From the NCBI GenBank assembly GCA_017467445.1, contig JAFTSG010000005.1, positions 1-64,000 on the forward strand: DNA of 64,000 bases, read 5' to 3'. The notes under the pieces are model-generated. The model was not told the origin of the DNA. It saw only the letters and a list, made by a program, of their open reading frames with translations, and did no database searches. Positions within the stretch are counted from its first letter, which is position 1. Each line of letters begins with the position of its first letter. A program made the translations under genes and the position numbers. This document shows, piece after piece, positions 1 to 64,000 of the stretch. Origin of the DNA: Clostridia bacterium (GTDB lineage: Bacteria; Bacillota; Clostridia; RUG12999).

Positions 1-2
1 AT

Positions 3-76
3 TGGCAGGGGTAGAAGGACTCGAACCCTCAAGAACGGTTTTGGAGACCGGCATGTTACCATTACATCATACCCCT
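3..76 (-). tRNA. tRNA-Trp (anticodon CCA)
   Basis: On the minus strand this reads as a full tRNA. The acceptor arm AGGGGTA pairs with TACCCCT. The D-arm stem is ATGT/ACAT, the anticodon loop is CTCCAAA (anticodon CCA, Trp), the T-loop is GGTTCGAGTCC, and an encoded CCA follows discriminator G. It lies just downstream of a decayed Trp-tRNA-like copy and shares its promoter. The only weak point is one mismatched pair at the base of the anticodon stem. Confidence 0.95.
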
Positions 77-96
77 AAAGAGCGCCATATTAAGTT

Positions 97-169
97 TTTA
101 TTATGCAGTATTTGCAACATAGGGACACGGCTTTGGAGACCACTGCTCTACCAACTGAGCTATACCCCT
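97..169 (-). pseudogene. decayed tRNA-Trp copy
   Basis: The 5' half is a good tRNA: acceptor AGGGGTA, a canonical D-arm (GCTC/GAGC) and an anticodon loop CTCCAAA with anticodon CCA. The 3' half is not. The anticodon stem is mostly wobble pairs, there is no TTCGA T-loop, and no TACCCCT strand closes the acceptor. It sits immediately upstream of the intact tRNA-Trp and nearest the promoter. It looks like a tandem duplicate whose 3' half has decayed or been replaced, so a functional product is unlikely. Confidence 0.7.
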
Positions 170-191
170 ATGTATTATTTTCAACCATTAT

Positions 192-220
192 ATTATAGCA
201 CAGCTATTTATCATTGTCAA
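192..220 (-). promoter_or_regulatory. sigma-A-type promoter for the tRNA-Trp unit
   Basis: On the minus strand a perfect -35 TTGACA (215-220) and -10 TATAAT (192-197) are 17 bp apart and point at the tRNA pair. Confidence 0.85.
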
Positions 221-234
221 GCACTTTTTCAAAG

Positions 235-265
235 AAAAAACCTATGTAAATACATAGGTTTTTTC
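235..265. terminator. bidirectional intrinsic terminator
   Basis: The inverted repeat CCTATGTA/TACATAGG is flanked by A and T runs on both sides. It ends the minus-strand catalase-like gene that stops at 272 and separates it from the tRNA promoter. Confidence 0.75.
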
Positions 266-271
266 TTTATT

Positions 272-940
272 TTAATTAAACATAGGAGGTTTTACGTCTG
301 TTTTGGCAAATGTATTTTCTGCCGGCGAAGGTTCCGACATACTAAAATACATTTTCGCCGCTTTTGTTGTACCGAAATCTCTATTTGAACCGGTATTCTG
401 CACCTTATTGAACGCTTCTCTGAACATTGCATTATGCGCTTCTTCCCTATTCAAAAGAAAATCTATTGTTTCTTTTACCTTTTTATCATCAATCTGTCTG
501 TAAAGGTATTCATACACAACTTTCGCTCTTTGCTCCGATGCTATATTTGAAAGTAAATCCGCACACAAATCGCCTGTCACAGTAACATAATCACTTGTCC
601 ATGAATATCCCGAAGCATTTATAAGTCCCGGATTAAGTCCAAGAATTACATGACTCTGGATTTCACCTGCAGGGACTTTTGATGCATCAACATCGTGTCC
701 GTTAAGAAGGTTAATTGTTTGTGCAACCATTTCCATATGTCCAAGCTCTTCTGCCGCAATATCAAGAAATAAATCCTTTATTTCAGGGTCTTTAATTCTG
801 AAGCTTTGTGACATATATTGCATCGCGGCTTTAAGCTCGCCGTTACCACCTCCAAGCTGTTCCTGTAAAAGTGCGGCATACTGTGGATTCGGCTTTTCAA
901 TTTCTACCGGATGAAATAACTGTTTTTCGTGTTTAAACAT
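272..940 (-). CDS. manganese catalase / CotJC-like ferritin-fold protein
   Basis: A 222-residue protein of the Mn-catalase family, which includes the spore-coat protein CotJC. It is expected to be a di-manganese, ferritin-fold enzyme that breaks down H2O2. The N-terminal helix region carries the family pattern of ligands: Glu-35 within GELKAAMQYMSQ, then EELGHMEMV with its Glu/His pair, and later EEAHNAMF. The length is close to CotJC-type members and shorter than Lactobacillus Mn-catalase. The start is supported by AGAGAGG upstream. It is a single gene between two terminators. Whether it acts as a spore-coat component or a general peroxide defence enzyme cannot be told from sequence. Confidence 0.8.
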   Translation of the reverse strand: MFKHEKQLFHPVEIEKPNPQYAALLQEQLGGGNGELKAAMQYMSQSFRIKDPEIKDLFLDIAAEELGHMEMVAQTINLLNGHDVDASKVPAGEIQSHVILGLNPGLINASGYSWTSDYVTVTGDLCADLLSNIASEQRAKVVYEYLYRQIDDKKVKETIDFLLNREEAHNAMFREAFNKVQNTGSNRDFGTTKAAKMYFSMSEPSPAENTFAKTDVKPPMFN

Positions 941-997
941 AAGGCTTTACCTCTCTTTCTGAAAACAGTTTTCACCAGACTACATAATTTTATGCAC

Positions 998-1023
998 TAA
1001 AAAAAGCCCTTTCGGGCTTTTTA
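998..1023 (-). terminator. intrinsic terminator after mgtE
   Basis: The stem AGCCC/GGGCT with loop GAAA is followed on the minus strand by a run of T. It begins at the last codons of mgtE. Confidence 0.85.
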
Positions 1024-2376
1024 TTATATGGGTAATATTGCCATTGCAAATACAAAATATAAAATAAGTGACAAAACGTCTATAATTGTTGTAATAAGCG
1101 GGCTTGCCATAACCGCCGGATCAAGTCCTATGCGTTTTACAAAAATCGGCAGGATACATCCCACAATTTTTGCACAAAGCACCGATACTACAAGCGCAAG
1201 GGATACAACGAGTGATACCGCCATTATGTTTAAGTCTCCCATATCGCCTCTGTCAAAAATCATCATTTTTACAAAGTTACCTGCCGCAAGTGTTATTCCG
1301 CAAAGAAGTGCCACACGGGTTTCTTTCCAGACAACTTTAAAAATGTCTTTCATGCAAACCTCGTCAAGTGACAGAGCACGGATAATTGTAACCGACGACT
1401 GTCCACCGGAGTTACCGCCCGTCCCCATAAGCATAGGAATATATGCCGTAAGCACTAGCGCGCCTGCAAGTGCACCTTCAAACGCAGTTATAATTTTCCC
1501 CGTAAATGCCGAGGAAAACATAAGTATAAGAAGCCACGGAATACGGCTTTTCCATGTATCCCACACACTTGTTTTCAGATACGGTTTTTCGCCAGGAATA
1601 ATAGCCGCCATCATCTCGATATCTTCGGTTGCTTCCTGCTGCATAATATCCACAACGTCATCAACCGTAATAATACCCACAAGTCTGTTTTCGCTGTCTA
1701 CAACCGGCATGGAATCAAGGTCGTATTTCTGGAACATATGAACAACGGCTTCCTGGTCGGCAAGGGTGTTAACCGCAATGAAATTATCGTTCATTATATC
1801 TTCGAGCAGTTTTTCCGTATCTGCAAGAAGAATTTTCCTGAGCGATACTGTTCCGATAAGTTTTCGCTTTTCATCGAGGACATAGCAGGTGTTGATGGTT
1901 TCTTTATCAACGCCAACATGTCTTATTTTGGTGAGTGCCTGAAGCGCTGTAAGATTGGCTTTTAAATCCACAAATTCGACTGTCATAATACTGCCTGCCG
2001 AATCATCCGGATACTGAAGTAGCTGATTTATGTCACGTCTGGTTTCAGGGTTTGCATTACGCAGTAATCTTTTTACCACGTTTGCCGGCATTTCTTCAAG
2101 AAGGTCAGCCGCATCATCGGCATAAAGATTATCAATAATATTTTTTGCTTCGTTATCGGATAGTGATGAAATAATCATCTGTCCTGTTTCTATGTCAAAA
2201 TATGCAAAAACATCCGCCGCTATATCTTTAGGCAGGAGTCTGAATATTTTAAAACACTCTTCGTGTTCAAGTTCATCAAGAAATGCCGCAATATCAACCA
2301 CGTTCATTTCAAGCAGTTCCTGACGAAGCATTGTATACTGTTTTGCATCTATTAAATCCTTAATTCTTTCTGTCAC
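1024..2376 (-). CDS. mgtE: magnesium transporter MgtE
   Basis: A 450-residue Mg2+ channel/transporter of the cytoplasmic membrane. Order of parts: a MgtE N-domain (about 25-130) made of short helical repeats, a CBS pair (about 135-255) that senses cytosolic Mg2+, a plug helix, and five membrane segments from about 285. The membrane part holds the signature GTGGNSGGQSS of the ion pore. The start is GTG with AGAAGGGG upstream. It is the last gene of a three-gene minus-strand unit with a PAP2 phosphatase and a small anchored protein. No M-box-like leader is seen directly in front of it; the leader of the unit lies at 3731-3890. Confidence 0.95.
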   Translation of the reverse strand: MTERIKDLIDAKQYTMLRQELLEMNVVDIAAFLDELEHEECFKIFRLLPKDIAADVFAYFDIETGQMIISSLSDNEAKNIIDNLYADDAADLLEEMPANVVKRLLRNANPETRRDINQLLQYPDDSAGSIMTVEFVDLKANLTALQALTKIRHVGVDKETINTCYVLDEKRKLIGTVSLRKILLADTEKLLEDIMNDNFIAVNTLADQEAVVHMFQKYDLDSMPVVDSENRLVGIITVDDVVDIMQQEATEDIEMMAAIIPGEKPYLKTSVWDTWKSRIPWLLILMFSSAFTGKIITAFEGALAGALVLTAYIPMLMGTGGNSGGQSSVTIIRALSLDEVCMKDIFKVVWKETRVALLCGITLAAGNFVKMMIFDRGDMGDLNIMAVSLVVSLALVVSVLCAKIVGCILPIFVKRIGLDPAVMASPLITTIIDVLSLILYFVFAMAILPI

Positions 2377-2396
2377 AGGATTTCCCCTTCTCTATA

Positions 2397-2783
2397 TCAA
2401 TTTTTCGAAATCTTATGCACCTCATACACACCTTTTTCAAGTGTATATTCTATGGTAACATTGTCCTCTTCTTCTATGTTCAGATTGTCAAAACTTGCCT
2501 TTAGTGAAGGCGAAAGTTTTGCACTTACATATTTATCATTAATCATTATTTCGATAAAATTAGAGTCTGCCAGACCTATATAAACCCCTTTTGCTGAAAG
2601 CCTTTTTTCTTCTTCAGGTGTTGGCTGTGGAGTAACAACTTCTTCGGGTGTAGGCTGCACAGTTACCTCTGGCGATACCGTAGGCTCCGGCTGTGGATTT
2701 GCCGGCACACCAGAGTTCATATATGCCCATCCCGCAAATATAATTACAGCTATAAAAATAACTATACCTAAAAACTTTTTCAT
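2397..2783 (-). CDS. small membrane-anchored protein, unknown function
   Basis: 128 residues that I do not recognise. An N-terminal hydrophobic segment (about 4-22) should anchor it. A Pro/Glu/Thr-rich linker with repeated PTPEE-type units (about 28-60) follows, then a compact domain (about 62-128) likely rich in beta strands. No lipobox cysteine is present, so it is probably a membrane anchor or uncleaved signal rather than a lipoprotein. Its start overlaps the end of the PAP2 gene by 4 bp (ATGA), which implies translational coupling. The domain probably lies outside the membrane. Confidence 0.75.
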   Translation of the reverse strand: MKKFLGIVIFIAVIIFAGWAYMNSGVPANPQPEPTVSPEVTVQPTPEEVVTPQPTPEEEKRLSAKGVYIGLADSNFIEIMINDKYVSAKLSPSLKASFDNLNIEEEDNVTIEYTLEKGVYEVHKISKN

Positions 2784-3703
2784 GTTGTTTCCTCCTTTTT
2801 TGCTTTGAATTTACTCCAGAACTTAAACGTCATCGGCCATAAAATTCCTCCGACTGCAACTATCGCAAAATACCTTATTGCATAATGCGAGTAGTGCCCG
2901 CCTGTAATAAACTTTGCCGGCTGCCGAACAACAAAAGCCGTCAGTGCAATAAGGATTATTCCGATTGTGCATTTAAGTATCTGCCCCCATACACTCGCCT
3001 TTGTTTCCCATTTTATCGTGTATTTATCGGCATATCTTGCCGAAACAAGTCCAAGCGCAAGGCCTAAAATAGTATATCCGTTTTTCAGCCCGTCCATAGA
3101 ATTTTCATCGACAGGCGATTTCATAAATTCCATATATATGACAATTATAATTGCATATAAAACAAGGGCGCTGTTCAGTATTATATCCGTTTTTTCACTT
3201 TTCTCAGCAGCCTGAAATACCGCACTTATACCAACCACAAATATGCCGCCAAGCACCCAGGAAGTTATTACATCCGCAGGCGAATGTACACCAAGATACA
3301 TTCTTGAAAATCCGATAAGAAGAATAAGCAAAATAAGCAGTGTTTTTTTCCATTTTGCCTTTATTTTTGCTGCAATACATCCAAAAAGAACGGTTGCATT
3401 TGCGGTATGTCCGCTGGGGAAAGAATAGCCGCTGGCGGCATCTCTTGCGCTTTCCACAATGGTAAGTTCGGGGTTTTTTACCCACGGGCGAGATATTTTG
3501 AATATGTTTTTAAGAAGCTGATTTGTTCCCAGATTGAAAAAAGTGCAGTACAGCATATTATATGCCATAGACTTGTTTCCGCACCACAAAAAAACCGTAA
3601 GAACAACTACAGCCACCGCTTCGTCACCAAAATGGGTTATTATGTTAAAAATAAAGTCCAGAAACGGCGTTCTTACCGATTCAAGAAACAGTAAAAATTC
3701 AAT
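2780..3703 (-). CDS. PAP2-superfamily membrane phosphatase, apparent ATT start
   Basis: An integral-membrane lipid phosphatase of the PAP2 superfamily, acting on phosphatidate, undecaprenyl-PP or a similar lipid. All three signature motifs are present: KNIFKISRP, SFPSGHT, and SRMYLGVHSPAD with the catalytic His. The first standard start codon is a GTG at 3616, but the reading frame upstream back to 3703 encodes the conserved N-terminal helix (FLLFLESVRTPFLD...FGDEAV). A strong AGGAG (3710-3714) is 6 nt from an in-frame ATT at 3703, and an in-frame stop lies at 3718. I therefore extend the gene to 307 residues with a non-standard ATT start. The alternative is a one-base deletion in the T run after an out-of-frame TTG at 3702. 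Confidence 0.8.
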   Translation of the reverse strand: MEFLLFLESVRTPFLDFIFNIITHFGDEAVAVVVLTVFLWCGNKSMAYNMLYCTFFNLGTNQLLKNIFKISRPWVKNPELTIVESARDAASGYSFPSGHTANATVLFGCIAAKIKAKWKKTLLILLILLIGFSRMYLGVHSPADVITSWVLGGIFVVGISAVFQAAEKSEKTDIILNSALVLYAIIIVIYMEFMKSPVDENSMDGLKNGYTILGLALGLVSARYADKYTIKWETKASVWGQILKCTIGIILIALTAFVVRQPAKFITGGHYSHYAIRYFAIVAVGGILWPMTFKFWSKFKAKKEETT

Positions 3704-3730
3704 ATTTTTCTCCTGTTAATAACAATAAAA

Positions 3731-3890
3731 AAGGACTGCAAAGCAGCCCTGTGATTATACTTTTAAGGCAATGAAAAAACCTGCCCCCTCGTTCACAAAA
3801 TCACACGGAGTCTTCGCTATGCATATTTTATTATTGAATCTACATCGGTAACTGTCCATTTTTTATTATTTCCTCTTCTAAAAATATTTT
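3731..3890 (-). ncRNA. unassigned structured leader / small RNA
   Basis: About 160 nt lie between a perfect promoter (3897-3925) and an intrinsic terminator. The terminator stem is GGGCTGC/GCAGTCC (3734-3750) followed by six T, and it stops just before the Shine-Dalgarno of the PAP2 gene. Inside, TGTGATT (3799-3805) pairs with AATCACA (3750-3756), enclosing an internal loop and a GGGCA/TGCCT hairpin. I cannot match it to a known riboswitch. A 6S-type RNA is possible but not shown. It is either a cis-acting leader of the PAP2-MgtE unit or an independent small RNA. The rest of the 3704-4081 gap holds this promoter and the serC promoter. Confidence 0.5.
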
Positions 3891-3896
3891 TATTTT

Positions 3897-3925
3897 ATTA
3901 TACACCCACCACCGTAAAATGTCAA
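3897..3925 (-). promoter_or_regulatory. consensus promoter of the PAP2-MgtE leader RNA
   Basis: On the minus strand TTGACA (3920-3925) and TATAAT (3897-3902) have an exact 17-bp spacer. This is one of the strongest promoters in the window and predicts transcription from about 3890. Confidence 0.85.
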
Positions 3926-4013
3926 GCATGGGTGCGCTATGTATGAATTTAACAATAATTTGTCATATTGGTTGTTATTTATTTATCAAATCGGATATTT
4001 TACCTTTTTTCCC

Positions 4014-4043
4014 TTGACGAATTATGACAGAATGTATTATAAT
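4014..4043 (+). promoter_or_regulatory. promoter of serC-serA
   Basis: TTGACG (4014-4019) and TATAAT (4038-4043) with an 18-bp spacer. AAGGAG at 4066-4071 precedes the serC ATG. Confidence 0.75.
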
Positions 4044-4081
4044 ATATGTATTGAATTTTCAAAACAAGGAGTTGTTTTTTT

Positions 4082-5161
4082 ATGAACAGAGTATATAACT
4101 TTTCAGCAGGTCCGTCAATGCTTCCTCTTTCCGTACTTGAACAGTGCGCAAAAGAAATGACAGATTATAACGGAAGTGGTATGTCCGTAATGGAAATGAG
4201 CCACCGTTCACCCGTTTATGATGCAATTATCAAAGAAGCAGAAAAAGACCTTCGCGAACTTATGAACATTCCGGATAACTATAAGGTTCTCTTTATGCAG
4301 GGCGGTGCTTCAACACAGTTTGCAGCTATTCCGCTTAACCTTATGAAAAACGGTAAAGCTGACTATGTCGTTTCCGGTCAGTTCTCCAAAAAAGCTTACG
4401 AAGAAGCACAGAAATACGGTGAAGCTAAATGTATTGCAAGTTCAAAAGACAGAACTTTTGCATACATCCCGACAATCACACCGGATATGGTTTCTCCGGA
4501 TGCCGATTATGTTCACGTTTGCTACAACAACACCATTTTTGGCACAAAATATCCCGAAGTTCCAAACGTTGGTGATAAAGTTCTTGTTGCAGATATGTCT
4601 TCCTGCATTATTTCCGAACCTGTTGATGTAACAAAATTCGGCGTTATCTATGCAGGCGCACAAAAAAATATGGCACCGGCAGGTGTTACAATTGTAATCA
4701 TCCGTGAGGACCTTCTTGGAAATGCACGTCCCGAAATACCGACAATGCTTAACTATCAGGTTATGGCTGATAACGATTCTATGTACAACACACCTCCTTG
4801 CTACGCAATTTACGTTGCAGGTCTTGTGTATAAATGGATTCTCGGTCTCGGCGGTCTTGAGGCAATGAAAAAAATCAACGAAGAAAAAGCAGCTATTCTT
4901 TATGACTACCTTGATTCTTCAGAACTCTTCAAACCGGGTGCAGACAAAGAATACCGTTCAATGATGAATGTAACTTTCGTAACAGGCAACGAAGAACTTG
5001 ACAAAAAATTCTGTAAAGAAGCAGACGCAGCAGGTTTTAAAAACCTTAAGGGTCACCGCAGCGTTGGCGGTATGAGAGCAAGCATTTACAACGCTATGCC
5101 GACAGAAGGTGTTAAAGCTCTTGTTGAGTTTATGAAAGATTTTGAAAACAAAAATAAATAA
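4082..5161 (+). CDS. serC: phosphoserine aminotransferase SerC
   Basis: A 359-residue PLP enzyme that converts 3-phosphohydroxypyruvate plus glutamate to phosphoserine, the second step of serine synthesis. It has the family start (NFSAGPSMLP), a substrate/PLP loop (QGGASTQF, about 73-80) and the Schiff-base lysine in GAQKNMAPAG (Lys-195). The length is normal for the family. It is followed 27 bp later by serA, which catalyses the preceding step, so the two form a pathway operon with a PspC gene behind them. Confidence 0.97.
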   Translation: MNRVYNFSAGPSMLPLSVLEQCAKEMTDYNGSGMSVMEMSHRSPVYDAIIKEAEKDLRELMNIPDNYKVLFMQGGASTQFAAIPLNLMKNGKADYVVSGQFSKKAYEEAQKYGEAKCIASSKDRTFAYIPTITPDMVSPDADYVHVCYNNTIFGTKYPEVPNVGDKVLVADMSSCIISEPVDVTKFGVIYAGAQKNMAPAGVTIVIIREDLLGNARPEIPTMLNYQVMADNDSMYNTPPCYAIYVAGLVYKWILGLGGLEAMKKINEEKAAILYDYLDSSELFKPGADKEYRSMMNVTFVTGNEELDKKFCKEADAAGFKNLKGHRSVGGMRASIYNAMPTEGVKALVEFMKDFENKNK

Positions 5162-5188
5162 GGAAAAATAAATAAGGAATGATTGATT

Positions 5189-6355
5189 ATGTTTAAAATA
5201 AGAACATTAAACGAAATTTCACCGTTTGGTCTTAAAAAATTTGATAAAGCAAACTACGAAATTTCATCTGATTTTGAAAATCCGGATGCTATAATCCTCC
5301 GTAGCTTTAAAATGCATGATATGGAACTTCCGTCATCACTTAAAGCTGTTGCAAGAGCAGGTGCGGGCGTTAACAATATCCCGATTGACAAATGCTCTGA
5401 AAAAGGTATTGTAGTATTCAATACACCGGGTGCAAACGCAAACGCTGTTAAAGAACTTGCACTTGCTGCTCTTCTTTTCTCTTCCAGAAATATTTTTGGT
5501 GGTGTTGAATGGGCAAAATCACTCGACGGCAAAGGCGACGAAATTCCGGGACTTACCGAAAAAGGCAAAAGCTCTTTTGCAGGTCCTGAAATCAAAGGCA
5601 AAAAGCTTGGTGTTATAGGTCTTGGCGCAATCGGTGTTATGGTTGCAAACTCCGCTTACCATCTCGGCATGGATGTTGTTGGTTACGACCCGTACATTTC
5701 TATTGATGCTGCATGGAGCATTTCAAGGCACGTTGAAAAAGTAACTGACCTTAACGAACTCGTAGCAAAATGTGATTATATTTCTCTTCATGTGCCGCTT
5801 AACGACGCTACAAGAGGAATGATAGGAGCAGACCTTATTGCTAATATGAAACCGGGCATGAGAGTTCTTAACTTCTCCAGAGGCGAGCTTGTTGATGACA
5901 ACGCAATGCGCGCAGCTCTTGATGAAGGAAAAGTTGCTTGCTACGTAACAGACTTCCCGAACAAAGAAGTCCTTACAATGAAAAATGCTGTTGTTGTTCC
6001 CCATCTTGGAGCATCAACACCCGAATCTGAAGATAATTGTGCAGTAATGGCTGCAAAGCAGCTTAAAGATTACCTTGAGAATGGTAATGTTAAAAATTCC
6101 GTTAATTTCCCTGAATGTGTAATGCCTCGTTCAGCTAAAAACAGAATTGTAATTGCACACAAAAACGTTCAGAATATGATAAGCACATTTACATCCGAGC
6201 TTGCTTCTGCAAACATCAATATCGAGAACTTGCTTAATAAATCCAAAAAGGATTTGGCAATCACTCTTATTGATACGGACAATGATATTCCAGCAGATGC
6301 AGTTGCTAAACTTGAAACAACAGAAAATGTTCTTCATGTTACTGTTTTAAATTAA
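5189..6355 (+). CDS. serA: D-3-phosphoglycerate dehydrogenase SerA (short form with ACT domain)
   Basis: 388 residues; NAD-dependent oxidation of 3-phosphoglycerate, the first step of serine synthesis. The Rossmann motif is GVIGLGAIG (about 145-155) and the catalytic His is in PHLGAST. A regulatory ACT-like domain fills the last 70 residues, which suggests serine feedback. I chose the ATG at 5189 because AAGGAA (5174-5179) is well spaced; a TTG two codons upstream is less likely. It shares the serC promoter. Confidence 0.95.
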   Translation: MFKIRTLNEISPFGLKKFDKANYEISSDFENPDAIILRSFKMHDMELPSSLKAVARAGAGVNNIPIDKCSEKGIVVFNTPGANANAVKELALAALLFSSRNIFGGVEWAKSLDGKGDEIPGLTEKGKSSFAGPEIKGKKLGVIGLGAIGVMVANSAYHLGMDVVGYDPYISIDAAWSISRHVEKVTDLNELVAKCDYISLHVPLNDATRGMIGADLIANMKPGMRVLNFSRGELVDDNAMRAALDEGKVACYVTDFPNKEVLTMKNAVVVPHLGASTPESEDNCAVMAAKQLKDYLENGNVKNSVNFPECVMPRSAKNRIVIAHKNVQNMISTFTSELASANINIENLLNKSKKDLAITLIDTDNDIPADAVAKLETTENVLHVTVLN

Positions 6356-6370
6356 GGAGACTTTATAATA

Positions 6371-6556
6371 ATGAAAAAGCTTTGCAAATCACGTACTGAC
6401 AAAAAAGTATGCGGTGTTTGTGGCGGGTTTGCTGAATACCTCAATATGGATTCAACCCTGCTCCGTGTAATATACGCAATTATCACAGTTTGCAGTGTTG
6501 GCACAGCTATTCTGATTTATCTTCTTGCAGCTCTTATTATGCCAACTGCAGAATAA
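6371..6556 (+). CDS. PspC-domain small membrane protein
   Basis: 61 residues: a basic, Cys-containing head (CKSRTDKKVCGVCGGFAEYL) followed by one long hydrophobic helix (about 32-58). This is the stand-alone PspC fold seen in many Firmicutes. Its role in this organism is unknown; PspC proteins in other bacteria take part in envelope-stress signalling. It has AAGGAG 10 nt upstream and is the last gene before a plus-strand terminator, so it is probably cotranscribed with serC-serA. Confidence 0.85.
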   Translation: MKKLCKSRTDKKVCGVCGGFAEYLNMDSTLLRVIYAIITVCSVGTAILIYLLAALIMPTAE

Positions 6557-6567
6557 ACAATAAAGAT

Positions 6568-6597
6568 AAAGACCATCCGGATGGATGGTCTTTTTTT
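6568..6597 (+). terminator. intrinsic terminator after the PspC gene
   Basis: The stem GACCATCC/GGATGGTC is followed by seven T. Confidence 0.85.
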
Positions 6598-6611
6598 ACA
6601 AAGCCTATGCA

Positions 6612-6651
6612 TAAAAAAATAAAGCTTCTTTGGTGAGACCAAAGAAGCTTT
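6612..6651 (-). terminator. intrinsic terminator of the sugar ABC operon
   Basis: The 14-bp inverted repeat AAAGCTTCTTTGGT/ACCAAAGAAGCTTT is followed on the minus strand by a T run. It faces the serine operon terminator. Confidence 0.85.
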
Positions 6652-6663
6652 GATTTTTTATAA

Positions 6664-7512
6664 TTAGCCTTTAACGCCGGCTGAGGCAAGACCCTGTACA
6701 AAGTATTTCTGCAAGAATGCATAAATAATAATTGACGGAGCCATCATGATAACAGACGAAGCCATAAGAACTTCCTGTCTGTGTGTATAGTTGCCCTTCG
6801 CATAAAGCAAACCTATCGCAAGGTTGTATTTTGATTTTGATGTGATATAGATGAGAGGACCCATCATATCATTCCATTCATGACTGAATGTACCAAGAAC
6901 AACAACCGCAAGAGTAGCTTTTGCAAGTGGTAGATATATTCGAAGGAATATATATACAGGATTACATCCATCTATAAGAGCCGCTTCATAAAAGTCACCC
7001 GGAAGTGATTTGAAGTTCTGTCTCATAAGATATACGTAGAACACTGTTCCAAGGAAATATGGTGCAAGAATCGGTATGTATGTATCAAGCAAACCCATAT
7101 TTTTCCACATTACATAAGAAGGAACCCTTGAGCCCGCAACAGGAATAACCATAAGTGCAAGCACAACACCCGTTACGATTCTAACCATTTTGTTATCGTA
7201 TCTCGAAAGACCGAATGCTGCAAATGCAGATGCAAGCGGTTCTGCTATACAGGCAATACCCGTAAGGATGAAGCTGTTCTTTATATATACAGCAAAGTTA
7301 AGTTCATTCATTGCTGTAGCGTAGTTGCTCCAGTAATAGGGAGCCGCAAAGAACTGCGGTGGGTAGGTAAACGACTGACCTCTTCCTACAAGGGAGGATG
7401 AAATGGCCCACATGAACGGAAGTATCATCAATATACAGCCTGCTGCAAGAAGCAGTGTTGAAATTGTTTTCTTTATAAGTTCTTTTATTAGATTTTTTGT
7501 TCTTCTATTCAT
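6664..7512 (-). CDS. carbohydrate ABC transporter permease (MalG/UgpE type)
   Basis: 282 residues with about six membrane helices. The EAA loop that docks the ATPase reads EAALIDGCNPVYIFLRIYLP (about 185-205). It is one of the two permeases of a sugar importer of the CUT1 class. The start at 7512 (MNRRTKN) overlaps the end of the first permease by 8 bp, so the two are translationally coupled. A longer reading frame upstream runs through the neighbour and is not used. No ATPase gene is in the cluster; CUT1 importers often use a shared MsmX-like ATPase encoded elsewhere. The substrate is not known. Confidence 0.92.
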   Translation of the reverse strand: MNRRTKNLIKELIKKTISTLLLAAGCILMILPFMWAISSSLVGRGQSFTYPPQFFAAPYYWSNYATAMNELNFAVYIKNSFILTGIACIAEPLASAFAAFGLSRYDNKMVRIVTGVVLALMVIPVAGSRVPSYVMWKNMGLLDTYIPILAPYFLGTVFYVYLMRQNFKSLPGDFYEAALIDGCNPVYIFLRIYLPLAKATLAVVVLGTFSHEWNDMMGPLIYITSKSKYNLAIGLLYAKGNYTHRQEVLMASSVIMMAPSIIIYAFLQKYFVQGLASAGVKG

Positions 7513-8383
7513 AGTGCACCCACTTTTCCTCTGATTTTGTCTGGATAATGGTGATAATACCAACAATGGCAAATGTAAGCCAGCTCATTGCTGCACCAAG
7601 ACCAACCTTTCTGAATACGAACTCATATTCGTACTGCAAAACACCCGGAACGGTTAAGTTTTCGTTAACACCCGTGCCGCCGCCAAGCATTGTGTAGAAG
7701 GAGTCAAATACACCAACCGCACCTTTAATACTGAGGAGAAGGAGCAAAAATATCATAGGTGTAAGAAGCGGCATCTTTATTTTAAAGAATTTCGCTATTG
7801 GACCTGCGCCGTCAATATCTGCTGCTTCAAGAACGTCCGAACTGATATTCTGCATTGCCGCAAGCATATAAATTGTTTGCGAACCAACACCTTTCCATAT
7901 ACTAATTGCCGACAAAGATGTTACAACAACAAACCAATTCGTACTATCTATAAATTCGGAACGAAGACCGAAGAAACTAAGGAAATAGTTAATTGGACCG
8001 TATGCCGGGTTATAAAGCACTGTGAATACTGTACAAACTGCTACCCACGGTGTAAGTGAGGGCAAATAGTATATAACACGCCAGAAACCAATTGTTTTAA
8101 GTTTCTGATTGAGTGCTGATGCAAAAATCATTGCAAGGAAAATCTGTACCGGAATGTAAGTAAGCGCAAAAGCAAAACTGTTACGGTAAGCTTTCCATGT
8201 AGCCGGGTCGGGAAGGAGTCTTGCAAAGTTTGCAAGACCAACCCATTTCGGCGGATTGAAAATATTATAATCACAAAATGCATAGTATACTGAAAAAATC
8301 ATCGGATAAAAGGTGAACACCAGCATACCTATAATGAAGGGTGTAAGAAACAGCCAACTCCATCGTGCATGTTTTTTACTCAT
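7505..8383 (-). CDS. carbohydrate ABC transporter permease (MalF/UgpA type)
   Basis: 292 residues with about six membrane helices and an EAA loop (EAADIDGAGPIAKFFKIKMP, about 192-212). It is the partner of the permease encoded directly downstream. It starts 17 bp after the end of the substrate-binding lipoprotein gene. Together the three genes give binding protein and both channel halves of a CUT1 sugar importer in the cytoplasmic membrane. Confidence 0.92.
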   Translation of the reverse strand: MSKKHARWSWLFLTPFIIGMLVFTFYPMIFSVYYAFCDYNIFNPPKWVGLANFARLLPDPATWKAYRNSFAFALTYIPVQIFLAMIFASALNQKLKTIGFWRVIYYLPSLTPWVAVCTVFTVLYNPAYGPINYFLSFFGLRSEFIDSTNWFVVVTSLSAISIWKGVGSQTIYMLAAMQNISSDVLEAADIDGAGPIAKFFKIKMPLLTPMIFLLLLLSIKGAVGVFDSFYTMLGGGTGVNENLTVPGVLQYEYEFVFRKVGLGAAMSWLTFAIVGIITIIQTKSEEKWVHYE

Positions 8384-8400
8384 TTATTAACACCCTTTTC

Positions 8401-9687
8401 TTACTGAACTTTTTTCGCATTTGCTTCGTCAAGAACTGTCTGTACATCGTTCTGTGTTTCTGTAAGTATCTGTTCACGTGGTTTTGTAGGAGTTAAGCTT
8501 ACGTAATCTTTGAAAGCTTTGTCAATGATTGTTCTCCATTCAGACCATCCGGGACCTTCGCAAAGTGTATGTCCTCTGTCGTCAATACCCTGAATAATAC
8601 CTTTGATGTTAGCCGGTTTTGTTTCGCCCATTTTTTCATAAACTGATTTTCTAATCGGGAAACCACCTTTATTGTATTTAGCACAGATATCCTGTGATTC
8701 TTCGCTGTAGTAGTATTTGATAAAGTCCCAAGCAGCATCTTTAGATGTCTGGTCTGATCTGCCGTAGATTGCCCACATGTTAGGCACGTATACGCAGTTT
8801 TGGTCTCCGCCAGGACCTGCAGGAATAACCTGAACGTCGTAGTTGAGGTCAGGAGCGTTCTGTTCAAGTGTGTTTATAAAAGAAACCTGTTGAATCTGCA
8901 TAGCAACTTTTTCCTGCCACCAGTCCGGATAAAGTCCTGCAAAATCACGTCTAGGTGTAATTTCGAGTCCGCCTTCTCCCCATTCAATAAGTGTATCCCA
9001 AGCTTTTTTAACTTCAGGGGTATCAATCTGAGCCTTTGTAAAGTCAGCACTTACAGGTTCAAGACCGTAAGAAAGCATAAGCGGGAGCCAACCTACAGAG
9101 ATATTTTTTTCCCACTGGAGACCGTAGAAGTCTTTTTCGCCATCGCCATCTTCGTCATAAGTAAGGGCTTTAGCTTTTTCTATCATATCGTCGAATGTCC
9201 AGTCAGCTTTCGGATATTCAATACCTTTTTTGTCAAACAAATCTTTATTGTAGAAAATAACTGCAGCGTTCATAGCATGCGGAACGCCCCAAATATGTCC
9301 GTTAGCATCTGTACCGGAGAAAATAGCAGATACAAAGTCGTCTACGTTAAGGTCTCTGTCGATTAATGGTTTAAGGTCTTCGTTTGCTCCGGCATAACCA
9401 GCATCAGCAACGTAACCTGAGTCCATAAGGTAAAGAGCAGGAGCTGTACCTGATGCAATACCAAGGTTAAGTTTTGTTTGGAATTCACCCCAAGGTGTGT
9501 CATCAATTTCAATGTTATACTTGTTACCATATTCAGCCACAAAGCCGTCAATGATTTCCTGAGGAGTTACACTTCCGCCGGAAGGCATACCAAGTTTAAC
9601 TGTGCCTTCTGAAGCAGTATTGTTGTTACAGCCTGTTACTGCGAAGAGCATAAGAGCTGCAAGAATTAAACATAATGCTTTTTTCAT
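8401..9687 (-). CDS. sugar-binding lipoprotein of the ABC importer
   Basis: 428 residues from the ATG at 9687, chosen because AAAGGAG lies upstream and the signal peptide begins there. The signal peptide ends in a lipobox (LFAVTGC), so the protein is lipid-anchored outside the membrane. The rest is a family-1 extracellular solute-binding protein with the usual pattern of Trp/Asp-rich loops (WTFDD, DEDGDGEKDFYG, a possible calcium-binding loop). It is expected to capture an oligosaccharide for the two permeases downstream. It follows the SLH proteins, suggesting that surface-bound polysaccharide is handled and imported by one locus. Confidence 0.92.
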   Translation of the reverse strand: MKKALCLILAALMLFAVTGCNNNTASEGTVKLGMPSGGSVTPQEIIDGFVAEYGNKYNIEIDDTPWGEFQTKLNLGIASGTAPALYLMDSGYVADAGYAGANEDLKPLIDRDLNVDDFVSAIFSGTDANGHIWGVPHAMNAAVIFYNKDLFDKKGIEYPKADWTFDDMIEKAKALTYDEDGDGEKDFYGLQWEKNISVGWLPLMLSYGLEPVSADFTKAQIDTPEVKKAWDTLIEWGEGGLEITPRRDFAGLYPDWWQEKVAMQIQQVSFINTLEQNAPDLNYDVQVIPAGPGGDQNCVYVPNMWAIYGRSDQTSKDAAWDFIKYYYSEESQDICAKYNKGGFPIRKSVYEKMGETKPANIKGIIQGIDDRGHTLCEGPGWSEWRTIIDKAFKDYVSLTPTKPREQILTETQNDVQTVLDEANAKKVQ

Positions 9688-9764
9688 TTTTCTTGTCTCC
9701 TTTATTAAAATATTTTTTATACCACATAAAGACATCCGTCTTGTATATGCTTAATAATTTTCAT

Positions 9765-9790
9765 AAAGGGGGATTTCTCCCCCCCTTATG
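9765..9790 (-). terminator. G/C hairpin between the SLH gene and the binding-protein gene
   Basis: The stem GGGGG/CCCCC is followed on the minus strand by TTTATG. The T run is short, so it may be a partial terminator or a stability hairpin that sets the ratio of surface protein to transporter. A weak -10-like TATAAA lies downstream of it. Confidence 0.5.
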
Positions 9791-9807
9791 CGGGACATAC
9801 TTAAAAA

Positions 9808-12504
9808 TTATTCAATGCAAATAAACATATCACCATAATTGAACAATTTAGATTCTCCTTCAACAAGATAGTCTCTTGTGATTTTTGAAACTTTTTTTGT
9901 AGTAGTATCATAGTGGTAAATTACTGCTGTAGTAGCAACAAGTTTAAGCTTACTAACTTCTGCTCCTGTTCTATCTTCAATTGTAGTGAGTTCAATACCG
10001 TCTCTGAATATGTCAGTAACTGTACTGTAAGCAATGGGGTACTTCGGATCGCCGTCGTTTGCATATTCATCTCTTTGACCCAAATCGTTCTGTCTTACTT
10101 CAAGAGCATCAAGACGGGCAACAAGTGTGATCTGTTCAGTCTTCTCGTTGATTTTGTTTGTTGTGTACTGAATAAAGTCACCAACTTTAATATCAGCAAC
10201 CGTAAGATCAGTTTTTAATTCACCATTGCCGTCAAAAAGATAAGCGTTAGGTCCGTCTGGATCGTATTCTACGTTTGTAGCTATTCTTTTTGCAAGAATT
10301 TTTGTTTCATCCTCAACATCAACTGTCACTGCTACACCTAAATGGTTAAGGACTTCATATCTAGTAACCAGTTCGTCTTCTTCGTTAAGAGCCTGTGTAA
10401 TACCTGTTATGATACCACCGGTATGCAAACCTGTTGAATATGAGAATGAATCATATTGATATTGAATAACTACTGCACCTGCAATACGATCGTCATCAAC
10501 ATCGTAAATACTTACTTTTCCCCATACATAATAAGAATCAAGAGCTGTCTGAGACCATACTGCGTAAAGGTCTTCTCTGTCTACCATGTCGTCAGGATCC
10601 TGAACCATGAAGATTTTTGTGTCTGCACTAACAAGGTATTTGCCAGCAAAACCTCTAATAGCCCTCTGATATTTGGTTTCTCCTCTACCTGTAACTACTT
10701 TATCAATTGTGAATGTATCAGCTTTTTCCTGTGCAGAAAGGTGGTTATCTGTGTCATCATCAGCTGTATTGATTTTGTTGATTTTGCCTTCCGCATCAAG
10801 AGAGTACATAATGAGCTGTTTAATTGCTGCGCCGGCACTCTGGATAGCTGGGTCTGTTACAACTGCTTCGTTAGAAAGAGGTGCACCATTGAGCTTAACT
10901 TCTTTAGCAAGCTCAAATACTGTGATTCCTTCGCCAGCAAGCATTTCAATTTCAACTTTTCTGTTAAAGCCTGTTCCTGAAACGCCAGCTGCTCTTACGT
11001 AACCATATTCCATTCCGCTGATAGCACCGTTAAAGTCAATTGTTGCAATTCTGCCTGTAAAGTCAAGGTAGAATACTGCTTTACGTCCGAAGTCAGTTGA
11101 TGAAGGAGCTGCAACTTTTGTTGCATCATATTTGTATTCTGTTCCGCTAACTGTGATTGTATCATCGTCAAAGGCTTCAATTGTGCCTTCAATAGCTTTA
11201 TCACAAAGGATAGCATTCATAACGTCTCCGTTTTCGCTGAGTGCGATAGAGATAACGTTCCATTCTTTAAGGTTTTTAACAGCAGCTTCTTTGCCATCTG
11301 CTTTAACGAATGTTGTTTTAACAGTTCTGTTTTCAGGGTCAATTTCAATCGGAGTTACTTCATCTTTTCCGTAAACTATGTTGTCATCTGCTTTTACTGA
11401 ATTAACAATTACATTTCTGTAGTTGTAAACAATAAGTACATCTGCATCGTCATCGTTATCGTTATCGATTGCTGTGATATCTCCGAAATTTCCTTTAAGG
11501 TCAGCATCTGTCCAGATTTTCGAACTGCCGTTATAAATCATTTTGGCATTTATATCAATTTTAAGTTCTTCCTCTTCACCTGCTTCATCAAGATAAACAA
11601 GGAGTGTGTTAGATGTTCTGTTCATTACATCGTCGCCGTTAACAACTGTGATTGTGTTGTACTCCGGATATGCTGCAACGATTGTGCTCTGTCTTCCATC
11701 TTTGTCTACCTCTGCATAAATGGTCATAAGGTATCCAAGGTAGTTTTCAGCGCCTGAATTGCCTGTTTTAAGAACTGTTGCACCATCAAGAATGATTTCG
11801 TCTTTTTTAATGTTTGCTGTGCCTGAAAGACTTGAAGTGTAATTTGATGTAATAATGCCCTGGAATTTATATACATCAAAGAATTTTGTAAGGGTTGTTA
11901 CACCTGCTTTTGATATATATTCGTAAGAATCGCCGTATGCACTTCTTTCATAAACGTCTATATCAAGAGCGTTTTTGATAAGGATTGCTGCAACCCCGTG
12001 TGGAACTGCCTGTTCACCAGAAGGTGTTGTTCCAACAAGCATTTCGTTGCTTGATGCTGTGATAAGGTATCCGCCCGGATATCCGCCAGCTGCCTGTGCA
12101 AAAGCTTCGTGTCCGATTGCGTGTGTGAGGAGTTTAACCATTTGGTTGTATGTAACATTACCATTCGGGTTAAATTTTCCGTCGCCGTTACCTACCATAA
12201 TGTTTGCACCGTTAGCAAGCTGAATATATCCTGAATATTCGTTGCTGGAGTCAACATCTGTAAAAGGTGTATCTGCAGGAGGAACGTTTGCACCCTGTCC
12301 AAGACACATCATAACAATTTTTGCCATTTCGGCTCTTGTGATTGTTGCTTCCGGATCTGCATCCGCTTCCATAATACCAAGTCTTGCAAGGAAATCAATT
12401 TCCTCTGCGCCAACGGCAGTGGTAGCTACTTCTTCTGCCATAGTAACCATACCACAGGAAAATAACATTGCAAGTGCCAATAATACGCTGATTATTTTTC
12501 TCAT
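9808..12504 (-). CDS. large secreted protein with N-terminal SLH repeats
   Basis: 898 residues: a signal peptide (about 1-23), then two to three SLH repeats (about 30-190: ITRAEMAKIVM...PFTDVD, then NGDGKFNPNGNVTYNQMVKLL). SLH repeats bind pyruvylated secondary wall polymer, so the protein should be fixed to the cell wall. The remaining 700 residues are acidic, Asp/Val/Ile rich and probably beta-sheet modules; I recognise no enzyme domain. It is the third gene of the surface-protein operon, 13 bp after its neighbour. It could be an S-layer subunit or a scaffold that presents the neighbouring secreted proteins. Confidence 0.8.
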   Translation of the reverse strand: MRKIISVLLALAMLFSCGMVTMAEEVATTAVGAEEIDFLARLGIMEADADPEATITRAEMAKIVMMCLGQGANVPPADTPFTDVDSSNEYSGYIQLANGANIMVGNGDGKFNPNGNVTYNQMVKLLTHAIGHEAFAQAAGGYPGGYLITASSNEMLVGTTPSGEQAVPHGVAAILIKNALDIDVYERSAYGDSYEYISKAGVTTLTKFFDVYKFQGIITSNYTSSLSGTANIKKDEIILDGATVLKTGNSGAENYLGYLMTIYAEVDKDGRQSTIVAAYPEYNTITVVNGDDVMNRTSNTLLVYLDEAGEEEELKIDINAKMIYNGSSKIWTDADLKGNFGDITAIDNDNDDDADVLIVYNYRNVIVNSVKADDNIVYGKDEVTPIEIDPENRTVKTTFVKADGKEAAVKNLKEWNVISIALSENGDVMNAILCDKAIEGTIEAFDDDTITVSGTEYKYDATKVAAPSSTDFGRKAVFYLDFTGRIATIDFNGAISGMEYGYVRAAGVSGTGFNRKVEIEMLAGEGITVFELAKEVKLNGAPLSNEAVVTDPAIQSAGAAIKQLIMYSLDAEGKINKINTADDDTDNHLSAQEKADTFTIDKVVTGRGETKYQRAIRGFAGKYLVSADTKIFMVQDPDDMVDREDLYAVWSQTALDSYYVWGKVSIYDVDDDRIAGAVVIQYQYDSFSYSTGLHTGGIITGITQALNEEDELVTRYEVLNHLGVAVTVDVEDETKILAKRIATNVEYDPDGPNAYLFDGNGELKTDLTVADIKVGDFIQYTTNKINEKTEQITLVARLDALEVRQNDLGQRDEYANDGDPKYPIAYSTVTDIFRDGIELTTIEDRTGAEVSKLKLVATTAVIYHYDTTTKKVSKITRDYLVEGESKLFNYGDMFICIE

Positions 12505-12517
12505 TTAAAACCTCTCC

Positions 12518-15310
12518 TTATTGAATTTTTTTTGAAGCCCACTGTGATGTTACAGGTGAAAGATTACTAGCATCCCACAAATGAGCTTTTATTGTGCATC
12601 CTGACAAATCGGTCGAAGGATCGATTGTTATTGATACTGTTTCTCCGTAATTCGAATCATCCGGTACTGCTAAGTCACTATAGCTTCCATTGATAAGGTT
12701 GTTATTTGCATCATAGATTGCAATTGCAATTCTTACAGATGCTTCACTATCTCCGGATATGTTTCTGATTACAACCTTAGCCTGGAGTGTGTCACCATTC
12801 TCAGTATCAATATCAGAAAGAAACTCAATTTCTTCTTCTGCGCTGTTTTCAATTGTGAAGCTTACAACATCTAATTTTGAAACTTCGTAAGTTTTTTTAA
12901 GTACACTCGCGTTGCCGAATTTATCAAGTGCTTCAACTTTAATGTTCAGTACTTCGCCGGGAACAAGTGCACGTCCGAGAGATTCTTCATTTAATACTAA
13001 TGATGTTGTATTAAGATCCTTGATTTCTTTATCGTTAACAGACACTTTATATCCCTTGAATCCAGCTGTAGCCATTTCAAATGAACCAACAATTTCTGCC
13101 TCGTCTGTTGCTGACGGCCATGTGAGCGTAATGTCGTTGTTTTCAGAGTTGTAAGATGCTTCAAGTTCTCCTGGTTCAAATACCGGAGCTTTAACATCAT
13201 CATAAATTCCGGTGTTGAGTTTACCGTCTAATATTTCTTCTGAACTATTAAATTGATATGTAAGTTCGTTTGTTTTAACAGCTGAACTGTTTGTAATGTA
13301 AAGTAAAGAAAACTCATCGTCATCGCTAAGGGATTTAATTTTAATGGTGTTCCAGCCTGCTTTAAGGTCAAATGTTTTGTCAGCTTTTACCCAATCAAAC
13401 ATTGCACCCGTACTATTTGTTACAGCCTTAGAACCTAACGGGTCGGTTACCTCTTTGCCGTTAATAGAAAGATAGAATCCGTAACCGTTTTGTTCTACAT
13501 GCATAAATGCTGTGTATTTACCCGGTTCATCAACATAAATTCTTGCTGTCGATACGGCATCGGCCACCTCTGATAATACTACGTTACCTCTGGCATAAGA
13601 AACTGCTGCACCTTGGGTGAGTCTATAACAGTTTAATTCGTCTATCATTGTGGTGGTAATAATACCACCATATGGTCTCCATTGCGCGGGGTTGGTCAAC
13701 ATATCAGCAAAGTGTTCCTTTCTGATAAGGAAGTGTTCTGTTCCCATACCAGAAGTAACTGTTGTACGAAGTTCGGATGAATAAAGTCCTACACGGTCTT
13801 TTGCAACAACCAATACTTCTTTGGATTCATGAGGAAGAAGCGGTATTGTACAAGATGTATTTGGCGTTTCTACAAAAGCAATAAGATTTGACGGATCCAT
13901 AGAATCTTCATAGACTTCATAACCAAGAACTTCTGTGTTATCAGTTGCTTCATCCCATGTGATTGTTGATGAGAGTGCTGCATTTTCAACTGAAATTCCG
14001 CCACTCAATGTCGGGGGAGTTTCATCTTCAGGACCTGTTGTTCTGAAGATTGCTGTATCTGTTGCCACATTTCCAAAATGGTCTATTGCTTCAACCTTAA
14101 AGTTGTAGTCTGAACCTGTAAAACGAGCATTATATGTGTATGTTGTTGTTCCGTCTGTTATTGTAGCAATAAGTTTGTTACTTTCATAAATGTTTACTTC
14201 ATAAATTCCTGAAGCATCAGCATAGAAGGTTGAAACCTCGCCGCTTACTGAATCATAACCGGTACCCCATGCGTTATCTATGTGGTCGTCCATGTTTTTA
14301 CCTACATATTCTCTTTTGGGGTCAGCCTGTGTCCAGCTGAATTCAATTGTGTTGTCTGTACATTTTGCGCCAGCTTCATCAATTTCAACTGTAGGAGCAT
14401 CAAGGTCGGAATATTCACGAAGGTTGATAAATCCATCTGTTACCCAGTCTTCATGGTACTGACCGTCAGCAAAGTATTTGATATTCTGTCCGTCGTAGCT
14501 GGCATTTGTACCTGTTGTTGACAAAACGCCGTATGTACCTATATATGCAAAGGTGCTTGAATCTCTTTCGTTATCGTTTGTCACAAACATTGCAGACATT
14601 CTTGAACTTGTGCCTGTTGATGTAATTGCAATTGTATTTTTGCCTGCATTAAAATCTGCCGTTACTTTATCCCAGTAGTACTGGTTTTTGTATTCTACAT
14701 AAGGATCAGGGAAACGGCCTGCTATACAGTAACGTGAAACTGTCTGCACATTACCAACGGTATCGTTTTTATCGTCATATACATATGTTTCCTCACCAAT
14801 AGCCTGCTCTGTACCGCGGTTTACAGCAATTTTCCAACCCGAATTAAGTTTGGGGAAGGAGGCGTCTGACGGATCTAGAGCAATGTTGGATTGGCTTGGT
14901 GCGTCCGTATACGGAACAAGCGCCCAAATTGTGTATGTACCTGCTGTTTTTACATAAACATCAATTGTGTTTGATGCATTCTGACCTGCTGTTGCAGCAC
15001 CAAAATAGTAGGTACCGCTGTTATTGTCGTAGTTTACATCGCCGTCCCACTCTGTTGAACCAACAGCAAGAACGCCTGAATCCGCATAGAATCTTGCGTT
15101 AACCGGATAAAGACGTCCCGTGTTATCCGGGCGCGGATAAGGATAGGCATTCATTTTTTCCAGCTTAACATTAGTTCCGTCAATAAGGTTTGCATAGCTA
15201 AAGTAGTAATATTCGTAATCTCCAACTACTGATACAGCGTTAACTGTAAAGCAAGCAAGGAGGCTTACCATCATTACTATAGCTAAACATAAAGAGAGTA
15301 ATTTTTTCAT
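12518..15310 (-). CDS. large secreted multidomain protein (carbohydrate-binding-like and Fn3-like modules)
   Basis: 930 residues with a signal peptide (about 1-25). Two similar jelly-roll-like modules (about 65-250 and 520-680) have the pattern AGTYTIWALV...AGKNTIAI and PGKYTAFMHV...AGWNTIKI, as in galactose-binding-type CBMs. Between and after them are Fn3/Ig-like units (TITWDEATDNTEVLGYEVYE; DITLTWPSATDEAEIVG). There is no SLH domain, no sortase signal and no catalytic domain that I can see. Its start codon shares one base with the stop of the upstream SLH gene (TAATG), so production is coupled. A role in binding polysaccharide or in the surface layer is inferred. Confidence 0.75.
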   Translation of the reverse strand: MKKLLSLCLAIVMMVSLLACFTVNAVSVVGDYEYYYFSYANLIDGTNVKLEKMNAYPYPRPDNTGRLYPVNARFYADSGVLAVGSTEWDGDVNYDNNSGTYYFGAATAGQNASNTIDVYVKTAGTYTIWALVPYTDAPSQSNIALDPSDASFPKLNSGWKIAVNRGTEQAIGEETYVYDDKNDTVGNVQTVSRYCIAGRFPDPYVEYKNQYYWDKVTADFNAGKNTIAITSTGTSSRMSAMFVTNDNERDSSTFAYIGTYGVLSTTGTNASYDGQNIKYFADGQYHEDWVTDGFINLREYSDLDAPTVEIDEAGAKCTDNTIEFSWTQADPKREYVGKNMDDHIDNAWGTGYDSVSGEVSTFYADASGIYEVNIYESNKLIATITDGTTTYTYNARFTGSDYNFKVEAIDHFGNVATDTAIFRTTGPEDETPPTLSGGISVENAALSSTITWDEATDNTEVLGYEVYEDSMDPSNLIAFVETPNTSCTIPLLPHESKEVLVVAKDRVGLYSSELRTTVTSGMGTEHFLIRKEHFADMLTNPAQWRPYGGIITTTMIDELNCYRLTQGAAVSYARGNVVLSEVADAVSTARIYVDEPGKYTAFMHVEQNGYGFYLSINGKEVTDPLGSKAVTNSTGAMFDWVKADKTFDLKAGWNTIKIKSLSDDDEFSLLYITNSSAVKTNELTYQFNSSEEILDGKLNTGIYDDVKAPVFEPGELEASYNSENNDITLTWPSATDEAEIVGSFEMATAGFKGYKVSVNDKEIKDLNTTSLVLNEESLGRALVPGEVLNIKVEALDKFGNASVLKKTYEVSKLDVVSFTIENSAEEEIEFLSDIDTENGDTLQAKVVIRNISGDSEASVRIAIAIYDANNNLINGSYSDLAVPDDSNYGETVSITIDPSTDLSGCTIKAHLWDASNLSPVTSQWASKKIQ

Positions 15311-17043
15311 TATTTAGCTCCTCCTTCCAGAACGCCGTAGATAACTTTGGCGCCCATAGCTCTGGTTGTTGTGCCCTGCGGGTCAAATCTGTTTGAACCA
15401 ACGCCGTTTACAACACCTGCTCTGTAGAGGTAATCAACTGCTTCTTTTGCCCAGTCCGAAATTTCAGCACCATCTGCAAATGCAGCTGCATTGTTTACCA
15501 TTTTAAGCTCTATTCCAAGAGCTTTGATTGCTCTGTATACCATTGTGCAAAGCTGTTCTCTTGTAAGAGAATCGCCAACACCGAATGTTGTTTCGCTCGT
15601 ACCGTTTACGATACCGCTGTTATATGCAATTGCAACAAAGTTTGCGTACCATTCGCTTGCAACAACATCTGTGAACGGTGTGTTGCCGCTTGCTTTGATG
15701 TCGAGTGCGCCAACAAGAATTTTAACGAACTGTTCACGTGTTAAAACGTCGTTAGGAGCAAATTTGCCTGCTGCAACACCATTAACAATACCATCTTTTG
15801 CAAGAGCGTTAATTGCTTCTTTTGCCCATTCTACACTGCCAAGGTCATTAAAGAGGTCTTTTTCAGGTACAACAGGAACTGTAGGTCCAACTGTGATTGA
15901 TGTTGAAGGACCGCCATTTGTATCCGGGGTAGCGTTGTTAACAGCATTTCTGTATGCAAGTTCTGCCGCATCAAGAGCTGCATCAAACGCAGTTTCAACA
16001 GCTGCAAGGGTTGCATATGTTCCGTTTACATATGTTTTATTTACCATAGCGTCACGAACCATATCTCTGTACACGTCTGTCGGAAGAGCATTGTATCTAT
16101 CAAGACTCATTACAGCAGGGTTTGTGTAACCTTTTCCGTTTGTGTATGTAATGTAATCAATAAAGTTTGCTTTTGTTGCCTGATTTAAGTTATTGTAAAG
16201 AGCAAGAGCTGTTGCTTTGTCGAATGTTTCAACAACCTTATCTCCTTCATAAAGTTCAAAGCCTTGTCTAATGAGAGCTGCTTCAATTGCCGGGTACTGA
16301 GCCGGCGCAAGGCTTTCATACCAGCTTGTATCAAAACCGAATACGTTTTTGTATTTTGCAACAACATCAGTAGCCAAGCCGTTATTAAGAAGATCAATTG
16401 TTACAGCCTGGTTGAACTTTGCAAGGAATTTATAGTAACCTGACTGGTCAACTGCATAGTCCTCATTACACAACAAAGCCATAATTGCAGTTTTGTTGGG
16501 TGCTGCCACATAATCAGAACCCGCTGCACAGTTTACATCAAACTGTGTAGCATTATTGCCGTCACCGTCAAAGTTGTCTGTGTTTCCTTCAAGGTATGCC
16601 TTAAGTGCTGTGCTATCAAGCGGATTTACAGCGTTAATGAAATCCACAGCGCTTGCTGTGTTAACAAATGTAAATGTGTCACCTTTTTCTTCGTCATCGG
16701 AGGGGTTAATGTCAAGGCCTGTGCCGCCCATTTCCACACCGTATGTACCTGTGAGGTCTGTTGCCGGGTTCATTTCGAATTCGAAGGTAACTGTTCCGTC
16801 ATCACCTACTTCTGCATCGTTCCAGTAAATGTCGGTAGTGCCATCGGTAACAACAATGTTAACTGTTTTACCCGCAGCCGCCGCACCGTCCGGATGCTTT
16901 GCAGTGATTGTAACAGTCTTATTGTCAGAAGCATCGAGTGTTACTTCTACATCTGTTACAGATGCTGCTGATATAGTTATGACCATCATAAGAGCCATTA
17001 CTACAAACAGAGCCACTGCTTTTGTGAATGTTTTCATTCTCAT
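15310..17043 (-). CDS. secreted protein with three C-terminal SLH domains
   Basis: 577 residues: a signal peptide (about 1-27), an Ig-like module (about 28-125), an Ala-rich, mostly helical middle (about 130-375), a short Pro/Thr/Gly linker, and three SLH repeats (about 395-577). Each repeat has the LTREQ/TTRAMG type motif (VEWAKEAINALAKDG, SEWYANFVAIAYNSG, SDWAKEAVDYLYRAG). It is the first gene of the surface operon, with GGGAGG 10 nt before the ATG and a hairpin-rich leader. Anchored to the wall polymer, it is a good candidate for an abundant surface or S-layer protein. Confidence 0.85.
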   Translation of the reverse strand: MRMKTFTKAVALFVVMALMMVITISAASVTDVEVTLDASDNKTVTITAKHPDGAAAAGKTVNIVVTDGTTDIYWNDAEVGDDGTVTFEFEMNPATDLTGTYGVEMGGTGLDINPSDDEEKGDTFTFVNTASAVDFINAVNPLDSTALKAYLEGNTDNFDGDGNNATQFDVNCAAGSDYVAAPNKTAIMALLCNEDYAVDQSGYYKFLAKFNQAVTIDLLNNGLATDVVAKYKNVFGFDTSWYESLAPAQYPAIEAALIRQGFELYEGDKVVETFDKATALALYNNLNQATKANFIDYITYTNGKGYTNPAVMSLDRYNALPTDVYRDMVRDAMVNKTYVNGTYATLAAVETAFDAALDAAELAYRNAVNNATPDTNGGPSTSITVGPTVPVVPEKDLFNDLGSVEWAKEAINALAKDGIVNGVAAGKFAPNDVLTREQFVKILVGALDIKASGNTPFTDVVASEWYANFVAIAYNSGIVNGTSETTFGVGDSLTREQLCTMVYRAIKALGIELKMVNNAAAFADGAEISDWAKEAVDYLYRAGVVNGVGSNRFDPQGTTTRAMGAKVIYGVLEGGAK

Positions 17044-17144
17044 ATTATCTTTCCTCCCTTAGTGCAAAAGCACAAATTATTTAATTGAGAATACACGTTT
17101 TATGCCATTTTTGGCATACACGTATAAGGGGAGATAGTTCTCCT
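17044..17144 (-). promoter_or_regulatory. 5' leader of the SLH operon with three hairpins
   Basis: The predicted transcript leader carries three short hairpins before the Shine-Dalgarno: GGAGA/TCTCC (17130-17143), a perfect 7-bp TATGCCA/TGGCATA stem (17101-17118), and GTGC/GCAC (17062-17073). Long structured leaders of this kind are known to stabilise S-layer mRNAs. No known riboswitch is recognised. Confidence 0.5.
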
Positions 17145-17150
17145 TAAATA

Positions 17151-17179
17151 ATTATAGCATTTTTACTAATGTTTGTCAT
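17151..17179 (-). promoter_or_regulatory. promoter of the SLH/sugar operon
   Basis: On the minus strand ATGACA (17174-17179) and TATAAT (17151-17156) have a 17-bp spacer. The stretch 17180-17470 upstream is very AT-rich and holds no gene or repeat that I can see; it may carry sites for the AraC-type regulator encoded next door. Confidence 0.7.
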
Positions 17180-17474
17180 TGACATTTAAGACATTAAATT
17201 GTAGGATTTGGACATAATATTCGAAAATTTTTCTGTTTTGTTGTACAAAATTCTAATACATTTTTTATTCAAAAATAAAAATTTCTGCCGGAATTGTGCA
17301 CAACTTTTGAAAAAAAATTTATATCTTTTGGCAAAATGCACATTTTTCACTCTTCCTGTTTGTGAAAATTACTTTTTATACTATATATATTTAAATAGGT
17401 AGGAACCTGTGTTTTTTTACAAAAATTGTATTTACTGGACACCTCAAATATTGCCAAATAGTCAATTGCACTAA

Positions 17475-17511
17475 ATAAACGGGTCTTCTTGAGAAGACCC
17501 GTTTATTTAGT
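17475..17511 (-). terminator. intrinsic terminator of the AraC-type gene
   Basis: The long inverted repeat CTAAATAAACGGGTCTTCT/AGAAGACCCGTTTATTTAG starts inside the last codons of the regulator gene. Confidence 0.8.
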
Positions 17512-18376
17512 GATTTTCGGCGTGCTGTTTACGCCATTGTTTCGGTGTAAGCCCGTAATGCCGTTTGAACTGACGGCAGAAATGCCCGCTGTCCTCAAAC
17601 CCACTGCGGTGCGCAATCTCTTCAATACTGAGAGAGGTTTTTATTATCATATTATTTGCTTTATACATCCTTATAGTGTTGAGATATGTCATTGGTGAGG
17701 TACGGAAATGCTCCTGGAACAGACGTGTAAAATGCCTGCATGAATAATGCGTAAGAGATGCCAAGTCTTCAAGCTTGATTGAATCTGCATAGTTGTTTTC
17801 CATATATGTAGCAACGTTTGCTATTATTTCAACACTCGAACCGCTTGATATTTTATTTTTGCTTGAACAGTAACGAGAAATGACCGATACCAATGACAAA
17901 AATATATATTTTGATGTTTCTTCATATTCCGGTTTTTTGTTTATGAACTCTTCTTCAAGCAGGATTGCAAGCTGTTCTGCATTTTTTATCATATCACGAC
18001 CAAGTGAATTGTTAAGACATTGCTGTCCGTTTGCCATCCGATGGGGATTATGTATGAATAAAAGCTGGAATTCTTTTAAATTTTTAAGTGCACCCACTTC
18101 AAAAAGCAGGTTTTCATAATTAAAACGGATGACACAAATCCTGAAATTCTCCATATTTATATATTCACAGTCAGTTCTCGGAAAAAGTACACGAACATCT
18201 CCCGCTGTAACACGTGCAAGGCAGTCCCCCACTTTTTCCACAGCGTTACCGCCAAGTGTTATTATCAAACAAGCTTCATCACTTACTTTGAATCCGTCAC
18301 CATTTTTTGTAATAATTTCAACAGAAGTCAAAAGCGAATCCGTTTTTATTTCAACCGCTTCTTCGGTTTCAGCCAT
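17507..18376 (-). CDS. AraC-family transcriptional regulator
   Basis: 289 residues. The N-terminal half (about 1-165) is a probable cupin-type sensor. The C-terminal 100 residues are a classic AraC DNA-binding domain with two helix-turn-helix units (KLEDLASLTHYSCRHFTRLFQ and SIEEIAHRSGFEDSGHFCRQFKR). The ATG at 18376 is used because GGAGGTG sits 7 nt before it; the longer frame begins inside the promoter. It lies directly upstream of the SLH/sugar operon in the same orientation, so it is the likely local activator of that operon. The inducer is unknown. Confidence 0.9.
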   Translation of the reverse strand: MAETEEAVEIKTDSLLTSVEIITKNGDGFKVSDEACLIITLGGNAVEKVGDCLARVTAGDVRVLFPRTDCEYINMENFRICVIRFNYENLLFEVGALKNLKEFQLLFIHNPHRMANGQQCLNNSLGRDMIKNAEQLAILLEEEFINKKPEYEETSKYIFLSLVSVISRYCSSKNKISSGSSVEIIANVATYMENNYADSIKLEDLASLTHYSCRHFTRLFQEHFRTSPMTYLNTIRMYKANNMIIKTSLSIEEIAHRSGFEDSGHFCRQFKRHYGLTPKQWRKQHAENH

Positions 18377-18407
18377 TTGGTGCACCTCCAAAAATAGATA
18401 TGTCCAA

Positions 18408-18436
18408 ATTATACAATACTTTTTGCGAAATGTCAA
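18408..18436 (-). promoter_or_regulatory. promoter of the AraC-type gene
   Basis: Perfect TTGACA (18431-18436) and TATAAT (18408-18413) on the minus strand with a 17-bp spacer. Confidence 0.85.
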
Positions 18437-18483
18437 TATTTAATTAAAAATATTTTCCCGTTTTTTTGTATCGCATAAAACTG

Positions 18484-18512
18484 TTGATTTTTTATAGCAT
18501 ATATGATATAAT
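18484..18512 (+). promoter_or_regulatory. promoter of the def-fmt operon
   Basis: TTGATT (18484-18489) and TATAAT (18507-18512) with a 17-bp spacer, diverging from the AraC-type gene. GGAGGG at 18548-18553 precedes def. Confidence 0.8.
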
Positions 18513-18559
18513 AAAACAGATTATAAAATGGAGTTTTATGTTTAATTGGAGGGATATTA

Positions 18560-19030
18560 ATGGCACTTCGTCAAATACTTACAATCGGTGACGAAACTTT
18601 ATATAAAAAATGCAGAAAAGTTGAGCTTTTTGATACAAGACTTCACACTCTTCTTGATGATATGAAAGAAACTATGTATGCCGCAGCAGGTGTTGGCCTT
18701 GCCGCAATTCAGATTGGTATTTTAAAACGTGTTGTTACAATTGATACCGGAGAAGGGCTGCTTGAGCTTGTTAATCCTGAAATTATCGAAACGCGTGGCA
18801 GCGAGGAGGCGGCTGAAGGATGCCTTTCCGTGCCGGGAAAACAAGGAAACGTGGTTCGCCCGACATATGTTAAAGTGCGTGCACAGGACAGAAACGGCGA
18901 GTTTTACGAAGTCGATGGTGAAGGTCTGCTTGCAAGGGCATTTTGCCACGAAATTGAACACCTTGACGGACATTTGTATATAGAAAAAGCAACTGACATT
19001 GTTGACAGAAATTTTGAGGACGAAGAATAA
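18560..19030 (+). CDS. def: peptide deformylase
   Basis: 156 residues; removes the formyl group from the initiator methionine of new proteins. The three metal/active-site motifs are present: GVGLAAIQIG (about 45-54), EGCLSVPG with the metal-binding Cys, and HEIEHLDG with HExxH. It overlaps fmt by one base (TAATG). Fmt adds the formyl group that Def removes, and the pairing is a common bacterial arrangement. Confidence 0.97.
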   Translation: MALRQILTIGDETLYKKCRKVELFDTRLHTLLDDMKETMYAAAGVGLAAIQIGILKRVVTIDTGEGLLELVNPEIIETRGSEEAAEGCLSVPGKQGNVVRPTYVKVRAQDRNGEFYEVDGEGLLARAFCHEIEHLDGHLYIEKATDIVDRNFEDEE

Positions 19031-19947
19031 TGAATATTATGTTTATGGGTACTCCCGATTTTGCTCTGATAAGTCTTAAAAAGCTGGTGGAATGCGGATA
19101 TAATGTGACAAGTGTTGTCTGCCGCGAGGATAAACCCAAGGGCAGAGGCGGACAGATGGCTATGCCGCCGACAAAAGAATTTGCAATAGAAAAAGGCATT
19201 AATGTATATCAGCCGAACACCTTCAAAGACGGGGCTTTTGCCGAGGTTCTTGAAAAGGAAAATCCCGATATTATCATTGTTGTGGCATACGGACGGATTC
19301 TGCCGGAGTATGTTCTTAACTACCCTAAATACGGATGTATAAATCTGCACGGGTCTGCCTTACCGAAATACAGAGGCAGTGCACCAATTCAGTGGACCGT
19401 TATCAATGGCGATGACTTTGCCGGCGTTTCCACTATGTTTATGGATGTGGGGCTTGACACGGGCGATATTATAGATGTTTACACCACTCCCCTCGGCGAA
19501 AACGAAACTGCGGGCGAGCTTTTTGACAGACTTGCTTTAAGCGGTGCAGAGCTTTTATGTAATACAGTTGAAAAAATCAAATCGGGCAATGCTACTCGCA
19601 CACCTCAGAATGAAGATGAAGCAACATATGCGCCTATACTCAATAAGGAAATGGGTAAACTGCGATTTGATATGCCTGCCGAAAAAATCCGCAATCTCGT
19701 GCGTGGGCTCAACCCGTGGCCGTCGGCATATGTAAATACAAACAAGGGAATAATGAAAGTACACTCGGCAGAGGTTACCCGCAAAAATGCAGGTGTTCCC
19801 GCAGGAACAAGAATCCCGTCAAAAGACGCTATTGTTATTCAAACATCCAACGGTCAGATTTCTCTTACAGAAGTTCAGCTTCAGGGCAAAAAACGTATGT
19901 CTGCGGCAGAACTTCTCCGCGGACACGATATAGTTATTGAGGAATAA
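19030..19947 (+). CDS. fmt: methionyl-tRNA formyltransferase
   Basis: 305 residues; transfers the formyl group from 10-formyl-THF to Met-tRNA(fMet). The catalytic domain carries HGSALPKYRGSAPIQW with the active-site His and then DTGDI with the Asp. The C-terminal part (about 205-305) is the tRNA-binding OB-like domain. It is translationally coupled to def and followed after 2 bp by rsmB. Confidence 0.97.
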   Translation: MNIMFMGTPDFALISLKKLVECGYNVTSVVCREDKPKGRGGQMAMPPTKEFAIEKGINVYQPNTFKDGAFAEVLEKENPDIIIVVAYGRILPEYVLNYPKYGCINLHGSALPKYRGSAPIQWTVINGDDFAGVSTMFMDVGLDTGDIIDVYTTPLGENETAGELFDRLALSGAELLCNTVEKIKSGNATRTPQNEDEATYAPILNKEMGKLRFDMPAEKIRNLVRGLNPWPSAYVNTNKGIMKVHSAEVTRKNAGVPAGTRIPSKDAIVIQTSNGQISLTEVQLQGKKRMSAAELLRGHDIVIEE

Positions 19948-19949
19948 AT

Positions 19950-21230
19950 ATGAACGAACGACACTTAGCACTTTCCATTCTTATGAAAACCGAATCGGAG
20001 GGCGCATATTCAAATATTGAAATTAATAAAACCTTTGCCGCTGCCGATATTGATTCGCGCGGCAAGGCGTTTGTTACAAATATTGTATACGGCGTATTGC
20101 AAAACAAAATCCGTCTTGATTATATCATAAGTCAGTTTTCGAAATTGCCGATGAAAAAAATTACAGACGATGTGAAAAACATTCTCCGTATGGGGCTTTA
20201 TCAGCTTATTTTTATGGATAAGGTTCCCGAATATGCCGTTGTTAACGAAAGTATCAAACTTGTGCGGAAATGCAAAAAAGCATCCTCCGCAGGATTTGTA
20301 AATGCTATCCTGCGCGGATATATCCGCAATGGTATAGCTTATCCCAAAGATGCCCTTTCGTATGAGTGCACATACTATTCATATCCCGAATGGCTTGGGA
20401 GGCTTCTTTATGAAGCGGTTGGCACAGATGCAACAAAGATTATGGCATCCGGCAATATGACTCCCCCGTTTTCCGCAAGGGTGAACACACTTAAAATAAG
20501 CCGCGACGAGTTTATTGAAAAAACAGGCGCAAAAGCCTGCACCATTTGCGATGATGGCGTGATTTTCGAAAGCGGTATTTCCGTTTCCGATGACGAAATG
20601 TTTAGAAACGGATATTATTATCCGCAGGATGAGGCATCAATGATGCCTGCAAAAGCACTTTCCCCAAAAGAAGGTGAAACCGTTATTGACGTTTGCGCTG
20701 CGCCGGGCGGAAAAACCACGCATATTGCACAGCTTATGGGTAATAAAGGCAAAATTTTTGCTTTTGACATATATAAACATAAGCTGAAGCTTATTGAGGA
20801 TAACGCAAAACGTCTTGGGATTGATATAATCTCCCCCGTTTTGCAGGATGCATCTGAAATAAATGATGAGTACATCAGCATTGCGGATAAGGTGCTTGTT
20901 GATGCGCCGTGTTCCGGACTTGGGATTTTGCGCAGAAAACCTGAAATCAAATACAACCGCACTCCTGAAGATTTGGTTTCACTTTCTACTTTGCAGCAAA
21001 AAATTTTGGGTTCATCCGCAAAATATGTCAAACCGGGCGGCGAACTTGTGTATTCCACATGCACAATAAACCCCGGAGAAAACGAAAAAGTGATTGAAGA
21101 ATTCCTTGCAAATAACAAGAATTTTGAGCTTATAGATTTGGATTTTGAAAACAGTCCTTATATAAAACTGTTTCCTCATATTCATAATACCGACGGCTTT
21201 TTTATAGCTAAGGTAAGGAGGGTGTTATAA
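19950..21230 (+). CDS. rsmB: 16S rRNA m5C967 methyltransferase RsmB
   Basis: 426 residues. An N-terminal NusB-like RNA-binding domain (about 1-130) is followed by a Rossmann SAM methyltransferase. The SAM loop is VCAAPGGKTTHIA, and the two catalytic cysteines are in DAPCSGLG and in YSTCTINPGENE. It modifies C967 of 16S rRNA. Its last codons contain the AAGGAGG that serves the following rlmN gene. Confidence 0.95.
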   Translation: MNERHLALSILMKTESEGAYSNIEINKTFAAADIDSRGKAFVTNIVYGVLQNKIRLDYIISQFSKLPMKKITDDVKNILRMGLYQLIFMDKVPEYAVVNESIKLVRKCKKASSAGFVNAILRGYIRNGIAYPKDALSYECTYYSYPEWLGRLLYEAVGTDATKIMASGNMTPPFSARVNTLKISRDEFIEKTGAKACTICDDGVIFESGISVSDDEMFRNGYYYPQDEASMMPAKALSPKEGETVIDVCAAPGGKTTHIAQLMGNKGKIFAFDIYKHKLKLIEDNAKRLGIDIISPVLQDASEINDEYISIADKVLVDAPCSGLGILRRKPEIKYNRTPEDLVSLSTLQQKILGSSAKYVKPGGELVYSTCTINPGENEKVIEEFLANNKNFELIDLDFENSPYIKLFPHIHNTDGFFIAKVRRVL

Positions 21231-21234
21231 CATC

Positions 21235-22257
21235 TTGATAAACGTAAAGGATTTTACATACGATGAGCTCTCGGCTCTTCTTATGGAAAACGGCGAAAAA
21301 TCTTTCCGTGCAGGACAAGTGTTCAAATGGCTGCACAGCGGCGTTACATGCTTTGATGAAATGACAAACGTGCCGAAGTCTCTCTGGAAAAAATTGCCGG
21401 ATTTGTATATAAGCGTGCCTAAAATTGAACAAAAACTTGTTTCTTCAGACGGAACAGTTAAATATTTGTGGCGTCTTTCTGACGGTGAATGCATTGAAAG
21501 CGTTGTTATGAACTACGAACACGGATATTCCATTTGTATTTCCACACAAGCAGGCTGTTCAATGGGGTGCAAATTCTGCGCATCCACAATAGGCGGTAAA
21601 ATCCGCGACCTTACCCCCGGCGAGATAGAAGACCAGATTATTTTTGCCGGAAAGGATATGGGGGTTCGTATTTCCAACGTTGTTCTTATGGGAATAGGCG
21701 AGCCGCTTGACAACTACGATAATGTTATCAAGTTCATTAAAAATGCAGGACACGAAAAAGGTCTTAATATAGGAATGAGGCATATTACTCTTTCCACCTG
21801 CGGACTTGTTGATAAGATGTATGCCCTTGCAGATGAGGGACTTCCCATAACACTTTCCGTATCGCTTCACGCGCCGGAAGATGAAATAAGGCGCAGTATA
21901 ATGCCTGTTGCAAATAAATATACTATAGAAGAAATTATAAAAGCATGTAAGTATTACGTTCGGCAGACAGGCAGACGTGTAAGTTTTGAATATACACTTA
22001 TTAAAGATGTTAACGATTCAAAAGAAAATGCAAAAACCCTTGCCTCTCTTGTTAAAGGAATGCAAAGTCATATAAACCTTATTCCCGTTAACGAGGCAAG
22101 AAAAAATATATCCCGAAGCACCGGCGTAACAATAGGCGTTTTTAAAGATATTCTTCTTCAAAACGGCGTTAATGTTACAATCCGCCGCACACTTGGTGGC
22201 GATATAAACGCATCGTGCGGGCAGCTTCGGAATAAATCAGACAGGAGTGGTTCTTAA
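21235..22257 (+). CDS. rlmN: 23S rRNA m2A2503 methyltransferase RlmN
   Basis: 340 residues, a radical-SAM enzyme. The CX3CX2C cluster is CSMGCKFC (about 104-111) and the methyl-carrier Cys is in DINASCGQL near the C-terminus. It methylates A2503 of 23S rRNA (and some tRNAs). The start is TTG at 21235, 13 nt after AAGGAGG (21215-21221), which is longer than usual; no ATG or GTG is available in frame near it. It ends directly before the phosphatase ATG. Confidence 0.95.
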   Translation: MINVKDFTYDELSALLMENGEKSFRAGQVFKWLHSGVTCFDEMTNVPKSLWKKLPDLYISVPKIEQKLVSSDGTVKYLWRLSDGECIESVVMNYEHGYSICISTQAGCSMGCKFCASTIGGKIRDLTPGEIEDQIIFAGKDMGVRISNVVLMGIGEPLDNYDNVIKFIKNAGHEKGLNIGMRHITLSTCGLVDKMYALADEGLPITLSVSLHAPEDEIRRSIMPVANKYTIEEIIKACKYYVRQTGRRVSFEYTLIKDVNDSKENAKTLASLVKGMQSHINLIPVNEARKNISRSTGVTIGVFKDILLQNGVNVTIRRTLGGDINASCGQLRNKSDRSGS

Positions 22258-22950
22258 ATGGAGGCTTTTGGCTACAGTATGACGGGAACAAAGCATTCCG
22301 TCAACCAGGACAGTTTTTATATTGATGAAAGCCGCGGCATATTTATTGTTGCGGACGGTATGGGCGGGCACGCCGCAGGAGATGTTGCCAGTAGCAGCGC
22401 AATAAACTCAATTTCCGAAAATGTTGGTGAAATAAGTGTTTCGTCCATAAAAAACGCACTTGACATTGCAAATAAAGAGGTTTTTGAAAAATCCAAAACT
22501 TCTCCCGACCTTGAAGGAATGGGCACTACCATTGCAATGTGTTGTCTTAACGGCAGCTATGCAACTATTGCAAACATCGGCGACAGCCGTGTTCATATAA
22601 TTAAGAATAACGAAATTTCATTTGTCACGCGCGACCATTCTTTTGTTCAACAAATGATTGACGACGGACAGCTTAAAGAAAGCGAAGCAAAAACCCACGC
22701 AATGAAAAATATCATCACAAGAGCACTTGGAGTTGCCGAAACGGTTATCCCCGATTTTGACGGTGTTACCGTAAATGACGGTGATGCCATTATGCTTTGC
22801 TCGGATGGGGTTTCCAATATGCTTGACGATGAAGTAATCGTACATACGGTTCTTCGTAGTAACGCAGAAAATGCAGCAAAAACGCTTTGCAAACTGGCTC
22901 TTGAAGCAGGCGGAAAAGATGACCTTACTGCAATTGTCATCAAACTTTAA
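22258..22950 (+). CDS. stp: PP2C-type Ser/Thr protein phosphatase (Stp/PrpC)
   Basis: 230 residues with the PP2C metal motifs DGMGGH, GDSR, SDGVSNML and DDLTAIV. It should remove phosphate from proteins phosphorylated by the kinase encoded next. The pair is a hallmark of Firmicutes and acts on cell-wall growth and translation factors. Its stop overlaps an in-frame ATG of the kinase gene. Confidence 0.95.
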   Translation: MEAFGYSMTGTKHSVNQDSFYIDESRGIFIVADGMGGHAAGDVASSSAINSISENVGEISVSSIKNALDIANKEVFEKSKTSPDLEGMGTTIAMCCLNGSYATIANIGDSRVHIIKNNEISFVTRDHSFVQQMIDDGQLKESEAKTHAMKNIITRALGVAETVIPDFDGVTVNDGDAIMLCSDGVSNMLDDEVIVHTVLRSNAENAAKTLCKLALEAGGKDDLTAIVIKL

Positions 22951-22964
22951 TGGGGGTGCACGTT

Positions 22965-24668
22965 ATGATAGGTGAAATATTAGATAACAGATATGAAATA
23001 TTAGAGATTGTCGGAAGCGGCGGTATGGCTGTTGTTTATAAGGCAAAATGCCGTCTTCTAAACCGTTTTGTTGCAATAAAAATGCTCCGTAGCGAGCTGA
23101 AAGACGATACGGAATTTGTTGAAAGATTCCGTGTGGAAGCACAGTCTGCCGCAAGTCTTAATCATTCCAATATTGTATCGGTTTACGATGTTGGTCAGCA
23201 CGACGGACGAGATTATTTTGTTATGGAATTTGTTGACGGAATAACTCTTAAAGAGCTTATCAAAAACCGCCAGATTTCATGGCAGGAAGCGTGTAAATAT
23301 GCCATTCAGATATGTGACGCCATTGACCACGCCCACAAAAAGAATATTGTTCACAGGGATATCAAACCGCACAACATTATAATAACAAACGATAATGTTG
23401 CAAAGGTAACCGATTTTGGTATTGCACGTGCGGTTACATCATCAACCATTGTCCGTGCCGGTAATATAATCGGTTCTGTTCACTATTTCTCGCCCGAACA
23501 GGCATGTGGCGGTGTTGTTGATTTTAAATCCGATATTTATTCAATTGGCGTTGTTCTTTATGAAATGCTTGCCGGAAGAATTCCGTTTGATGCAGAAAGT
23601 CCCGTTGCAATTGCAAAAATGCACGTTGACAATATGCCGGAGCGTCCGTCGGATTTTAATGCCGATGTACCGTCATCCGTAAGTGATATTGTTCTTAAAG
23701 CAATGTCCAAACAGCCGGTTATGAGATATCAGTCGGCAAGCGATTTTGCAAAGGATTTGCACGCTGTTCTTGAAAGTCCCGAAGCTGTTTCAATTCAGGA
23801 TGACGACGCAACGCAGTTTGTTCCCATCGTAACGCCGAAAGACCCGCATATGTATGACAATACACAGCCTACTCCGGTAGTTACACCCGAACCCACCCCA
23901 ACGCCACGCAAAAAATCAAACGGTGCTCTCATCGCGTGGATTGTTGCCGGATTTGTTATAATTGCGGCAATAGTTGCGGTTGTAACATCTCTTATGCCGA
24001 CATCGGCTACTATTGATGTACCAAACCTTGTTGGCCAGAAATATGCCGATGTTGTAAATCAATATAAAGATGCTTCGTTTACTATTGTTATTTCACAAAC
24101 AAAAACAAGTAACGAAGGCGAAGATATTATTCTTGAACAAAATCCGTCTTCCGGACAAATCAGAGAAGGACAGCAAATTTCTGTAGTAGTAAGCAGCGGA
24201 AGTGATATGGTAACACTTTCTGATTATACCGGTAAAGACATTAACGAAGTAATGAAAATGCTTGATGCACTTGGTATTGCATACGAAACAGAATATAAAC
24301 CTGTTAATAACTATGCAAAAAATGAGGTGTTCCAGCACTCTCCCGGAAACGGAAGTAAAATTTCCCGTAATAAAAGCGTTACTCTTTATGTAAGCTCAGG
24401 CATACCCGTCCCGGATTTGTCGGGTCTCTCAAAAGACAGAGCAATTACGCTACTACGTGATGCAGGGCTTACCGAAGGAGAAATAAATGAAACTGTTTCA
24501 TCTGCCGAGGAAGGAACTGTTTTTTGGCAGTCAACTCCAAAAGAAACCCCTGTTGATAAAGGAACTGCTATTTCCTTTACTATAAGCAAAGTAACATCAC
24601 CCTCCACACCTACTCCGCCTGCGTCATCAAGACCTGCTCTTACTCCGGCGCCGCCTTCAAATCAGTAA
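22965..24668 (+). CDS. prkC: Ser/Thr protein kinase with three PASTA domains (PrkC/Stk)
   Basis: 567 residues from the ATG at 22965 (GGGGGTG upstream; a coupled ATG at 22950 is also possible). The kinase domain fills about 6-270 with GSGGMAVVYK, the ATP lysine (Lys-39), HRDIKPHN and DFG. A Pro/Thr-rich juxtamembrane stretch is followed by one membrane helix (about 318-342) and three extracellular PASTA repeats that bind peptidoglycan fragments. It ends in a Pro/Ser/Thr tail (about 545-567). The kinase reports on cell-wall state. Confidence 0.95.
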   Translation: MIGEILDNRYEILEIVGSGGMAVVYKAKCRLLNRFVAIKMLRSELKDDTEFVERFRVEAQSAASLNHSNIVSVYDVGQHDGRDYFVMEFVDGITLKELIKNRQISWQEACKYAIQICDAIDHAHKKNIVHRDIKPHNIIITNDNVAKVTDFGIARAVTSSTIVRAGNIIGSVHYFSPEQACGGVVDFKSDIYSIGVVLYEMLAGRIPFDAESPVAIAKMHVDNMPERPSDFNADVPSSVSDIVLKAMSKQPVMRYQSASDFAKDLHAVLESPEAVSIQDDDATQFVPIVTPKDPHMYDNTQPTPVVTPEPTPTPRKKSNGALIAWIVAGFVIIAAIVAVVTSLMPTSATIDVPNLVGQKYADVVNQYKDASFTIVISQTKTSNEGEDIILEQNPSSGQIREGQQISVVVSSGSDMVTLSDYTGKDINEVMKMLDALGIAYETEYKPVNNYAKNEVFQHSPGNGSKISRNKSVTLYVSSGIPVPDLSGLSKDRAITLLRDAGLTEGEINETVSSAEEGTVFWQSTPKETPVDKGTAISFTISKVTSPSTPTPPASSRPALTPAPPSNQ

Positions 24669-24669
24669 T

Positions 24670-25542
24670 ATGGAAGGGATAATTATAAAAGGAATCGGCG
24701 GGTTTTATTACATTGAAACCGCCGACGGAATATATGAATGTAAAGCAAGGGGTATTTTCCGCAAGGAAAAAATCACCCCCCTAGCAGGAGACAGATGCCG
24801 TATTCAAACAATGTCGGATTTTAAAGGCAATATTGAAGAAATTCTGCCAAGGAAAAATTCGTTTGTTCGCCCGCCTGTTGCAAATATTGATACAATGATT
24901 ATTGTGTTTGCTGCAGCAAGCCCCGCACCTGTACCGGAGCTTGTTGACAAGCTTTCGGTTATTGCAATGTCTGCCGGAGCTTCTCCTGCAATTGTTATAA
25001 ATAAAACTGACCTTGACAAAGCACTTGCAGATGATCTTTTAAAATCATATGAGCCGACAGGCTTTGAGATTTTTACCGTTTCGGCAAAAACCGGCGAAGG
25101 AATTGACGCATTGCGGGAATATCTGAAAGGTAAAATTTCTGTATTTGCAGGTTGTTCCGGGGTTGGAAAATCGAGTGTCCTGAACTGTGTTCTGCCTAAT
25201 GCAGATCTTAAAACCGGACGTGTAAGTGAAAAAATCGGGCGTGGCCGTCATACCACAAGGGATGTTACGCTTATACCCACGGGGGTTGGCGGATATATTG
25301 CGGATACGCCTGGTTTTTCAAGTCTTGAAATCGAAAACATTGCTGCCGATGAGCTTGCCGGTTATTTCCCCGAGTTCGAGCCGTATAAATATGACTGCCG
25401 ATTCCGCGGTTGCAGCCATATAAATGAGCCGGACTGCTGTGTCAAAAACGCGGTTGCGGCAGGGAAAATCGGCTTATCAAGGTATGAAAGCTATAAACAA
25501 TTATATTTAGTATTAAAGGAGATAAAACAATGGAAAAAGTAG
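24670..25542 (+). CDS. rsgA: ribosome small-subunit GTPase RsgA
   Basis: 290 residues. An OB domain (about 1-70), a circularly permuted GTPase with NKTD (G4) before the P-loop GCSGVGKSS (G1) and DTPG (G3), and a C-terminal zinc site (CRFRGCSHINEPDC). It helps late assembly of the 30S subunit. It overlaps rpe by 13 bp. Its place after the PASTA kinase is the usual Firmicutes order. Confidence 0.96.
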   Translation: MEGIIIKGIGGFYYIETADGIYECKARGIFRKEKITPLAGDRCRIQTMSDFKGNIEEILPRKNSFVRPPVANIDTMIIVFAAASPAPVPELVDKLSVIAMSAGASPAIVINKTDLDKALADDLLKSYEPTGFEIFTVSAKTGEGIDALREYLKGKISVFAGCSGVGKSSVLNCVLPNADLKTGRVSEKIGRGRHTTRDVTLIPTGVGGYIADTPGFSSLEIENIAADELAGYFPEFEPYKYDCRFRGCSHINEPDCCVKNAVAAGKIGLSRYESYKQLYLVLKEIKQWKK

Positions 25543-26174
25543 TAAAAATTTCACCGTCGCTTCTTGCGGCAGACCCTAACTGCCTTGGCAGTGAACTTAA
25601 AAAAGTTGAAGATGCAGGCGCACAGATGATTCATCTTGATATTATGGACGGACATTTTGTTCCGAACCTTTCTTTCGGTCCGGATCTTATAAAAGGCCTT
25701 CGCAAAAATTCAGGTCTTATATTTGACGTACATCTTATGCTCTCCGACCCGATTGATTATATAGATGCTTTTGCAAACGCAGGTGCGGATATTATAACCT
25801 TCCACGTTGAAGCAAACAGCGATATAAAAGAATGTATTGACAAAATTCATTCTCACGGTATAAAAGCCGGTCTTGTTATAAAACCCGATACAGAAGCAAC
25901 CGAATATCTAAAATACATAAATGATATTGAAATGATTCTTATTATGAGCGTTTATCCGGGATTCGGCGGACAGAAATTTATCCCCCGCGTGCTTCCAAAA
26001 GCTAGCGAAATCCGCGCTGCCGCAGGTCCTGATTTCGATATTGAAATCGATGGCGGTATAACCCTTGAAAACTACAAACTTGCACTTGATGCAGGTGTTA
26101 ACGTACTTGTTGCAGGCAGCAGCATTTATAATGCCGAAGACCCTGCAGCAGTAATAAAAGAAATGATGGCTTAA
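25530..26174 (+). CDS. rpe: ribulose-phosphate 3-epimerase
   Basis: 214 residues, a TIM barrel that interconverts ribulose-5-P and xylulose-5-P in the pentose phosphate pathway. Metal and catalytic residues are in HLDIMDGHFVPN, HLM and EIDGG; the phosphate grip is YPGFGGQKF. The gene starts inside the end of rsgA with AAGGAG 7 nt upstream. Its stop codon abuts the 77-bp repeat at 26173. Confidence 0.96.
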   Translation: MEKVVKISPSLLAADPNCLGSELKKVEDAGAQMIHLDIMDGHFVPNLSFGPDLIKGLRKNSGLIFDVHLMLSDPIDYIDAFANAGADIITFHVEANSDIKECIDKIHSHGIKAGLVIKPDTEATEYLKYINDIEMILIMSVYPGFGGQKFIPRVLPKASEIRAAAGPDFDIEIDGGITLENYKLALDAGVNVLVAGSSIYNAEDPAAVIKEMMA

Positions 26175-26249
26175 GCCGAGTGGAGTCTAACACCACAAGG
26201 TTTAAAACCATAAATTTTGCGTAATACTGCAGAAATTTCTGCAAATATA
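26173..26249 (+). repeat. 77-bp palindromic repeat, copy A
   Basis: This intergenic stretch matches 33561-33637 without gaps at 70 of 77 positions (59 of 60 from 26190 on). It contains the odd palindrome GGTTT-A-AAACC and the perfect palindrome TGCAGAAATTTCTGCA (26227-26242). It begins at the stop codon of rpe and ends just before the thiN Shine-Dalgarno. I see only these two copies in the window. Confidence 0.85.
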
Positions 26250-26262
26250 TAAGGAGATAATT

Positions 26263-26898
26263 ATGCGGGCAATTATTATTGGCGGCGGAAGCGTGAGCAA
26301 AAACTTAAAAGAATATATATTGCCCGGCGATTTTATTGTATGTGCAGACAGCGGGTACGACCGGGCAAAGCGGCTCGGTATCGTGCCCGACCTTGTTATC
26401 GGGGATATGGATTCCATTGTATCAAGCGTGGAATCCGGTCCCGAAATCATAACGGCACCCGTACAAAAAGACGAAACAGACTCTATGCTTTGCGTTGATA
26501 CGCTTGCAGAGCGCGGCTACGATGAAATTCTTCTTTTCGGTGCACTTGGTGGCAGACCTGACCATAGCTTTGCCAATATAACACTTCTTCTTTATGCCGC
26601 AAAAAAGGGAATTCATCTTGAAATAGTGCACGAAATGTCACATATGTTTATTATTGACTCCCGTACCGAAATTTCCGGCAAAAAGGGTGATACTTTTTCT
26701 CTTTTTGCACTTGGAGGAGATGCATGCGGCATTACTACAAAAGGGCTTTTGTATCCTCTTTCGGACGAAACTCTTTATGCAGATAATCCACGTGGAGTTA
26801 GTAATGAACTTCTTGAAAATAATATAGCAGTTTCCGTAAAAAACGGATATCTTCTGGCAATACACATTAAAGGCGGTGAAAAAAATGAACAGCACTAA
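26263..26898 (+). CDS. thiN: thiamine pyrophosphokinase ThiN
   Basis: 211 residues; makes thiamine diphosphate from thiamine and ATP. It shows the family motifs: CADSGYDRAK, VIGDMDS with the catalytic Asp residues, and a GGRPDHSFAN loop. It follows rpe in the usual Firmicutes order, separated by the palindromic repeat, with AAGGAG 8 nt upstream of the ATG. Confidence 0.95.
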   Translation: MRAIIIGGGSVSKNLKEYILPGDFIVCADSGYDRAKRLGIVPDLVIGDMDSIVSSVESGPEIITAPVQKDETDSMLCVDTLAERGYDEILLFGALGGRPDHSFANITLLLYAAKKGIHLEIVHEMSHMFIIDSRTEISGKKGDTFSLFALGGDACGITTKGLLYPLSDETLYADNPRGVSNELLENNIAVSVKNGYLLAIHIKGGEKNEQH

Positions 26899-28033
26899 AC
26901 CTAAAAATGCTGTAGCTCTCCATTCTAAAAAGAAGAACAAACCAAAAAACAAATCTCTTGTTACGGTTATTTGCTGTATTGTTCTTCTTGTAACCGCATT
27001 TGTTATTTTCTGGGACACAATTTCAATTATATTCCCCGATTTTGACAACAGTGTGTATAAATTCACCTATCCCTCATCGCAGTCAAGAAAATTTGTTCCG
27101 TTTAAAAACAATATGATATTTTGTTGCAGTGACGGAATATACTGTATAGATAAAAAAGGTAACGAAAAATGGATGGTGCCAATTGTTTTTGACCAGCCAA
27201 TTGTTGCCGCTTCTGATTACGGCATTGTTGCCGCTTCCAAAAACAGTACCACAATTTATACAATTGACGAATCCGGAAAAACCAAAGAATTTTCTTCCGA
27301 TTTTCCGGTTTTAAACCTTAAAATAGCAGAAAAAGGCAATATACTTGCCATTATTGATAAACCTAATTATTCCGGTGCCGTTGAAGCATATGACAATAAG
27401 GGTATGCCTCTTTTCGTATGGTCTGCAGGGTCTGTAAACTTTGTTGATGCCGCACTTTCTGCAGACGGACGCAAACTTGCCGTTTCGGGAATAAATACCT
27501 CCGGCACGGAAATTGATTGCAAAATCCAGCTTTTTGATATATACAAAAGCGAAACCCCTTATGCAGAAACCACGCTTGGAAACAATCTCGTTTCACAGGT
27601 TAAATGGGTTGATAACAGCCGCATCCTTTGTGTTGGCGATAAATCTTTTGTTTCACTGGATGCAAAAGCAAAACAGAAATGGGCTTATGATTATAATGAT
27701 CTTACACTCAATTTTGTCAGCATTGGCGATAAAAACAATATTGTCCTTGCGCTCGGCAGTGACGCTCTTGACCTTAACATGAGCATCCGCAGTATCAATC
27801 TTGCAGGAAAACTCAATTCCAAAATTGATTATGACGGAGCAATTTACAGTATTTCTGCAAATAGCAAACGACTTCTTGTTTGCTCATCAAACGGTGTAAG
27901 TGCCTATGATAAAAAAGGACGCCTTCGCGAGCAGGCGAAAACAAACAAAGAAATATATAAAGGATATCTTTTGCCCGGAAACACAGCCTTTCTTGACGAG
28001 GGAGGATATGCAGAGCTTTCCGGCATAAGATAA
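26885..28033 (+). CDS. DUF5711-type membrane-anchored beta-propeller protein
   Basis: 382 residues from the ATG at 26885 (GGCGGTG upstream; a GTG at 26876 is less likely). A Lys/Asn-rich cytoplasmic head is followed by one membrane helix (about 23-45) and a long extracellular part of repeated beta units (IYCIDKKGNEKW, VSAYDKKGRLR) like a WD40/PQQ propeller. This matches the DUF5711 proteins found in Clostridia. Function is unknown. It overlaps thiN by 14 bp and leads into two further membrane-protein genes. Confidence 0.75.
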   Translation: MNSTKPKNAVALHSKKKNKPKNKSLVTVICCIVLLVTAFVIFWDTISIIFPDFDNSVYKFTYPSSQSRKFVPFKNNMIFCCSDGIYCIDKKGNEKWMVPIVFDQPIVAASDYGIVAASKNSTTIYTIDESGKTKEFSSDFPVLNLKIAEKGNILAIIDKPNYSGAVEAYDNKGMPLFVWSAGSVNFVDAALSADGRKLAVSGINTSGTEIDCKIQLFDIYKSETPYAETTLGNNLVSQVKWVDNSRILCVGDKSFVSLDAKAKQKWAYDYNDLTLNFVSIGDKNNIVLALGSDALDLNMSIRSINLAGKLNSKIDYDGAIYSISANSKRLLVCSSNGVSAYDKKGRLREQAKTNKEIYKGYLLPGNTAFLDEGGYAELSGIR

Positions 28034-28048
28034 GCATCAGGTGATTTT

Positions 28049-28678
28049 ATGGTTCTTGATTTAATTTTTGTGCTTATTCTTGCAATTTGTGTAATAATCG
28101 GAATCAAGCAGGGGTTCGTTCGCTCTCTGCTCGGTATTGCATCTCTTTTTGTAAGTATAATTGTCGCTGTATATCTGTACAAACCTTTTATTGATTTGCT
28201 TTACGGAATTCCTGCGGTTTCAGGAGTTATTGATTCCATTGTTGCAAGTATTAAAAACGCTATTCTTGCAACGCTCGGTTCCGGCGGACCAGAAAATTTG
28301 CCGCCTTTTCTCGGCATGTTTATAGGCGATACAGTTGCCGCAGGCAACGAAATGATTGCAGAGACTCTTGCAGAAGCAGCGTTTTCGTGTATACTGGTTA
28401 TTATTTTTATAATTCTGGTGCGCATTGCAATTGCTGTTCTTATAAAAGCCCTTAATTTGTTTACCAAGCTTCCGGTTATAAAACAGTTCAACGGACTTCT
28501 TGGCGGAATTATGGGGCTTATAACGGGTATTATAATATGCTATATTGCCGCTACCGTACTTTTTGTATGGTCAAACGCTGAAAACGGTGCCTGGATTAAT
28601 GAGGCACTTGCAAGTTCAGGTATAGCAAAACACTTTTTTGAAACAAACACACTGATTTCATCAGTTTTCAAACACTAA
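28049..28678 (+). CDS. CvpA-family membrane protein
   Basis: 209 residues with four membrane helices and the CvpA pattern at the N-terminus (ILAICVIIGIKQGFVRSLLGIA) and GLLGGIMGLITG near the end. The family is linked to colicin V production and biofilm traits in other bacteria, but the biochemical role is open. It sits between the DUF5711 and DUF624-like genes in one run. Confidence 0.82.
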   Translation: MVLDLIFVLILAICVIIGIKQGFVRSLLGIASLFVSIIVAVYLYKPFIDLLYGIPAVSGVIDSIVASIKNAILATLGSGGPENLPPFLGMFIGDTVAAGNEMIAETLAEAAFSCILVIIFIILVRIAIAVLIKALNLFTKLPVIKQFNGLLGGIMGLITGIIICYIAATVLFVWSNAENGAWINEALASSGIAKHFFETNTLISSVFKH

Positions 28679-28693
28679 GGAGGAAAAATTATT

Positions 28694-29626
28694 ATGGCAA
28701 GCTTTTTGGAACGCCAAACCGGTGGCGGCGTTGGCAAAAACGACCCTGAACTTAAAGGTCTTGATAAATTTTTTGAACTTTTAAAACGCAAATTTGGTTC
28801 TTATATCAAACTGAATTTGCTTTATTTACTACTCTCAATACCGACAATTATTTATTATACATTCATTCTGCTGTATCTTTTCCATGATGCACTTAATGAC
28901 ACAAATGCCATTGCGCTTTTATTCATGGCAATCGCGGGTGCAATAGGTCTTGTAACTCTGTTTTCAGGCACACCGTGCAGTTCGGGATACCACTACGTTC
29001 TTCGTAACTACGTTCGCGAAGAGCATGCCTGGGTGGCAAGCGACCTTTTTGAACATACAAGACGAAACTTATTCAGTTCACTCGGTTCATACCTAATTAA
29101 CATTATTTTTGTAACTGTTGCTCTTGTAAATACTGCTATTTTTCCCGATTTTCTTAATGCAATGGGAATAAACCTGTTTACTGTTATTTTGCTTGCAGTG
29201 TTTGCATTTTTCGTTGTTTTTTATGCTATGATGCAACCATACATATGGACTCTTACAGTAACCTTTGACCTTAACTTCATAAATGTTTACCGCAATTCAT
29301 TTATACTTTCGTTATTAAAGCTTCCCCGAAATTTAGGAAGCCTTATTCTTCGTGTAGGAATTTTTGTGCTTGCATATTTCCTGCACCCGCTTCTTGGTAT
29401 TGTCCTTTCATTAATTGCACTTACCTCAATTATCGGACTTGTTTCACAGCTTATGGCATATCCTGTTGTTGAGAAATTTATGATGCATAAATCCGAAGAA
29501 GAAGAGGAAGAATGTGAGGATGAGGACGAAGACGAATACGACCTCGGATACGAACCTAACGGCCCTAACGATATTGCAGGATTATTCAAAAATAAAAATA
29601 AGGACGATGACAATGAACCCGTATAA
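28694..29626 (+). CDS. DUF624/YesL-like membrane protein with acidic tail
   Basis: 310 residues with about five to six hydrophobic segments (first about 40-65) and a strongly acidic C-terminal tail (Glu/Asp run at about 265-285). It resembles YesL-type DUF624 proteins, although the extended acid tail is unusual. AAGGAGG lies upstream. It overlaps the following yfmF-like gene by 14 bp. Function unknown; the tail probably lies in the cytoplasm. Confidence 0.65.
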   Translation: MASFLERQTGGGVGKNDPELKGLDKFFELLKRKFGSYIKLNLLYLLLSIPTIIYYTFILLYLFHDALNDTNAIALLFMAIAGAIGLVTLFSGTPCSSGYHYVLRNYVREEHAWVASDLFEHTRRNLFSSLGSYLINIIFVTVALVNTAIFPDFLNAMGINLFTVILLAVFAFFVVFYAMMQPYIWTLTVTFDLNFINVYRNSFILSLLKLPRNLGSLILRVGIFVLAYFLHPLLGIVLSLIALTSIIGLVSQLMAYPVVEKFMMHKSEEEEEECEDEDEDEYDLGYEPNGPNDIAGLFKNKNKDDDNEPV

Positions 29627-30839
29627 ACTTAAAAATAACATTAATTTATATCACATTAAATCAGATAACTTCAAAACCGTTACGGTAAGCTTAAACATCT
29701 ACCGCCCGATTGACGATAATGCATCTGCCCTCTCCCTTCTTGGCGGAGTGCTTGAAAGCGGATCGAGTAAATATCCGTCAAAAGCGCATCTTGCAAAACA
29801 ACTTGAATGGCTTTACGGCGCAAGCCTGCAGACCGCCATTATGAAAAAGGAAGAAACACAGATTCTTTCGGTTATCGCAAGCGCACCGGCAGAAAAATTT
29901 ACAGGCGAGGATACCCTTAAAAAGCTTTCCGAGCTTATTTATGAGATAGTTTACAATCCGCTTCTTGAAAACGGTGCCTTTAAACCCTCTATTGTAAATC
30001 TTGAAAAAGAAAATATTAAAAATCTTATAAATTCCGTTGTTAACGAAAAAAGAGATTATGCCGATAAACGTGCACTTGAAGAAATGTGCGGGGGACAGCC
30101 GTTTGCAATTTATAAATACGGCACTACCGACGGCATTGATGCGCTTGACGCGGCATCACTTACAGAGTATTACAACAAAATACTGAAAGAAAGCAAAATT
30201 GACATATTTGTTTCCGCAGGGGAAGATATTTCTTCCGTTAAAGATGTTTTTGACAAGTGCATATCAAACGGCGAAATTAAAAAAGCCGAAAAATCTCCCG
30301 CAAAATCTGAAATGAAAGTAGTACACGAAAATATGAACGTTGCACAGGGCAAGCTTGTAATCGGATTTACAATAGAATCCGACGATTATTTCGGTAATAT
30401 ACTGTTTAACTCCGTTTACGGAAGCGGAACACATTCCAAGCTTTTTAATAACGTTCGTGAAAAATTAAGCCTTGCATACTATGCATATTCCCGTCTTACA
30501 ATGCAAAAAGGTGTTATTTTTGCATCCGCAGGAATTGAGTTTGATAAATATGATATGGCAAAAGACGAAATTTTTGCTCAGCTTGAAGCAGTGAAAAACG
30601 GCGAGGTTACGGACAGCGAACTTGACAATGCTAAAAAAAGTATCATCAATATCATCAAATCTTTAAACGATAACCCTGTTTCTCTTATGGACTATTATAC
30701 AGGTCTTATCGTAGCTGGACGTGAGGTTGATGAAACTAAGATAATTGACGGAATAAATGCCGTAACAAAGGAGGCTGTAATTGCCGCGGCAAAAACCGTC
30801 AAACCCGACACACTTTATTTCTTGAAAGGACTGGAATAA
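29613..30839 (+). CDS. yfmF: M16 peptidase-like protein YfmF (non-catalytic partner)
   Basis: 408 residues from the ATG at 29613 with AAGGA upstream; a longer frame would run back through the acidic tail of the preceding gene. It has the M16 fold (SGTHSKLFNNVREKLSLAYYAYS is the typical R/Y segment of the second half) but lacks the HxxEH zinc motif, as is normal for YfmF. It pairs with the catalytic-type YfmH encoded next. In Bacillus the pair has been linked to processing of the 5-aminopentanol modification of EF-P. Confidence 0.85.
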   Translation: MNPYKLKNNINLYHIKSDNFKTVTVSLNIYRPIDDNASALSLLGGVLESGSSKYPSKAHLAKQLEWLYGASLQTAIMKKEETQILSVIASAPAEKFTGEDTLKKLSELIYEIVYNPLLENGAFKPSIVNLEKENIKNLINSVVNEKRDYADKRALEEMCGGQPFAIYKYGTTDGIDALDAASLTEYYNKILKESKIDIFVSAGEDISSVKDVFDKCISNGEIKKAEKSPAKSEMKVVHENMNVAQGKLVIGFTIESDDYFGNILFNSVYGSGTHSKLFNNVREKLSLAYYAYSRLTMQKGVIFASAGIEFDKYDMAKDEIFAQLEAVKNGEVTDSELDNAKKSIINIIKSLNDNPVSLMDYYTGLIVAGREVDETKIIDGINAVTKEAVIAAAKTVKPDTLYFLKGLE

Positions 30840-32104
30840 TGGATAAAAGGTTTATAAAATCCGCCGATGAAACACTTTATACTTATACACATTCAAGCGG
30901 CGCAAAAATATATATGGTGCAAAAGAAAGGCTCCAGCAAATCCGCAGCATATTTCACAACGCATTTCGGGTCAATTGACAACTGTTTTATTCCTTTCGGG
31001 GAAACGGAATATATATACGTACCCGACGGTGTTGCACATTTTCTTGAACACAAAATGTTTGAAATGCCCGATGAGTCCAATATTTTTGATTTGTTCAGCA
31101 AATACGGTGCATCCGCAAATGCATATACATCATTCAATATGACATCGTATTATTTCTGGTGTACGGACTATTTTAAAGAAAACTTAAAAACTCTTGTAAC
31201 TTTTGTACAGACACCACATTTTACGGAAGAAAACGTTGCCAAGGAACAGGGTATTATCGGTCAGGAAATCCGTATGTACGATGATGCTCCCACATGGAGA
31301 TGCTATTTCAATATGCTTTCGTGTATGTACGAAAAAAATCCCGTTTCAAGAGATATTGCAGGAACGGTAGAGTCCATATCCGAAATAGATAAAGATGTGC
31401 TTTACAAATGCTATAACACGTTCTATCATCCGTCCAATATGACGCTTTGTCTTGTTGGTGATTTTGACCCCGAGGATATGAAAAATTATCTTGACGAAAT
31501 TTTAAAACCGCTTCCGAACGAGGATGACATAAAGCGCAAATCCGAAACCGACGGTGCGGCAGTAATCTGCCGCGAAAAATGCGCCGAAATGAGCGTTTCA
31601 AGACCGATTTATGCAATCGGGTTTAAAGATAATTTCTGCAGCGGTAATATCTTAAAACGCCGCGTTGCCGTACAGATTGCGCTTAATCTTCTTATCGGCA
31701 AAAGCTCATGTCTTTATAATGAGCTTTACGAAAGCGGACATATTTCTCCCGAATTCGGGTTTGATTATACAGGCGAAGAGTCTTATGCATTTACGGAAAT
31801 TGCCGACGAATGTGATAACCCATCTTACGTTGCCGATAAAATCAAAGCGGCAATACAGAGTTTTAAAGTTTCGGATGAGGATTTTGAACGCATAAGAAGA
31901 AAGCTTTTCGGTAAAAAGCTTTACGCCTTCAATGACCCCGACAACTATGCAGGTGCGCTTGCACGAAACACAGTTCTCGGACTTGATATGTACGAAACTC
32001 TAGACCTCTTTAAAACCGTTACGCGAGCAGACGTTGAAGATGTGTTTAAAACTCATCTTTCAGAAGAAAATATGGTTATCTCTATTGTTAATCCCTTACA
32101 TTGA
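30839..32104 (+). CDS. yfmH: M16 family zinc peptidase YfmH
   Basis: 421 residues. The inverted zinc motif HxxEH is present as HFLEHKMFE (about 75-83), with the distal Glu expected about 75 residues later (KEQGIIGQEIRMY). It starts in a one-base overlap with yfmF (TAATG), as expected for two subunits of one heterodimer. It is the last gene before the promoter of the hydrogenase-maturation cluster. Confidence 0.9.
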   Translation: MDKRFIKSADETLYTYTHSSGAKIYMVQKKGSSKSAAYFTTHFGSIDNCFIPFGETEYIYVPDGVAHFLEHKMFEMPDESNIFDLFSKYGASANAYTSFNMTSYYFWCTDYFKENLKTLVTFVQTPHFTEENVAKEQGIIGQEIRMYDDAPTWRCYFNMLSCMYEKNPVSRDIAGTVESISEIDKDVLYKCYNTFYHPSNMTLCLVGDFDPEDMKNYLDEILKPLPNEDDIKRKSETDGAAVICREKCAEMSVSRPIYAIGFKDNFCSGNILKRRVAVQIALNLLIGKSSCLYNELYESGHISPEFGFDYTGEESYAFTEIADECDNPSYVADKIKAAIQSFKVSDEDFERIRRKLFGKKLYAFNDPDNYAGALARNTVLGLDMYETLDLFKTVTRADVEDVFKTHLSEENMVISIVNPLH

Positions 32105-32129
32105 CATAAAACATAAAATGTGATATACT
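32101..32129 (+). promoter_or_regulatory. promoter of the hyd maturation cluster
   Basis: TTGACA (32101-32106) and TATACT (32124-32129) with a 17-bp spacer, starting at the stop codon of yfmH. Confidence 0.8.
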
Positions 32130-32156
32130 TTCATTAATAAAAGTAAGGAGCATTTT

Positions 32157-32402
32157 ATGGACACCAGAGTAGCTGTAATCAGCATTATTGTGGAAAACCC
32201 CGATGCCACAACACCGCTTAACGCACTTCTTCACGAATACAGTAAGTGGGTTATAGGCAGAATGGGAATTCCCTACCGCGAAAAGAATATCAGCATTATC
32301 TGCATAGCTGTTGATGCACCGCAGGATGTAATCAACACCCTGACAGGCGGCATCGGCAAACTTGACGGCGTTTCTGCAAAGGCTGCATATTCAAAAAAAT
32401 AA
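32157..32402 (+). CDS. TM1266-type iron-only hydrogenase system regulator
   Basis: 81 residues with a single ACT-like ferredoxin fold (VAVISIIVENPDATTPLNALLHEY...GGIGKLDGVSAKAAYSK). This is the putative regulator family found beside HydE/F/G genes. It has no DNA-binding domain of its own, so it probably senses a small ligand or forms oligomers that act on another factor. It is the first gene of the cluster, with AAGGAG upstream, and is followed by a structured leader before hydE. Confidence 0.88.
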   Translation: MDTRVAVISIIVENPDATTPLNALLHEYSKWVIGRMGIPYREKNISIICIAVDAPQDVINTLTGGIGKLDGVSAKAAYSKK

Positions 32403-32536
32403 ATTTAATATCCACGTTTCCCTGACGCTGAAAGGTAACCTTAACAATCAACACTAAAGGCTGTCTTAAAGCGAAAGATGAAATAGTATTACGGCATTTT
32501 TGCGCATCTTTTCTTCGGGGAAAGGTGCGCTTTTTT
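32403..32536 (+). promoter_or_regulatory. attenuator-type leader of hydE (terminator plus antiterminator)
   Basis: A strong intrinsic terminator lies directly before hydE: a 12-bp stem GCGCATCTTTTC (32502-32513) / GGAAAGGTGCGC (32519-32530), a UUCG-type loop, then six T. The upstream segment AAAGATG with flanking G (32473-32480) can instead pair with CATCTTT (32505-32512), which would break the terminator. About 70 nt with further pairing options (CGCT/AGCG, CCTT/AAGG) precede it and could be a sensor. The weak Shine-Dalgarno AAAGGTG of hydE sits in the 3' arm. I match it to no known riboswitch class. Confidence 0.65.
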
Positions 32537-32538
32537 GT

Positions 32539-33612
32539 ATGCTTATGAATGATTTAAAAAAACTTATAGACGCCCTTTATAACGGGCAAAAATTAACCGA
32601 AAGTGAATTTCGGAGTTTAATAGACAATACTGACTTTGCTCCCTATGCGGCAGAAAAAGCAGTAGAAATAAGACAAAGGTACTACGGTAATTCCGTATAT
32701 ATCCGTGGGCTTATTGAAATAAGTAATTTCTGTAAAAACGACTGTCTTTACTGCGGAATAAGAAAAAGCAACCGCACCTGCGAGAGATACCGACTTTCCA
32801 AGGAAGAAATCCTCTCCTGCTGCGATGAGGGGTACCCCCTTGGTTTTCGTACATTTGTAATGCAGGGCGGCGAGGATATGTATTATACGGACGATATGCT
32901 TTGCGACATTATCCGCAGTATAAAAGAAAAATATCCCGACTGTGCGGTAACTCTGTCGCTTGGCGAACGTTCCCACGAAAGCTATAAACGCCTTAAAGAT
33001 GCAGGTGCAGACAGGTATTTACTGCGCCACGAAACCGCAGATAAAGGGCATTACGAAAAGCTTCATCCGAAAAACTTATCATTTGAAAACCGAATGGAAT
33101 GCCTTAAAACCTTAAGAAACCTCGGGTTTCAGGTGGGATGCGGATTTATGGTAGGCTCGCCTTATCAGACATCGGCAGAAATTGCAAAGGATTTAGTATT
33201 CTTACAGGAATTTCATCCTGAAATGTGCGGTATAGGTCCGTTTATTCCGCACAGCGCAACGCCGTTTAAAGATTATGCGGCAGGCTCACTTGACCTGACG
33301 TGCTACCTGTTATCACTTGTGCGGCTTATTCTCCCCACCGTTCTTTTGCCGTCAACAACGGCGCTCGGCTCTATCCATCCGAAAGGACGCGAAATGGGAA
33401 TTCTTTCAGGGGCAAACGTTGTTATGCCCAACCTCTCCCCTTTTGATAATCGGGAAAAGTATATGCTTTATAATAATAAACTGTCGTCGGGCAGCGAATC
33501 GGCTGGGAATTTAATTGAGCTTAAAGAAAAAATGAACTCCATCGGCTACGAAATAGTAATAAGCCGAGGAGATTGGGACACCACAAGGTTTAAAACCATA
33601 AATTTTGCGTAA
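32539..33612 (+). CDS. hydE: [FeFe]-hydrogenase maturase HydE (radical SAM)
   Basis: 357 residues from ATG 32539 (ATG 32545 also possible; a more distant in-frame start falls inside the terminator hairpin and is rejected). The radical-SAM cluster is CKNDCLYCG (about 60-68). HydE works on the organometallic precursor of the H-cluster. The gene is followed by hydG and hydF. The last 17 or so codons (33561-33612) lie in the 77-bp repeat also found after rpe, so the C-terminal WDTTRFKTINFA is probably repeat-derived. Confidence 0.93.
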   Translation: MLMNDLKKLIDALYNGQKLTESEFRSLIDNTDFAPYAAEKAVEIRQRYYGNSVYIRGLIEISNFCKNDCLYCGIRKSNRTCERYRLSKEEILSCCDEGYPLGFRTFVMQGGEDMYYTDDMLCDIIRSIKEKYPDCAVTLSLGERSHESYKRLKDAGADRYLLRHETADKGHYEKLHPKNLSFENRMECLKTLRNLGFQVGCGFMVGSPYQTSAEIAKDLVFLQEFHPEMCGIGPFIPHSATPFKDYAAGSLDLTCYLLSLVRLILPTVLLPSTTALGSIHPKGREMGILSGANVVMPNLSPFDNREKYMLYNNKLSSGSESAGNLIELKEKMNSIGYEIVISRGDWDTTRFKTINFA

Positions 33613-33637
33613 TACTGCAGAAAATTCTGCAAATATA
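33561..33637 (+). repeat. 77-bp palindromic repeat, copy B
   Basis: Matches 26173-26249 at 70 of 77 positions. Here it covers the last codons and stop of hydE and 25 bp beyond. It shares the GGTTT-A-AAACC palindrome; the second palindrome has one change (TGCAGAAAATTCTGCA). Confidence 0.85.
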
Positions 33638-33847
33638 CGCCGGTATACTTTTTGAATTTTCTTTGTATTCCATCAAAATTTAAAGGTTTTAAACTCTTCG
33701 ACCTTAAACGCAGGAAAATTTTATATAATTGGAATGCGGAGGACGAAGCAAGGCTGACGCCTTGTGAGGACGACAAATTGCAAGAATAAAAATTTAACAA
33801 GTTTAAGGCTTATGGGGTTCCACTCTCCTCGGCTTCAGCCGAGGAGA
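33638..33847 (+). other. palindrome-rich intergenic insert between hydE and hydG
   Basis: About 210 bp without a convincing gene. It holds a CAAGGC/GCCTTG hairpin (33749-33764) flanked by two GAGGACGA direct repeats, and a large terminal palindrome (TCTCCTCGGCT/AGCCGAGGAGA, 33824-33847) with no T run, so the latter is not a terminator. The 12-mer AGCCGAGGAGAT occurs at 33562-33573 and again at 33837-33848, framing repeat copy B and this insert. It looks like a decayed or non-autonomous mobile element with hairpin ends (IS200/IS605-like), but no transposase is left. Confidence 0.45.
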
Positions 33848-33873
33848 TGCTATATAACGAAAGGACGATACTT

Positions 33874-35322
33874 ATGGCAATTTATAACCCAAAATCATCA
33901 GTGGCTGAAGAGTTTATCAATAACGAAGAAATTCTTGAAACTCTGGCTTACGCCGAAGAAAACAAAAATAACATAGAGCTTATTGATGCTCTTCTTGAAA
34001 AAGCAAGACCTAAAAAGGTAGGCAACGAAGTTCGCTGCAGCGGTCTTACCCACAGAGAAGCGTCTGTTCTTCTCGCTTGTGAAATCCCTGAAAAAATAGA
34101 GGAGATTTACAAAATTGCGGAAGAAATCAAGCTTGCATTCTACGGCAACCGTATAGTAATGTTTGCGCCGCTTTATCTTTCCAACTACTGCGTAAATGGA
34201 TGCGTATACTGTCCGTATCATTACTGCAATAAACATATTGCACGTAAAAAGCTTTCGCAGGAGGAAATTGAAAAAGAGGTTATTGCACTTCAGGATATGG
34301 GCCATAAACGTCTTGCAATTGAAGCAGGCGAAGACCCGCAGAATAACCCTATTGAATATATCCTTGATTCTATTAAAACCATTTACGGAATTCACCATAA
34401 AAACGGTGCAATCCGTCGTGTTAACGTTAATATTGCGGCAACCACGGTTGAAAACTACCGCAAACTGAAAGAAGCGGAAATAGGCACATATATTCTTTTC
34501 CAGGAAACATACCATAAGGAAAGCTATCTTGCTCTTCACCCGACAGGACCGAAACACAACTACGAATATCATACCGAAGCAATGGACCGCGCTATGGAGG
34601 GCGGCATTGATGATGTTGGTCTCGGCGTTCTTTTCGGGCTTGAGCTTTACAAATATGAATTTGCGGGACTTCTTATGCACGCCGAACACCTTGAATCAAA
34701 ATTCGGTGTCGGTCCGCATACAATCAGTGTGCCACGACTTAAACGTGCCGATGATATTGACCCCGACCAGTTTGACAATGGTATTGATGACGAAACATTC
34801 CTTAAAATTATTGCTTGTATCCGTCTTGCAGTGCCGTATACGGGAATGATTATTTCCACCCGTGAAACGCAGGAAGTTCGTGAAAAAGCGCTTAAAGTCG
34901 GCATTTCACAGATAAGCGGCGCATCACGCACATCCGTTGGCGGATATACGGAAGAAGAGCGTCCGCACGATTCCGAGCAGTTTGACGTATCCGACCAGCG
35001 CACACTTGACGAAGTGGTAAAATGGCTTATGGAAATGGACCATCTTCCGTCATTCTGTACGGCATGCTACTGCGAAGGCAGAACAGGCGACAGATTTATG
35101 AGCCTTTGCAAATCAGGACAGATTCTTAACTGTTGTCACCCGAACGCACTTATGACACTGACCGAGTTTCTTATGGACTATGCTACAGAGGAAACCAAAA
35201 AAGTCGGGTTTGAAATGATTGAGCGTGAAATAGAAAAGGTGCCTAACGAAAAGGCACGCGAAATTGCAAAGAAAAATATTGAGGATATAAAAACCTCAAA
35301 CCGCCGCAATTTCAGATTTTAG
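33874..35322 (+). CDS. hydG: [FeFe]-hydrogenase maturase HydG (tyrosine lyase)
   Basis: 482 residues from the ATG at 33874 with AAAGGACG upstream. HydG is a radical-SAM enzyme that splits tyrosine to give the CO and CN ligands of the H-cluster. The SAM cluster is CVNGCVYC (about 97-104). The C-terminal cluster that builds the Fe(CO)2CN synthon shows CTACYCEGRTGDRF. It lies 8 bp before hydF. Confidence 0.96.
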   Translation: MAIYNPKSSVAEEFINNEEILETLAYAEENKNNIELIDALLEKARPKKVGNEVRCSGLTHREASVLLACEIPEKIEEIYKIAEEIKLAFYGNRIVMFAPLYLSNYCVNGCVYCPYHYCNKHIARKKLSQEEIEKEVIALQDMGHKRLAIEAGEDPQNNPIEYILDSIKTIYGIHHKNGAIRRVNVNIAATTVENYRKLKEAEIGTYILFQETYHKESYLALHPTGPKHNYEYHTEAMDRAMEGGIDDVGLGVLFGLELYKYEFAGLLMHAEHLESKFGVGPHTISVPRLKRADDIDPDQFDNGIDDETFLKIIACIRLAVPYTGMIISTRETQEVREKALKVGISQISGASRTSVGGYTEEERPHDSEQFDVSDQRTLDEVVKWLMEMDHLPSFCTACYCEGRTGDRFMSLCKSGQILNCCHPNALMTLTEFLMDYATEETKKVGFEMIEREIEKVPNEKAREIAKKNIEDIKTSNRRNFRF

Positions 35323-35330
35323 GAGGAACT

Positions 35331-36500
35331 ATGGGACTTAACGATACACCGTCGGCAAACAGACTTCATATAGGGTTTTTCGGGTGCAGAAACGCCGGAA
35401 AATCCAGTTTAGTCAATGCCGTTACCGGTCAGGAACTGGCAGTTGTTTCCGATGTTCTCGGCACAACCACCGACCCCGTTACAAAATCAATGGAGCTACT
35501 TCCCCTGGGACCCGTGCTTATTATCGATACACCCGGTATTGATGACGAGGGAAACTTAGGTGAAAAGCGAATAGAAAAGACAAGGCAGATACTTTCTAAA
35601 ACCGATATTGCCGTTCTTGTGGTTGATAGCAAAAAGGGACTCTCCCCTGCCGATATGGAGCTTATAGATATTTTCAAAGAAAAAAATATTCCGCACATTA
35701 TAGCATATAACAAATGCGATATGGCAGAACCGACTTTCGAAGACGGCATTTTTGTAAGTGCAAAAACGGGCGAAAACGTGGATACTCTTAAAGAAAAAAT
35801 TGCCGCTCTTCGTCCGCTGGGTAATGAAAAGCGCATAATCGGCGACCTTATAAGTGCAGGCGATATCGTTGTTCTTGTTACACCTATCGATGAGTCCGCC
35901 CCCAAAGGCAGACTTATCCTGCCACAGCAACAGACCATACGTGATATTTTAGACAGCGGTGCTATTGCGATTGTTACCAAGGAAACCGAACTTGAAGCGA
36001 CTCTGTCCTCACTTAAAAATCCACCGAAAATGGTTGTTACGGACTCTCAGGTGTTTGGCATTGTAAAAGAAATCCTTCCCCCTGATATGCCGCTTGTGTC
36101 TTTTTCAATCCTTATGGCAAGATATAAAGGTTTTCTTGAAACCGCGGTAGACGGAATAAAGGCAATTGATACCCTTAAAGACGGCGACACCATTTTAATA
36201 GCCGAAGGATGTACTCACCACCGTCAATGTAACGATATCGGCACTGTCAAAATCCCGAACTGGCTTTTAAAACATACAGGAAAAAACCTTAATTTCAAAA
36301 CTGTAAGCGGAAATGATTTCCCCCACGATTTAAGTGGAATTTCCCTTATAATTCATTGTGGCGGATGTATGCTTAACGAACGCGAAATTGAAACAAGGCG
36401 CCAAAGCGCCGAAGAAAATGGTGTGCCGTTTACGAATTACGGCACTGTAATTGCCCACATAAACGGCATCCTTGACAGATCCTTAAATGCCATTACTTGA
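35331..36500 (+). CDS. hydF: [FeFe]-hydrogenase maturation GTPase HydF
   Basis: 389 residues; the scaffold that carries the 2Fe subcluster to the hydrogenase. N-terminal GTPase: P-loop GCRNAGKSS, DTPGID, NKCD and SAK. C-terminal cluster-binding domain: HHRQC (about 305) and HCGGC (about 350). All three maturases are therefore encoded here, but the hydrogenase itself is not in this window. Confidence 0.96.
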   Translation: MGLNDTPSANRLHIGFFGCRNAGKSSLVNAVTGQELAVVSDVLGTTTDPVTKSMELLPLGPVLIIDTPGIDDEGNLGEKRIEKTRQILSKTDIAVLVVDSKKGLSPADMELIDIFKEKNIPHIIAYNKCDMAEPTFEDGIFVSAKTGENVDTLKEKIAALRPLGNEKRIIGDLISAGDIVVLVTPIDESAPKGRLILPQQQTIRDILDSGAIAIVTKETELEATLSSLKNPPKMVVTDSQVFGIVKEILPPDMPLVSFSILMARYKGFLETAVDGIKAIDTLKDGDTILIAEGCTHHRQCNDIGTVKIPNWLLKHTGKNLNFKTVSGNDFPHDLSGISLIIHCGGCMLNEREIETRRQSAEENGVPFTNYGTVIAHINGILDRSLNAIT

Positions 36501-36507
36501 CAAAATG

Positions 36508-36536
36508 TATAATTTCGTATACAATATATATACTTT
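36508..36536 (+). promoter_or_regulatory. promoter of the CNNM/CBS gene
   Basis: TTGACA (36508-36513) and TACAAT (36531-36536) with a 17-bp spacer. Confidence 0.7.
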
Positions 36537-36558
36537 ATTATAGGAGTGTGGTTATATT

Positions 36559-37815
36559 TTGGACAGTAGTGATGTCTTAAGTATTATAGTTATTCTTATT
36601 CTTATCGGACTTTCCGCTTTCTTCTCGGCAAGCGAAACTGCAGCATCCTCCGCAAGCAGAGTAAGAATGAAATCCTATGCCGACGACGGCGATAAACGCG
36701 CAAAGCGTTCTTTATCACTTATTGAAAACTTTGATAAAACGCTGTCTTCTATTCTGGTTGGTAACAATATAGTTAATATTGCATCAACCTCTCTTGCAAC
36801 CGCTTTATTTTTAAAGCTTAATCAGGAATACGGCGCACTTCTTTCAACTGTTGTTATGACGGTGCTTGTAATTACCTTCGGCGAAATTCTGCCGAAAAGC
36901 ACAGCGAAAGATAATGCTGATGATGCCATTATGGCGTTTTCCGGACCGCTTTCTTTTGTTTGCAAAATTTTAACCCCGATTTCATGGGTTTTCCGTGGGC
37001 TTAAACTTGCAATTACAAAACCTGAAGACCCCGAAGATAAAAAGCCGAGCATCACGGAAGAAGAGCTTAAATACATCATTGAAGAAATTCAGGATGAAGG
37101 TGTTCTTGAAGAACAGGAAAGCGAGCTTGCACAAAGTGCTCTTGAATTTGACGAAATCCGCGTACACGAAGTATATATGCCAAGGGTTGACGTTGTAGCT
37201 GTTGATGTTACTATGTCCCGTCAGGAAATTCAAAAGGTGTTTTTGGAAGAAAAATACACCCGTCTTCCTGTATACGAGGGAAATATTGATAACATCATCG
37301 GAATATTAAACGAAAAAGATTTTCTTATTTCGGTAGTAAACGATGAATTTACAAATGTAAGAAATCTTATTAAACCTGCACTTTTTGTGCCGTATAATCT
37401 CAAAATTTCAAAGGCACTTGCAAAAATGCAGGCAGACAAAATACAGATGGCAGTTGTTACAGACCAGTACGGCGGCACAGCCGGAATTGTAACAATGGAA
37501 GACATTCTGGAAGAGCTTGTAGGCGAAATATACGACGAACACGACGACGTGCTTCAGCTTATTGAACCTATTGGCGAATTTACTTACCGTGTTAACGGAA
37601 CAATGGATATTGAAGATATGCTTGAAGAAATCGGGTTTGAGGATGAAATTGAAAGCATCTACAATTCTGTAGGCGGCTGGGCATCCGAAATACTCGGTAA
37701 AATCCCCGAAAAAGGTGAAACCTTTGAATATGACGGTCTTAAAGTTACCATTGACGAGGTTGAGGATAACAGGGTTTCTTCGCTTATCGTTGAATATAAT
37801 AATACAGTAGAATAA
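36559..37815 (+). CDS. CNNM/CorC-family protein (DUF21, CBS pair, CorC_HlyC domain)
   Basis: 418 residues: a DUF21 membrane domain with about four helices (1-170), a CBS pair (about 200-325) and the C-terminal CorC_HlyC domain (about 340-418). The family includes Mg2+ exporters such as Bacillus MpfA; the older name is hemolysin-like. The start is TTG at 36559 with AGGAG 12 nt upstream. It has its own promoter and is followed by RNase P RNA. Confidence 0.88.
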   Translation: MDSSDVLSIIVILILIGLSAFFSASETAASSASRVRMKSYADDGDKRAKRSLSLIENFDKTLSSILVGNNIVNIASTSLATALFLKLNQEYGALLSTVVMTVLVITFGEILPKSTAKDNADDAIMAFSGPLSFVCKILTPISWVFRGLKLAITKPEDPEDKKPSITEEELKYIIEEIQDEGVLEEQESELAQSALEFDEIRVHEVYMPRVDVVAVDVTMSRQEIQKVFLEEKYTRLPVYEGNIDNIIGILNEKDFLISVVNDEFTNVRNLIKPALFVPYNLKISKALAKMQADKIQMAVVTDQYGGTAGIVTMEDILEELVGEIYDEHDDVLQLIEPIGEFTYRVNGTMDIEDMLEEIGFEDEIESIYNSVGGWASEILGKIPEKGETFEYDGLKVTIDEVEDNRVSSLIVEYNNTVE

Positions 37816-37820
37816 ATAAT

Positions 37821-38155
37821 ATGAGCATTTCGGGCAGTCGCGTGCCTTTTGGCACGAGGAAAGTCCGGGCTCCGCAGGGCAGGGTGCCGGATAACGTCCG
37901 GTGAAGGCGACTTCAAGGAAAGTGCAACAGAAATATACCGCCATATTTATTATGGTAAGGATGGAAAGGCGAGGTAAGAGCTCACCGACCCTTTAGGTAA
38001 CTATTGGGTCCTGTAAACCCCACCCGGAGCAACATCGTTAAGGGGAGTTAAGTTGGCCCGACAGTCCCCGGGTAGATGGCTTGAGCCATACAGTAATGTA
38101 TGGCCTAGATAGATGATTGCCTGCAAAACAGAACCCGGCTTACAGATTTGCTCAT
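37821..38155 (+). ncRNA. rnpB: RNase P RNA
   Basis: About 335 nt. The ends pair (ATGAGCA...TGCTCAT). The universally conserved P4 strands are present as GAGGAAAGTCCGGGCTC near the 5' end and ACAGAACCCGGCTTA near the 3' end, along with GGTAAGAGCTCACC. The overall pattern is bacterial and looks more A-type than the Bacillus B-type. It processes the 5' ends of tRNAs together with RnpA. It is followed by a strong terminator. Confidence 0.96.
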
Positions 38156-38165
38156 TTAATTTAAA

Positions 38166-38203
38166 CAAAAATGCACTGACGTTTTAGTCAGTGCATTTTT
38201 TTA
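38166..38203. terminator. bidirectional terminator of rnpB and the desulfurase gene
   Basis: The stem AAAATGCACTGAC/GTCAGTGCATTTT has A/T runs on both sides. The stop codon of the minus-strand desulfurase gene lies inside the hairpin. Confidence 0.88.
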
Positions 38204-39305
38204 TTGCATATAAAAATTTGTCTATGTCCTTTTTGGTGTTAAAATATCCGGGCGATACGCGCACAGTGCCACATTCAAACGTTCCGAAAGATTTATGTGC
38301 CATCGGTGCACAGTGAAGTCCGCATCTAACAGCAATACCGTACTGCTCGTCAAGTAAGGCACCCAAAGTTGCAGTATCCCTATTGTCTACATAAAAACTT
38401 AGTGCTGATGTAGTAGCGTTATTTTCGGGATAAAGCACGTTTACTCCCTGTATGTTCATAAGCCCATCCGACAAAATGCTTCGAAGATACCTCTCTTTTT
38501 CGTGGATATTTGAAGGTCCCTCGTTTAAAATAAACTTGGCTCCCTCATAAAGCCCTGCTATTGCCGGCATATTAAGAGTACCGCTTTCATATTTATCGGG
38601 CAAATCCTCCGGCTGGGTCATATTTTCGGAGGCTGACCCCGTACCGCCCGTCATAAGCGGCAAAGGATTTATATTTCCCGGAATAAAAAGTCCGCCTGTG
38701 CCTTGCGGTCCCATTGGTCCTTTATGACCTGCAAAGGCAAGCATAACCTGCCATTTGTCCGCACAAAGAGGTAACACCCCCGCGCTTTGCGATGCATCAA
38801 TCAAGCACGGCACTCCGCCCCTTTTGCACCACTCGGCGACATATGCTACATCATTTATAATTCCGCTTACATTTGACGCATGGTTTATAATTACCATATC
38901 GTAATCCGTCGGATTTAAAGTTTCAAGCATATGAACATCCACGCAGCCGTCTGCCCGTAAGGGTAAAAAGGTTATTTTGGCACCCTGCTGCGTAAGCGGA
39001 CGCATAACGGAATTATGTTCGGTGCCGGAACAGATAACGCGGCCTCCTGATTTAAGAACGCCTTTTATTGCCAGATTAAGTGCTTCCGTAGCATTTTTTG
39101 TAAACACAAGTTGCTGCGGATTATCCGAACCAATAAGGTTTGCCACAGCTTCGCGCGCCTGCCAAAGAAGTTCCGCACTGCCGAGAGCGGATTTGTATCC
39201 TCCCCGCCCGCAATTTGCGCCGCTTTTTGTCATATACTGCACTGCTGCGCGGATAACGGACGGCGGTTTTGGAAAAGTGGTTGCCGCATTATCAAGATAT
39301 ATCAT
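38184..39305 (-). CDS. cysteine desulfurase-family aminotransferase (class V)
   Basis: 373 residues from the ATG at 39305 (GGAGG upstream). A PLP enzyme of the class V group: LDNAATTFPKP start, the GTEHNSVMRP segment, and the Schiff-base lysine in FAGHKGPMGPQG. The active-site Cys region is RCGLHCAPMAH. It resembles the CsdA/SufS-like group that releases S or Se from (seleno)cysteine. It overlaps by 4 bp the gene for a DUF3343 protein, a proposed S/Se carrier, so transfer to that partner is the likely role. Confidence 0.88.
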   Translation of the reverse strand: MIYLDNAATTFPKPPSVIRAAVQYMTKSGANCGRGGYKSALGSAELLWQAREAVANLIGSDNPQQLVFTKNATEALNLAIKGVLKSGGRVICSGTEHNSVMRPLTQQGAKITFLPLRADGCVDVHMLETLNPTDYDMVIINHASNVSGIINDVAYVAEWCKRGGVPCLIDASQSAGVLPLCADKWQVMLAFAGHKGPMGPQGTGGLFIPGNINPLPLMTGGTGSASENMTQPEDLPDKYESGTLNMPAIAGLYEGAKFILNEGPSNIHEKERYLRSILSDGLMNIQGVNVLYPENNATTSALSFYVDNRDTATLGALLDEQYGIAVRCGLHCAPMAHKSFGTFECGTVRVSPGYFNTKKDIDKFLYAIKKCTD

Positions 39306-39532
39306 TCCTGCCTCCAATTATATATTCCCTTTATTTTAACATTAAGACTATCTGCAATTTCAAGTGCTTTTTCCCTGCACTCTTCCGATGTTACTATACA
39401 GTAGCTGCAACCGCCCTCTGAATATTCCTTGGGAGTTTGCATGGTTTTTGCCTTGCATCCCCCGTTTATAAGAAGTTTTTTGACTCTTACAGCAGTTGTG
39501 GCGGATGCAAATACTACCAGAATTTCGTTCAT
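39302..39532 (-). CDS. DUF3343 (putative Se/S carrier) small protein
   Basis: 76 residues from the ATG at 39532 with GGGAG upstream. It shows the DUF3343 pattern FASATTAVRVKKLL...GGCSYCIV with closely spaced cysteines (about 37-40) that could carry persulfide or selenide. The family is found with selenium-related genes. It is coupled (ATGA overlap) to the cysteine desulfurase. The longer open frame upstream covers the divergent dprA promoter and is not used. Confidence 0.85.
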   Translation of the reverse strand: MNEILVVFASATTAVRVKKLLINGGCKAKTMQTPKEYSEGGCSYCIVTSEECREKALEIADSLNVKIKGIYNWRQE

Positions 39533-39622
39533 ATATACATCTCCCAATAAGCTACTTGCCCGCCATATAAACAGGCACACTATATAATATTGCAAATTAC
39601 GCGTTTTTGTGACATTTCCTGC

Positions 39623-39651
39623 TTGTATAACACATTTGTTTATGATATACT
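39623..39651 (+). promoter_or_regulatory. promoter of dprA-trmK
   Basis: TTGTAT (39623-39628) and TATACT (39646-39651) with a 17-bp spacer. Confidence 0.6.
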
Positions 39652-39671
39652 TTTTTATAGAGGGTGATTTT

Positions 39672-40802
39672 ATGACAGACATAAAATACTGGATATGGTT
39701 TGCACTTTGCAGTCGCGAAAAGCTTCGACTTGCACGAAAGCTTTTTAGCGCAGTCGGAAGTGTTGAAACCATATATAACTATACCGAATCCGATTATATA
39801 AACATAGGTATTACTGATATTGAATATCTTTCAAAGCTTTGCAATAAATCTATGGACGCTTCTTTCCGCGAGATGTTTTTTGCCCAGCAGTACGGCGTAG
39901 AGTTTATTACAATAGAATCCGAAAAATATCCCGAAATGCTCCGGCATATCGGGGACCCGCCACTACTTCTTTATAAACGTGGCGAGCATTATCCCGTGCA
40001 GAATAAGCTTTGTATTGGTGTTATAGGTACACGTCATTCCAAAAAGGGTAACGATGTTGCGTTTAACATTGCGCGTGACCTTTCACTTGCAGGCGTAAGT
40101 GTTGTTTCGGGAATGGCGCAGGGTATTGATACAATGGCGCATAACGGTGTTTTTGCCGGTGGCGGACACAGCATTGCCGTACTCGGCTCGGGTGTAAACA
40201 GACCTTACCCTGCCGAAAATAAAAAGCTTATGGTTTCTATAATGAACCACGGCTGCATTTTGTCTGAATATCCTTTTGATACCGCCCCTCTCGGTTATCA
40301 TTTTCCCGAACGCAACCGTATTTTAAGCGGACTTTGTCACGGTGTTATTGTTGTCGAAGCGCCCGCAAGAAGTGGTGCTCTCAGCAGTGCATCACACGCT
40401 GCCGACCAGGGTAGGGATGTGTTTGCATTCCCCGGTGATGAAAACGACCCTGCATTTGCAGGATGTCGCGCCCTTATTGCCGACGGCGCAAAAAAAGTAG
40501 GCTGTGTTAAAGATATTTTAGAAGAATATAAATCTGCATATCCGCAGTTTTTCAAGACTAAAACTTTTAAACAAAGTAATGCTTATTTTGAAATTCCCGA
40601 TTCTCCTACATATGAATCACCGTTTTCGGATATTATTTTAGGCGCTCTTAAAGATGGTCCGAAAACAGCAGGCGAAATTGCCGAAATAACGCACTTGCCG
40701 CTTCCCAAGCTTAACGGACATATTACTCTTCTTGAGCTTGAAGGCACTATTATCCGCGTTCCGGGAACTCAAGCTTTTATGTCAGGAGATGATATTTTAT
40801 GA
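39672..40802 (+). CDS. dprA: DNA-processing protein DprA
   Basis: 376 residues from the ATG at 39672 (GAGGGTG upstream). An N-terminal SAM-like part (about 1-75), then the Rossmann-type core with GTRHSKKG and SGMAQGIDTMAHNG, then a winged-helix tail (about 310-376). DprA loads RecA on incoming single-stranded DNA in natural transformation. It is widespread, so it is not proof of competence. It overlaps trmK by 4 bp. Confidence 0.94.
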   Translation: MTDIKYWIWFALCSREKLRLARKLFSAVGSVETIYNYTESDYINIGITDIEYLSKLCNKSMDASFREMFFAQQYGVEFITIESEKYPEMLRHIGDPPLLLYKRGEHYPVQNKLCIGVIGTRHSKKGNDVAFNIARDLSLAGVSVVSGMAQGIDTMAHNGVFAGGGHSIAVLGSGVNRPYPAENKKLMVSIMNHGCILSEYPFDTAPLGYHFPERNRILSGLCHGVIVVEAPARSGALSSASHAADQGRDVFAFPGDENDPAFAGCRALIADGAKKVGCVKDILEEYKSAYPQFFKTKTFKQSNAYFEIPDSPTYESPFSDIILGALKDGPKTAGEIAEITHLPLPKLNGHITLLELEGTIIRVPGTQAFMSGDDIL

Positions 40803-41458
40803 ATTTAACCATTAGACTCAAAACCGTAGCCGACCTTGCAGGGAAATGCACATCCCTTGCCGATATAGGTACCGACCACGCATATATACCGATTTATCTT
40901 ATGCAAAAAGGACTTATTTCAAAAGCAATTGCGGCAGATATAAATGAAGGTCCGCTTGAAAGGGCAGATAAAAACATAAGAAAAGCAGGGCTTTCTGATA
41001 AAATTACTCTTCGTCTTTCCAACGGACTTGACAATATAAATGATAATGAAGCCGAAACCGTCGTCATTGCCGGAATGGGTGGCGAAATTATTTCGCGTAT
41101 GCTTGAAAAACCAAAGCCTGCTGGCATTAAAAGAATAGTTCTTCAGCCTATGACGGATATTCCGCTCGTAAGAAGAAAAATCCACGAAAACGGTATGATA
41201 ATAACCGCTGAACGTCTTGCCGCTGAAAAAGATAAAATATACACCGTTATCGCCTGCGAATACGGCACCTGTCAGCAGTTTTCGGATGAAGACTATATTG
41301 TATCCCCGTTTATAAAAGATGACCCGATTTTTGACGAATATATCAAAAAACAGCTTGGCATATGCAAAAACAACCTTGAAAAAACAAAAAATGCGGAAAA
41401 TAAAGAATTTTCCGCACAGTTTGAATATTTAATTTCTATATACCAAAAGTTTATTTGA
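40799..41458 (+). CDS. trmK: tRNA m1A22 methyltransferase TrmK
   Basis: 219 residues; a SAM methyltransferase with the motif LADIGTDHAYIPIYL (about 20-34) and the IAGMGGE loop (about 90), typical of TrmK/YqfN. It methylates A22 of tRNA. Its 3' end overlaps the convergent QueG-like gene by 8 bp. Confidence 0.92.
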   Translation: MNLTIRLKTVADLAGKCTSLADIGTDHAYIPIYLMQKGLISKAIAADINEGPLERADKNIRKAGLSDKITLRLSNGLDNINDNEAETVVIAGMGGEIISRMLEKPKPAGIKRIVLQPMTDIPLVRRKIHENGMIITAERLAAEKDKIYTVIACEYGTCQQFSDEDYIVSPFIKDDPIFDEYIKKQLGICKNNLEKTKNAENKEFSAQFEYLISIYQKFI

Positions 41459-42116
41459 GTCCGTGTGGACAGTTTTTTACACAAATTCCGCACACTACTC
41501 CTCTGCCTATGTCCTTGAAATGCTCTTTCATATAAGTGGAACAGGCGTGTCTGTCCAGCGTATCGTCGGGATTGTCAAGTGAAAAGGACTTACCCGAAAT
41601 TGCCATTGCCGGGCAAAGAGAGCGGCAGATATTGCAGTCGCCGCATAAATCCTCTTCAAACGGTGTCCCGCATTCAAGAGGCATATTTGTAAGTATCGAC
41701 CCGAGTCTTACTCTCGGGCCGTATTTTTTTGAAATAAAAAGCCCGCTTTTGCCGATGCCACCAAGACCCGCAAGCCGTGCTACGGTTTTATGCTGAAAAA
41801 GCCCCGTATATCCGCCTATACTTTGCGATGCGGCAACAGGAATATAATCATACCCCTGCCGCTGAATTTCCATTCCCGCCATTAAAATAAGACGGTCAAT
41901 AAACGCATTTACGGTTCTGTAATGCTGAAAATATGTATGAGTGGGTTTATCCGTAATTCCGTCAACGGCGCCACCCGAAAGCCGCACAACAACGGAAATA
42001 GCATATTTATATTTTTCCGCGCCTTCATAATGTTTAAGAAGCTCGCTCTGATGGCCGTCAATCAAGGCATAGCCCACTTCCGAAGCGCCGTTTTTAAGTA
42101 AAAATTCTTTTATCAT
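41451..42116 (-). CDS. QueG-related 4Fe-4S protein (short form)
   Basis: 221 residues. It has two ferredoxin-type clusters near the C-terminus (CGDCNICRSLCP and CGICVKNCPHG) and the upstream region seen in epoxyqueuosine reductase (ARLAGLGGIGKSGLFISKKYGPRVRLG). It lacks the C-terminal HEAT repeats of full QueG (about 380 residues), so a role in queuosine synthesis is uncertain. It lies 8 bp after recO on the minus strand. Confidence 0.8.
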   Translation of the reverse strand: MIKEFLLKNGASEVGYALIDGHQSELLKHYEGAEKYKYAISVVVRLSGGAVDGITDKPTHTYFQHYRTVNAFIDRLILMAGMEIQRQGYDYIPVAASQSIGGYTGLFQHKTVARLAGLGGIGKSGLFISKKYGPRVRLGSILTNMPLECGTPFEEDLCGDCNICRSLCPAMAISGKSFSLDNPDDTLDRHACSTYMKEHFKDIGRGVVCGICVKNCPHGLK

Positions 42117-42124
42117 ATACCCAC

Positions 42125-42832
42125 CTATATTTCATAATCCAGATGAATTTTTATAAATTCTTTAATTAGCATATAAACATTTGCAAAATCTTCTTCTTCC
42201 GCTTTAAACGAAAACATCTTTTTTATGTCACAGTTTAAAATATATTCCATTACCTGCGCTGTTTGCGGCATTATCGGAATGGCATCAGGACACTCCAATG
42301 CACATTCCGTACAGATAGTTCCGCCAAACGACGGCGAAAACCTGCCCGAATCCGTGCATCCGCACTCCATACACATTCCTACAATGGGTGAAAGCCCGAG
42401 ACACTCACACGTTTTTGTATAAAACACCGCTTTTACCATCGCAAGAGATTTATTGTAATGCACAAGCGCATACAGCGTGTTGAGCGTTACACGCAGGAGG
42501 TCGCCGAGGTCTTCGCTCTCGTCACACGTAAAATTGATAAACTGCAGTATTTCCGATGCAAGGTTCAGTTTGTCCAAATCTTTTGTAAGGTCATAAAAGC
42601 TTTCTATAACCTCTGCCGAAGACAGTATGTACATACCGCCTTTGTCGTACAAAATATAGTCCCCGTATGAAAACAAAAGAGTTTGCGAGCTTTTTCCGTG
42701 GTTAATGCTTTTTCCGCCTTTAACCATAACGGAAATTTTGCCCGACTCCTGCGTAAGCACCGTCAGAATTTTATCGTATTCACCGTATGAAATGCTCTTC
42801 AGTACCAGTCCCCTGGTTTTTATCAGATTCAT
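42125..42832 (-). CDS. recO: DNA repair protein RecO
   Basis: 235 residues: an N-terminal OB fold (about 1-80) and a C-terminal helical part with a four-Cys zinc site (CMECGC...CTEC, about 148-172). RecO loads RecA on SSB-coated DNA. GGAGG precedes the ATG, which lies inside the coding part of yqzL. The order yqzL-recO is standard in Firmicutes. Confidence 0.94.
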   Translation of the reverse strand: MNLIKTRGLVLKSISYGEYDKILTVLTQESGKISVMVKGGKSINHGKSSQTLLFSYGDYILYDKGGMYILSSAEVIESFYDLTKDLDKLNLASEILQFINFTCDESEDLGDLLRVTLNTLYALVHYNKSLAMVKAVFYTKTCECLGLSPIVGMCMECGCTDSGRFSPSFGGTICTECALECPDAIPIMPQTAQVMEYILNCDIKKMFSFKAEEEDFANVYMLIKEFIKIHLDYEI

Positions 42833-42932
42833 TTATTTCCTCCACACTTCCGGAAAGACCCTTATAAAACAAATAATCGTTTATGTTTCCGGTTTTGCAA
42901 AATATATCCCAGACTAAATCCTTAGTATCCAT
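42780..42932 (-). CDS. yqzL: YqzL-family small protein
   Basis: A short gene of 50 codons plus stop that begins at ATG 42932 (AAGGAG 7 nt upstream) and overlaps recO by 53 bp in another frame. The protein begins MDTKDLVWDIFCKTGNINDY, the pattern of YqzL (W...F..TGNI..YL). YqzL proteins lie directly before recO in many Firmicutes. Function unknown. A promoter-like TTGCAC-18-TAGAAT lies upstream (about 42958-42987). Confidence 0.85.
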   Translation of the reverse strand: MDTKDLVWDIFCKTGNINDYLFYKGLSGSVEEINESDKNQGTGTEEHFIR

Positions 42933-43019
42933 AATCATTCTCCTTAAATTATTCTACCTTTATTATTTTCGCCTGTGCAATTAATATAAGTTAAAATGAA
43001 TGGATATTAACCCAAAATT

Positions 43020-44240
43020 TTACTGTTTATTCAGCAAAAGTACCTTTGATATATTATCCGGATTAAACAGATAAAGACAGTTTTCCACATCTTCCATAGA
43101 AAGATTTTCAATTATTTTTATAACCTCGTCATCACTTACAATTTTGTTTCTTAAAATAAGCTGTTTGCCCGCTGTGGACATTCTGTTTCCCGCACTTTCG
43201 GAAGCAAGAATTATCCCTGCTTTAAGGTGCTGTTTCATATCCTCAAATTCACGTTTTGTAATACCGCTTTTATGTATTTTATAAAGCTCATCTTCAATCA
43301 TAGCTGATACTGCGACAATATTTTCGGCATTGCATCCTGCATAAATGGATGTGTATCCCCCGTTTTTAAATACGTTCGGGAAACTGTATACCGAATATGC
43401 AAGACCTTTTTCCTCCCTTATATGCTGGAAAAGACGCGAGCTCATACTGCCACCAAGAACGTTACATATAAGCGTATGTGCATACATTTTTTCGTCGTTA
43501 TAGCAAAGTCCGGGCAGCCCAATTGCAATATGCGCCTGTTCAATATCCTTATACCGGATTATGCTGCCTTTGTTATATTCCGGTGTTGCCGTTACAAGAT
43601 TTACGCTTTTTTCTTTTCTTATGCCGCCAAAATATTTTTCGCATTTTTCGGCGAGTTTATTTTCATCAAATGCTCCCGCAACCGAAATAACAATTTCGTC
43701 GGCACAGTAGCGAAGGTCCATATATTCTTTGATAATCTTTTTATCAAACGAATTTACACTCTCGTGTGAGCCGAGGATGTTCCAGCCGAGGCTGTGCCCT
43801 TCAAAACAAATCCCCGCTAGAATATCGTGAGAGAGCTCTTCTGGATTATCCTCGTACATATCTATTTCTTCTTCAACTATTGTTTTTTCTGTCCCAATAT
43901 CTTTCTTATCAAATTTTGAATTAATAATCATATCGGCAATAAGTTCAAGCGCAAAATCAAGGTCTTCGGCAAGGGTTTTTGAATATACGCAGGTACAGTC
44001 GTGCGCTGTAAATGCATTAAGCTGACCGCCTGTTTTATCCATAGAAACCGCAATATCCTTTGCCGTTCGGGATGCCGTTCCTTTAAAGAGCATATGTTCA
44101 ATAAAATGGGATATACCCCAAAACTTTTCTGTTTCATTTATGGTGCCGCTGCCAATCCATACGCCAACGGACACGCTTTTTGAATGCGGCATTTTATCAT
44201 GCACAAGCCTTATTCCGCAATCAAGTTCTACTATTTTCAT
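43020..44240 (-). CDS. M16-family zinc peptidase (PepR/YmxG-like)
   Basis: 406 residues with the zinc motif HFIEHMLFKGT (about 47-57) and the distal Glu in EKTIVEEEIDMYEDN. The second half has REEKGLAYSVYSFP, as in M16B processing peptidases. Unlike the yfmF/yfmH pair it is encoded as a single gene, as is usual for the PepR type, which forms homodimers. It lies between cardiolipin synthase and yqzL-recO on the minus strand. Confidence 0.92.
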   Translation of the reverse strand: MKIVELDCGIRLVHDKMPHSKSVSVGVWIGSGTINETEKFWGISHFIEHMLFKGTASRTAKDIAVSMDKTGGQLNAFTAHDCTCVYSKTLAEDLDFALELIADMIINSKFDKKDIGTEKTIVEEEIDMYEDNPEELSHDILAGICFEGHSLGWNILGSHESVNSFDKKIIKEYMDLRYCADEIVISVAGAFDENKLAEKCEKYFGGIRKEKSVNLVTATPEYNKGSIIRYKDIEQAHIAIGLPGLCYNDEKMYAHTLICNVLGGSMSSRLFQHIREEKGLAYSVYSFPNVFKNGGYTSIYAGCNAENIVAVSAMIEDELYKIHKSGITKREFEDMKQHLKAGIILASESAGNRMSTAGKQLILRNKIVSDDEVIKIIENLSMEDVENCLYLFNPDNISKVLLLNKQ

Positions 44241-44256
44241 TTTTCTTTTTCCGCCT

Positions 44257-45729
44257 CTACATAAATGGTGTCAGGAGCCGCCACGCGGCCTCCTTCATCT
44301 TTTTAATTCGCCCTCGAGCGTTAAATTCCTCTACATTTATTTCATTCGAATGCGTTAAATCTTCAAAATATGCATTTTTACACCGAAGAGCAAATGTTGT
44401 ATCATAAACAAGTGCCGTCATTTCAAAGTTTATCAAAAACGAGCGCATATCAAAATTTGCACTTCCTATTGCAGACACAAAATCATCTGCTACTATCATT
44501 TTTGAATGAATAAAGCCTTCGTGAACATATACTTTTATACCGTAATTAAGAAGCTCGTCAATGTGCGACATTGTACCATAATAGACAAATCTTTTATCCG
44601 GCACACCGGGAATAATTATCCGTACATCCACTCCTGACCGCGCCGCCATACGAAACGCCGAAAGAAGTGTTTCGTCCGGTGCAAGATACGGAGTTTCAAT
44701 ATATACATAATCCTTTGCAGAAGACAGTATTTTAAGATACGCATCACGTATGGGCGCATTATTGGAGTCAGGTCCGGAGGATAAAATCTGCATACCCATA
44801 TTGCCTGTAGTTTCGGGCACCTTGAAATATTTTTTTATATGCGGGAGATTATCAACTTTGGAGGAATATGCCCGCCTTTTTCCTGCCTGCTTGTCAAGAT
44901 ATTCCCAGTCAGATAAAAACCGTAGCTGAATAGATTGTACCGCCGAGCCGGTTATACGTATGGCACTATCCCGCCACGGATGCACTCTCGGGTCAAGCCC
45001 GAGATAATCATCGCCAATGTTTATTCCGCCCGTATATGCTACAATCCCGTCAATAATAACCATTTTCCTGTGCATACGGTAATTTGCCTGAATAAGACTG
45101 CTGAATACATAAGGCAAAAAAGCATATACCATTCCACCGGCGTCTGTCAGTTCTTTAAAATCCTTTCGTCTGTTTTTCATTATGCCCAGTCTGTCATATA
45201 TGAGGCGCACTTCCACACCCTCGCGCGCTTTTTTGGCAAGAAGTGAAATGAATTTTTTGCCTATATCATCTTTTGTTTTTATTATAAAATAAAGTACATT
45301 AATGCTTTCCTTTGCATTTTCTATTTCAGAAAACATCCGTTCATACTTTTCTTTTGCGCTTGTAAAAAGTGTTACATCATTGTCAGCCGAATATACCCCG
45401 CCGCCATTTTTGGCATTAAACTTTATCATATCCGCAAAATCGGGACTAACCTGCGTATTGCCTATTTCTATGCTTTCAATATTCTTTCGGAGTACCTGAT
45501 TGAATCCTTCTTCCAGCTTTTTCAGACTGTACTTTTTTGAAAGAATTTTAAACTTGGTTGTACTTCCTACAAGGAAATAAAATATATATCCCACAAACGG
45601 CAAAAGCATAAATATAAAAATCCATCCCATTGTGGATTTAACGTCTTTCTCCTTGAAAAAAACCATCCCTGCCACAACAACAATGTTTATAAGATATACA
45701 GTTGTTACAATAAGTGCGTAAATATTCAT
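44257..45729 (-). CDS. cls: cardiolipin synthase
   Basis: 490 residues. Two N-terminal membrane helices (about 3-30 and 38-58), then two PLD domains with HxK motifs: HRKMVIIDG (about 219) and HSKMIVADD (about 400), each followed by its GG/GS.N segment. It joins two phosphatidylglycerol molecules to give cardiolipin at the membrane. AGGAAGAG lies upstream of the ATG. Confidence 0.95.
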   Translation of the reverse strand: MNIYALIVTTVYLINIVVVAGMVFFKEKDVKSTMGWIFIFMLLPFVGYIFYFLVGSTTKFKILSKKYSLKKLEEGFNQVLRKNIESIEIGNTQVSPDFADMIKFNAKNGGGVYSADNDVTLFTSAKEKYERMFSEIENAKESINVLYFIIKTKDDIGKKFISLLAKKAREGVEVRLIYDRLGIMKNRRKDFKELTDAGGMVYAFLPYVFSSLIQANYRMHRKMVIIDGIVAYTGGINIGDDYLGLDPRVHPWRDSAIRITGSAVQSIQLRFLSDWEYLDKQAGKRRAYSSKVDNLPHIKKYFKVPETTGNMGMQILSSGPDSNNAPIRDAYLKILSSAKDYVYIETPYLAPDETLLSAFRMAARSGVDVRIIIPGVPDKRFVYYGTMSHIDELLNYGIKVYVHEGFIHSKMIVADDFVSAIGSANFDMRSFLINFEMTALVYDTTFALRCKNAYFEDLTHSNEINVEEFNARGRIKKMKEAAWRLLTPFM

Positions 45730-45783
45730 AGTCTCTTCCTAAACAATTTGGCGACTGAACATTTTCAGCCGCCAAACTTATCT

Positions 45784-47820
45784 TTAACCTTTGTTTTCTT
45801 CTATTATCTTCTGTACAACTGCCGGAGGTGCCTGTTCATAACGTTCAAATTCAAACGTATAGCTACCTCTGCCCTGTGTCATTGATCTGAGGTCAATGGC
45901 ATATCTGTACATTTCGCTCATCGGGATTTCGGCAATTACTCTGCCCGGTTCAATACCAAGCACTCTGCCGCGTTTTTTATTTATATTACCCATGATGTCG
46001 CCCGTAAATTCATCCGGAATTTCAACTTCAAGATGTCCTATCGGTTCAAGAATAATCGGGCCGGCATTTACAAGCTCCTTAAATGCAAGGTGTGCCGCCA
46101 TTTTAAACGCCATTTCAGAAGAGTCAACGTCGTGGTATGAACCGTCATAAAGTGTTGCTTTTACGCCAACAACCTTATATCCTGCCTGAATACCTTCCGA
46201 CATCATTTCCTGAAGTCCTTTTTCTACTGCAGGATGGAAGTTTTTAGGTACGCTACCGCCGAAGATATTTTCTGCAAATACAAGACCTTCGCTATCGCAG
46301 GGTTCAAACTCAATTTTAACGTGACCATACTGACCGTGTCCGCCGGACTGTTTCTTGTGTTTACCCTCGGCCTGGATTTTCTTTGTTATTGTTTCTCTGT
46401 AAAGTACTTTCGGCTGAGAAAGTTCAACGTCTGTTCCCATAGCTTTAAGTCTGCTTACAACAATATCAATATGCTGGTCGCCAAGGCCTGATACAAGAAG
46501 CTGTTTGATTTCAGAATTATTTTCAAATTTAAGAGTTTTATCTTCTTCAAGAAGCTTCTGCATACCTGAGCTGATTTTTTCTTCATCACCTCTTGCTTTC
46601 GGCGAAATTGCCATTGTATAAACAGCAGGTGAGAATTCTATTTCATCAAACTTGTATGCTTTCCCCTGTGTTGTAAATGTATCGCCTGTTTCGGTATCTG
46701 TAAGTTTTGCAACTGCAAAAATATCACCTGCGCATACTTTTTCAAGCTCAATTTTTTCTTTACCGCAAAGTGTCATTACCGAACCGATTTTTTCTGTCAT
46801 TGCTTTATTTACATTATAAAGACTTGCGTTTTTACCTACGCTGCCGGAATATACACGAACAAGTGAAAGTTTTCCAACAAACGGATCAATAATTGTTTTG
46901 AATACCTGTGCTGCAAGTGGCTTATCATCGCCAAATTCAATTTCGGCAATTTCTTCACCAAGCATTGCAGATTTTGCGGGCATATCTTCAGGTGACGGTG
47001 CAAAGAGCACAAGGTTATCCATAAGACCTACAACACCTTTGTTGCTTGTTGCACTACCGCACATAATCGGGTATATGCTTCTTTCAATTACTGCTTTGTA
47101 AATACCGCTTTTTAAATCTTCATATGTAAACGGCTGGTCGGAGAAGAATTTTTCAAGAAGTTCTTCGTCCGCTTCCGCAATAAGCTCACAAATTGCACCT
47201 TTTACATCCTGTGCCTGAGCGTAATATTCTTCCGGAATATCTGTAACACGTTTTTTGTCGCCTTCAAACATATAGGCTTTATTTTCAACAACGTCTACAT
47301 ATCCTTTGTATTCAGCATCTTCAAAAACAGGTATCTGTATCGGCACAGCTTTTGGACCGAATACACCCTGCATAGCTTCAACAACTTTATCGAAATGAGA
47401 GTTTTCATGGTCAACCTTATTTACGTAGAACATTACAGGAAGACTCTGTTTTTCAGCCTTTTTAAAAGCAATTTCAGTTCCAACGCCAACACCGGATTTT
47501 CCACTTAAAACAATAAGTCCCAAATCAGCTGCAGAAATTGCGCTGTCCATTTCACCTACAAAATCAAAATAACCGGGAGTATCTATAATATTAAGCTTAT
47601 GACCCGACCACTCAAGAGCAACAAGAGAGGAGCGAATCGAAAAGTTTCTTTTCACTTCTTCAGAATCATAGTCACATACAGTATTTCCATCTTCTACTTT
47701 ACCAATTCTGGAAATTACACCCGCATTGTAAGCCATTGCTTCAGCAAGTGATGTTGTTCCTGCTTTACTGTGTGATAATAAAGCTATGTTTCTGATTTTT
47801 TTCCCTTCATAAATGTTCAT
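45784..47820 (-). CDS. EF-G-like translational GTPase paralogue with altered P-loop
   Basis: 678 residues with the full EF-G domain order: GTPase (1-270), domain II, III, IV and V. G3 is DTPGYFDF and G4 is NKVD. The P-loop, however, reads SHSKAGTTS, where family members have GHxxAGKTS: the lysine that holds the GTP phosphates is replaced by Thr. It is therefore a divergent EF-G type-2 protein, not the main elongation factor, which would lie near rpsL/rpsG/tuf. Whether it still hydrolyses GTP is uncertain. Upstream (47821-48002) there is a TATAAT at 47873-47878 with a poor -35. Confidence 0.88.
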   Translation of the reverse strand: MNIYEGKKIRNIALLSHSKAGTTSLAEAMAYNAGVISRIGKVEDGNTVCDYDSEEVKRNFSIRSSLVALEWSGHKLNIIDTPGYFDFVGEMDSAISAADLGLIVLSGKSGVGVGTEIAFKKAEKQSLPVMFYVNKVDHENSHFDKVVEAMQGVFGPKAVPIQIPVFEDAEYKGYVDVVENKAYMFEGDKKRVTDIPEEYYAQAQDVKGAICELIAEADEELLEKFFSDQPFTYEDLKSGIYKAVIERSIYPIMCGSATSNKGVVGLMDNLVLFAPSPEDMPAKSAMLGEEIAEIEFGDDKPLAAQVFKTIIDPFVGKLSLVRVYSGSVGKNASLYNVNKAMTEKIGSVMTLCGKEKIELEKVCAGDIFAVAKLTDTETGDTFTTQGKAYKFDEIEFSPAVYTMAISPKARGDEEKISSGMQKLLEEDKTLKFENNSEIKQLLVSGLGDQHIDIVVSRLKAMGTDVELSQPKVLYRETITKKIQAEGKHKKQSGGHGQYGHVKIEFEPCDSEGLVFAENIFGGSVPKNFHPAVEKGLQEMMSEGIQAGYKVVGVKATLYDGSYHDVDSSEMAFKMAAHLAFKELVNAGPIILEPIGHLEVEIPDEFTGDIMGNINKKRGRVLGIEPGRVIAEIPMSEMYRYAIDLRSMTQGRGSYTFEFERYEQAPPAVVQKIIEENKG

Positions 47821-48002
47821 TCCAAATCATCTCCGTTTCTAATTTCCAATGCTTTACATAAGCTATATATCTATTATAACATATTTAAACAATGTTGTAT
47901 TTAGCATTTATGTACAATGATTTGAAAATTAAATAAGCATTTTGACTAAATTTATCAAAAAATTGTGTACAATTTGTCGTTTTTTATGCAATATGTACAA
48001 AA

Positions 48003-48764
48003 TTATTCGTTCCAAACGGCACTTTGGACCCTGTTTCTGCGTTTATATTTAAGCTTTTTAACGAAATTTTCATCTTCCTTTGAAAGCTTTACTTTGCGCA
48101 GTAAATCAGGGCGTTTAAGCCACGTTCTGAAAAGAGATTGTTTGCGTTTCCATTTTTCAATATTTTTATGGTGCCCCGAAAGAAGAACATCGGGCACTTT
48201 TTTGCCAAGTATAGTTTCGGGACGGGTATAGTTAGGATATTCAAGAAGTCCGTTATAATGCGATTCTTCGGAATATGCCTCCTCACCGGGAAGGACGCCC
48301 GGCACAAGACGGGACACCGCATCAATCATTGCCATTGCCGGAATTTCGCCGCCGGTAAGAACATAGTCGCCGATTGATACTTCCATATCAACAACCTCTT
48401 CAATTACTCTTTCATCAATACCCTCGTAATGACCGCAAATAATCACAAGCTCGTCATATGAGGATAGTTGCTGTACCAGCTGCTGATTAAGCGGTTTGCC
48501 CTGTGGTGACATATACACAGTAAATTTCTTTTTTTCGCCGCAAACACTTTTCCACGCATCATAAATAGGCTGCACCGCCATTACAAGACCTGTGCCGCCG
48601 CCATAAGCATAGTCATCCACTCTGCCGTGTTTGTCGTTTGTGAAATCTCTTATATTGACATAATTGAACGAAAGTATTCCCTTTTTTTCTGCTCTGCCGA
48701 TTATGCTTTCTTCAAGCACACCCTTGAACATATCGGGAAAAAGAGTAAGTATGTTGAATTTCAT
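48003..48764 (-). CDS. trmD: tRNA m1G37 methyltransferase TrmD
   Basis: 253 residues from ATG 48764 with AAAGGAAAG upstream. It has the SPOUT knot motifs: KFNILTLFPDMF at the start, GHYEGIDERV, EVSIGDYVLTGGE and SRLVPGV. It methylates G37 of tRNAs and prevents frameshifting. It is not in the usual rpsP-rimM-trmD-rplS setting here; it follows an ECF S component gene and a hairpin. Confidence 0.95.
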   Translation of the reverse strand: MKFNILTLFPDMFKGVLEESIIGRAEKKGILSFNYVNIRDFTNDKHGRVDDYAYGGGTGLVMAVQPIYDAWKSVCGEKKKFTVYMSPQGKPLNQQLVQQLSSYDELVIICGHYEGIDERVIEEVVDMEVSIGDYVLTGGEIPAMAMIDAVSRLVPGVLPGEEAYSEESHYNGLLEYPNYTRPETILGKKVPDVLLSGHHKNIEKWKRKQSLFRTWLKRPDLLRKVKLSKEDENFVKKLKYKRRNRVQSAVWNE

Positions 48765-48780
48765 TTTTTGTCTTTCCTTT

Positions 48781-48822
48781 AAATATAAATTCTGCAGTTG
48801 CCGCAATGGGCAACTGCAGTTT
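48781..48822 (-). terminator. hairpin between the S-component gene and trmD
   Basis: The 12-bp stem CTGCAGTTGCC(G)/(C)GGCAACTGCAG is followed on the minus strand by an imperfect T-rich stretch. It may let some transcripts read through into trmD. Confidence 0.65.
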
Positions 48823-48824
48823 TC

Positions 48825-49400
48825 TTATGCTTTTCTTGCTTTTAAAACTCTAACAATTATCGGACTAAGGACAGCATTTACTACCATTTCAAGTATAAAG
48901 TTTATTCCGATAAACACAAATATAACAAATTGTGCAGCATTTCCCGCAAAACTCATTTCTGCTATCTTTGCTTCTATAAACGGCACAAAAAACGCCATAC
49001 AACCAAGGAAAAATATTCCCGTATTGACTATAGGACATACAATTGCTGACGCTATTACAGCAACATAAATGTTCTTTTTCTTAAGAAGATTGAATACCCA
49101 TGCCGCCGCAATGCCGCAAAGTATTCCTTTTGCAAGAACAACAACTACTGTTGCTATCGGATTAACCGCAAGAAATGCCGCCGAATCCATTCCTAGCACA
49201 ACGCATCCGGAGACAAATCCAAGCCATGCACCAACACCAACTCCGCAAAGGGCTGCACCAATTACAATAGGCACAAGAGAAAGATTAATTGTAAAAAAAC
49301 CAAATCTTCCGCATATTGACGCCACAAGCTGTAGCACAATTACAAGTGCCGTAAGTATTGCACCCAATACCATTTTTTCTGTTGACATTTTTCTTTCCAT
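48825..49400 (-). CDS. ECF transporter S component (substrate unknown, pantothenate possible)
   Basis: 191 residues from ATG 49400 with AAGGAGG upstream; five to six membrane helices. It has the features of an ECF S component, the membrane subunit that binds a vitamin and docks to a shared EcfAAT module. The position after coaX (pantothenate kinase) makes pantothenate the first guess, but the sequence alone does not settle this. A hairpin (49421-49443) lies just before its Shine-Dalgarno. Confidence 0.75.
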   Translation of the reverse strand: MERKMSTEKMVLGAILTALVIVLQLVASICGRFGFFTINLSLVPIVIGAALCGVGVGAWLGFVSGCVVLGMDSAAFLAVNPIATVVVVLAKGILCGIAAAWVFNLLKKKNIYVAVIASAIVCPIVNTGIFFLGCMAFFVPFIEAKIAEMSFAGNAAQFVIFVFIGINFILEMVVNAVLSPIIVRVLKARKA

Positions 49401-49473
49401 TTCAAAAATTCCTCCTTGCTGTCGCTCCCTTATGGGATGCAACGCATAAATTTTTATATAAAGCCTTAAGGCG

Positions 49474-50241
49474 TTATATCGAATTTTTATTATAAAGTAT
49501 ATTAAGTCCTTTCAGGACAAGGTCTTCATCAAGGGTTATATCATGATTGCAGTATTTTACTATTGCGCCCGAAATTCCGCCTGTTGCAATTACAGGTAAT
49601 TCTTCGCCCATTTCGGCATTAAATCTGTCTATCATACCATCTATCATAGCCGCGTTTCCGAATACAACGCCCGAACGCATACAATCGGCGGTATTCTTTC
49701 CCGCTACTGATTTTGGCGCTTCAAGGCTGATTTGTGGAAGCTGTGCAGTTCCGCGTGCAAGTGCCGCAAGTCCGATATTTACACCCGGAGCAATTGCCGC
49801 GCCGCAAAATGCGCCCGATTTATCCACAACCATAATTTTTGTTGCCGTTCCCATATCAATAACAAGTGACGGACTTCCGTAGATAAAATGCGCCGCAACG
49901 CAGGCACAGATAAGGTCCGCACCAACGGTTGCCGGATCGTCACATTTGATGTTTATGCCTGTTTTTATTCCGGGACTCACCATAATCGGGTCAACGCCGT
50001 AAACCATTTTTATTGCTTTTTTGATAATACTGTTAAGCGGCGGCACAACCGACGCTACAATAGCACCTTTTATTTCTGCCGGATTTATTTCATAAAGAGC
50101 AAGAATACTTCTTATCTTGGTTGCATACTCATCCTCGGTTTTGCCGGGATTTGTTGCAATTCTTGCCACAAACTTAAGGTCGTCCCCCTCAAATCCACCA
50201 AGTACAATATTTGTATTTCCTATATCAACCGCAAGTATCAT
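49474..50241 (-). CDS. coaX: type III pantothenate kinase
   Basis: 255 residues; phosphorylates pantothenate, the first step of CoA synthesis. ASKHA-fold motifs are clear: DIGNTNIVLGGF (phosphate 1), GADLICACVAAHF and DMGTATKIMVVD. GAGGAATAG precedes the ATG. It lies 12 bp after the GH3 gene and before the ECF S-component gene in one minus-strand run. Confidence 0.95.
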   Translation of the reverse strand: MILAVDIGNTNIVLGGFEGDDLKFVARIATNPGKTEDEYATKIRSILALYEINPAEIKGAIVASVVPPLNSIIKKAIKMVYGVDPIMVSPGIKTGINIKCDDPATVGADLICACVAAHFIYGSPSLVIDMGTATKIMVVDKSGAFCGAAIAPGVNIGLAALARGTAQLPQISLEAPKSVAGKNTADCMRSGVVFGNAAMIDGMIDRFNAEMGEELPVIATGGISGAIVKYCNHDITLDEDLVLKGLNILYNKNSI

Positions 50242-50253
50242 AGCTATTCCTCT

Positions 50254-51441
50254 TTACTTTATTATTCCATACTTTAATTTAAGTTCAAGTATTTTTCTTA
50301 CACTTTCATTTATACGCTGCTCACTGATTTCGCCGTTTAATACAGCCTCTTCAATTCCCGCTGCCGCCAAGCGAAGTCGCATTGGCATAAGCAGAATATC
50401 CACCCCTGCTTTTACGGCTTTTACCGCAAGGTCGCCGGGCTCATACATATTCGCTACCGCTCCCATATTAAGTGCATCTGTAATTACAAGCCCATTAAAC
50501 CCGAGTTCATTTTTAAGATAATCTGTAACAAACGCTTTCGAAACTGTTGCAGGAACATTTCCATCAATGTCGCTAACTGTCAGGTGACCCACCATTACTA
50601 TATCGGCACCGGCTTCTATTCCCGCTTTGAACGGAAGAATTTCCGTTTTATCAATTTCTTCCTTTGTTTTTGTTATATAAGCAGGAGTGTCGTGAGAATC
50701 CTGATATGTGCTTCCGTGTCCGGGAAAATGCTTAAGCGTGCATATTATACCACCATCGTGAAAGCCTTTTACCGCACTTGACACAAGGACCCCTGCCTGC
50801 TCAAAATCATCACTGTATGCTCTTTTTCCTATTACGGTGTTTTCCTTATTTGACCACACATCCGCAACGGGAGCAAAATCAAGGTTAAACCCAAGCGTCG
50901 CCATATTTTCGGCTATTGTTTTAGCATTTTCATATGCCGTATCCGTTCCCATATCTTTATATTCATACATATTTTCAAATAATGGAAACCCTGCATTTTC
51001 TTTCAGCCTTGCAACCTTGCCGCCTTCCTGGTCTACCGCAACAAACATTGGTATTTCCGATATTTTTGCCGTTTCCGCAATCAATGTTTTAATCTGGTTT
51101 GTGGAAGAAATATTTTCGCTGAAATATACAAGTCCGCCAACAGGAAAAGTTTCCAGACGTTCTTTAAGTGCAGGAGTAAGACTTTGTACATTGTCTTCGC
51201 CCGCCAGCATATCCGGTGCAACAATAAACATCTGATACAGCTTTTCGCGAAGTGTCATACTCCCAAGAATTTCATCTACGCGGGATAAAACCGGTTTTTC
51301 ATCCGGCACTTGCGTTACCTGAGGTGACGGAGAAATTACAGGTTCGGGTTGCGGCGCTTCCGGTTTAATAAGAAGCGCCACAGCAACAATAACCGCAATA
51401 ATTATAACAAAAAACAGTATTTTTTTAAAATCAATTTTCAT
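50254..51441 (-). CDS. beta-N-acetylhexosaminidase-like GH3 protein (NagZ type), membrane-anchored
   Basis: 395 residues. An N-terminal hydrophobic anchor (about 9-26) and a Pro-rich linker, then a GH3 barrel with KHFPGHGSTYQDSH (catalytic His/Asp loop of NagZ) and the nucleophile in ITDALNMGA. It should cut GlcNAc from muropeptides or other glycans outside the membrane. The start overlaps the vWA gene by 11 bp; the Shine-Dalgarno is weak, so coupling is likely. Confidence 0.88.
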   Translation of the reverse strand: MKIDFKKILFFVIIIAVIVAVALLIKPEAPQPEPVISPSPQVTQVPDEKPVLSRVDEILGSMTLREKLYQMFIVAPDMLAGEDNVQSLTPALKERLETFPVGGLVYFSENISSTNQIKTLIAETAKISEIPMFVAVDQEGGKVARLKENAGFPLFENMYEYKDMGTDTAYENAKTIAENMATLGFNLDFAPVADVWSNKENTVIGKRAYSDDFEQAGVLVSSAVKGFHDGGIICTLKHFPGHGSTYQDSHDTPAYITKTKEEIDKTEILPFKAGIEAGADIVMVGHLTVSDIDGNVPATVSKAFVTDYLKNELGFNGLVITDALNMGAVANMYEPGDLAVKAVKAGVDILLMPMRLRLAAAGIEEAVLNGEISEQRINESVRKILELKLKYGIIK

Positions 51442-53398
51442 ACTCAATTACATATCCCATTTTGCCTTCATAGGTGGTTCTGAAAGGACTGTTGATAAGG
51501 TCGTTTCTCTGGTCGTTCCATGACCATCTGCCGCTTATTTTCCACAGCATAAGGTAGAATTCTTCTGCATTGTCGCTGTCAAATCTTGACGGTTCGCCCT
51601 CATTATACCAGTTCTGGTAAACAAACGGTTCGCCCATTACCCAGTGACCAACAGCTTTATTATTAGCATCATTTGTTGTGTATCCGCCAATCCAGAGACG
51701 TTCAACGCCGGAGCTTTCCGCAACTGCTATAATTTTTTCTTCCTCTTCCCTGCTTGCAATTGTAGCAAGGTGTCCACCTTTGTCAATACAAATTCTGTTT
51801 GCTTCTTCCCATGTGATATCAGCTTTTATTACTTCATATCTCGAAGCGTGCTGCTGCTGTGAAACAGGAGTTACAGGTGTATATGTTCTGTCGCAGCTGC
51901 CTTTATATCCGCCACCACTTACCACAGCAATAATTCTTCTTTCGCTGTCCTGTGGGATTGATGCATCACTTATATATTTCACCTGATACAGGTTTTTCTG
52001 ATCACGATATATTTCATCATAAATTCTGCTCATTGAGGAAATGTCATCAATATGATGATATGTTCCGCCTGTTTCGTTTGCAATTCGGCGAAGGCTACTT
52101 TCTTTAAGTTGTCTGCCTACACCTATGGTATATACGGGAACACTTTTTTCTTTTGCAAGTCTTATAACGCTGTCTACAGTATTGTGACTTGCGGTATCAT
52201 CACCGTCTGTAAATACAATAACACATCTTGCGCCGTTCTGCACGCTTGCATTCTGAATTGATCTGATAATAGCATCGTAGCAGGCAGTAAGACCGTATGG
52301 ATGCATACTGTTAACACCGTTCATAAGATTATCTTTATTATTTGTAAACAGACACATCTGCATTACGTTTGTATCAAAAGAAACAATTTCAGCTTTATCG
52401 CCCGACGCAAACTGAAGTTTTGACAAAAATGTATTGGTTGCATTTTTTATTTTTGTCATATCGGTTTCGGTGAGACTGCTGCTTCTGTCAAGCGCAAGAC
52501 TTACGTTAAGAGCCGCATTCCCTTCTGCTTTTGCGGCATAAATAACATCACGTTCAAGATAATCGTTTATGTTAAGATATTCCCTTACTGCAAAAGATTT
52601 TGCAGTTAAGTTTTCAATAGGATTACCATATTCATCTGTTGCTCTTAGGAAAAGTGATATTTCGGGATATGCCTCTACGTTTGATGTTACAAAAGTAAGA
52701 TTTGCAGAGGTTATTTCTTTTGCATCAAATTCAAAAGGAATTCCGAAATCAAGGTTTTTGTATTTTTTGAATACCATTTTGTTTTCAACATCATCTTCGT
52801 ATCCGTCATATGTTGCCGAATATGTAAGCTTATAGGTTTTGCCGTTCTTTTCAAGTGCCGATATCATAGCTGTGTCGGAATATTCGTCCACCACCGCAAA
52901 ATCACTTTTTTTGTATTCTACATTACCATCTACTTCAAATTCAACCGTTACATTAGGATAATCATCTGAATTTGTTTTTATAATACTCGGTTTTGCCGCT
53001 ACAATTTCTTTGATTTCTGCAAATATTTCTGTATACTGTGAGCCTTCTTCAAGCTTCATTTTGTTTATTTTCTTTGCTGCCGCGGCATAATCTACCGGCT
53101 CATCTTCAAGAATTTCAACAACGTCTTCAATTATACCCTTTGCTTTTCCGTCAGAAACGGTTTTGGGACCGCTCAATACAAAGAATAAAACTACCGCCAG
53201 AATTACTGCACCAATTGTACCAAGTGCCGCAATAAGCGATATGTTAGGTTTTTTCTTTATAACAGGTGTTTCCGGTGCAGGAACTACCGGCGCTGATTCT
53301 ACAACCGGTTCTGCCACAGGCGCTTCAATTTTAGCTCCACAATTTTCACAAAATCTTCCGTCTTCCGGAAGGTCATGTCCACAGTTTGTACATTTCAT
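51431..53398 (-). CDS. zinc-ribbon / vWA / C-type lectin-like membrane protein
   Basis: 655 residues from ATG 53398 (AAGGGGG upstream). Order: a zinc ribbon with CxxC pairs at 3-6 and 17-20, an Ala/Pro/Val linker, one membrane helix (about 53-77), a middle region without known fold, a vWA domain (MIDAS DRSSSLTETD, then VFTDGDD) at about 300-490, and a C-terminal C-type lectin-like domain (about 530-655) with ITWEEANRICIDKGGHLATI and the WxG...WNDQ pattern. The ribbon should be cytoplasmic, the vWA and lectin parts outside. A role in surface adhesion or glycan sensing is inferred. Confidence 0.85.
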   Translation of the reverse strand: MKCTNCGHDLPEDGRFCENCGAKIEAPVAEPVVESAPVVPAPETPVIKKKPNISLIAALGTIGAVILAVVLFFVLSGPKTVSDGKAKGIIEDVVEILEDEPVDYAAAAKKINKMKLEEGSQYTEIFAEIKEIVAAKPSIIKTNSDDYPNVTVEFEVDGNVEYKKSDFAVVDEYSDTAMISALEKNGKTYKLTYSATYDGYEDDVENKMVFKKYKNLDFGIPFEFDAKEITSANLTFVTSNVEAYPEISLFLRATDEYGNPIENLTAKSFAVREYLNINDYLERDVIYAAKAEGNAALNVSLALDRSSSLTETDMTKIKNATNTFLSKLQFASGDKAEIVSFDTNVMQMCLFTNNKDNLMNGVNSMHPYGLTACYDAIIRSIQNASVQNGARCVIVFTDGDDTASHNTVDSVIRLAKEKSVPVYTIGVGRQLKESSLRRIANETGGTYHHIDDISSMSRIYDEIYRDQKNLYQVKYISDASIPQDSERRIIAVVSGGGYKGSCDRTYTPVTPVSQQQHASRYEVIKADITWEEANRICIDKGGHLATIASREEEEKIIAVAESSGVERLWIGGYTTNDANNKAVGHWVMGEPFVYQNWYNEGEPSRFDSDNAEEFYLMLWKISGRWSWNDQRNDLINSPFRTTYEGKMGYVIEYEN

Positions 53399-53447
53399 AT
53401 TAAAAATCCCCCTTAACTTATTTGAAATCAAACAATTTAATGCAAAT

Positions 53448-53476
53448 ATTATATCACAAACCCACATTGAAATCAA
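53448..53476 (-). promoter_or_regulatory. promoter of the vWA gene
   Basis: On the minus strand TTGATT (53471-53476) and TATAAT (53448-53453), 17-bp spacer. Confidence 0.75.
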
Positions 53477-53493
53477 GTTTTATGTTTATATGC

Positions 53494-53522
53494 TTGAATT
53501 TGTGCTTCGGGTGTGATACAAT
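53494..53522 (+). promoter_or_regulatory. promoter of the DUF4364 gene
   Basis: TTGAAT (53494-53499) and TACAAT (53517-53522), 17-bp spacer, diverging from the vWA promoter. Confidence 0.7.
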
Positions 53523-53543
53523 ATTATTTATGGAGGTGGCATT

Positions 53544-54083
53544 ATGCGAGCTGCTTTAAATAAAGACTTCAACATAAAAATTGCTTTATTATATATAATT
53601 GACAAATTCGGCGGCAAAGCTTCCGATGTGCAAATTACGGAGGTTTTCTCGAACGTTTGCGGCACAAACTATTTTTCAATGAAACAATGCGAATATGAGC
53701 TTGAAAAAGAAGCTTTTATCCATAGCTATTACTATGAAAATGAGCTTTATTATCTTATCACCGAACGAGGAAGCGAAGCTCTTTCGTTTATGTCCGAAAG
53801 GCTCATACATTCACTGCGCACAGAAATTACAGAATTTGTCAAGAATTATTCGTGCAAAGGCAAAACCAAAGAATTCATAAGCGAAGCCGTACCTGTTTCC
53901 GACCTTGACTATAACGTTCATATCAAATATGACGAGTTCAATATGCCGTCACTTGAGCTTTCGTTCCGTGCAGGCGGCAGAAAAGAAGCAACGGCACTTG
54001 CAAAGCTTCTTGAAAAGCACAAGGAAAAGATTTATAAAGACCTTTACAATTATATCATTAATCTTACAAACGAAGAGGAGTAA
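53544..54083 (+). CDS. DUF4364-family protein
   Basis: 179 residues. The N-terminal part (about 1-85) looks like a winged helix (FNIKIALLYIIDKFGG...LITERGSEALSFM), the rest is an alpha/beta region. This is the DUF4364 family, common in Clostridia and possibly a transcriptional regulator. GGAGGTGG precedes the ATG. It is followed directly by the YgjV-family gene. Confidence 0.85.
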   Translation: MRAALNKDFNIKIALLYIIDKFGGKASDVQITEVFSNVCGTNYFSMKQCEYELEKEAFIHSYYYENELYYLITERGSEALSFMSERLIHSLRTEITEFVKNYSCKGKTKEFISEAVPVSDLDYNVHIKYDEFNMPSLELSFRAGGRKEATALAKLLEKHKEKIYKDLYNYIINLTNEEE

Positions 54084-54089
54084 TGAATT

Positions 54090-54590
54090 TTGTACATATT
54101 TGCACAGATTATAGGAATTGCGGCACTTTGCTGTGCCGTATGCTCGTTTCAGCAGAATAATCACAAGAAAATACTGTTTTTCCAGATTTTATCGGGATTA
54201 CTTTTTACAATTCACTTCACTTTAATTAGTGCTACGCTCGGCGGTGTGCTGAACTTTTTCGGTATGCTCCGCAGTATTGTTTTTTACAATAAAGATAAAA
54301 AATGGGCCGAGGGTTCAAAATGGCTGTATATTTTCAGCGGCATATTTATTATAACGGGCATCTTATTCTGGGAAGGTCCTATCAGCCTGTTTCCCATGGT
54401 ATCTATGGTTATTTCAACCATATGCTTCTGGGTTACAAACCCAAAAAAAGTGCGTCTTCTTATGCTTCCGGCATCGCCGCTGTGGATGGTGTATAACCTG
54501 ATAAATAAATCCATAGGCGGTTTCCTTACAGAAACATTTGTGCTTTGCTCGGTTATCATAGGTATGATAAGATTTGATAGAAAAGCTTGA
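54090..54590 (+). CDS. YgjV-family membrane protein
   Basis: 166 residues with five to six membrane helices, in the pattern of the YgjV group (IIGIAALCCAVCSFQQNNHKK...LLFTIHF). The start is TTG at 54090 with GAGGAG 10 nt upstream. Function unknown. Its last codons contain the -35 box of the glycine riboswitch promoter. Confidence 0.82.
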   Translation: MYIFAQIIGIAALCCAVCSFQQNNHKKILFFQILSGLLFTIHFTLISATLGGVLNFFGMLRSIVFYNKDKKWAEGSKWLYIFSGIFIITGILFWEGPISLFPMVSMVISTICFWVTNPKKVRLLMLPASPLWMVYNLINKSIGGFLTETFVLCSVIIGMIRFDRKA

Positions 54591-54615
54591 CAAAGCTCAA
54601 TATGTGTTGTATAAT
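54587..54615 (+). promoter_or_regulatory. promoter of the glycine riboswitch transcript
   Basis: Perfect TTGACA (54587-54592) and TATAAT (54610-54615), 17-bp spacer, overlapping the end of the YgjV gene. Confidence 0.88.
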
Positions 54616-54634
54616 GTTAAAGGTTAAAATTTAA

Positions 54635-54816
54635 TAGATAGCTATGTGAAGTTTGCAGGGGAAGCAAATTTGCTGCCGAAGGAGTAAAACTCTCAGGCGC
54701 CTCATACTCGGGGCAGGGACTGCATACGGATAGCTCTCCGGAGAACCCTGAATAAGTCAGGTGCCGAAGGTGCAAGGCAAATTAAGCCAAATCTCTCAGG
54801 CAAAAGGACGGAAGTA
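54635..54816 (+). promoter_or_regulatory. tandem glycine riboswitch
   Basis: Two glycine aptamers in series. Aptamer I (about 54637-54729) has GCCGAAGGAGTAAAACTCTCAGGC and then GGGGCAGGGACTG. Aptamer II (about 54730-54816) has GTGCCGAAGGTGCAA, AATCTCTCAGGCAAAAGGACGGA. These are the conserved core segments of the class. Two hairpins follow, the second a strong terminator before the symporter gene. Glycine binding would set expression of the transporter. Confidence 0.95.
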
Positions 54817-54880
54817 AAAACCCTGTAATCGGGTTTTGTTTGTTTGTCTTTTAGAGTTGGTATGCACCAACTCTTTTTTA
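54817..54880 (+). terminator. expression platform of the glycine riboswitch
   Basis: A first hairpin AAAACCC/GGGTTTT (54817-54838) is followed by a second, AGAGTTGG/CCAACTCT (54853-54874), with seven T. The second is the intrinsic terminator. The first may be a competing or additional terminator. Confidence 0.8.
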
Positions 54881-54912
54881 TTTATATATAATTTTGTAAA
54901 GGGGATAGAATT

Positions 54913-56451
54913 ATGACATTCTTACAGTCACTTGAGCACTACAACGGTATTGTCAATACCTTTGTATGGACAACTCTCGGTCTTGTGCTCTTACTCGCAA
55001 CGGGTGTACTTACAACCATTCTCACAAAATTTTTCCAGATTTCACATATTGGTATGTGGTGGAAAAACACTATCGGTAGTTTATTTAAAAAAGATGTAAT
55101 CGGTCATTCAAAAGACAAAAAATCCATTTCACCGTTCCAGGCGCTTTGTACCGCACTTGCGGCAACAATCGGTGTTGGTAACATTGCCGGGGTTGCATCT
55201 GCAATTGCAATCGGCGGACCGGGTGCTGTTTTCTGGATGTGGGTTGCAGCATTTTTCGGCATGATGACAAACTATTCTGAAAACGTTCTCGGTATTTATT
55301 ATAGAAGAAGAAATGCAGACGGCGAATGGTCAGGCGGTGCAATGTACTACCTCCGCGACGGTCTTGGAAAATTAAAAGGCTGTAAATGGGTTGGAAAAAC
55401 ACTTGCTGTTCTTTTCTCAATTTTCACACTCCTTGCATCCTTCGGTATCGGTGCAATGGGTCAGGTAAACAAAATTGTTTTAAACCTCGAATCTGCATTC
55501 CGTATTGACGCACTTGCAAACATTCAGGTTTTCGACGGCGTATCTCTTTATGCGGTTATTCTTGGTATAATCCTTGTTATTATTGCAGGCCTTATTGTTC
55601 TTGGCGGTCTTAAAAGAATTGCCAACTTTGCAGAAAAGGTTGTACCGTTTATGGTTGTACTCTTTATCATCGGCAGTGTAACAATTGTTGCTGTAAATTA
55701 TGCCAACATTCTCCCTGCGTTCAAAGCAATATTTGCAACAGCATTCAAACCTGTTGCGGTTGCCGGCGGTGTAACAGGTGCACTTATTAAAACCGTTATG
55801 GTACAGGGTTTCAAACGTGGTGTATTCTCCAACGAAGCAGGTCTTGGTTCTTCCGTAATGGTACACTCCAACTCCAATGTTAAAGAACCTGTAAAACAGG
55901 GTATGTGGGGTATTTTTGAAGTGTTTGCGGATACAATGGTTGTATGTACACTTACAGCTCTTGTAGTTCTTACATCAGGTGTATATCCAAACCTTTATGC
56001 TCCGGTAGGTTCAGTAACCGACAGCCCGACAATGGTTGCAGATGCATTCAACACCGTATTCGGTTTCTGGAACATAGGTGGAAAATTCATTGCTATTGCA
56101 ATATTCCTGTTTGCTTTTACAACAGTTCTCGGCTGGGACCACTACGGCTCAAAGGCATGGGAATATCTGTTTGGTACGAAAACAGTAAAACTGTATAAGG
56201 TTCTTCACCTTGTAACCATTATGCTCGGTGCGCTCCTTACATCATCACTTGCATGGGACATTTCCGATACATTCAACGGTCTTATGATGATACCCAACTT
56301 AATTGGTGTTATCGTTCTTTCTCCGCTTGTAATGAAAATCACAAGCAACTACATAAAGAGAAAGAAAAAAGGTGCTGATGTAAAACCAATGCTTTCAGTA
56401 TTTGAAGATATTCAGTCGGCTCACGAAAAAGAGCTTTCTGAAGAAGAATAA
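54913..56451 (+). CDS. sodium:amino acid symporter (AGCS family)
   Basis: 512 residues with ten to eleven membrane helices. Family motifs: PFQALCTALAATIGVGNIAGVA, GPGAVFWMW and GGAMYYL near the N-terminal third, and QGFKRGVFSNEAGLGSS. AGCS proteins move alanine or glycine with Na+. Control by a glycine riboswitch points to glycine as substrate. AAGGGGA precedes the ATG; a strong terminator follows. Confidence 0.95.
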   Translation: MTFLQSLEHYNGIVNTFVWTTLGLVLLLATGVLTTILTKFFQISHIGMWWKNTIGSLFKKDVIGHSKDKKSISPFQALCTALAATIGVGNIAGVASAIAIGGPGAVFWMWVAAFFGMMTNYSENVLGIYYRRRNADGEWSGGAMYYLRDGLGKLKGCKWVGKTLAVLFSIFTLLASFGIGAMGQVNKIVLNLESAFRIDALANIQVFDGVSLYAVILGIILVIIAGLIVLGGLKRIANFAEKVVPFMVVLFIIGSVTIVAVNYANILPAFKAIFATAFKPVAVAGGVTGALIKTVMVQGFKRGVFSNEAGLGSSVMVHSNSNVKEPVKQGMWGIFEVFADTMVVCTLTALVVLTSGVYPNLYAPVGSVTDSPTMVADAFNTVFGFWNIGGKFIAIAIFLFAFTTVLGWDHYGSKAWEYLFGTKTVKLYKVLHLVTIMLGALLTSSLAWDISDTFNGLMMIPNLIGVIVLSPLVMKITSNYIKRKKKGADVKPMLSVFEDIQSAHEKELSEEE

Positions 56452-56458
56452 AAACCAA

Positions 56459-56486
56459 AAAACCCCGCCATCGGCGGGGTTTTTTG
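56459..56486 (+). terminator. intrinsic terminator of the symporter gene
   Basis: The stem AACCCCGCC/GGCGGGGTT with loop ATC is followed by a T run. Confidence 0.9.
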
Positions 56487-56487
56487 T

Positions 56488-56516
56488 TTGACAAACTTCT
56501 ACTTATGTGATACAAT
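56488..56516 (+). promoter_or_regulatory. promoter of azlC-azlD
   Basis: TTGACA (56488-56493) and TACAAT (56511-56516), 17-bp spacer, immediately behind the symporter terminator. Confidence 0.8.
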
Positions 56517-56552
56517 TTTTGCTTAGGAATACGACACTTTTTTGGAGGAAAA

Positions 56553-57263
56553 ATGAAAGAAAATACATATCTTCGCGGACTTAAGAACGGTCTTGCAATA
56601 GGGCTTGGTTACCTTTCCGTTTCGTTCGGATTCGGTATTACCGCCGTGGGCAAAGGTCTTTCGGGTCTTGAGGCAATTCTTATATCAATGACAAATTTAA
56701 CATCGGCAGGTCAGCTTGCCGGAATTACGGTAATTGCCGCGTGCGGCAGCGTGCTTGAGCTTATGCTGACCCAGCTTATTATCAACCTGCGTTACTGTCT
56801 TATGGGGCTTGCGCTTACGCAAAAGCTTGATAATAGCTTCTCCACACTTCACCGTCTTTTTATTTCGTTTGGTATAACGGACGAAATTTTTGCCGTTGCA
56901 TCTGCTGAAAAAGGAAGTTTAAACCGGCGGTTTATGTACGGACTTATAACACTTCCTTACATAGGCTGGGCGCTTGGCACGACGCTTGGCGCATTTGCAG
57001 GGCAAATCCTGCCGGAAAGCGTTTGCAGCGCACTCGGTATTGCAATCTACAGTATGTTTATTGCAATTATCATCCCCGATACAAAAACCGAAAAAGGCGT
57101 CCTTCTGGCAGTGATTTTATCCTCCGCTTTAAGCTGTATTTTCTATTTTGTGCCATGGTTTTCATGGTTGCCGCAAGGATTTGCAATTATAATATGCGCG
57201 GTTCTGGTATCTGCCGTTCTGGCATACTTTTTCCCAAAAAACTTTGAGGAGGAAGAAGCATGA
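56553..57263 (+). CDS. azlC: AzlC-family branched-chain amino acid exporter, large subunit
   Basis: 236 residues with about six to eight membrane helices and the AzlC start pattern (GLKNGLAIGLGYLSVSFGFG) and LRYCLMGLALTQK. With AzlD it forms an exporter for branched-chain amino acids or their analogues. TTGGAGG lies upstream. It overlaps azlD by 4 bp. Confidence 0.93.
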   Translation: MKENTYLRGLKNGLAIGLGYLSVSFGFGITAVGKGLSGLEAILISMTNLTSAGQLAGITVIAACGSVLELMLTQLIINLRYCLMGLALTQKLDNSFSTLHRLFISFGITDEIFAVASAEKGSLNRRFMYGLITLPYIGWALGTTLGAFAGQILPESVCSALGIAIYSMFIAIIIPDTKTEKGVLLAVILSSALSCIFYFVPWFSWLPQGFAIIICAVLVSAVLAYFFPKNFEEEEA

Positions 57264-57562
57264 CAAACTTTTTTATATATTTACTCGCCATGGCAGGCGT
57301 AACATACCTTATCCGTATGCTTCCGTTTACCTTTATGCGAAAGAAAATAAAATCAGTGTTTATACGAAGCTTTTTGTATTATGTCCCCTATGCCGTTCTC
57401 GGTGCAATGACGTTTCCGTATATTTTCTATTCAACAGGAAATGTAATCACCGCATCGGCAGGCGCGGCCTGCGCACTTGTTCTTGCATATTTTAACCGTT
57501 CACTTATTACCGTTGCAGTATGCTCGTCAGTAATTGCATTTATAACAGGATTATTAATATAA
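57260..57562 (+). CDS. azlD: AzlD-family exporter, small subunit
   Basis: 100 residues with four membrane helices; AzlD motif TYLIRMLPFTF and VPYAVLGAMTFP. It is the partner subunit of AzlC, translated in coupling (ATGA overlap), and ends at a bidirectional terminator. Confidence 0.93.
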   Translation: MTNFFIYLLAMAGVTYLIRMLPFTFMRKKIKSVFIRSFLYYVPYAVLGAMTFPYIFYSTGNVITASAGAACALVLAYFNRSLITVAVCSSVIAFITGLLI

Positions 57563-57593
57563 AAAAGAGTTGCTAAAAAGCAACTCTTTTTTG
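57561..57593. terminator. bidirectional terminator after azlD and the antiporter gene
   Basis: The stem AAGAGTTGC/GCAACTCTT has A and T runs on both sides, between convergent genes. Confidence 0.88.
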
Positions 57594-57615
57594 TTAGTTT
57601 GACAAATCATTAGTT

Positions 57616-58905
57616 TTATTTGTTTTTTGCGGCATCAAGTTTATGCTGACGTCTGTGTTTAACTTCGTGCGGAATCGGTTTAATATCGCCTGCTGCCTGA
57701 AGTGCCTGACGTGTAAGAAGCGGACCTACAAGTTCATATATAAGCACCGCAAAAAGTGTTATATTTCTTATAAGACTTCCCTGCTCACCAAGTTGCATTG
57801 CTGTGGCGCACATTCCAAGCGCAACCCCTGCCTGCGGCAAAAGTGTAATACCAAGGTATTTACAGATGCTGGGCGAACATTTTGTAAGCTTTGCACTTCC
57901 CATTGCACCGAAATATTTACCGAGCGAACGGAAAATGATATATACAGCACCGATAATTACGATTGCCATATCCATAAACACGCCAAGTTCAAGTTCCGCA
58001 CCGCTTATTACGAAAAACAGCGCCAAAAGCGGCGTTGACCATTTATCCGCTCTTTCCATAAGGTCATGTGAAAGCGGACAAATATTGCAGAATACTGTAC
58101 CAAGCATCATACAAACAAGAAGTGATGAAAAGCTTATATGTACGGGTCCTATATGGAAATCAATCATAGAAAGTGCAACCGTCGCAAATACAAACGCAAT
58201 TGTCATATTAAGACGATTTGTGTTTGAGTTGAACATTTTTTCAAGCTGGGTAAGTACCCATCCCATTATTGTCCCAAGTCCGAGAGAAGCTATAATTTCC
58301 ACAAGCGGATTTACAATGATTGAGATAAAATCAATTTGGTTTGTAACAAGTGTTTTTGCGATACCGAAAGATACTGCAAATACAACAAGACCAACCGCAT
58401 CATCAAGAGCAACTATAGGCAGAAGCAGTCTTGTAAGCGGACCGTCTGCTTTGTACTGACGGACAACCATAAGTGTTGCTGCGGGAGCTGTTGCTGTTGC
58501 AATTGCACCAAGCACAATTACCTGCGGAAGTGTAAGTTTATCCGGCATTGCAAGATGCACAAGATAAAGCGCAATATCAACAAGAAGTGTAGCCACAAGT
58601 GCCTGAGGTATACCGATTACCGTTGCCGCTTTACCCGTTTTTTTAAGCTCTTCAAGATGAAATTCGCTTCCGATTGAAAATGCAATAAAGCCAAGCGCTA
58701 CTTCGGAAACAAGTTTAAGTGCTTCCACAGCTTCACCCGATGCAAATCCAAAACCTTCTATTCCCAGTCTGCCGATGCAGTACGGACCGATAAGTACGCC
58801 GGCAATAAGATATGCCGTTACTGACGGCAATTTAAGCGGTTTAAACGCTCTTGTCATAAGAAGTCCGGCAAGCAGTGCCACCGAAACTGATAACAATGTG
58901 CTCAT
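57616..58905 (-). CDS. cation:proton antiporter (Na_H_Exchanger/KefB type)
   Basis: 429 residues with about twelve membrane helices. It has the CPA2-like core with GAIATATAPAATLMV and LDDAVGLVVFAVSFG. No C-terminal nucleotide-binding (TrkA-N) domain is present; the end is short and basic. Cation specificity cannot be told. A promoter-like TTGACA-18-TAAAAT lies upstream (about 58944-58973). Confidence 0.88.
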   Translation of the reverse strand: MSTLLSVSVALLAGLLMTRAFKPLKLPSVTAYLIAGVLIGPYCIGRLGIEGFGFASGEAVEALKLVSEVALGFIAFSIGSEFHLEELKKTGKAATVIGIPQALVATLLVDIALYLVHLAMPDKLTLPQVIVLGAIATATAPAATLMVVRQYKADGPLTRLLLPIVALDDAVGLVVFAVSFGIAKTLVTNQIDFISIIVNPLVEIIASLGLGTIMGWVLTQLEKMFNSNTNRLNMTIAFVFATVALSMIDFHIGPVHISFSSLLVCMMLGTVFCNICPLSHDLMERADKWSTPLLALFFVISGAELELGVFMDMAIVIIGAVYIIFRSLGKYFGAMGSAKLTKCSPSICKYLGITLLPQAGVALGMCATAMQLGEQGSLIRNITLFAVLIYELVGPLLTRQALQAAGDIKPIPHEVKHRRQHKLDAAKNK

Positions 58906-58986
58906 AATTTTCTCTTCTTTCTCTTAATTTTCAAATACCACTATATTTTACAACAATCCTATGTAAAATGTCAACAATTTAATACA

Positions 58987-59030
58987 TAAAAAAGCAGTTT
59001 TGCATTAGCGTTTCTTTAGCAAAACTGCCG
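58987..59030 (-). terminator. intrinsic terminator of the MBL-fold gene
   Basis: The stem GCAGTTTTGC/GCAAAACTGC has a 16-nt interior and a T run on the minus strand. Confidence 0.8.
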
Positions 59031-59035
59031 ATTAA

Positions 59036-59905
59036 TTATTCACCAAGTCCAAATTCACGTTCAATAAGATTAACCGTTATCCCGATATTAAGCTCCATTG
59101 CATCAATCGGATAAACCTCCTCGATATATCCGTGATAAAACTTATCCTTGAACATCTGGGCTACCTCTTCTTTAGAACACCCGTTTTTAAGCATTTCCAC
59201 CATTTTTTCTGTTGTTTCAATAAGCGTCGGTTTTGCTTTTCCAAGATAAATTTTGGTTTCGTTTTCGTTAAGCACGCCGTAGTGCGGCGCGAGCACCTTG
59301 AGAGTATCAAGTGCCAGTACTTTATCTATGGATTCAAGCGCCATATTATATCCCACAAGCACCGACGGCACAACATCGTCTTTTCCGTTGAAAACTCCAA
59401 TGGTTTCACAGCTTAAAAGAAGTTTTTCCGCTTTGCAATAATATCCGACTGAGCATTTTGTATGCCCCGGCAAATTGATTACCGTAAATTCCATATCCCC
59501 TGCTTTAACCACATCGCCTTCAGCAACCGGAATGTCTACACGAAGATTGTCAATTTGATCTTCATAGCTATCCACCCCGCAGGTTTTTGCAAACTTACTG
59601 TCAAGGTCCTGCATTACGGCTTTTGCTGTAGGTTTGGCAAAAATTTTTGCCGCATATTCCCCTGCAACAACCTTTGCGTCCGGCCAGTATTCCAGCGCAT
59701 ATGCTGCACCGTATGCGTGGTCGTAATGAGAATGTGTAAGGAAAATATAATCGAGGCTTCTCTCCCCAAGTATGCTTTTTATTTTATCAGCTACGGCATA
59801 TCCCGTAAACCCGAATCCCGAATCGTACATTATTGCAGTTTTGCCGTCATCAAGTAAAAACGCACTGTCGCCGGGATTAACTCTTATATCTGTTATTTTA
59901 ATCAT
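59036..59905 (-). CDS. MBL-fold metallohydrolase
   Basis: 289 residues from ATG 59905 (GGAAGG 8 nt upstream; a GTG at 59914 is less likely). Metal motif THSHYDHAYG (about 55-64), then LPGHTKCSVGY and APHYGV supply the remaining His ligands. The N-terminal two thirds are the metallo-beta-lactamase fold; the last 80 residues form a helical tail. Substrate unknown. It is a single gene with its own promoter and terminator. Confidence 0.88.
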   Translation of the reverse strand: MIKITDIRVNPGDSAFLLDDGKTAIMYDSGFGFTGYAVADKIKSILGERSLDYIFLTHSHYDHAYGAAYALEYWPDAKVVAGEYAAKIFAKPTAKAVMQDLDSKFAKTCGVDSYEDQIDNLRVDIPVAEGDVVKAGDMEFTVINLPGHTKCSVGYYCKAEKLLLSCETIGVFNGKDDVVPSVLVGYNMALESIDKVLALDTLKVLAPHYGVLNENETKIYLGKAKPTLIETTEKMVEMLKNGCSKEEVAQMFKDKFYHGYIEEVYPIDAMELNIGITVNLIEREFGLGE

Positions 59906-59939
59906 TGTTTTCACCTTCCATATTTAACCTGTATTATAT

Positions 59940-59968
59940 ATTTTATCACACATTTCGCCATATTGCAA
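59940..59968 (-). promoter_or_regulatory. promoter of the MBL-fold gene
   Basis: On the minus strand TTGCAA (59963-59968) and TAAAAT (59940-59945), 17-bp spacer. Confidence 0.6.
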
Positions 59969-60001
59969 GAAAAAAGGCGCTTTGCAAAATGCAAAGCACC
60001 T
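59969..60001 (-). terminator. intrinsic terminator of the DUF1874 gene
   Basis: The stem GGTGCTTTGC/GCAAAGCGCC on the minus strand is followed by six T. Confidence 0.85.
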
Positions 60002-60015
60002 TTTTATTTTTAGGG

Positions 60016-60399
60016 TTATTTAAGTCTCATCAAGTGCTGGCAGTAAACATATACATTCTGTATTTTTTTAGCCTCAACACCATCATCAGCCTGAATTACC
60101 GGCTGTGTTTCAGAAGGAGTTACATATAGCTTGAACACAATTGCATCCTGACCGGGACGCATATTACGAATATGCTTATATTCAAAGTCACGGCGCATAA
60201 TGCCAAGATAATCAAAAATAATTGTTTCAATTTCCGTATTGCTGAAACAACGAAGAATATCTTCTTCTTTATGAATATCAAGCAGATGTTTTGCTTCTTC
60301 AAAAGTAAGGTTCTGGCATTTGAATTCTCCCTCGTTCAAAACTGACATCATACTGCTGTTGTCAAGTAACAACAATGGCAAATCTTTAGAATTGTTCAT
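60016..60399 (-). CDS. DUF1874 (STIV B116-like / YddF-like) protein
   Basis: 127 residues. The pattern LPLLLLDNSS...EGEFKCQNLTFEEAKHLL...EDILRCFSNTEIETIIFDYLGI...GQDAIVFKLYVTPSE follows the DUF1874 fold known from archaeal virus STIV ORF B116 and from Bacillus YddF on the ICEBs1 element. It is longer than typical members and its middle differs, so the assignment is by pattern only. AAAGGAGG precedes the ATG. It has a consensus promoter plus a palindromic operator, both lying over the end of the glycosyltransferase gene. B116 is reported to bind DNA; the role here is unknown. Confidence 0.65.
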   Translation of the reverse strand: MNNSKDLPLLLLDNSSMMSVLNEGEFKCQNLTFEEAKHLLDIHKEEDILRCFSNTEIETIIFDYLGIMRRDFEYKHIRNMRPGQDAIVFKLYVTPSETQPVIQADDGVEAKKIQNVYVYCQHLMRLK

Positions 60400-60424
60400 A
60401 TATTATACCTCCTTTTTTGTTAAG

Positions 60425-60446
60425 TTAACATCAATATTTATGTTAA
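60425..60446 (-). promoter_or_regulatory. palindromic operator of the DUF1874 gene
   Basis: The 22-bp palindrome TTAACATAAAT/ATTGATGTTAA (one mismatch) lies between the promoter and the Shine-Dalgarno and overlaps the stop codon of the glycosyltransferase gene. The 13-mer TAATAAATTAACA is shared with the glycosyltransferase promoter (61791-61803). Confidence 0.6.
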
Positions 60447-61765
60447 TTTATTACATTATACACACTTTTTGCCGTTTTGTCAACAAAATTTTTCATTTTT
60501 ATAAATATATGTCTAAATTGCTTGTACATATACTGAAAGCCATATGCCGAAATCATTATAATAAAGCACATTACCATATACATATATCTTGAAAAACAAT
60601 AATATGGTAAATGGATACAGTTGAACAAAAGCACCGTAACAAGAATCATCCCCGTTTCCGCATTTATTCGCTTTTGTATTATCATAAACAGTACACTTGC
60701 CACAAAAACTACAAGCAGGGCGCGGTGATATACCGTTATAGGCAGATAAGTACCTAAATATATCGGATACCACATATACGGCAAACTGAAATTCCTTATG
60801 GTTTTTCCCACAGTATACCAGCGCAGATACTCTACTGTATTATGTTTAATATTATATTTAAAAAGCCTGTTTGCAATTTCGTGTTCCGCCGCATCTGCCG
60901 AAATTTCGCTGTCACCGTAGTCAATATCATTTGTATTAACTACTGCAAGTAACTTTTCACGTTCTTCGGCCGAATAGTCTATTATTGTACCCTGCATTTT
61001 CGGATTGCCCGAAGATAAGGTCAGCGGAATAAACCTGTCAAACACCTCAAAATTTCTTATAACCCACGGCGACATAATTATCACAAACGGAATTGCTACA
61101 CATACTGCAAATTTCGCCATATCTTTAATGCCGATTTTTTTAAAGAGCCAATATATAAAAATAACAATTCCCAAAACTGTCATTGTAGCCCTGAACATTA
61201 CAGCTATCGCCCACATTGTACCCGCTATAAAAAGGAGTCGTTTTTGTTTCGTTTCCGTGCCCCATATGAGAAAATATATCATAAGCAAAAATGCTGTATA
61301 TGCAGGCACTTCCGTCAGCACTACAGTTGAAACATAAATATTCGGCAGATAAAAAAATGAAAGCACCATAGTAATAAGAGCAACTCTGGAATTAAAAATT
61401 TTTCTTGCAATAAAAAATACCATATATAAATTAAACGTCTGCAAGATTGCAAAAACAATTCTTACCGGCATAACTGCGCCCGGGGCGCCGAACAAAGCCA
61501 CAAAGGGGCTGAGAAAAAGCGTAATCCCCGGCATAATGAACACCGTAGGCTTGTCCGGATATCCGTATGTCAACTGCCCTGTTTTTATAAATGTTTGGGC
61601 ACTACGCAGATATTTTACATCATCATCGTCATAAAGTTCAAAACTGCCGAGGAGTAGTTTATCATTATAATAAAGCGATGCAAAAATGCAAGCAAAAAGC
61701 ATTGCCGCCATTAGTATTATTACAGCCATTTTTACCGATTTTGATTCTGCCGCTATCGAAAACAT
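60443..61765 (-). CDS. GT39/ArnT-like membrane glycosyltransferase
   Basis: 440 residues with about eleven to twelve membrane helices. The first outer loop holds an acidic motif (LYDDDDVKYLRSAQ) typical of GT-C enzymes of the PMT/ArnT group, which use lipid-linked sugars; the large loop at about 265-320 is also characteristic. It probably transfers a sugar to a lipid, polymer or protein outside the membrane. The target is unknown. It has its own operator-bearing promoter and its 3' end carries the promoter of the DUF1874 gene. Confidence 0.8.
   Translation of the reverse strand: MFSIAAESKSVKMAVIILMAAMLFACIFASLYYNDKLLLGSFELYDDDDVKYLRSAQTFIKTGQLTYGYPDKPTVFIMPGITLFLSPFVALFGAPGAVMPVRIVFAILQTFNLYMVFFIARKIFNSRVALITMVLSFFYLPNIYVSTVVLTEVPAYTAFLLMIYFLIWGTETKQKRLLFIAGTMWAIAVMFRATMTVLGIVIFIYWLFKKIGIKDMAKFAVCVAIPFVIIMSPWVIRNFEVFDRFIPLTLSSGNPKMQGTIIDYSAEEREKLLAVVNTNDIDYGDSEISADAAEHEIANRLFKYNIKHNTVEYLRWYTVGKTIRNFSLPYMWYPIYLGTYLPITVYHRALLVVFVASVLFMIIQKRINAETGMILVTVLLFNCIHLPYYCFSRYMYMVMCFIIMISAYGFQYMYKQFRHIFIKMKNFVDKTAKSVYNVIN
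60455..60483 (-). promoter_or_regulatory. promoter of the DUF1874 gene
   Basis: Perfect TTGACA (60478-60483) and TATAAT (60455-60460) on the minus strand, 17-bp spacer, inside the last codons of the glycosyltransferase gene. Confidence 0.85.
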
Positions 61766-61782
61766 TAACTTTGCCCTTTCTT

Positions 61783-61828
61783 TTAACTTGTGTTAATTTA
61801 TTATACCCAGTTATTGGACAAAAGTTAA
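61783..61828 (-). promoter_or_regulatory. promoter and GTTAAC-type operator of the glycosyltransferase gene
   Basis: On the minus strand TTAACT (61823-61828) and TATAAT (61800-61805) are 17 bp apart. The -35 lies in a GTTAAC box, and TTAACACAAGTTAA (61783-61796) follows the -10. The downstream box resembles the operator at 60425-60446. Confidence 0.55.
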
Positions 61829-61835
61829 CTAAAAT

Positions 61836-61867
61836 GCCCCAATTTGTGAAAAAACACAAATTGGGGC
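61836..61867 (-). terminator. hairpin after lysA
   Basis: The perfect 13-bp stem GCCCCAATTTGTG/CACAAATTGGGGC has a short ATTTT tail on the minus strand. Confidence 0.7.
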
Positions 61868-61886
61868 TGTTCGTATGCCGAGGCAT

Positions 61887-63182
61887 TTATATATCATTTT
61901 TTATAATATCTTCATAAGTTTCGCGTTTTACCGCAAGGCTTGGTTTTCCGCCGCTTACCATTACAACCGGCGGCCGCGGGATTCTGTTATAATTACTTGC
62001 CATGGAATAGTTATATGCCCCTGTTGCAAGCACAGCAAGAATATCGCCAGCTTTCAGTTTCGGCATTTTTATATCCTTTATTAAAAGGTCGCCCGATTCG
62101 CAGCATTTACCCGCAATGGTAACTTCCTTTTCCGGCTGTGCCAGCGGATTGTTTGCCAGAAGCGCATGGTATTTTGAGCCGTACATAATAAATCTCGGGT
62201 TATCAGCCATACCGCCGTCAACCGACACATATGTACGCACGTCCGGAATTTCCTTTACGCCACCTATTTTATATAAGGTAGCGCCTGCGGATGCAACAAT
62301 TGACCTTCCGGGTTCCATAAGAATTTTCGGCATTTCAATTCCTTTTTCTGCCGCTACCTTTTTTACAACCTTTGAAACCGCTTCGATATATGCGTCATAA
62401 TCAATCGGATTATCTTCCGGAACATATTTGATTCCGTATCCGCCGCCAAGGTTCATTTGCTCAATTTTTATACCCTCAGCTTTAAGGTCGGCAATAAATC
62501 CCATCATAACACTTGCCGCGTGTTCAAACGGCTGGATGTCAAAAATCTGCGAGCCGATATGGCAATGCACACCGACAATATTTAAGTTTTTCATCTGTTT
62601 TGCGGTTTTATAGGCTTCCATAGCCTCGCCTGTTTCAAGCGCAACACCGAATTTGGAATCAATCTGTCCGGTCATAACAAACTCGTGTGTATGAGCATCA
62701 ATACCGGGCTTGATTCTGAACATTATGTTTACGGTTTTACCTTTATTTTCGGCAATAGTGTTCAATTTTTCAAGTTCAAAAATATTATCAACAACAATGG
62801 TACCAACACCGCTCGTAACTGCAAGAGAAAGCTCGTCTTCGGTTTTGTTATTTCCGTGAAAATATACTTTTTCCATTGGAAAATCCGCTTTTATTGCGGT
62901 ATAGAGTTCCCCGCCCGATACCACATCAAGACCGAGACCCTCTTCTTTTACGATTTTCACCATACGCTTGCAGGAAAAGGCTTTGCTTGCATAAAGCACA
63001 AGCCCGTTTCCTCCGTAGTGTTTATCCATTGCGTCTTTATATATTCTGCAGTTTTTGCGGATGAGGTCCTCGTCCATTACATAAACCGGTGTGCCAAACT
63101 CTTTTGCAATATCAATGGCATTTGCACCGCCGATGCAAAGAACGCCTCTCTCATCAACGCTTAAACTTTCGGATACAAACAC
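61887..63182 (-). CDS. lysA: diaminopimelate decarboxylase LysA
   Basis: 431 residues; last step of lysine synthesis. It is a fold-type III PLP enzyme: the Schiff-base Lys is in YASKAFSC (about 65), HCHIGSQIFD and EPGRSIVASAG bind PLP and substrate, and the catalytic Cys is in CCESGDLL. The length is normal and there is no fused aspartokinase. It starts 12 bp after the end of purL on the minus strand. Confidence 0.96.
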   Translation of the reverse strand: MFVSESLSVDERGVLCIGGANAIDIAKEFGTPVYVMDEDLIRKNCRIYKDAMDKHYGGNGLVLYASKAFSCKRMVKIVKEEGLGLDVVSGGELYTAIKADFPMEKVYFHGNNKTEDELSLAVTSGVGTIVVDNIFELEKLNTIAENKGKTVNIMFRIKPGIDAHTHEFVMTGQIDSKFGVALETGEAMEAYKTAKQMKNLNIVGVHCHIGSQIFDIQPFEHAASVMMGFIADLKAEGIKIEQMNLGGGYGIKYVPEDNPIDYDAYIEAVSKVVKKVAAEKGIEMPKILMEPGRSIVASAGATLYKIGGVKEIPDVRTYVSVDGGMADNPRFIMYGSKYHALLANNPLAQPEKEVTIAGKCCESGDLLIKDIKMPKLKAGDILAVLATGAYNYSMASNYNRIPRPPVVMVSGGKPSLAVKRETYEDIIKNDI

Positions 63183-63194
63183 ATCAATCTCTCC

Positions 63195-64000
63195 TTATTT
63201 GAAGTATTTTACGCCCGATTCAAATATAGGCTGATTTTTGTTTCCGGGAACGTTTTTGTAAAGGCTGTCGCCTGTTCTTTCGCTGTGTCCCATTTTACCA
63301 AACACACGTCCATCTGCGCTGAAGATACCTTCAACCGCGTGAACTGAACCGTTCGGGTTATATTTTATATCATATGTTGGATTGCCCGCATCATCAACGT
63401 ATCTTGTAGCAATCTGTCCGTTTGCGGCAAGCTTTTTGTAAAGCTCTTCACTGCATACAAACTTACCTTCACCGTGAGAAATTGCAATTCTGTGAATATC
63501 ACCAACCTCGCAGCAGCTCATCCATGGAGATTTTACGGATGCAACTTTTGTATTTACAAGACATGATGCGTGACGACCTATATTATTATAGGTAAGTGTC
63601 GGACATTCGTCAGTTAAATCTGTAATTTCGCCATACGGTACAAGACCAAGTTTTATAAGTGCCTGGAACCCGTTACAGATACCGAGCATAAGACCGTCAC
63701 GATGTTTGAGAAGTTCGTTAACCGCATCTTTGATATACGGATTTCTGAACGCTGCAGCAATAAATTTACCTGAACCGTCGGGTTCGTCACCGCCGGAGAA
63801 TCCACCCGGAAGCATTACTATCTGTGATTTTGAAATTTCCTCGGCAATATGTTTAAGTGAATAATCAATGTCTGCACCAGAAAGGTTTTTAACAACAAAT
63901 ATTTCAGCACTTGCGCCCGCTTTTTCAAACGCTTTGGCACTGTCATATTCGCAGTTTGTTCCCGGAAATACCGGAATGAATACTCTCGGTCTTGCAATGC
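63195..64000 (-). CDS. purL: phosphoribosylformylglycinamidine synthase, glutaminase part (3' end of gene)
   Basis: The gene runs off the window; 268 codons are visible. They encode the class I glutamine amidotransferase domain: PGTNCEYDSA, LPGGFSGGDEPDGSGKF (oxyanion region), LGICNGFQAL with the nucleophilic Cys, and MGHSER with the catalytic His near the end. In-frame sequence upstream of the first visible ATG (63815) continues to the edge (RPRVFIPVFPGTN), so this is not a short gene. The lead-in resembles the fused large PurL (about 1250 residues), not a free PurQ. It makes FGAM in purine synthesis. Confidence 0.9.
   Translation of the reverse strand, partial: IARPRVFIPVFPGTNCEYDSAKAFEKAGASAEIFVVKNLSGADIDYSLKHIAEEISKSQIVMLPGGFSGGDEPDGSGKFIAAAFRNPYIKDAVNELLKHRDGLMLGICNGFQALIKLGLVPYGEITDLTDECPTLTYNNIGRHASCLVNTKVASVKSPWMSCCEVGDIHRIAISHGEGKFVCSEELYKKLAANGQIATRYVDDAGNPTYDIKYNPNGSVHAVEGIFSADGRVFGKMGHSERTGDSLYKNVPGNKNQPIFESGVKYFK

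Follow-up and report, generated by a model that had tools for sequence, protein, structure and literature searches.

The window, a stretch of 64,000 nucleotides from a metagenome-assembled Clostridia genome that is 61% complete, carries an operon for a PAP2-superfamily phosphatase, a small acidic lipoprotein candidate and the magnesium transporter MgtE, preceded by a short leader RNA (Table 1). The PAP2 gene apparently starts at an ATT codon (3701-3703) with a well-placed Shine-Dalgarno sequence, at a place where the relative used for comparison has ATG. This relative (G001, GTDB 'Clostridia bacterium isolate RGIG5440', from sheep colon), the sole other genome of the genus that was compared, shows an identical gene order at its locus L051, with serC divergent and PAP2, lipoprotein, mgtE and a Mn-catalase-like gene downstream.

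Table 1. Features of the leader RNA and of the operon that follows it in the window.
Feature	Position	Strand	Details
Sigma-70-type promoter, TTGACA-N17-TATAAT	3897..3925	(-)	12/12 consensus match; predicted start ~3890
Leader RNA	3727..3890	(-)	~164 nt, ends at intrinsic terminator; from promoter and terminator positions
Shine-Dalgarno-like AGAGGA for small ORF	3871..3876	(-)	11 bases 5' of ATG; AAGAGGG in relative
Small ORF, putative leader peptide MDSYRCRFNNKICIAKTPCDFVNEGAGFFIALKV	3755..3859	(-)	34 codons, begins 31 nt into transcript
R-X-R arrest-type motif, codons 5-7	3839..3847	(-)	R-C-R (R-S-R in relative); from sequence
Antiterminator 5' arm, outer part, GCGAAG	3812..3817	(-)	Minimum-energy fold; predicted to pair with CUUUGC 3743-3738 inside terminator
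Antiterminator 5' arm, inner part, CC-G-UGUGAUU	3799..3808	(-)	Helix P1 and extension; invariant in both species
Hairpin P2 (GGGGCAG ... UUGCCUU)	3765..3787	(-)	Inside P1; stem kept, one G-U to A-U; loop differs
P1 3' arm continuing into terminator 5' arm, AAUCACA-G-GG	3747..3756	(-)	Fold and two-species comparison
Intrinsic terminator hairpin AGGGCUGC-UUU-GCAGUCCU and U-run	3727..3750	(-)	From sequence; also in relative
PAP2-superfamily phosphatase, first gene	2780..3703	(-)	Pfam PF01569, E=3e-24
Small acidic LytA-like lipoprotein candidate, second gene	2397..2783	(-)	NCBIfam LytA-like, 42 bits, below cut-off of 110
MgtE magnesium transporter, third gene	1024..2376	(-)	TIGR00400, 456 bits, cut-off 233

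The consensus promoter reported in an earlier note on this DNA is confirmed, with all 12 positions matched in the relative as well as here, and the window has five copies of the exact TTGACA-17-TATAAT pattern where shuffles predict 0.03. The other four copies stand before tRNA-Trp, upstream of a glycine riboswitch at 54587 and, in two cases, immediately before a coding gene. The transcript length predicted from the promoter and terminator positions agrees with the ~160 nt given in that note, and the terminator (AGGGCUGCUUUGCAGUCCU with its U-run, 3750-3727) is invariant in the relative; it does precede the PAP2 Shine-Dalgarno sequence, with a gap of ~12 bp from the end of the T-run. Consensus scans of the two species for sigma-70-type promoters found no other conserved one for PAP2-lipoprotein-mgtE downstream of the leader promoter, and a 10/12 promoter-like site inside the leader of the window is lost in the relative. 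Because no such promoter follows, expression of the three genes probably depends on read-through past the leader terminator, and this, together with the short distance between T-run and PAP2 Shine-Dalgarno sequence, suggests that the leader acts in cis. As read from the sequence, a promoter of its own, a leader and an intrinsic terminator just 5' of the gene to be regulated form the expected arrangement of an attenuator, and the glycine riboswitch at 54587 has the identical layout of promoter, structure, terminator and gene.

Some neighbouring features of the window were recorded alongside. The glycine riboswitch (54587-54960) follows a perfect promoter, and two hairpins that resemble terminators lie between it and the next gene. 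Between the divergent serC and leader promoters lies a nearly invariant block of 56 nt (3946-4001) that departs from the relative at one or two positions, compared with 73% agreement at third codon positions; it contains AACAA-N16-TTGTT, possibly an operator common to both promoters. A tRNA-Trp-like segment on the minus strand (117-172), with a CCA anticodon loop and without a T arm, sits between a perfect promoter (220-192) and tRNA-Trp (76-3); neither ARAGORN nor Rfam calls it, and it may be a degenerate copy of a tRNA or else a mimic of one.

The cmscan search that the earlier note had proposed yielded no family for the leader, as Rfam at gathering and at permissive thresholds gave only chance matches at this locus, even at E of 10. 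The judgement in that note that this is not an M-box (ykoK leader) riboswitch holds, with no Rfam model match at the locus and none in the part of the genome examined; in four genomes of the family RF00380 is likewise absent. The M-box resembles the leader in the cis-regulation of Mg2+ transporter genes and differs from it in fold, and neither this genome nor its relatives yielded a match to it. The suggestion of a divergent 6S RNA in the earlier note is not supported, as the 6S model (RF00013) fails to match here and the real 6S RNA of the genome was found elsewhere (G000:C6:20941-21130, 75 bits), as was that of the relative. The size of ~160-190 nt and the nearby Mg2+ transporter would suit a 6S RNA that has diverged, or one of the known leader families (M-box, yybP-ykoY, ydaO) in a form that escapes the Rfam models; given the 6S RNA found elsewhere, the family genomes free of M-box and the lack of any but chance matches, this explanation is largely refuted and we hold it to be extremely improbable.

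The pairing of TGTGATT with AATCACA (3805-3799 with 3756-3750) around a smaller hairpin, GGGGCAG...TTGCC, which had been noticed from the sequence, is borne out by the comparison, the helices being kept between the two species. Window and relative disagree at 1 of 38 paired positions in the three helices and at 12 of 35 unpaired ones (Fisher p = 0.0004; p = 0.004 without the terminator). Leader identity is 86%; for the two genomes agreement at codon positions 1, 2 and 3 is 0.927, 0.954 and 0.728 and in aligned intergenic DNA 0.885, so that the intergenic block of the leader (0.86) is constrained relative to third positions and not above average intergenic DNA. Double-sided covariation is absent from these two sequences, both from incomplete metagenome assemblies, with no pair changed on both sides, and the fold energy of the leader taken by itself is unexceptional (z = -1.3). 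The leader RNA is real and functional-looking.

Most of the first ~95 nt of this RNA is taken up by a small ORF that the earlier note missed. Its counterpart in the relative (MDSYRSRFNNKICIAKAPCDFKD) comprises 23 codons and ends at UAG, where the window has GAG and runs on to 34 codons, so the 3' end of the ORF is not conserved. Over the first 21 codons six substitutions separate the two species, four of them at third positions and all of these synonymous, and there is no indel, whereas indels are present both before and after the ORF. The probability that six random substitutions would cause at most two amino acid changes and no stop is 0.024, and a coding model exceeds a uniform model by ~1.5 log units, a modest signal. 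This pattern of conservation is of the coding type and is suggestive of translation, though not proof of it. With its start signals, this coding-type conservation and its overlap with the predicted switching arms, the ORF is what would be expected of an attenuator, at modest statistics and with a stop that is not conserved. Attenuation specific to one amino acid was rejected, since the ORF contains no run of one codon.

The antiterminator predicted by folding pairs ORF codons 15-21 with the 3' arm of P1 and the first half of the terminator, making antiterminator and terminator mutually exclusive in the model, as attenuation requires. In the ribosome-free fold the terminator is sequestered by default in both species, with P(terminator) = 0.021 in the window and 0.001 in the relative. 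When the part upstream of the terminator was subjected to 500 dinucleotide shuffles the median rose to 0.998 and 0.997, respectively, and the shuffles that fell as low as the native sequence made up 2.0% (window) and 0.8% (relative). The terminator-off default is unchanged under other dangle, GU and lonely-pair settings, the 3' domain alone gives 0.05 and 0.06, and a second energy set gives 0.144 for the window and 0.0 for the relative. The two species use partly different antiterminator base pairs, the predicted fold of the relative placing GCA/AGC/AGC opposite the same stretch of the terminator in a different register. Of the 64 combinations possible at the three changed arm positions, those in use rank within the top 12; placed in the background of the window, the triplet of the relative gives P(terminator) of 0.003, and half of the 64 triplets exceed 0.4. 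In the model, the three substitutions would therefore keep the arm working.

A ribosome-sized mask at codons 2-10 leaves the terminator off (P at most 0.1), and at codons 12-23 turns it on (P 0.6-0.99), in both species and for modelled footprints of 24 and 30 nt; a footprint of 34 nt shifts the changes one or two codons earlier. The modelled position of a ribosome on the ORF thus decides between terminator and antiterminator, as the same kind of attenuator would demand, within an equilibrium calculation that ignores kinetics and can only roughly stand in for a decision made kinetically; the energies of the two folds lie just ~2 kcal/mol apart, which is within model error. A ribosome modelled at the final stop of the 34-codon ORF in the window itself blocks the terminator (P = 0), and the logic at full translation may differ there for this reason.

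We propose a model in which the leader RNA is a ribosome-dependent transcription attenuator of the PAP2-lipoprotein-mgtE operon, restricted to the genus, and on the sequence and folding evidence we give this reading somewhat better than even chances. RNA polymerase would start at ~3890 and produce a leader with a Shine-Dalgarno sequence and an ORF of 23-34 codons, of which codons 15-21 (GCGAAG-ACUCC-G-UGUGAUU) double as the 5' arm of the antiterminator. When nothing is translated, or when a ribosome stalls within about the first ten codons, this arm would capture AAUCACA-GGG-CUGCUUUGC, the 5' half of the terminator, and the polymerase would read into the operon, such that read-through is the default. 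A ribosome that passes codons 12-23 would cover the antiterminator arm and leave the terminator free, and transcription would stop just before PAP2. The trigger for expression would then be slow or arrested early translation, perhaps by a drug acting at the R-X-R motif or by low Mg2+ acting on translation. We infer in this model that the ORF is translated, that termination and read-through both take place in cells, and that such a trigger exists. The type of attenuator is known, and this example of it is undescribed.

The earlier note had proposed a folded sensing domain, and of this proposal the structured, terminator-ended leader before PAP2-mgtE stands, while the evidence favours a leader peptide over ligand sensing because the first ~95 nt are mostly ORF and the modelled ribosome position controls the choice of fold. 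Aptamers are usually widespread. A metabolite or ion riboswitch of a new class, in which P1/P2 binds a ligand such as Mg2+ and so picks terminator or antiterminator with translation uninvolved, would account for the conservation of P1/P2 with variable loops, for the overlap of terminator and antiterminator and for the Mg2+ transporter in the operon; against it, the domain is small (~55 nt, one hairpin in one helix) and neither a conserved junction nor a pseudoknot was seen in it, the leader was not found beyond one genus, unlike the usual aptamer, and its upstream part looks coding, and we regard it as unlikely. Slightly less doubtful, if still on the unlikely side, is a stand-alone product, either a short mRNA for a protein of 23-34 amino acids or a small regulatory RNA, with the PAP2 operon living on leaky read-through and no switch involved. 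The promoter and terminator of the RNA and an ORF with a Shine-Dalgarno sequence and coding-type substitutions agree with such a product; it would leave PAP2-mgtE with no conserved sigma-70-type promoter, the shuffles make the antiterminator unlikely by chance, and the C-terminal part of the peptide differs between two close species.

Returning to the attenuator, its putative trigger can be approached from the R-X-R motif, which by sequence lies in the predicted stall zone, as macrolide-dependent arrest would require. Such motifs arrest ribosomes with macrolides in the leaders of hflXr (PMC6310831) and tlrB (PMC6851288). Codon 5 is the rare CGA (2.3 per 1000 codons, 7% of Arg codons). Among random 23-mers from the ORFs of this genome, 0.6% contain R.R within residues 2-9 and 6% the looser [RK].[RK]. 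No macrolide or lincosamide resistance gene is found downstream, where the genes are PAP2, lipoprotein and mgtE. Given this and the rate of the looser motif, the motif may serve as a lead only. The mgtE gene of the operon makes Mg2+ another candidate trigger; the link to a Mg2+ transporter that the earlier note had drawn for its sensor is plausible in this respect, if unproven.

Among described systems, rli80-hflXr of Listeria monocytogenes (PMC6310831) likewise consists of a short constitutive leader RNA with an intrinsic terminator before the gene, a small R-X-R ORF, alternative terminator and antiterminator folds and a predicted dependence on ribosome position. It differs in that here PAP2-lipoprotein-mgtE and not a drug-resistance factor lies downstream, in that our example is a prediction from sequence and folding, and in that no anti-antiterminator was found in the window, the ribosome itself presumably playing that part. 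The tlrB/yxjB leader of Bacillus subtilis (PMC6851288) shares a leader ORF, an arrest-type R-X-R and transcription attenuation; there the motif ends a peptide of 9 amino acids and the stalled ribosome directly prevents termination, whereas here it stands at codons 5-7 and a stall would merely spare the antiterminator arm. The mgtL and mgtCBR leader ORFs of Salmonella (PMC3641672, PMC6460261) also precede, as small leader ORFs, operons with a Mg2+ transporter, but they are enterobacterial, are based on proline codons and have no sequence similarity to the leader of the window, which has an intrinsic terminator and no proline run. Finally, the ilvB uORF attenuator of Corynebacterium (PMC10272879, PMC11109978) combines a uORF, an antiterminator arm near its end and an intrinsic terminator, but its uORF contains many codons for the amino acids under regulation, and the ORF in the window has no such run.

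So far the leader is known only from this genus of gut bacteria. Its covariance model, R1, gave 202 and 199 bits for the two members of the genus and at most 29.6 bits elsewhere in a sample of 391 genomes of the class; the strongest match beyond the genus (E 0.007 per genome) is at chance level, with only A-rich sequence and the terminator aligned. DNA similarity revealed no relatives of the leader beyond the genus among 99 relatives, and a search of 291 genomes of the class revealed no convincing relative of the peptide outside it, 30 weak matches being judged chance, as the best ones examined fall within other genes or have no start context. The earlier note had recommended a comparison of the regions upstream of homologous PAP2 genes; orthologues at 34-41% identity in GTDB genomes are without such a leader. 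A pattern scan returned three matches in viral contigs, all unrelated, and none in plasmids.

A different structured leader, whose uORF is of the type MDxGSSSG, stands before mgtE in the sister genus (L180, L181, L188). This leader, of ~160-230 nt and with a uORF consensus of about MDAGSSSGxxPxxR, occurs in many families of Bacillota; the loci, all in related genomes and not in the window, are L180, L181, L188, L195-L210, L211-L223, L227 and L228. Its covariance model, R2, had matches at E <= 0.01 in another 16 genomes of the class, the match lying directly before mgtE in 12 and before a gene similar to a MgtA-type P-type ATPase in four, an assignment that rests on reading the ORF sequences. 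Over 18 sequences 31 of the 38 pairs in the R2 structure are changed on both sides, with 99 such cells against 32 in shuffles, and the covariation score is 0.396 against 0.05-0.09 for slid versions, values obtained on an alignment fitted to the model. With R3, a sequence-only model searched in 398 genomes of the phylum, all 13 best matches and 15 of 22 overall stand upstream of mgtE or the same type of ATPase, mostly immediately. At four loci (L195, L199, L200, L209) an M-box lies just upstream of the leader. The MDxGSSSG leader is absent from Rfam 15 and no description of it was found in the literature searched, where an 'mgtE motif' is confined to Thioalkalivibrio (PMC11109978).

The leader of the window matches neither R2 nor R3 and is not a recognisable member of this class. 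That it is a widely diverged member would fit the same position relative to the mgtE operon, a uORF of similar length, a similar start context (GAGG...AAAATGGA) and the presence of the class before mgtE in the sister genus. We nevertheless consider it highly improbable, as the region is matched by neither model and peptide and pairing both differ, R2 codons 3-11 pairing with the 3' arm where codons 15-21 would do so here. As an analogy, the MDxGSSSG leader lends weight to the view that operons for Mg2+ transporters in this group have been placed under uORF control. It is conceivable, though we think it unlikely, that translated leader ORFs are a widespread means of controlling Mg2+ uptake in Bacillota and that this genus has swapped the common MDxGSSSG type for an independently evolved attenuator, in which translation status, as a gauge of the Mg2+ that is available to ribosomes, sets transcription of PAP2-lipoprotein-mgtE.

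Should the attenuator model hold, gut Clostridia would adjust a lipid-phosphate phosphatase and a Mg2+ channel together according to how translation is faring, and stress on ribosomes would thereby be connected with the physiology of membranes and magnesium. Furthermore, with the far more widespread uORF leader before mgtE and mgtA-like genes, it becomes directly testable whether Bacillota control Mg2+ transporters through translation.
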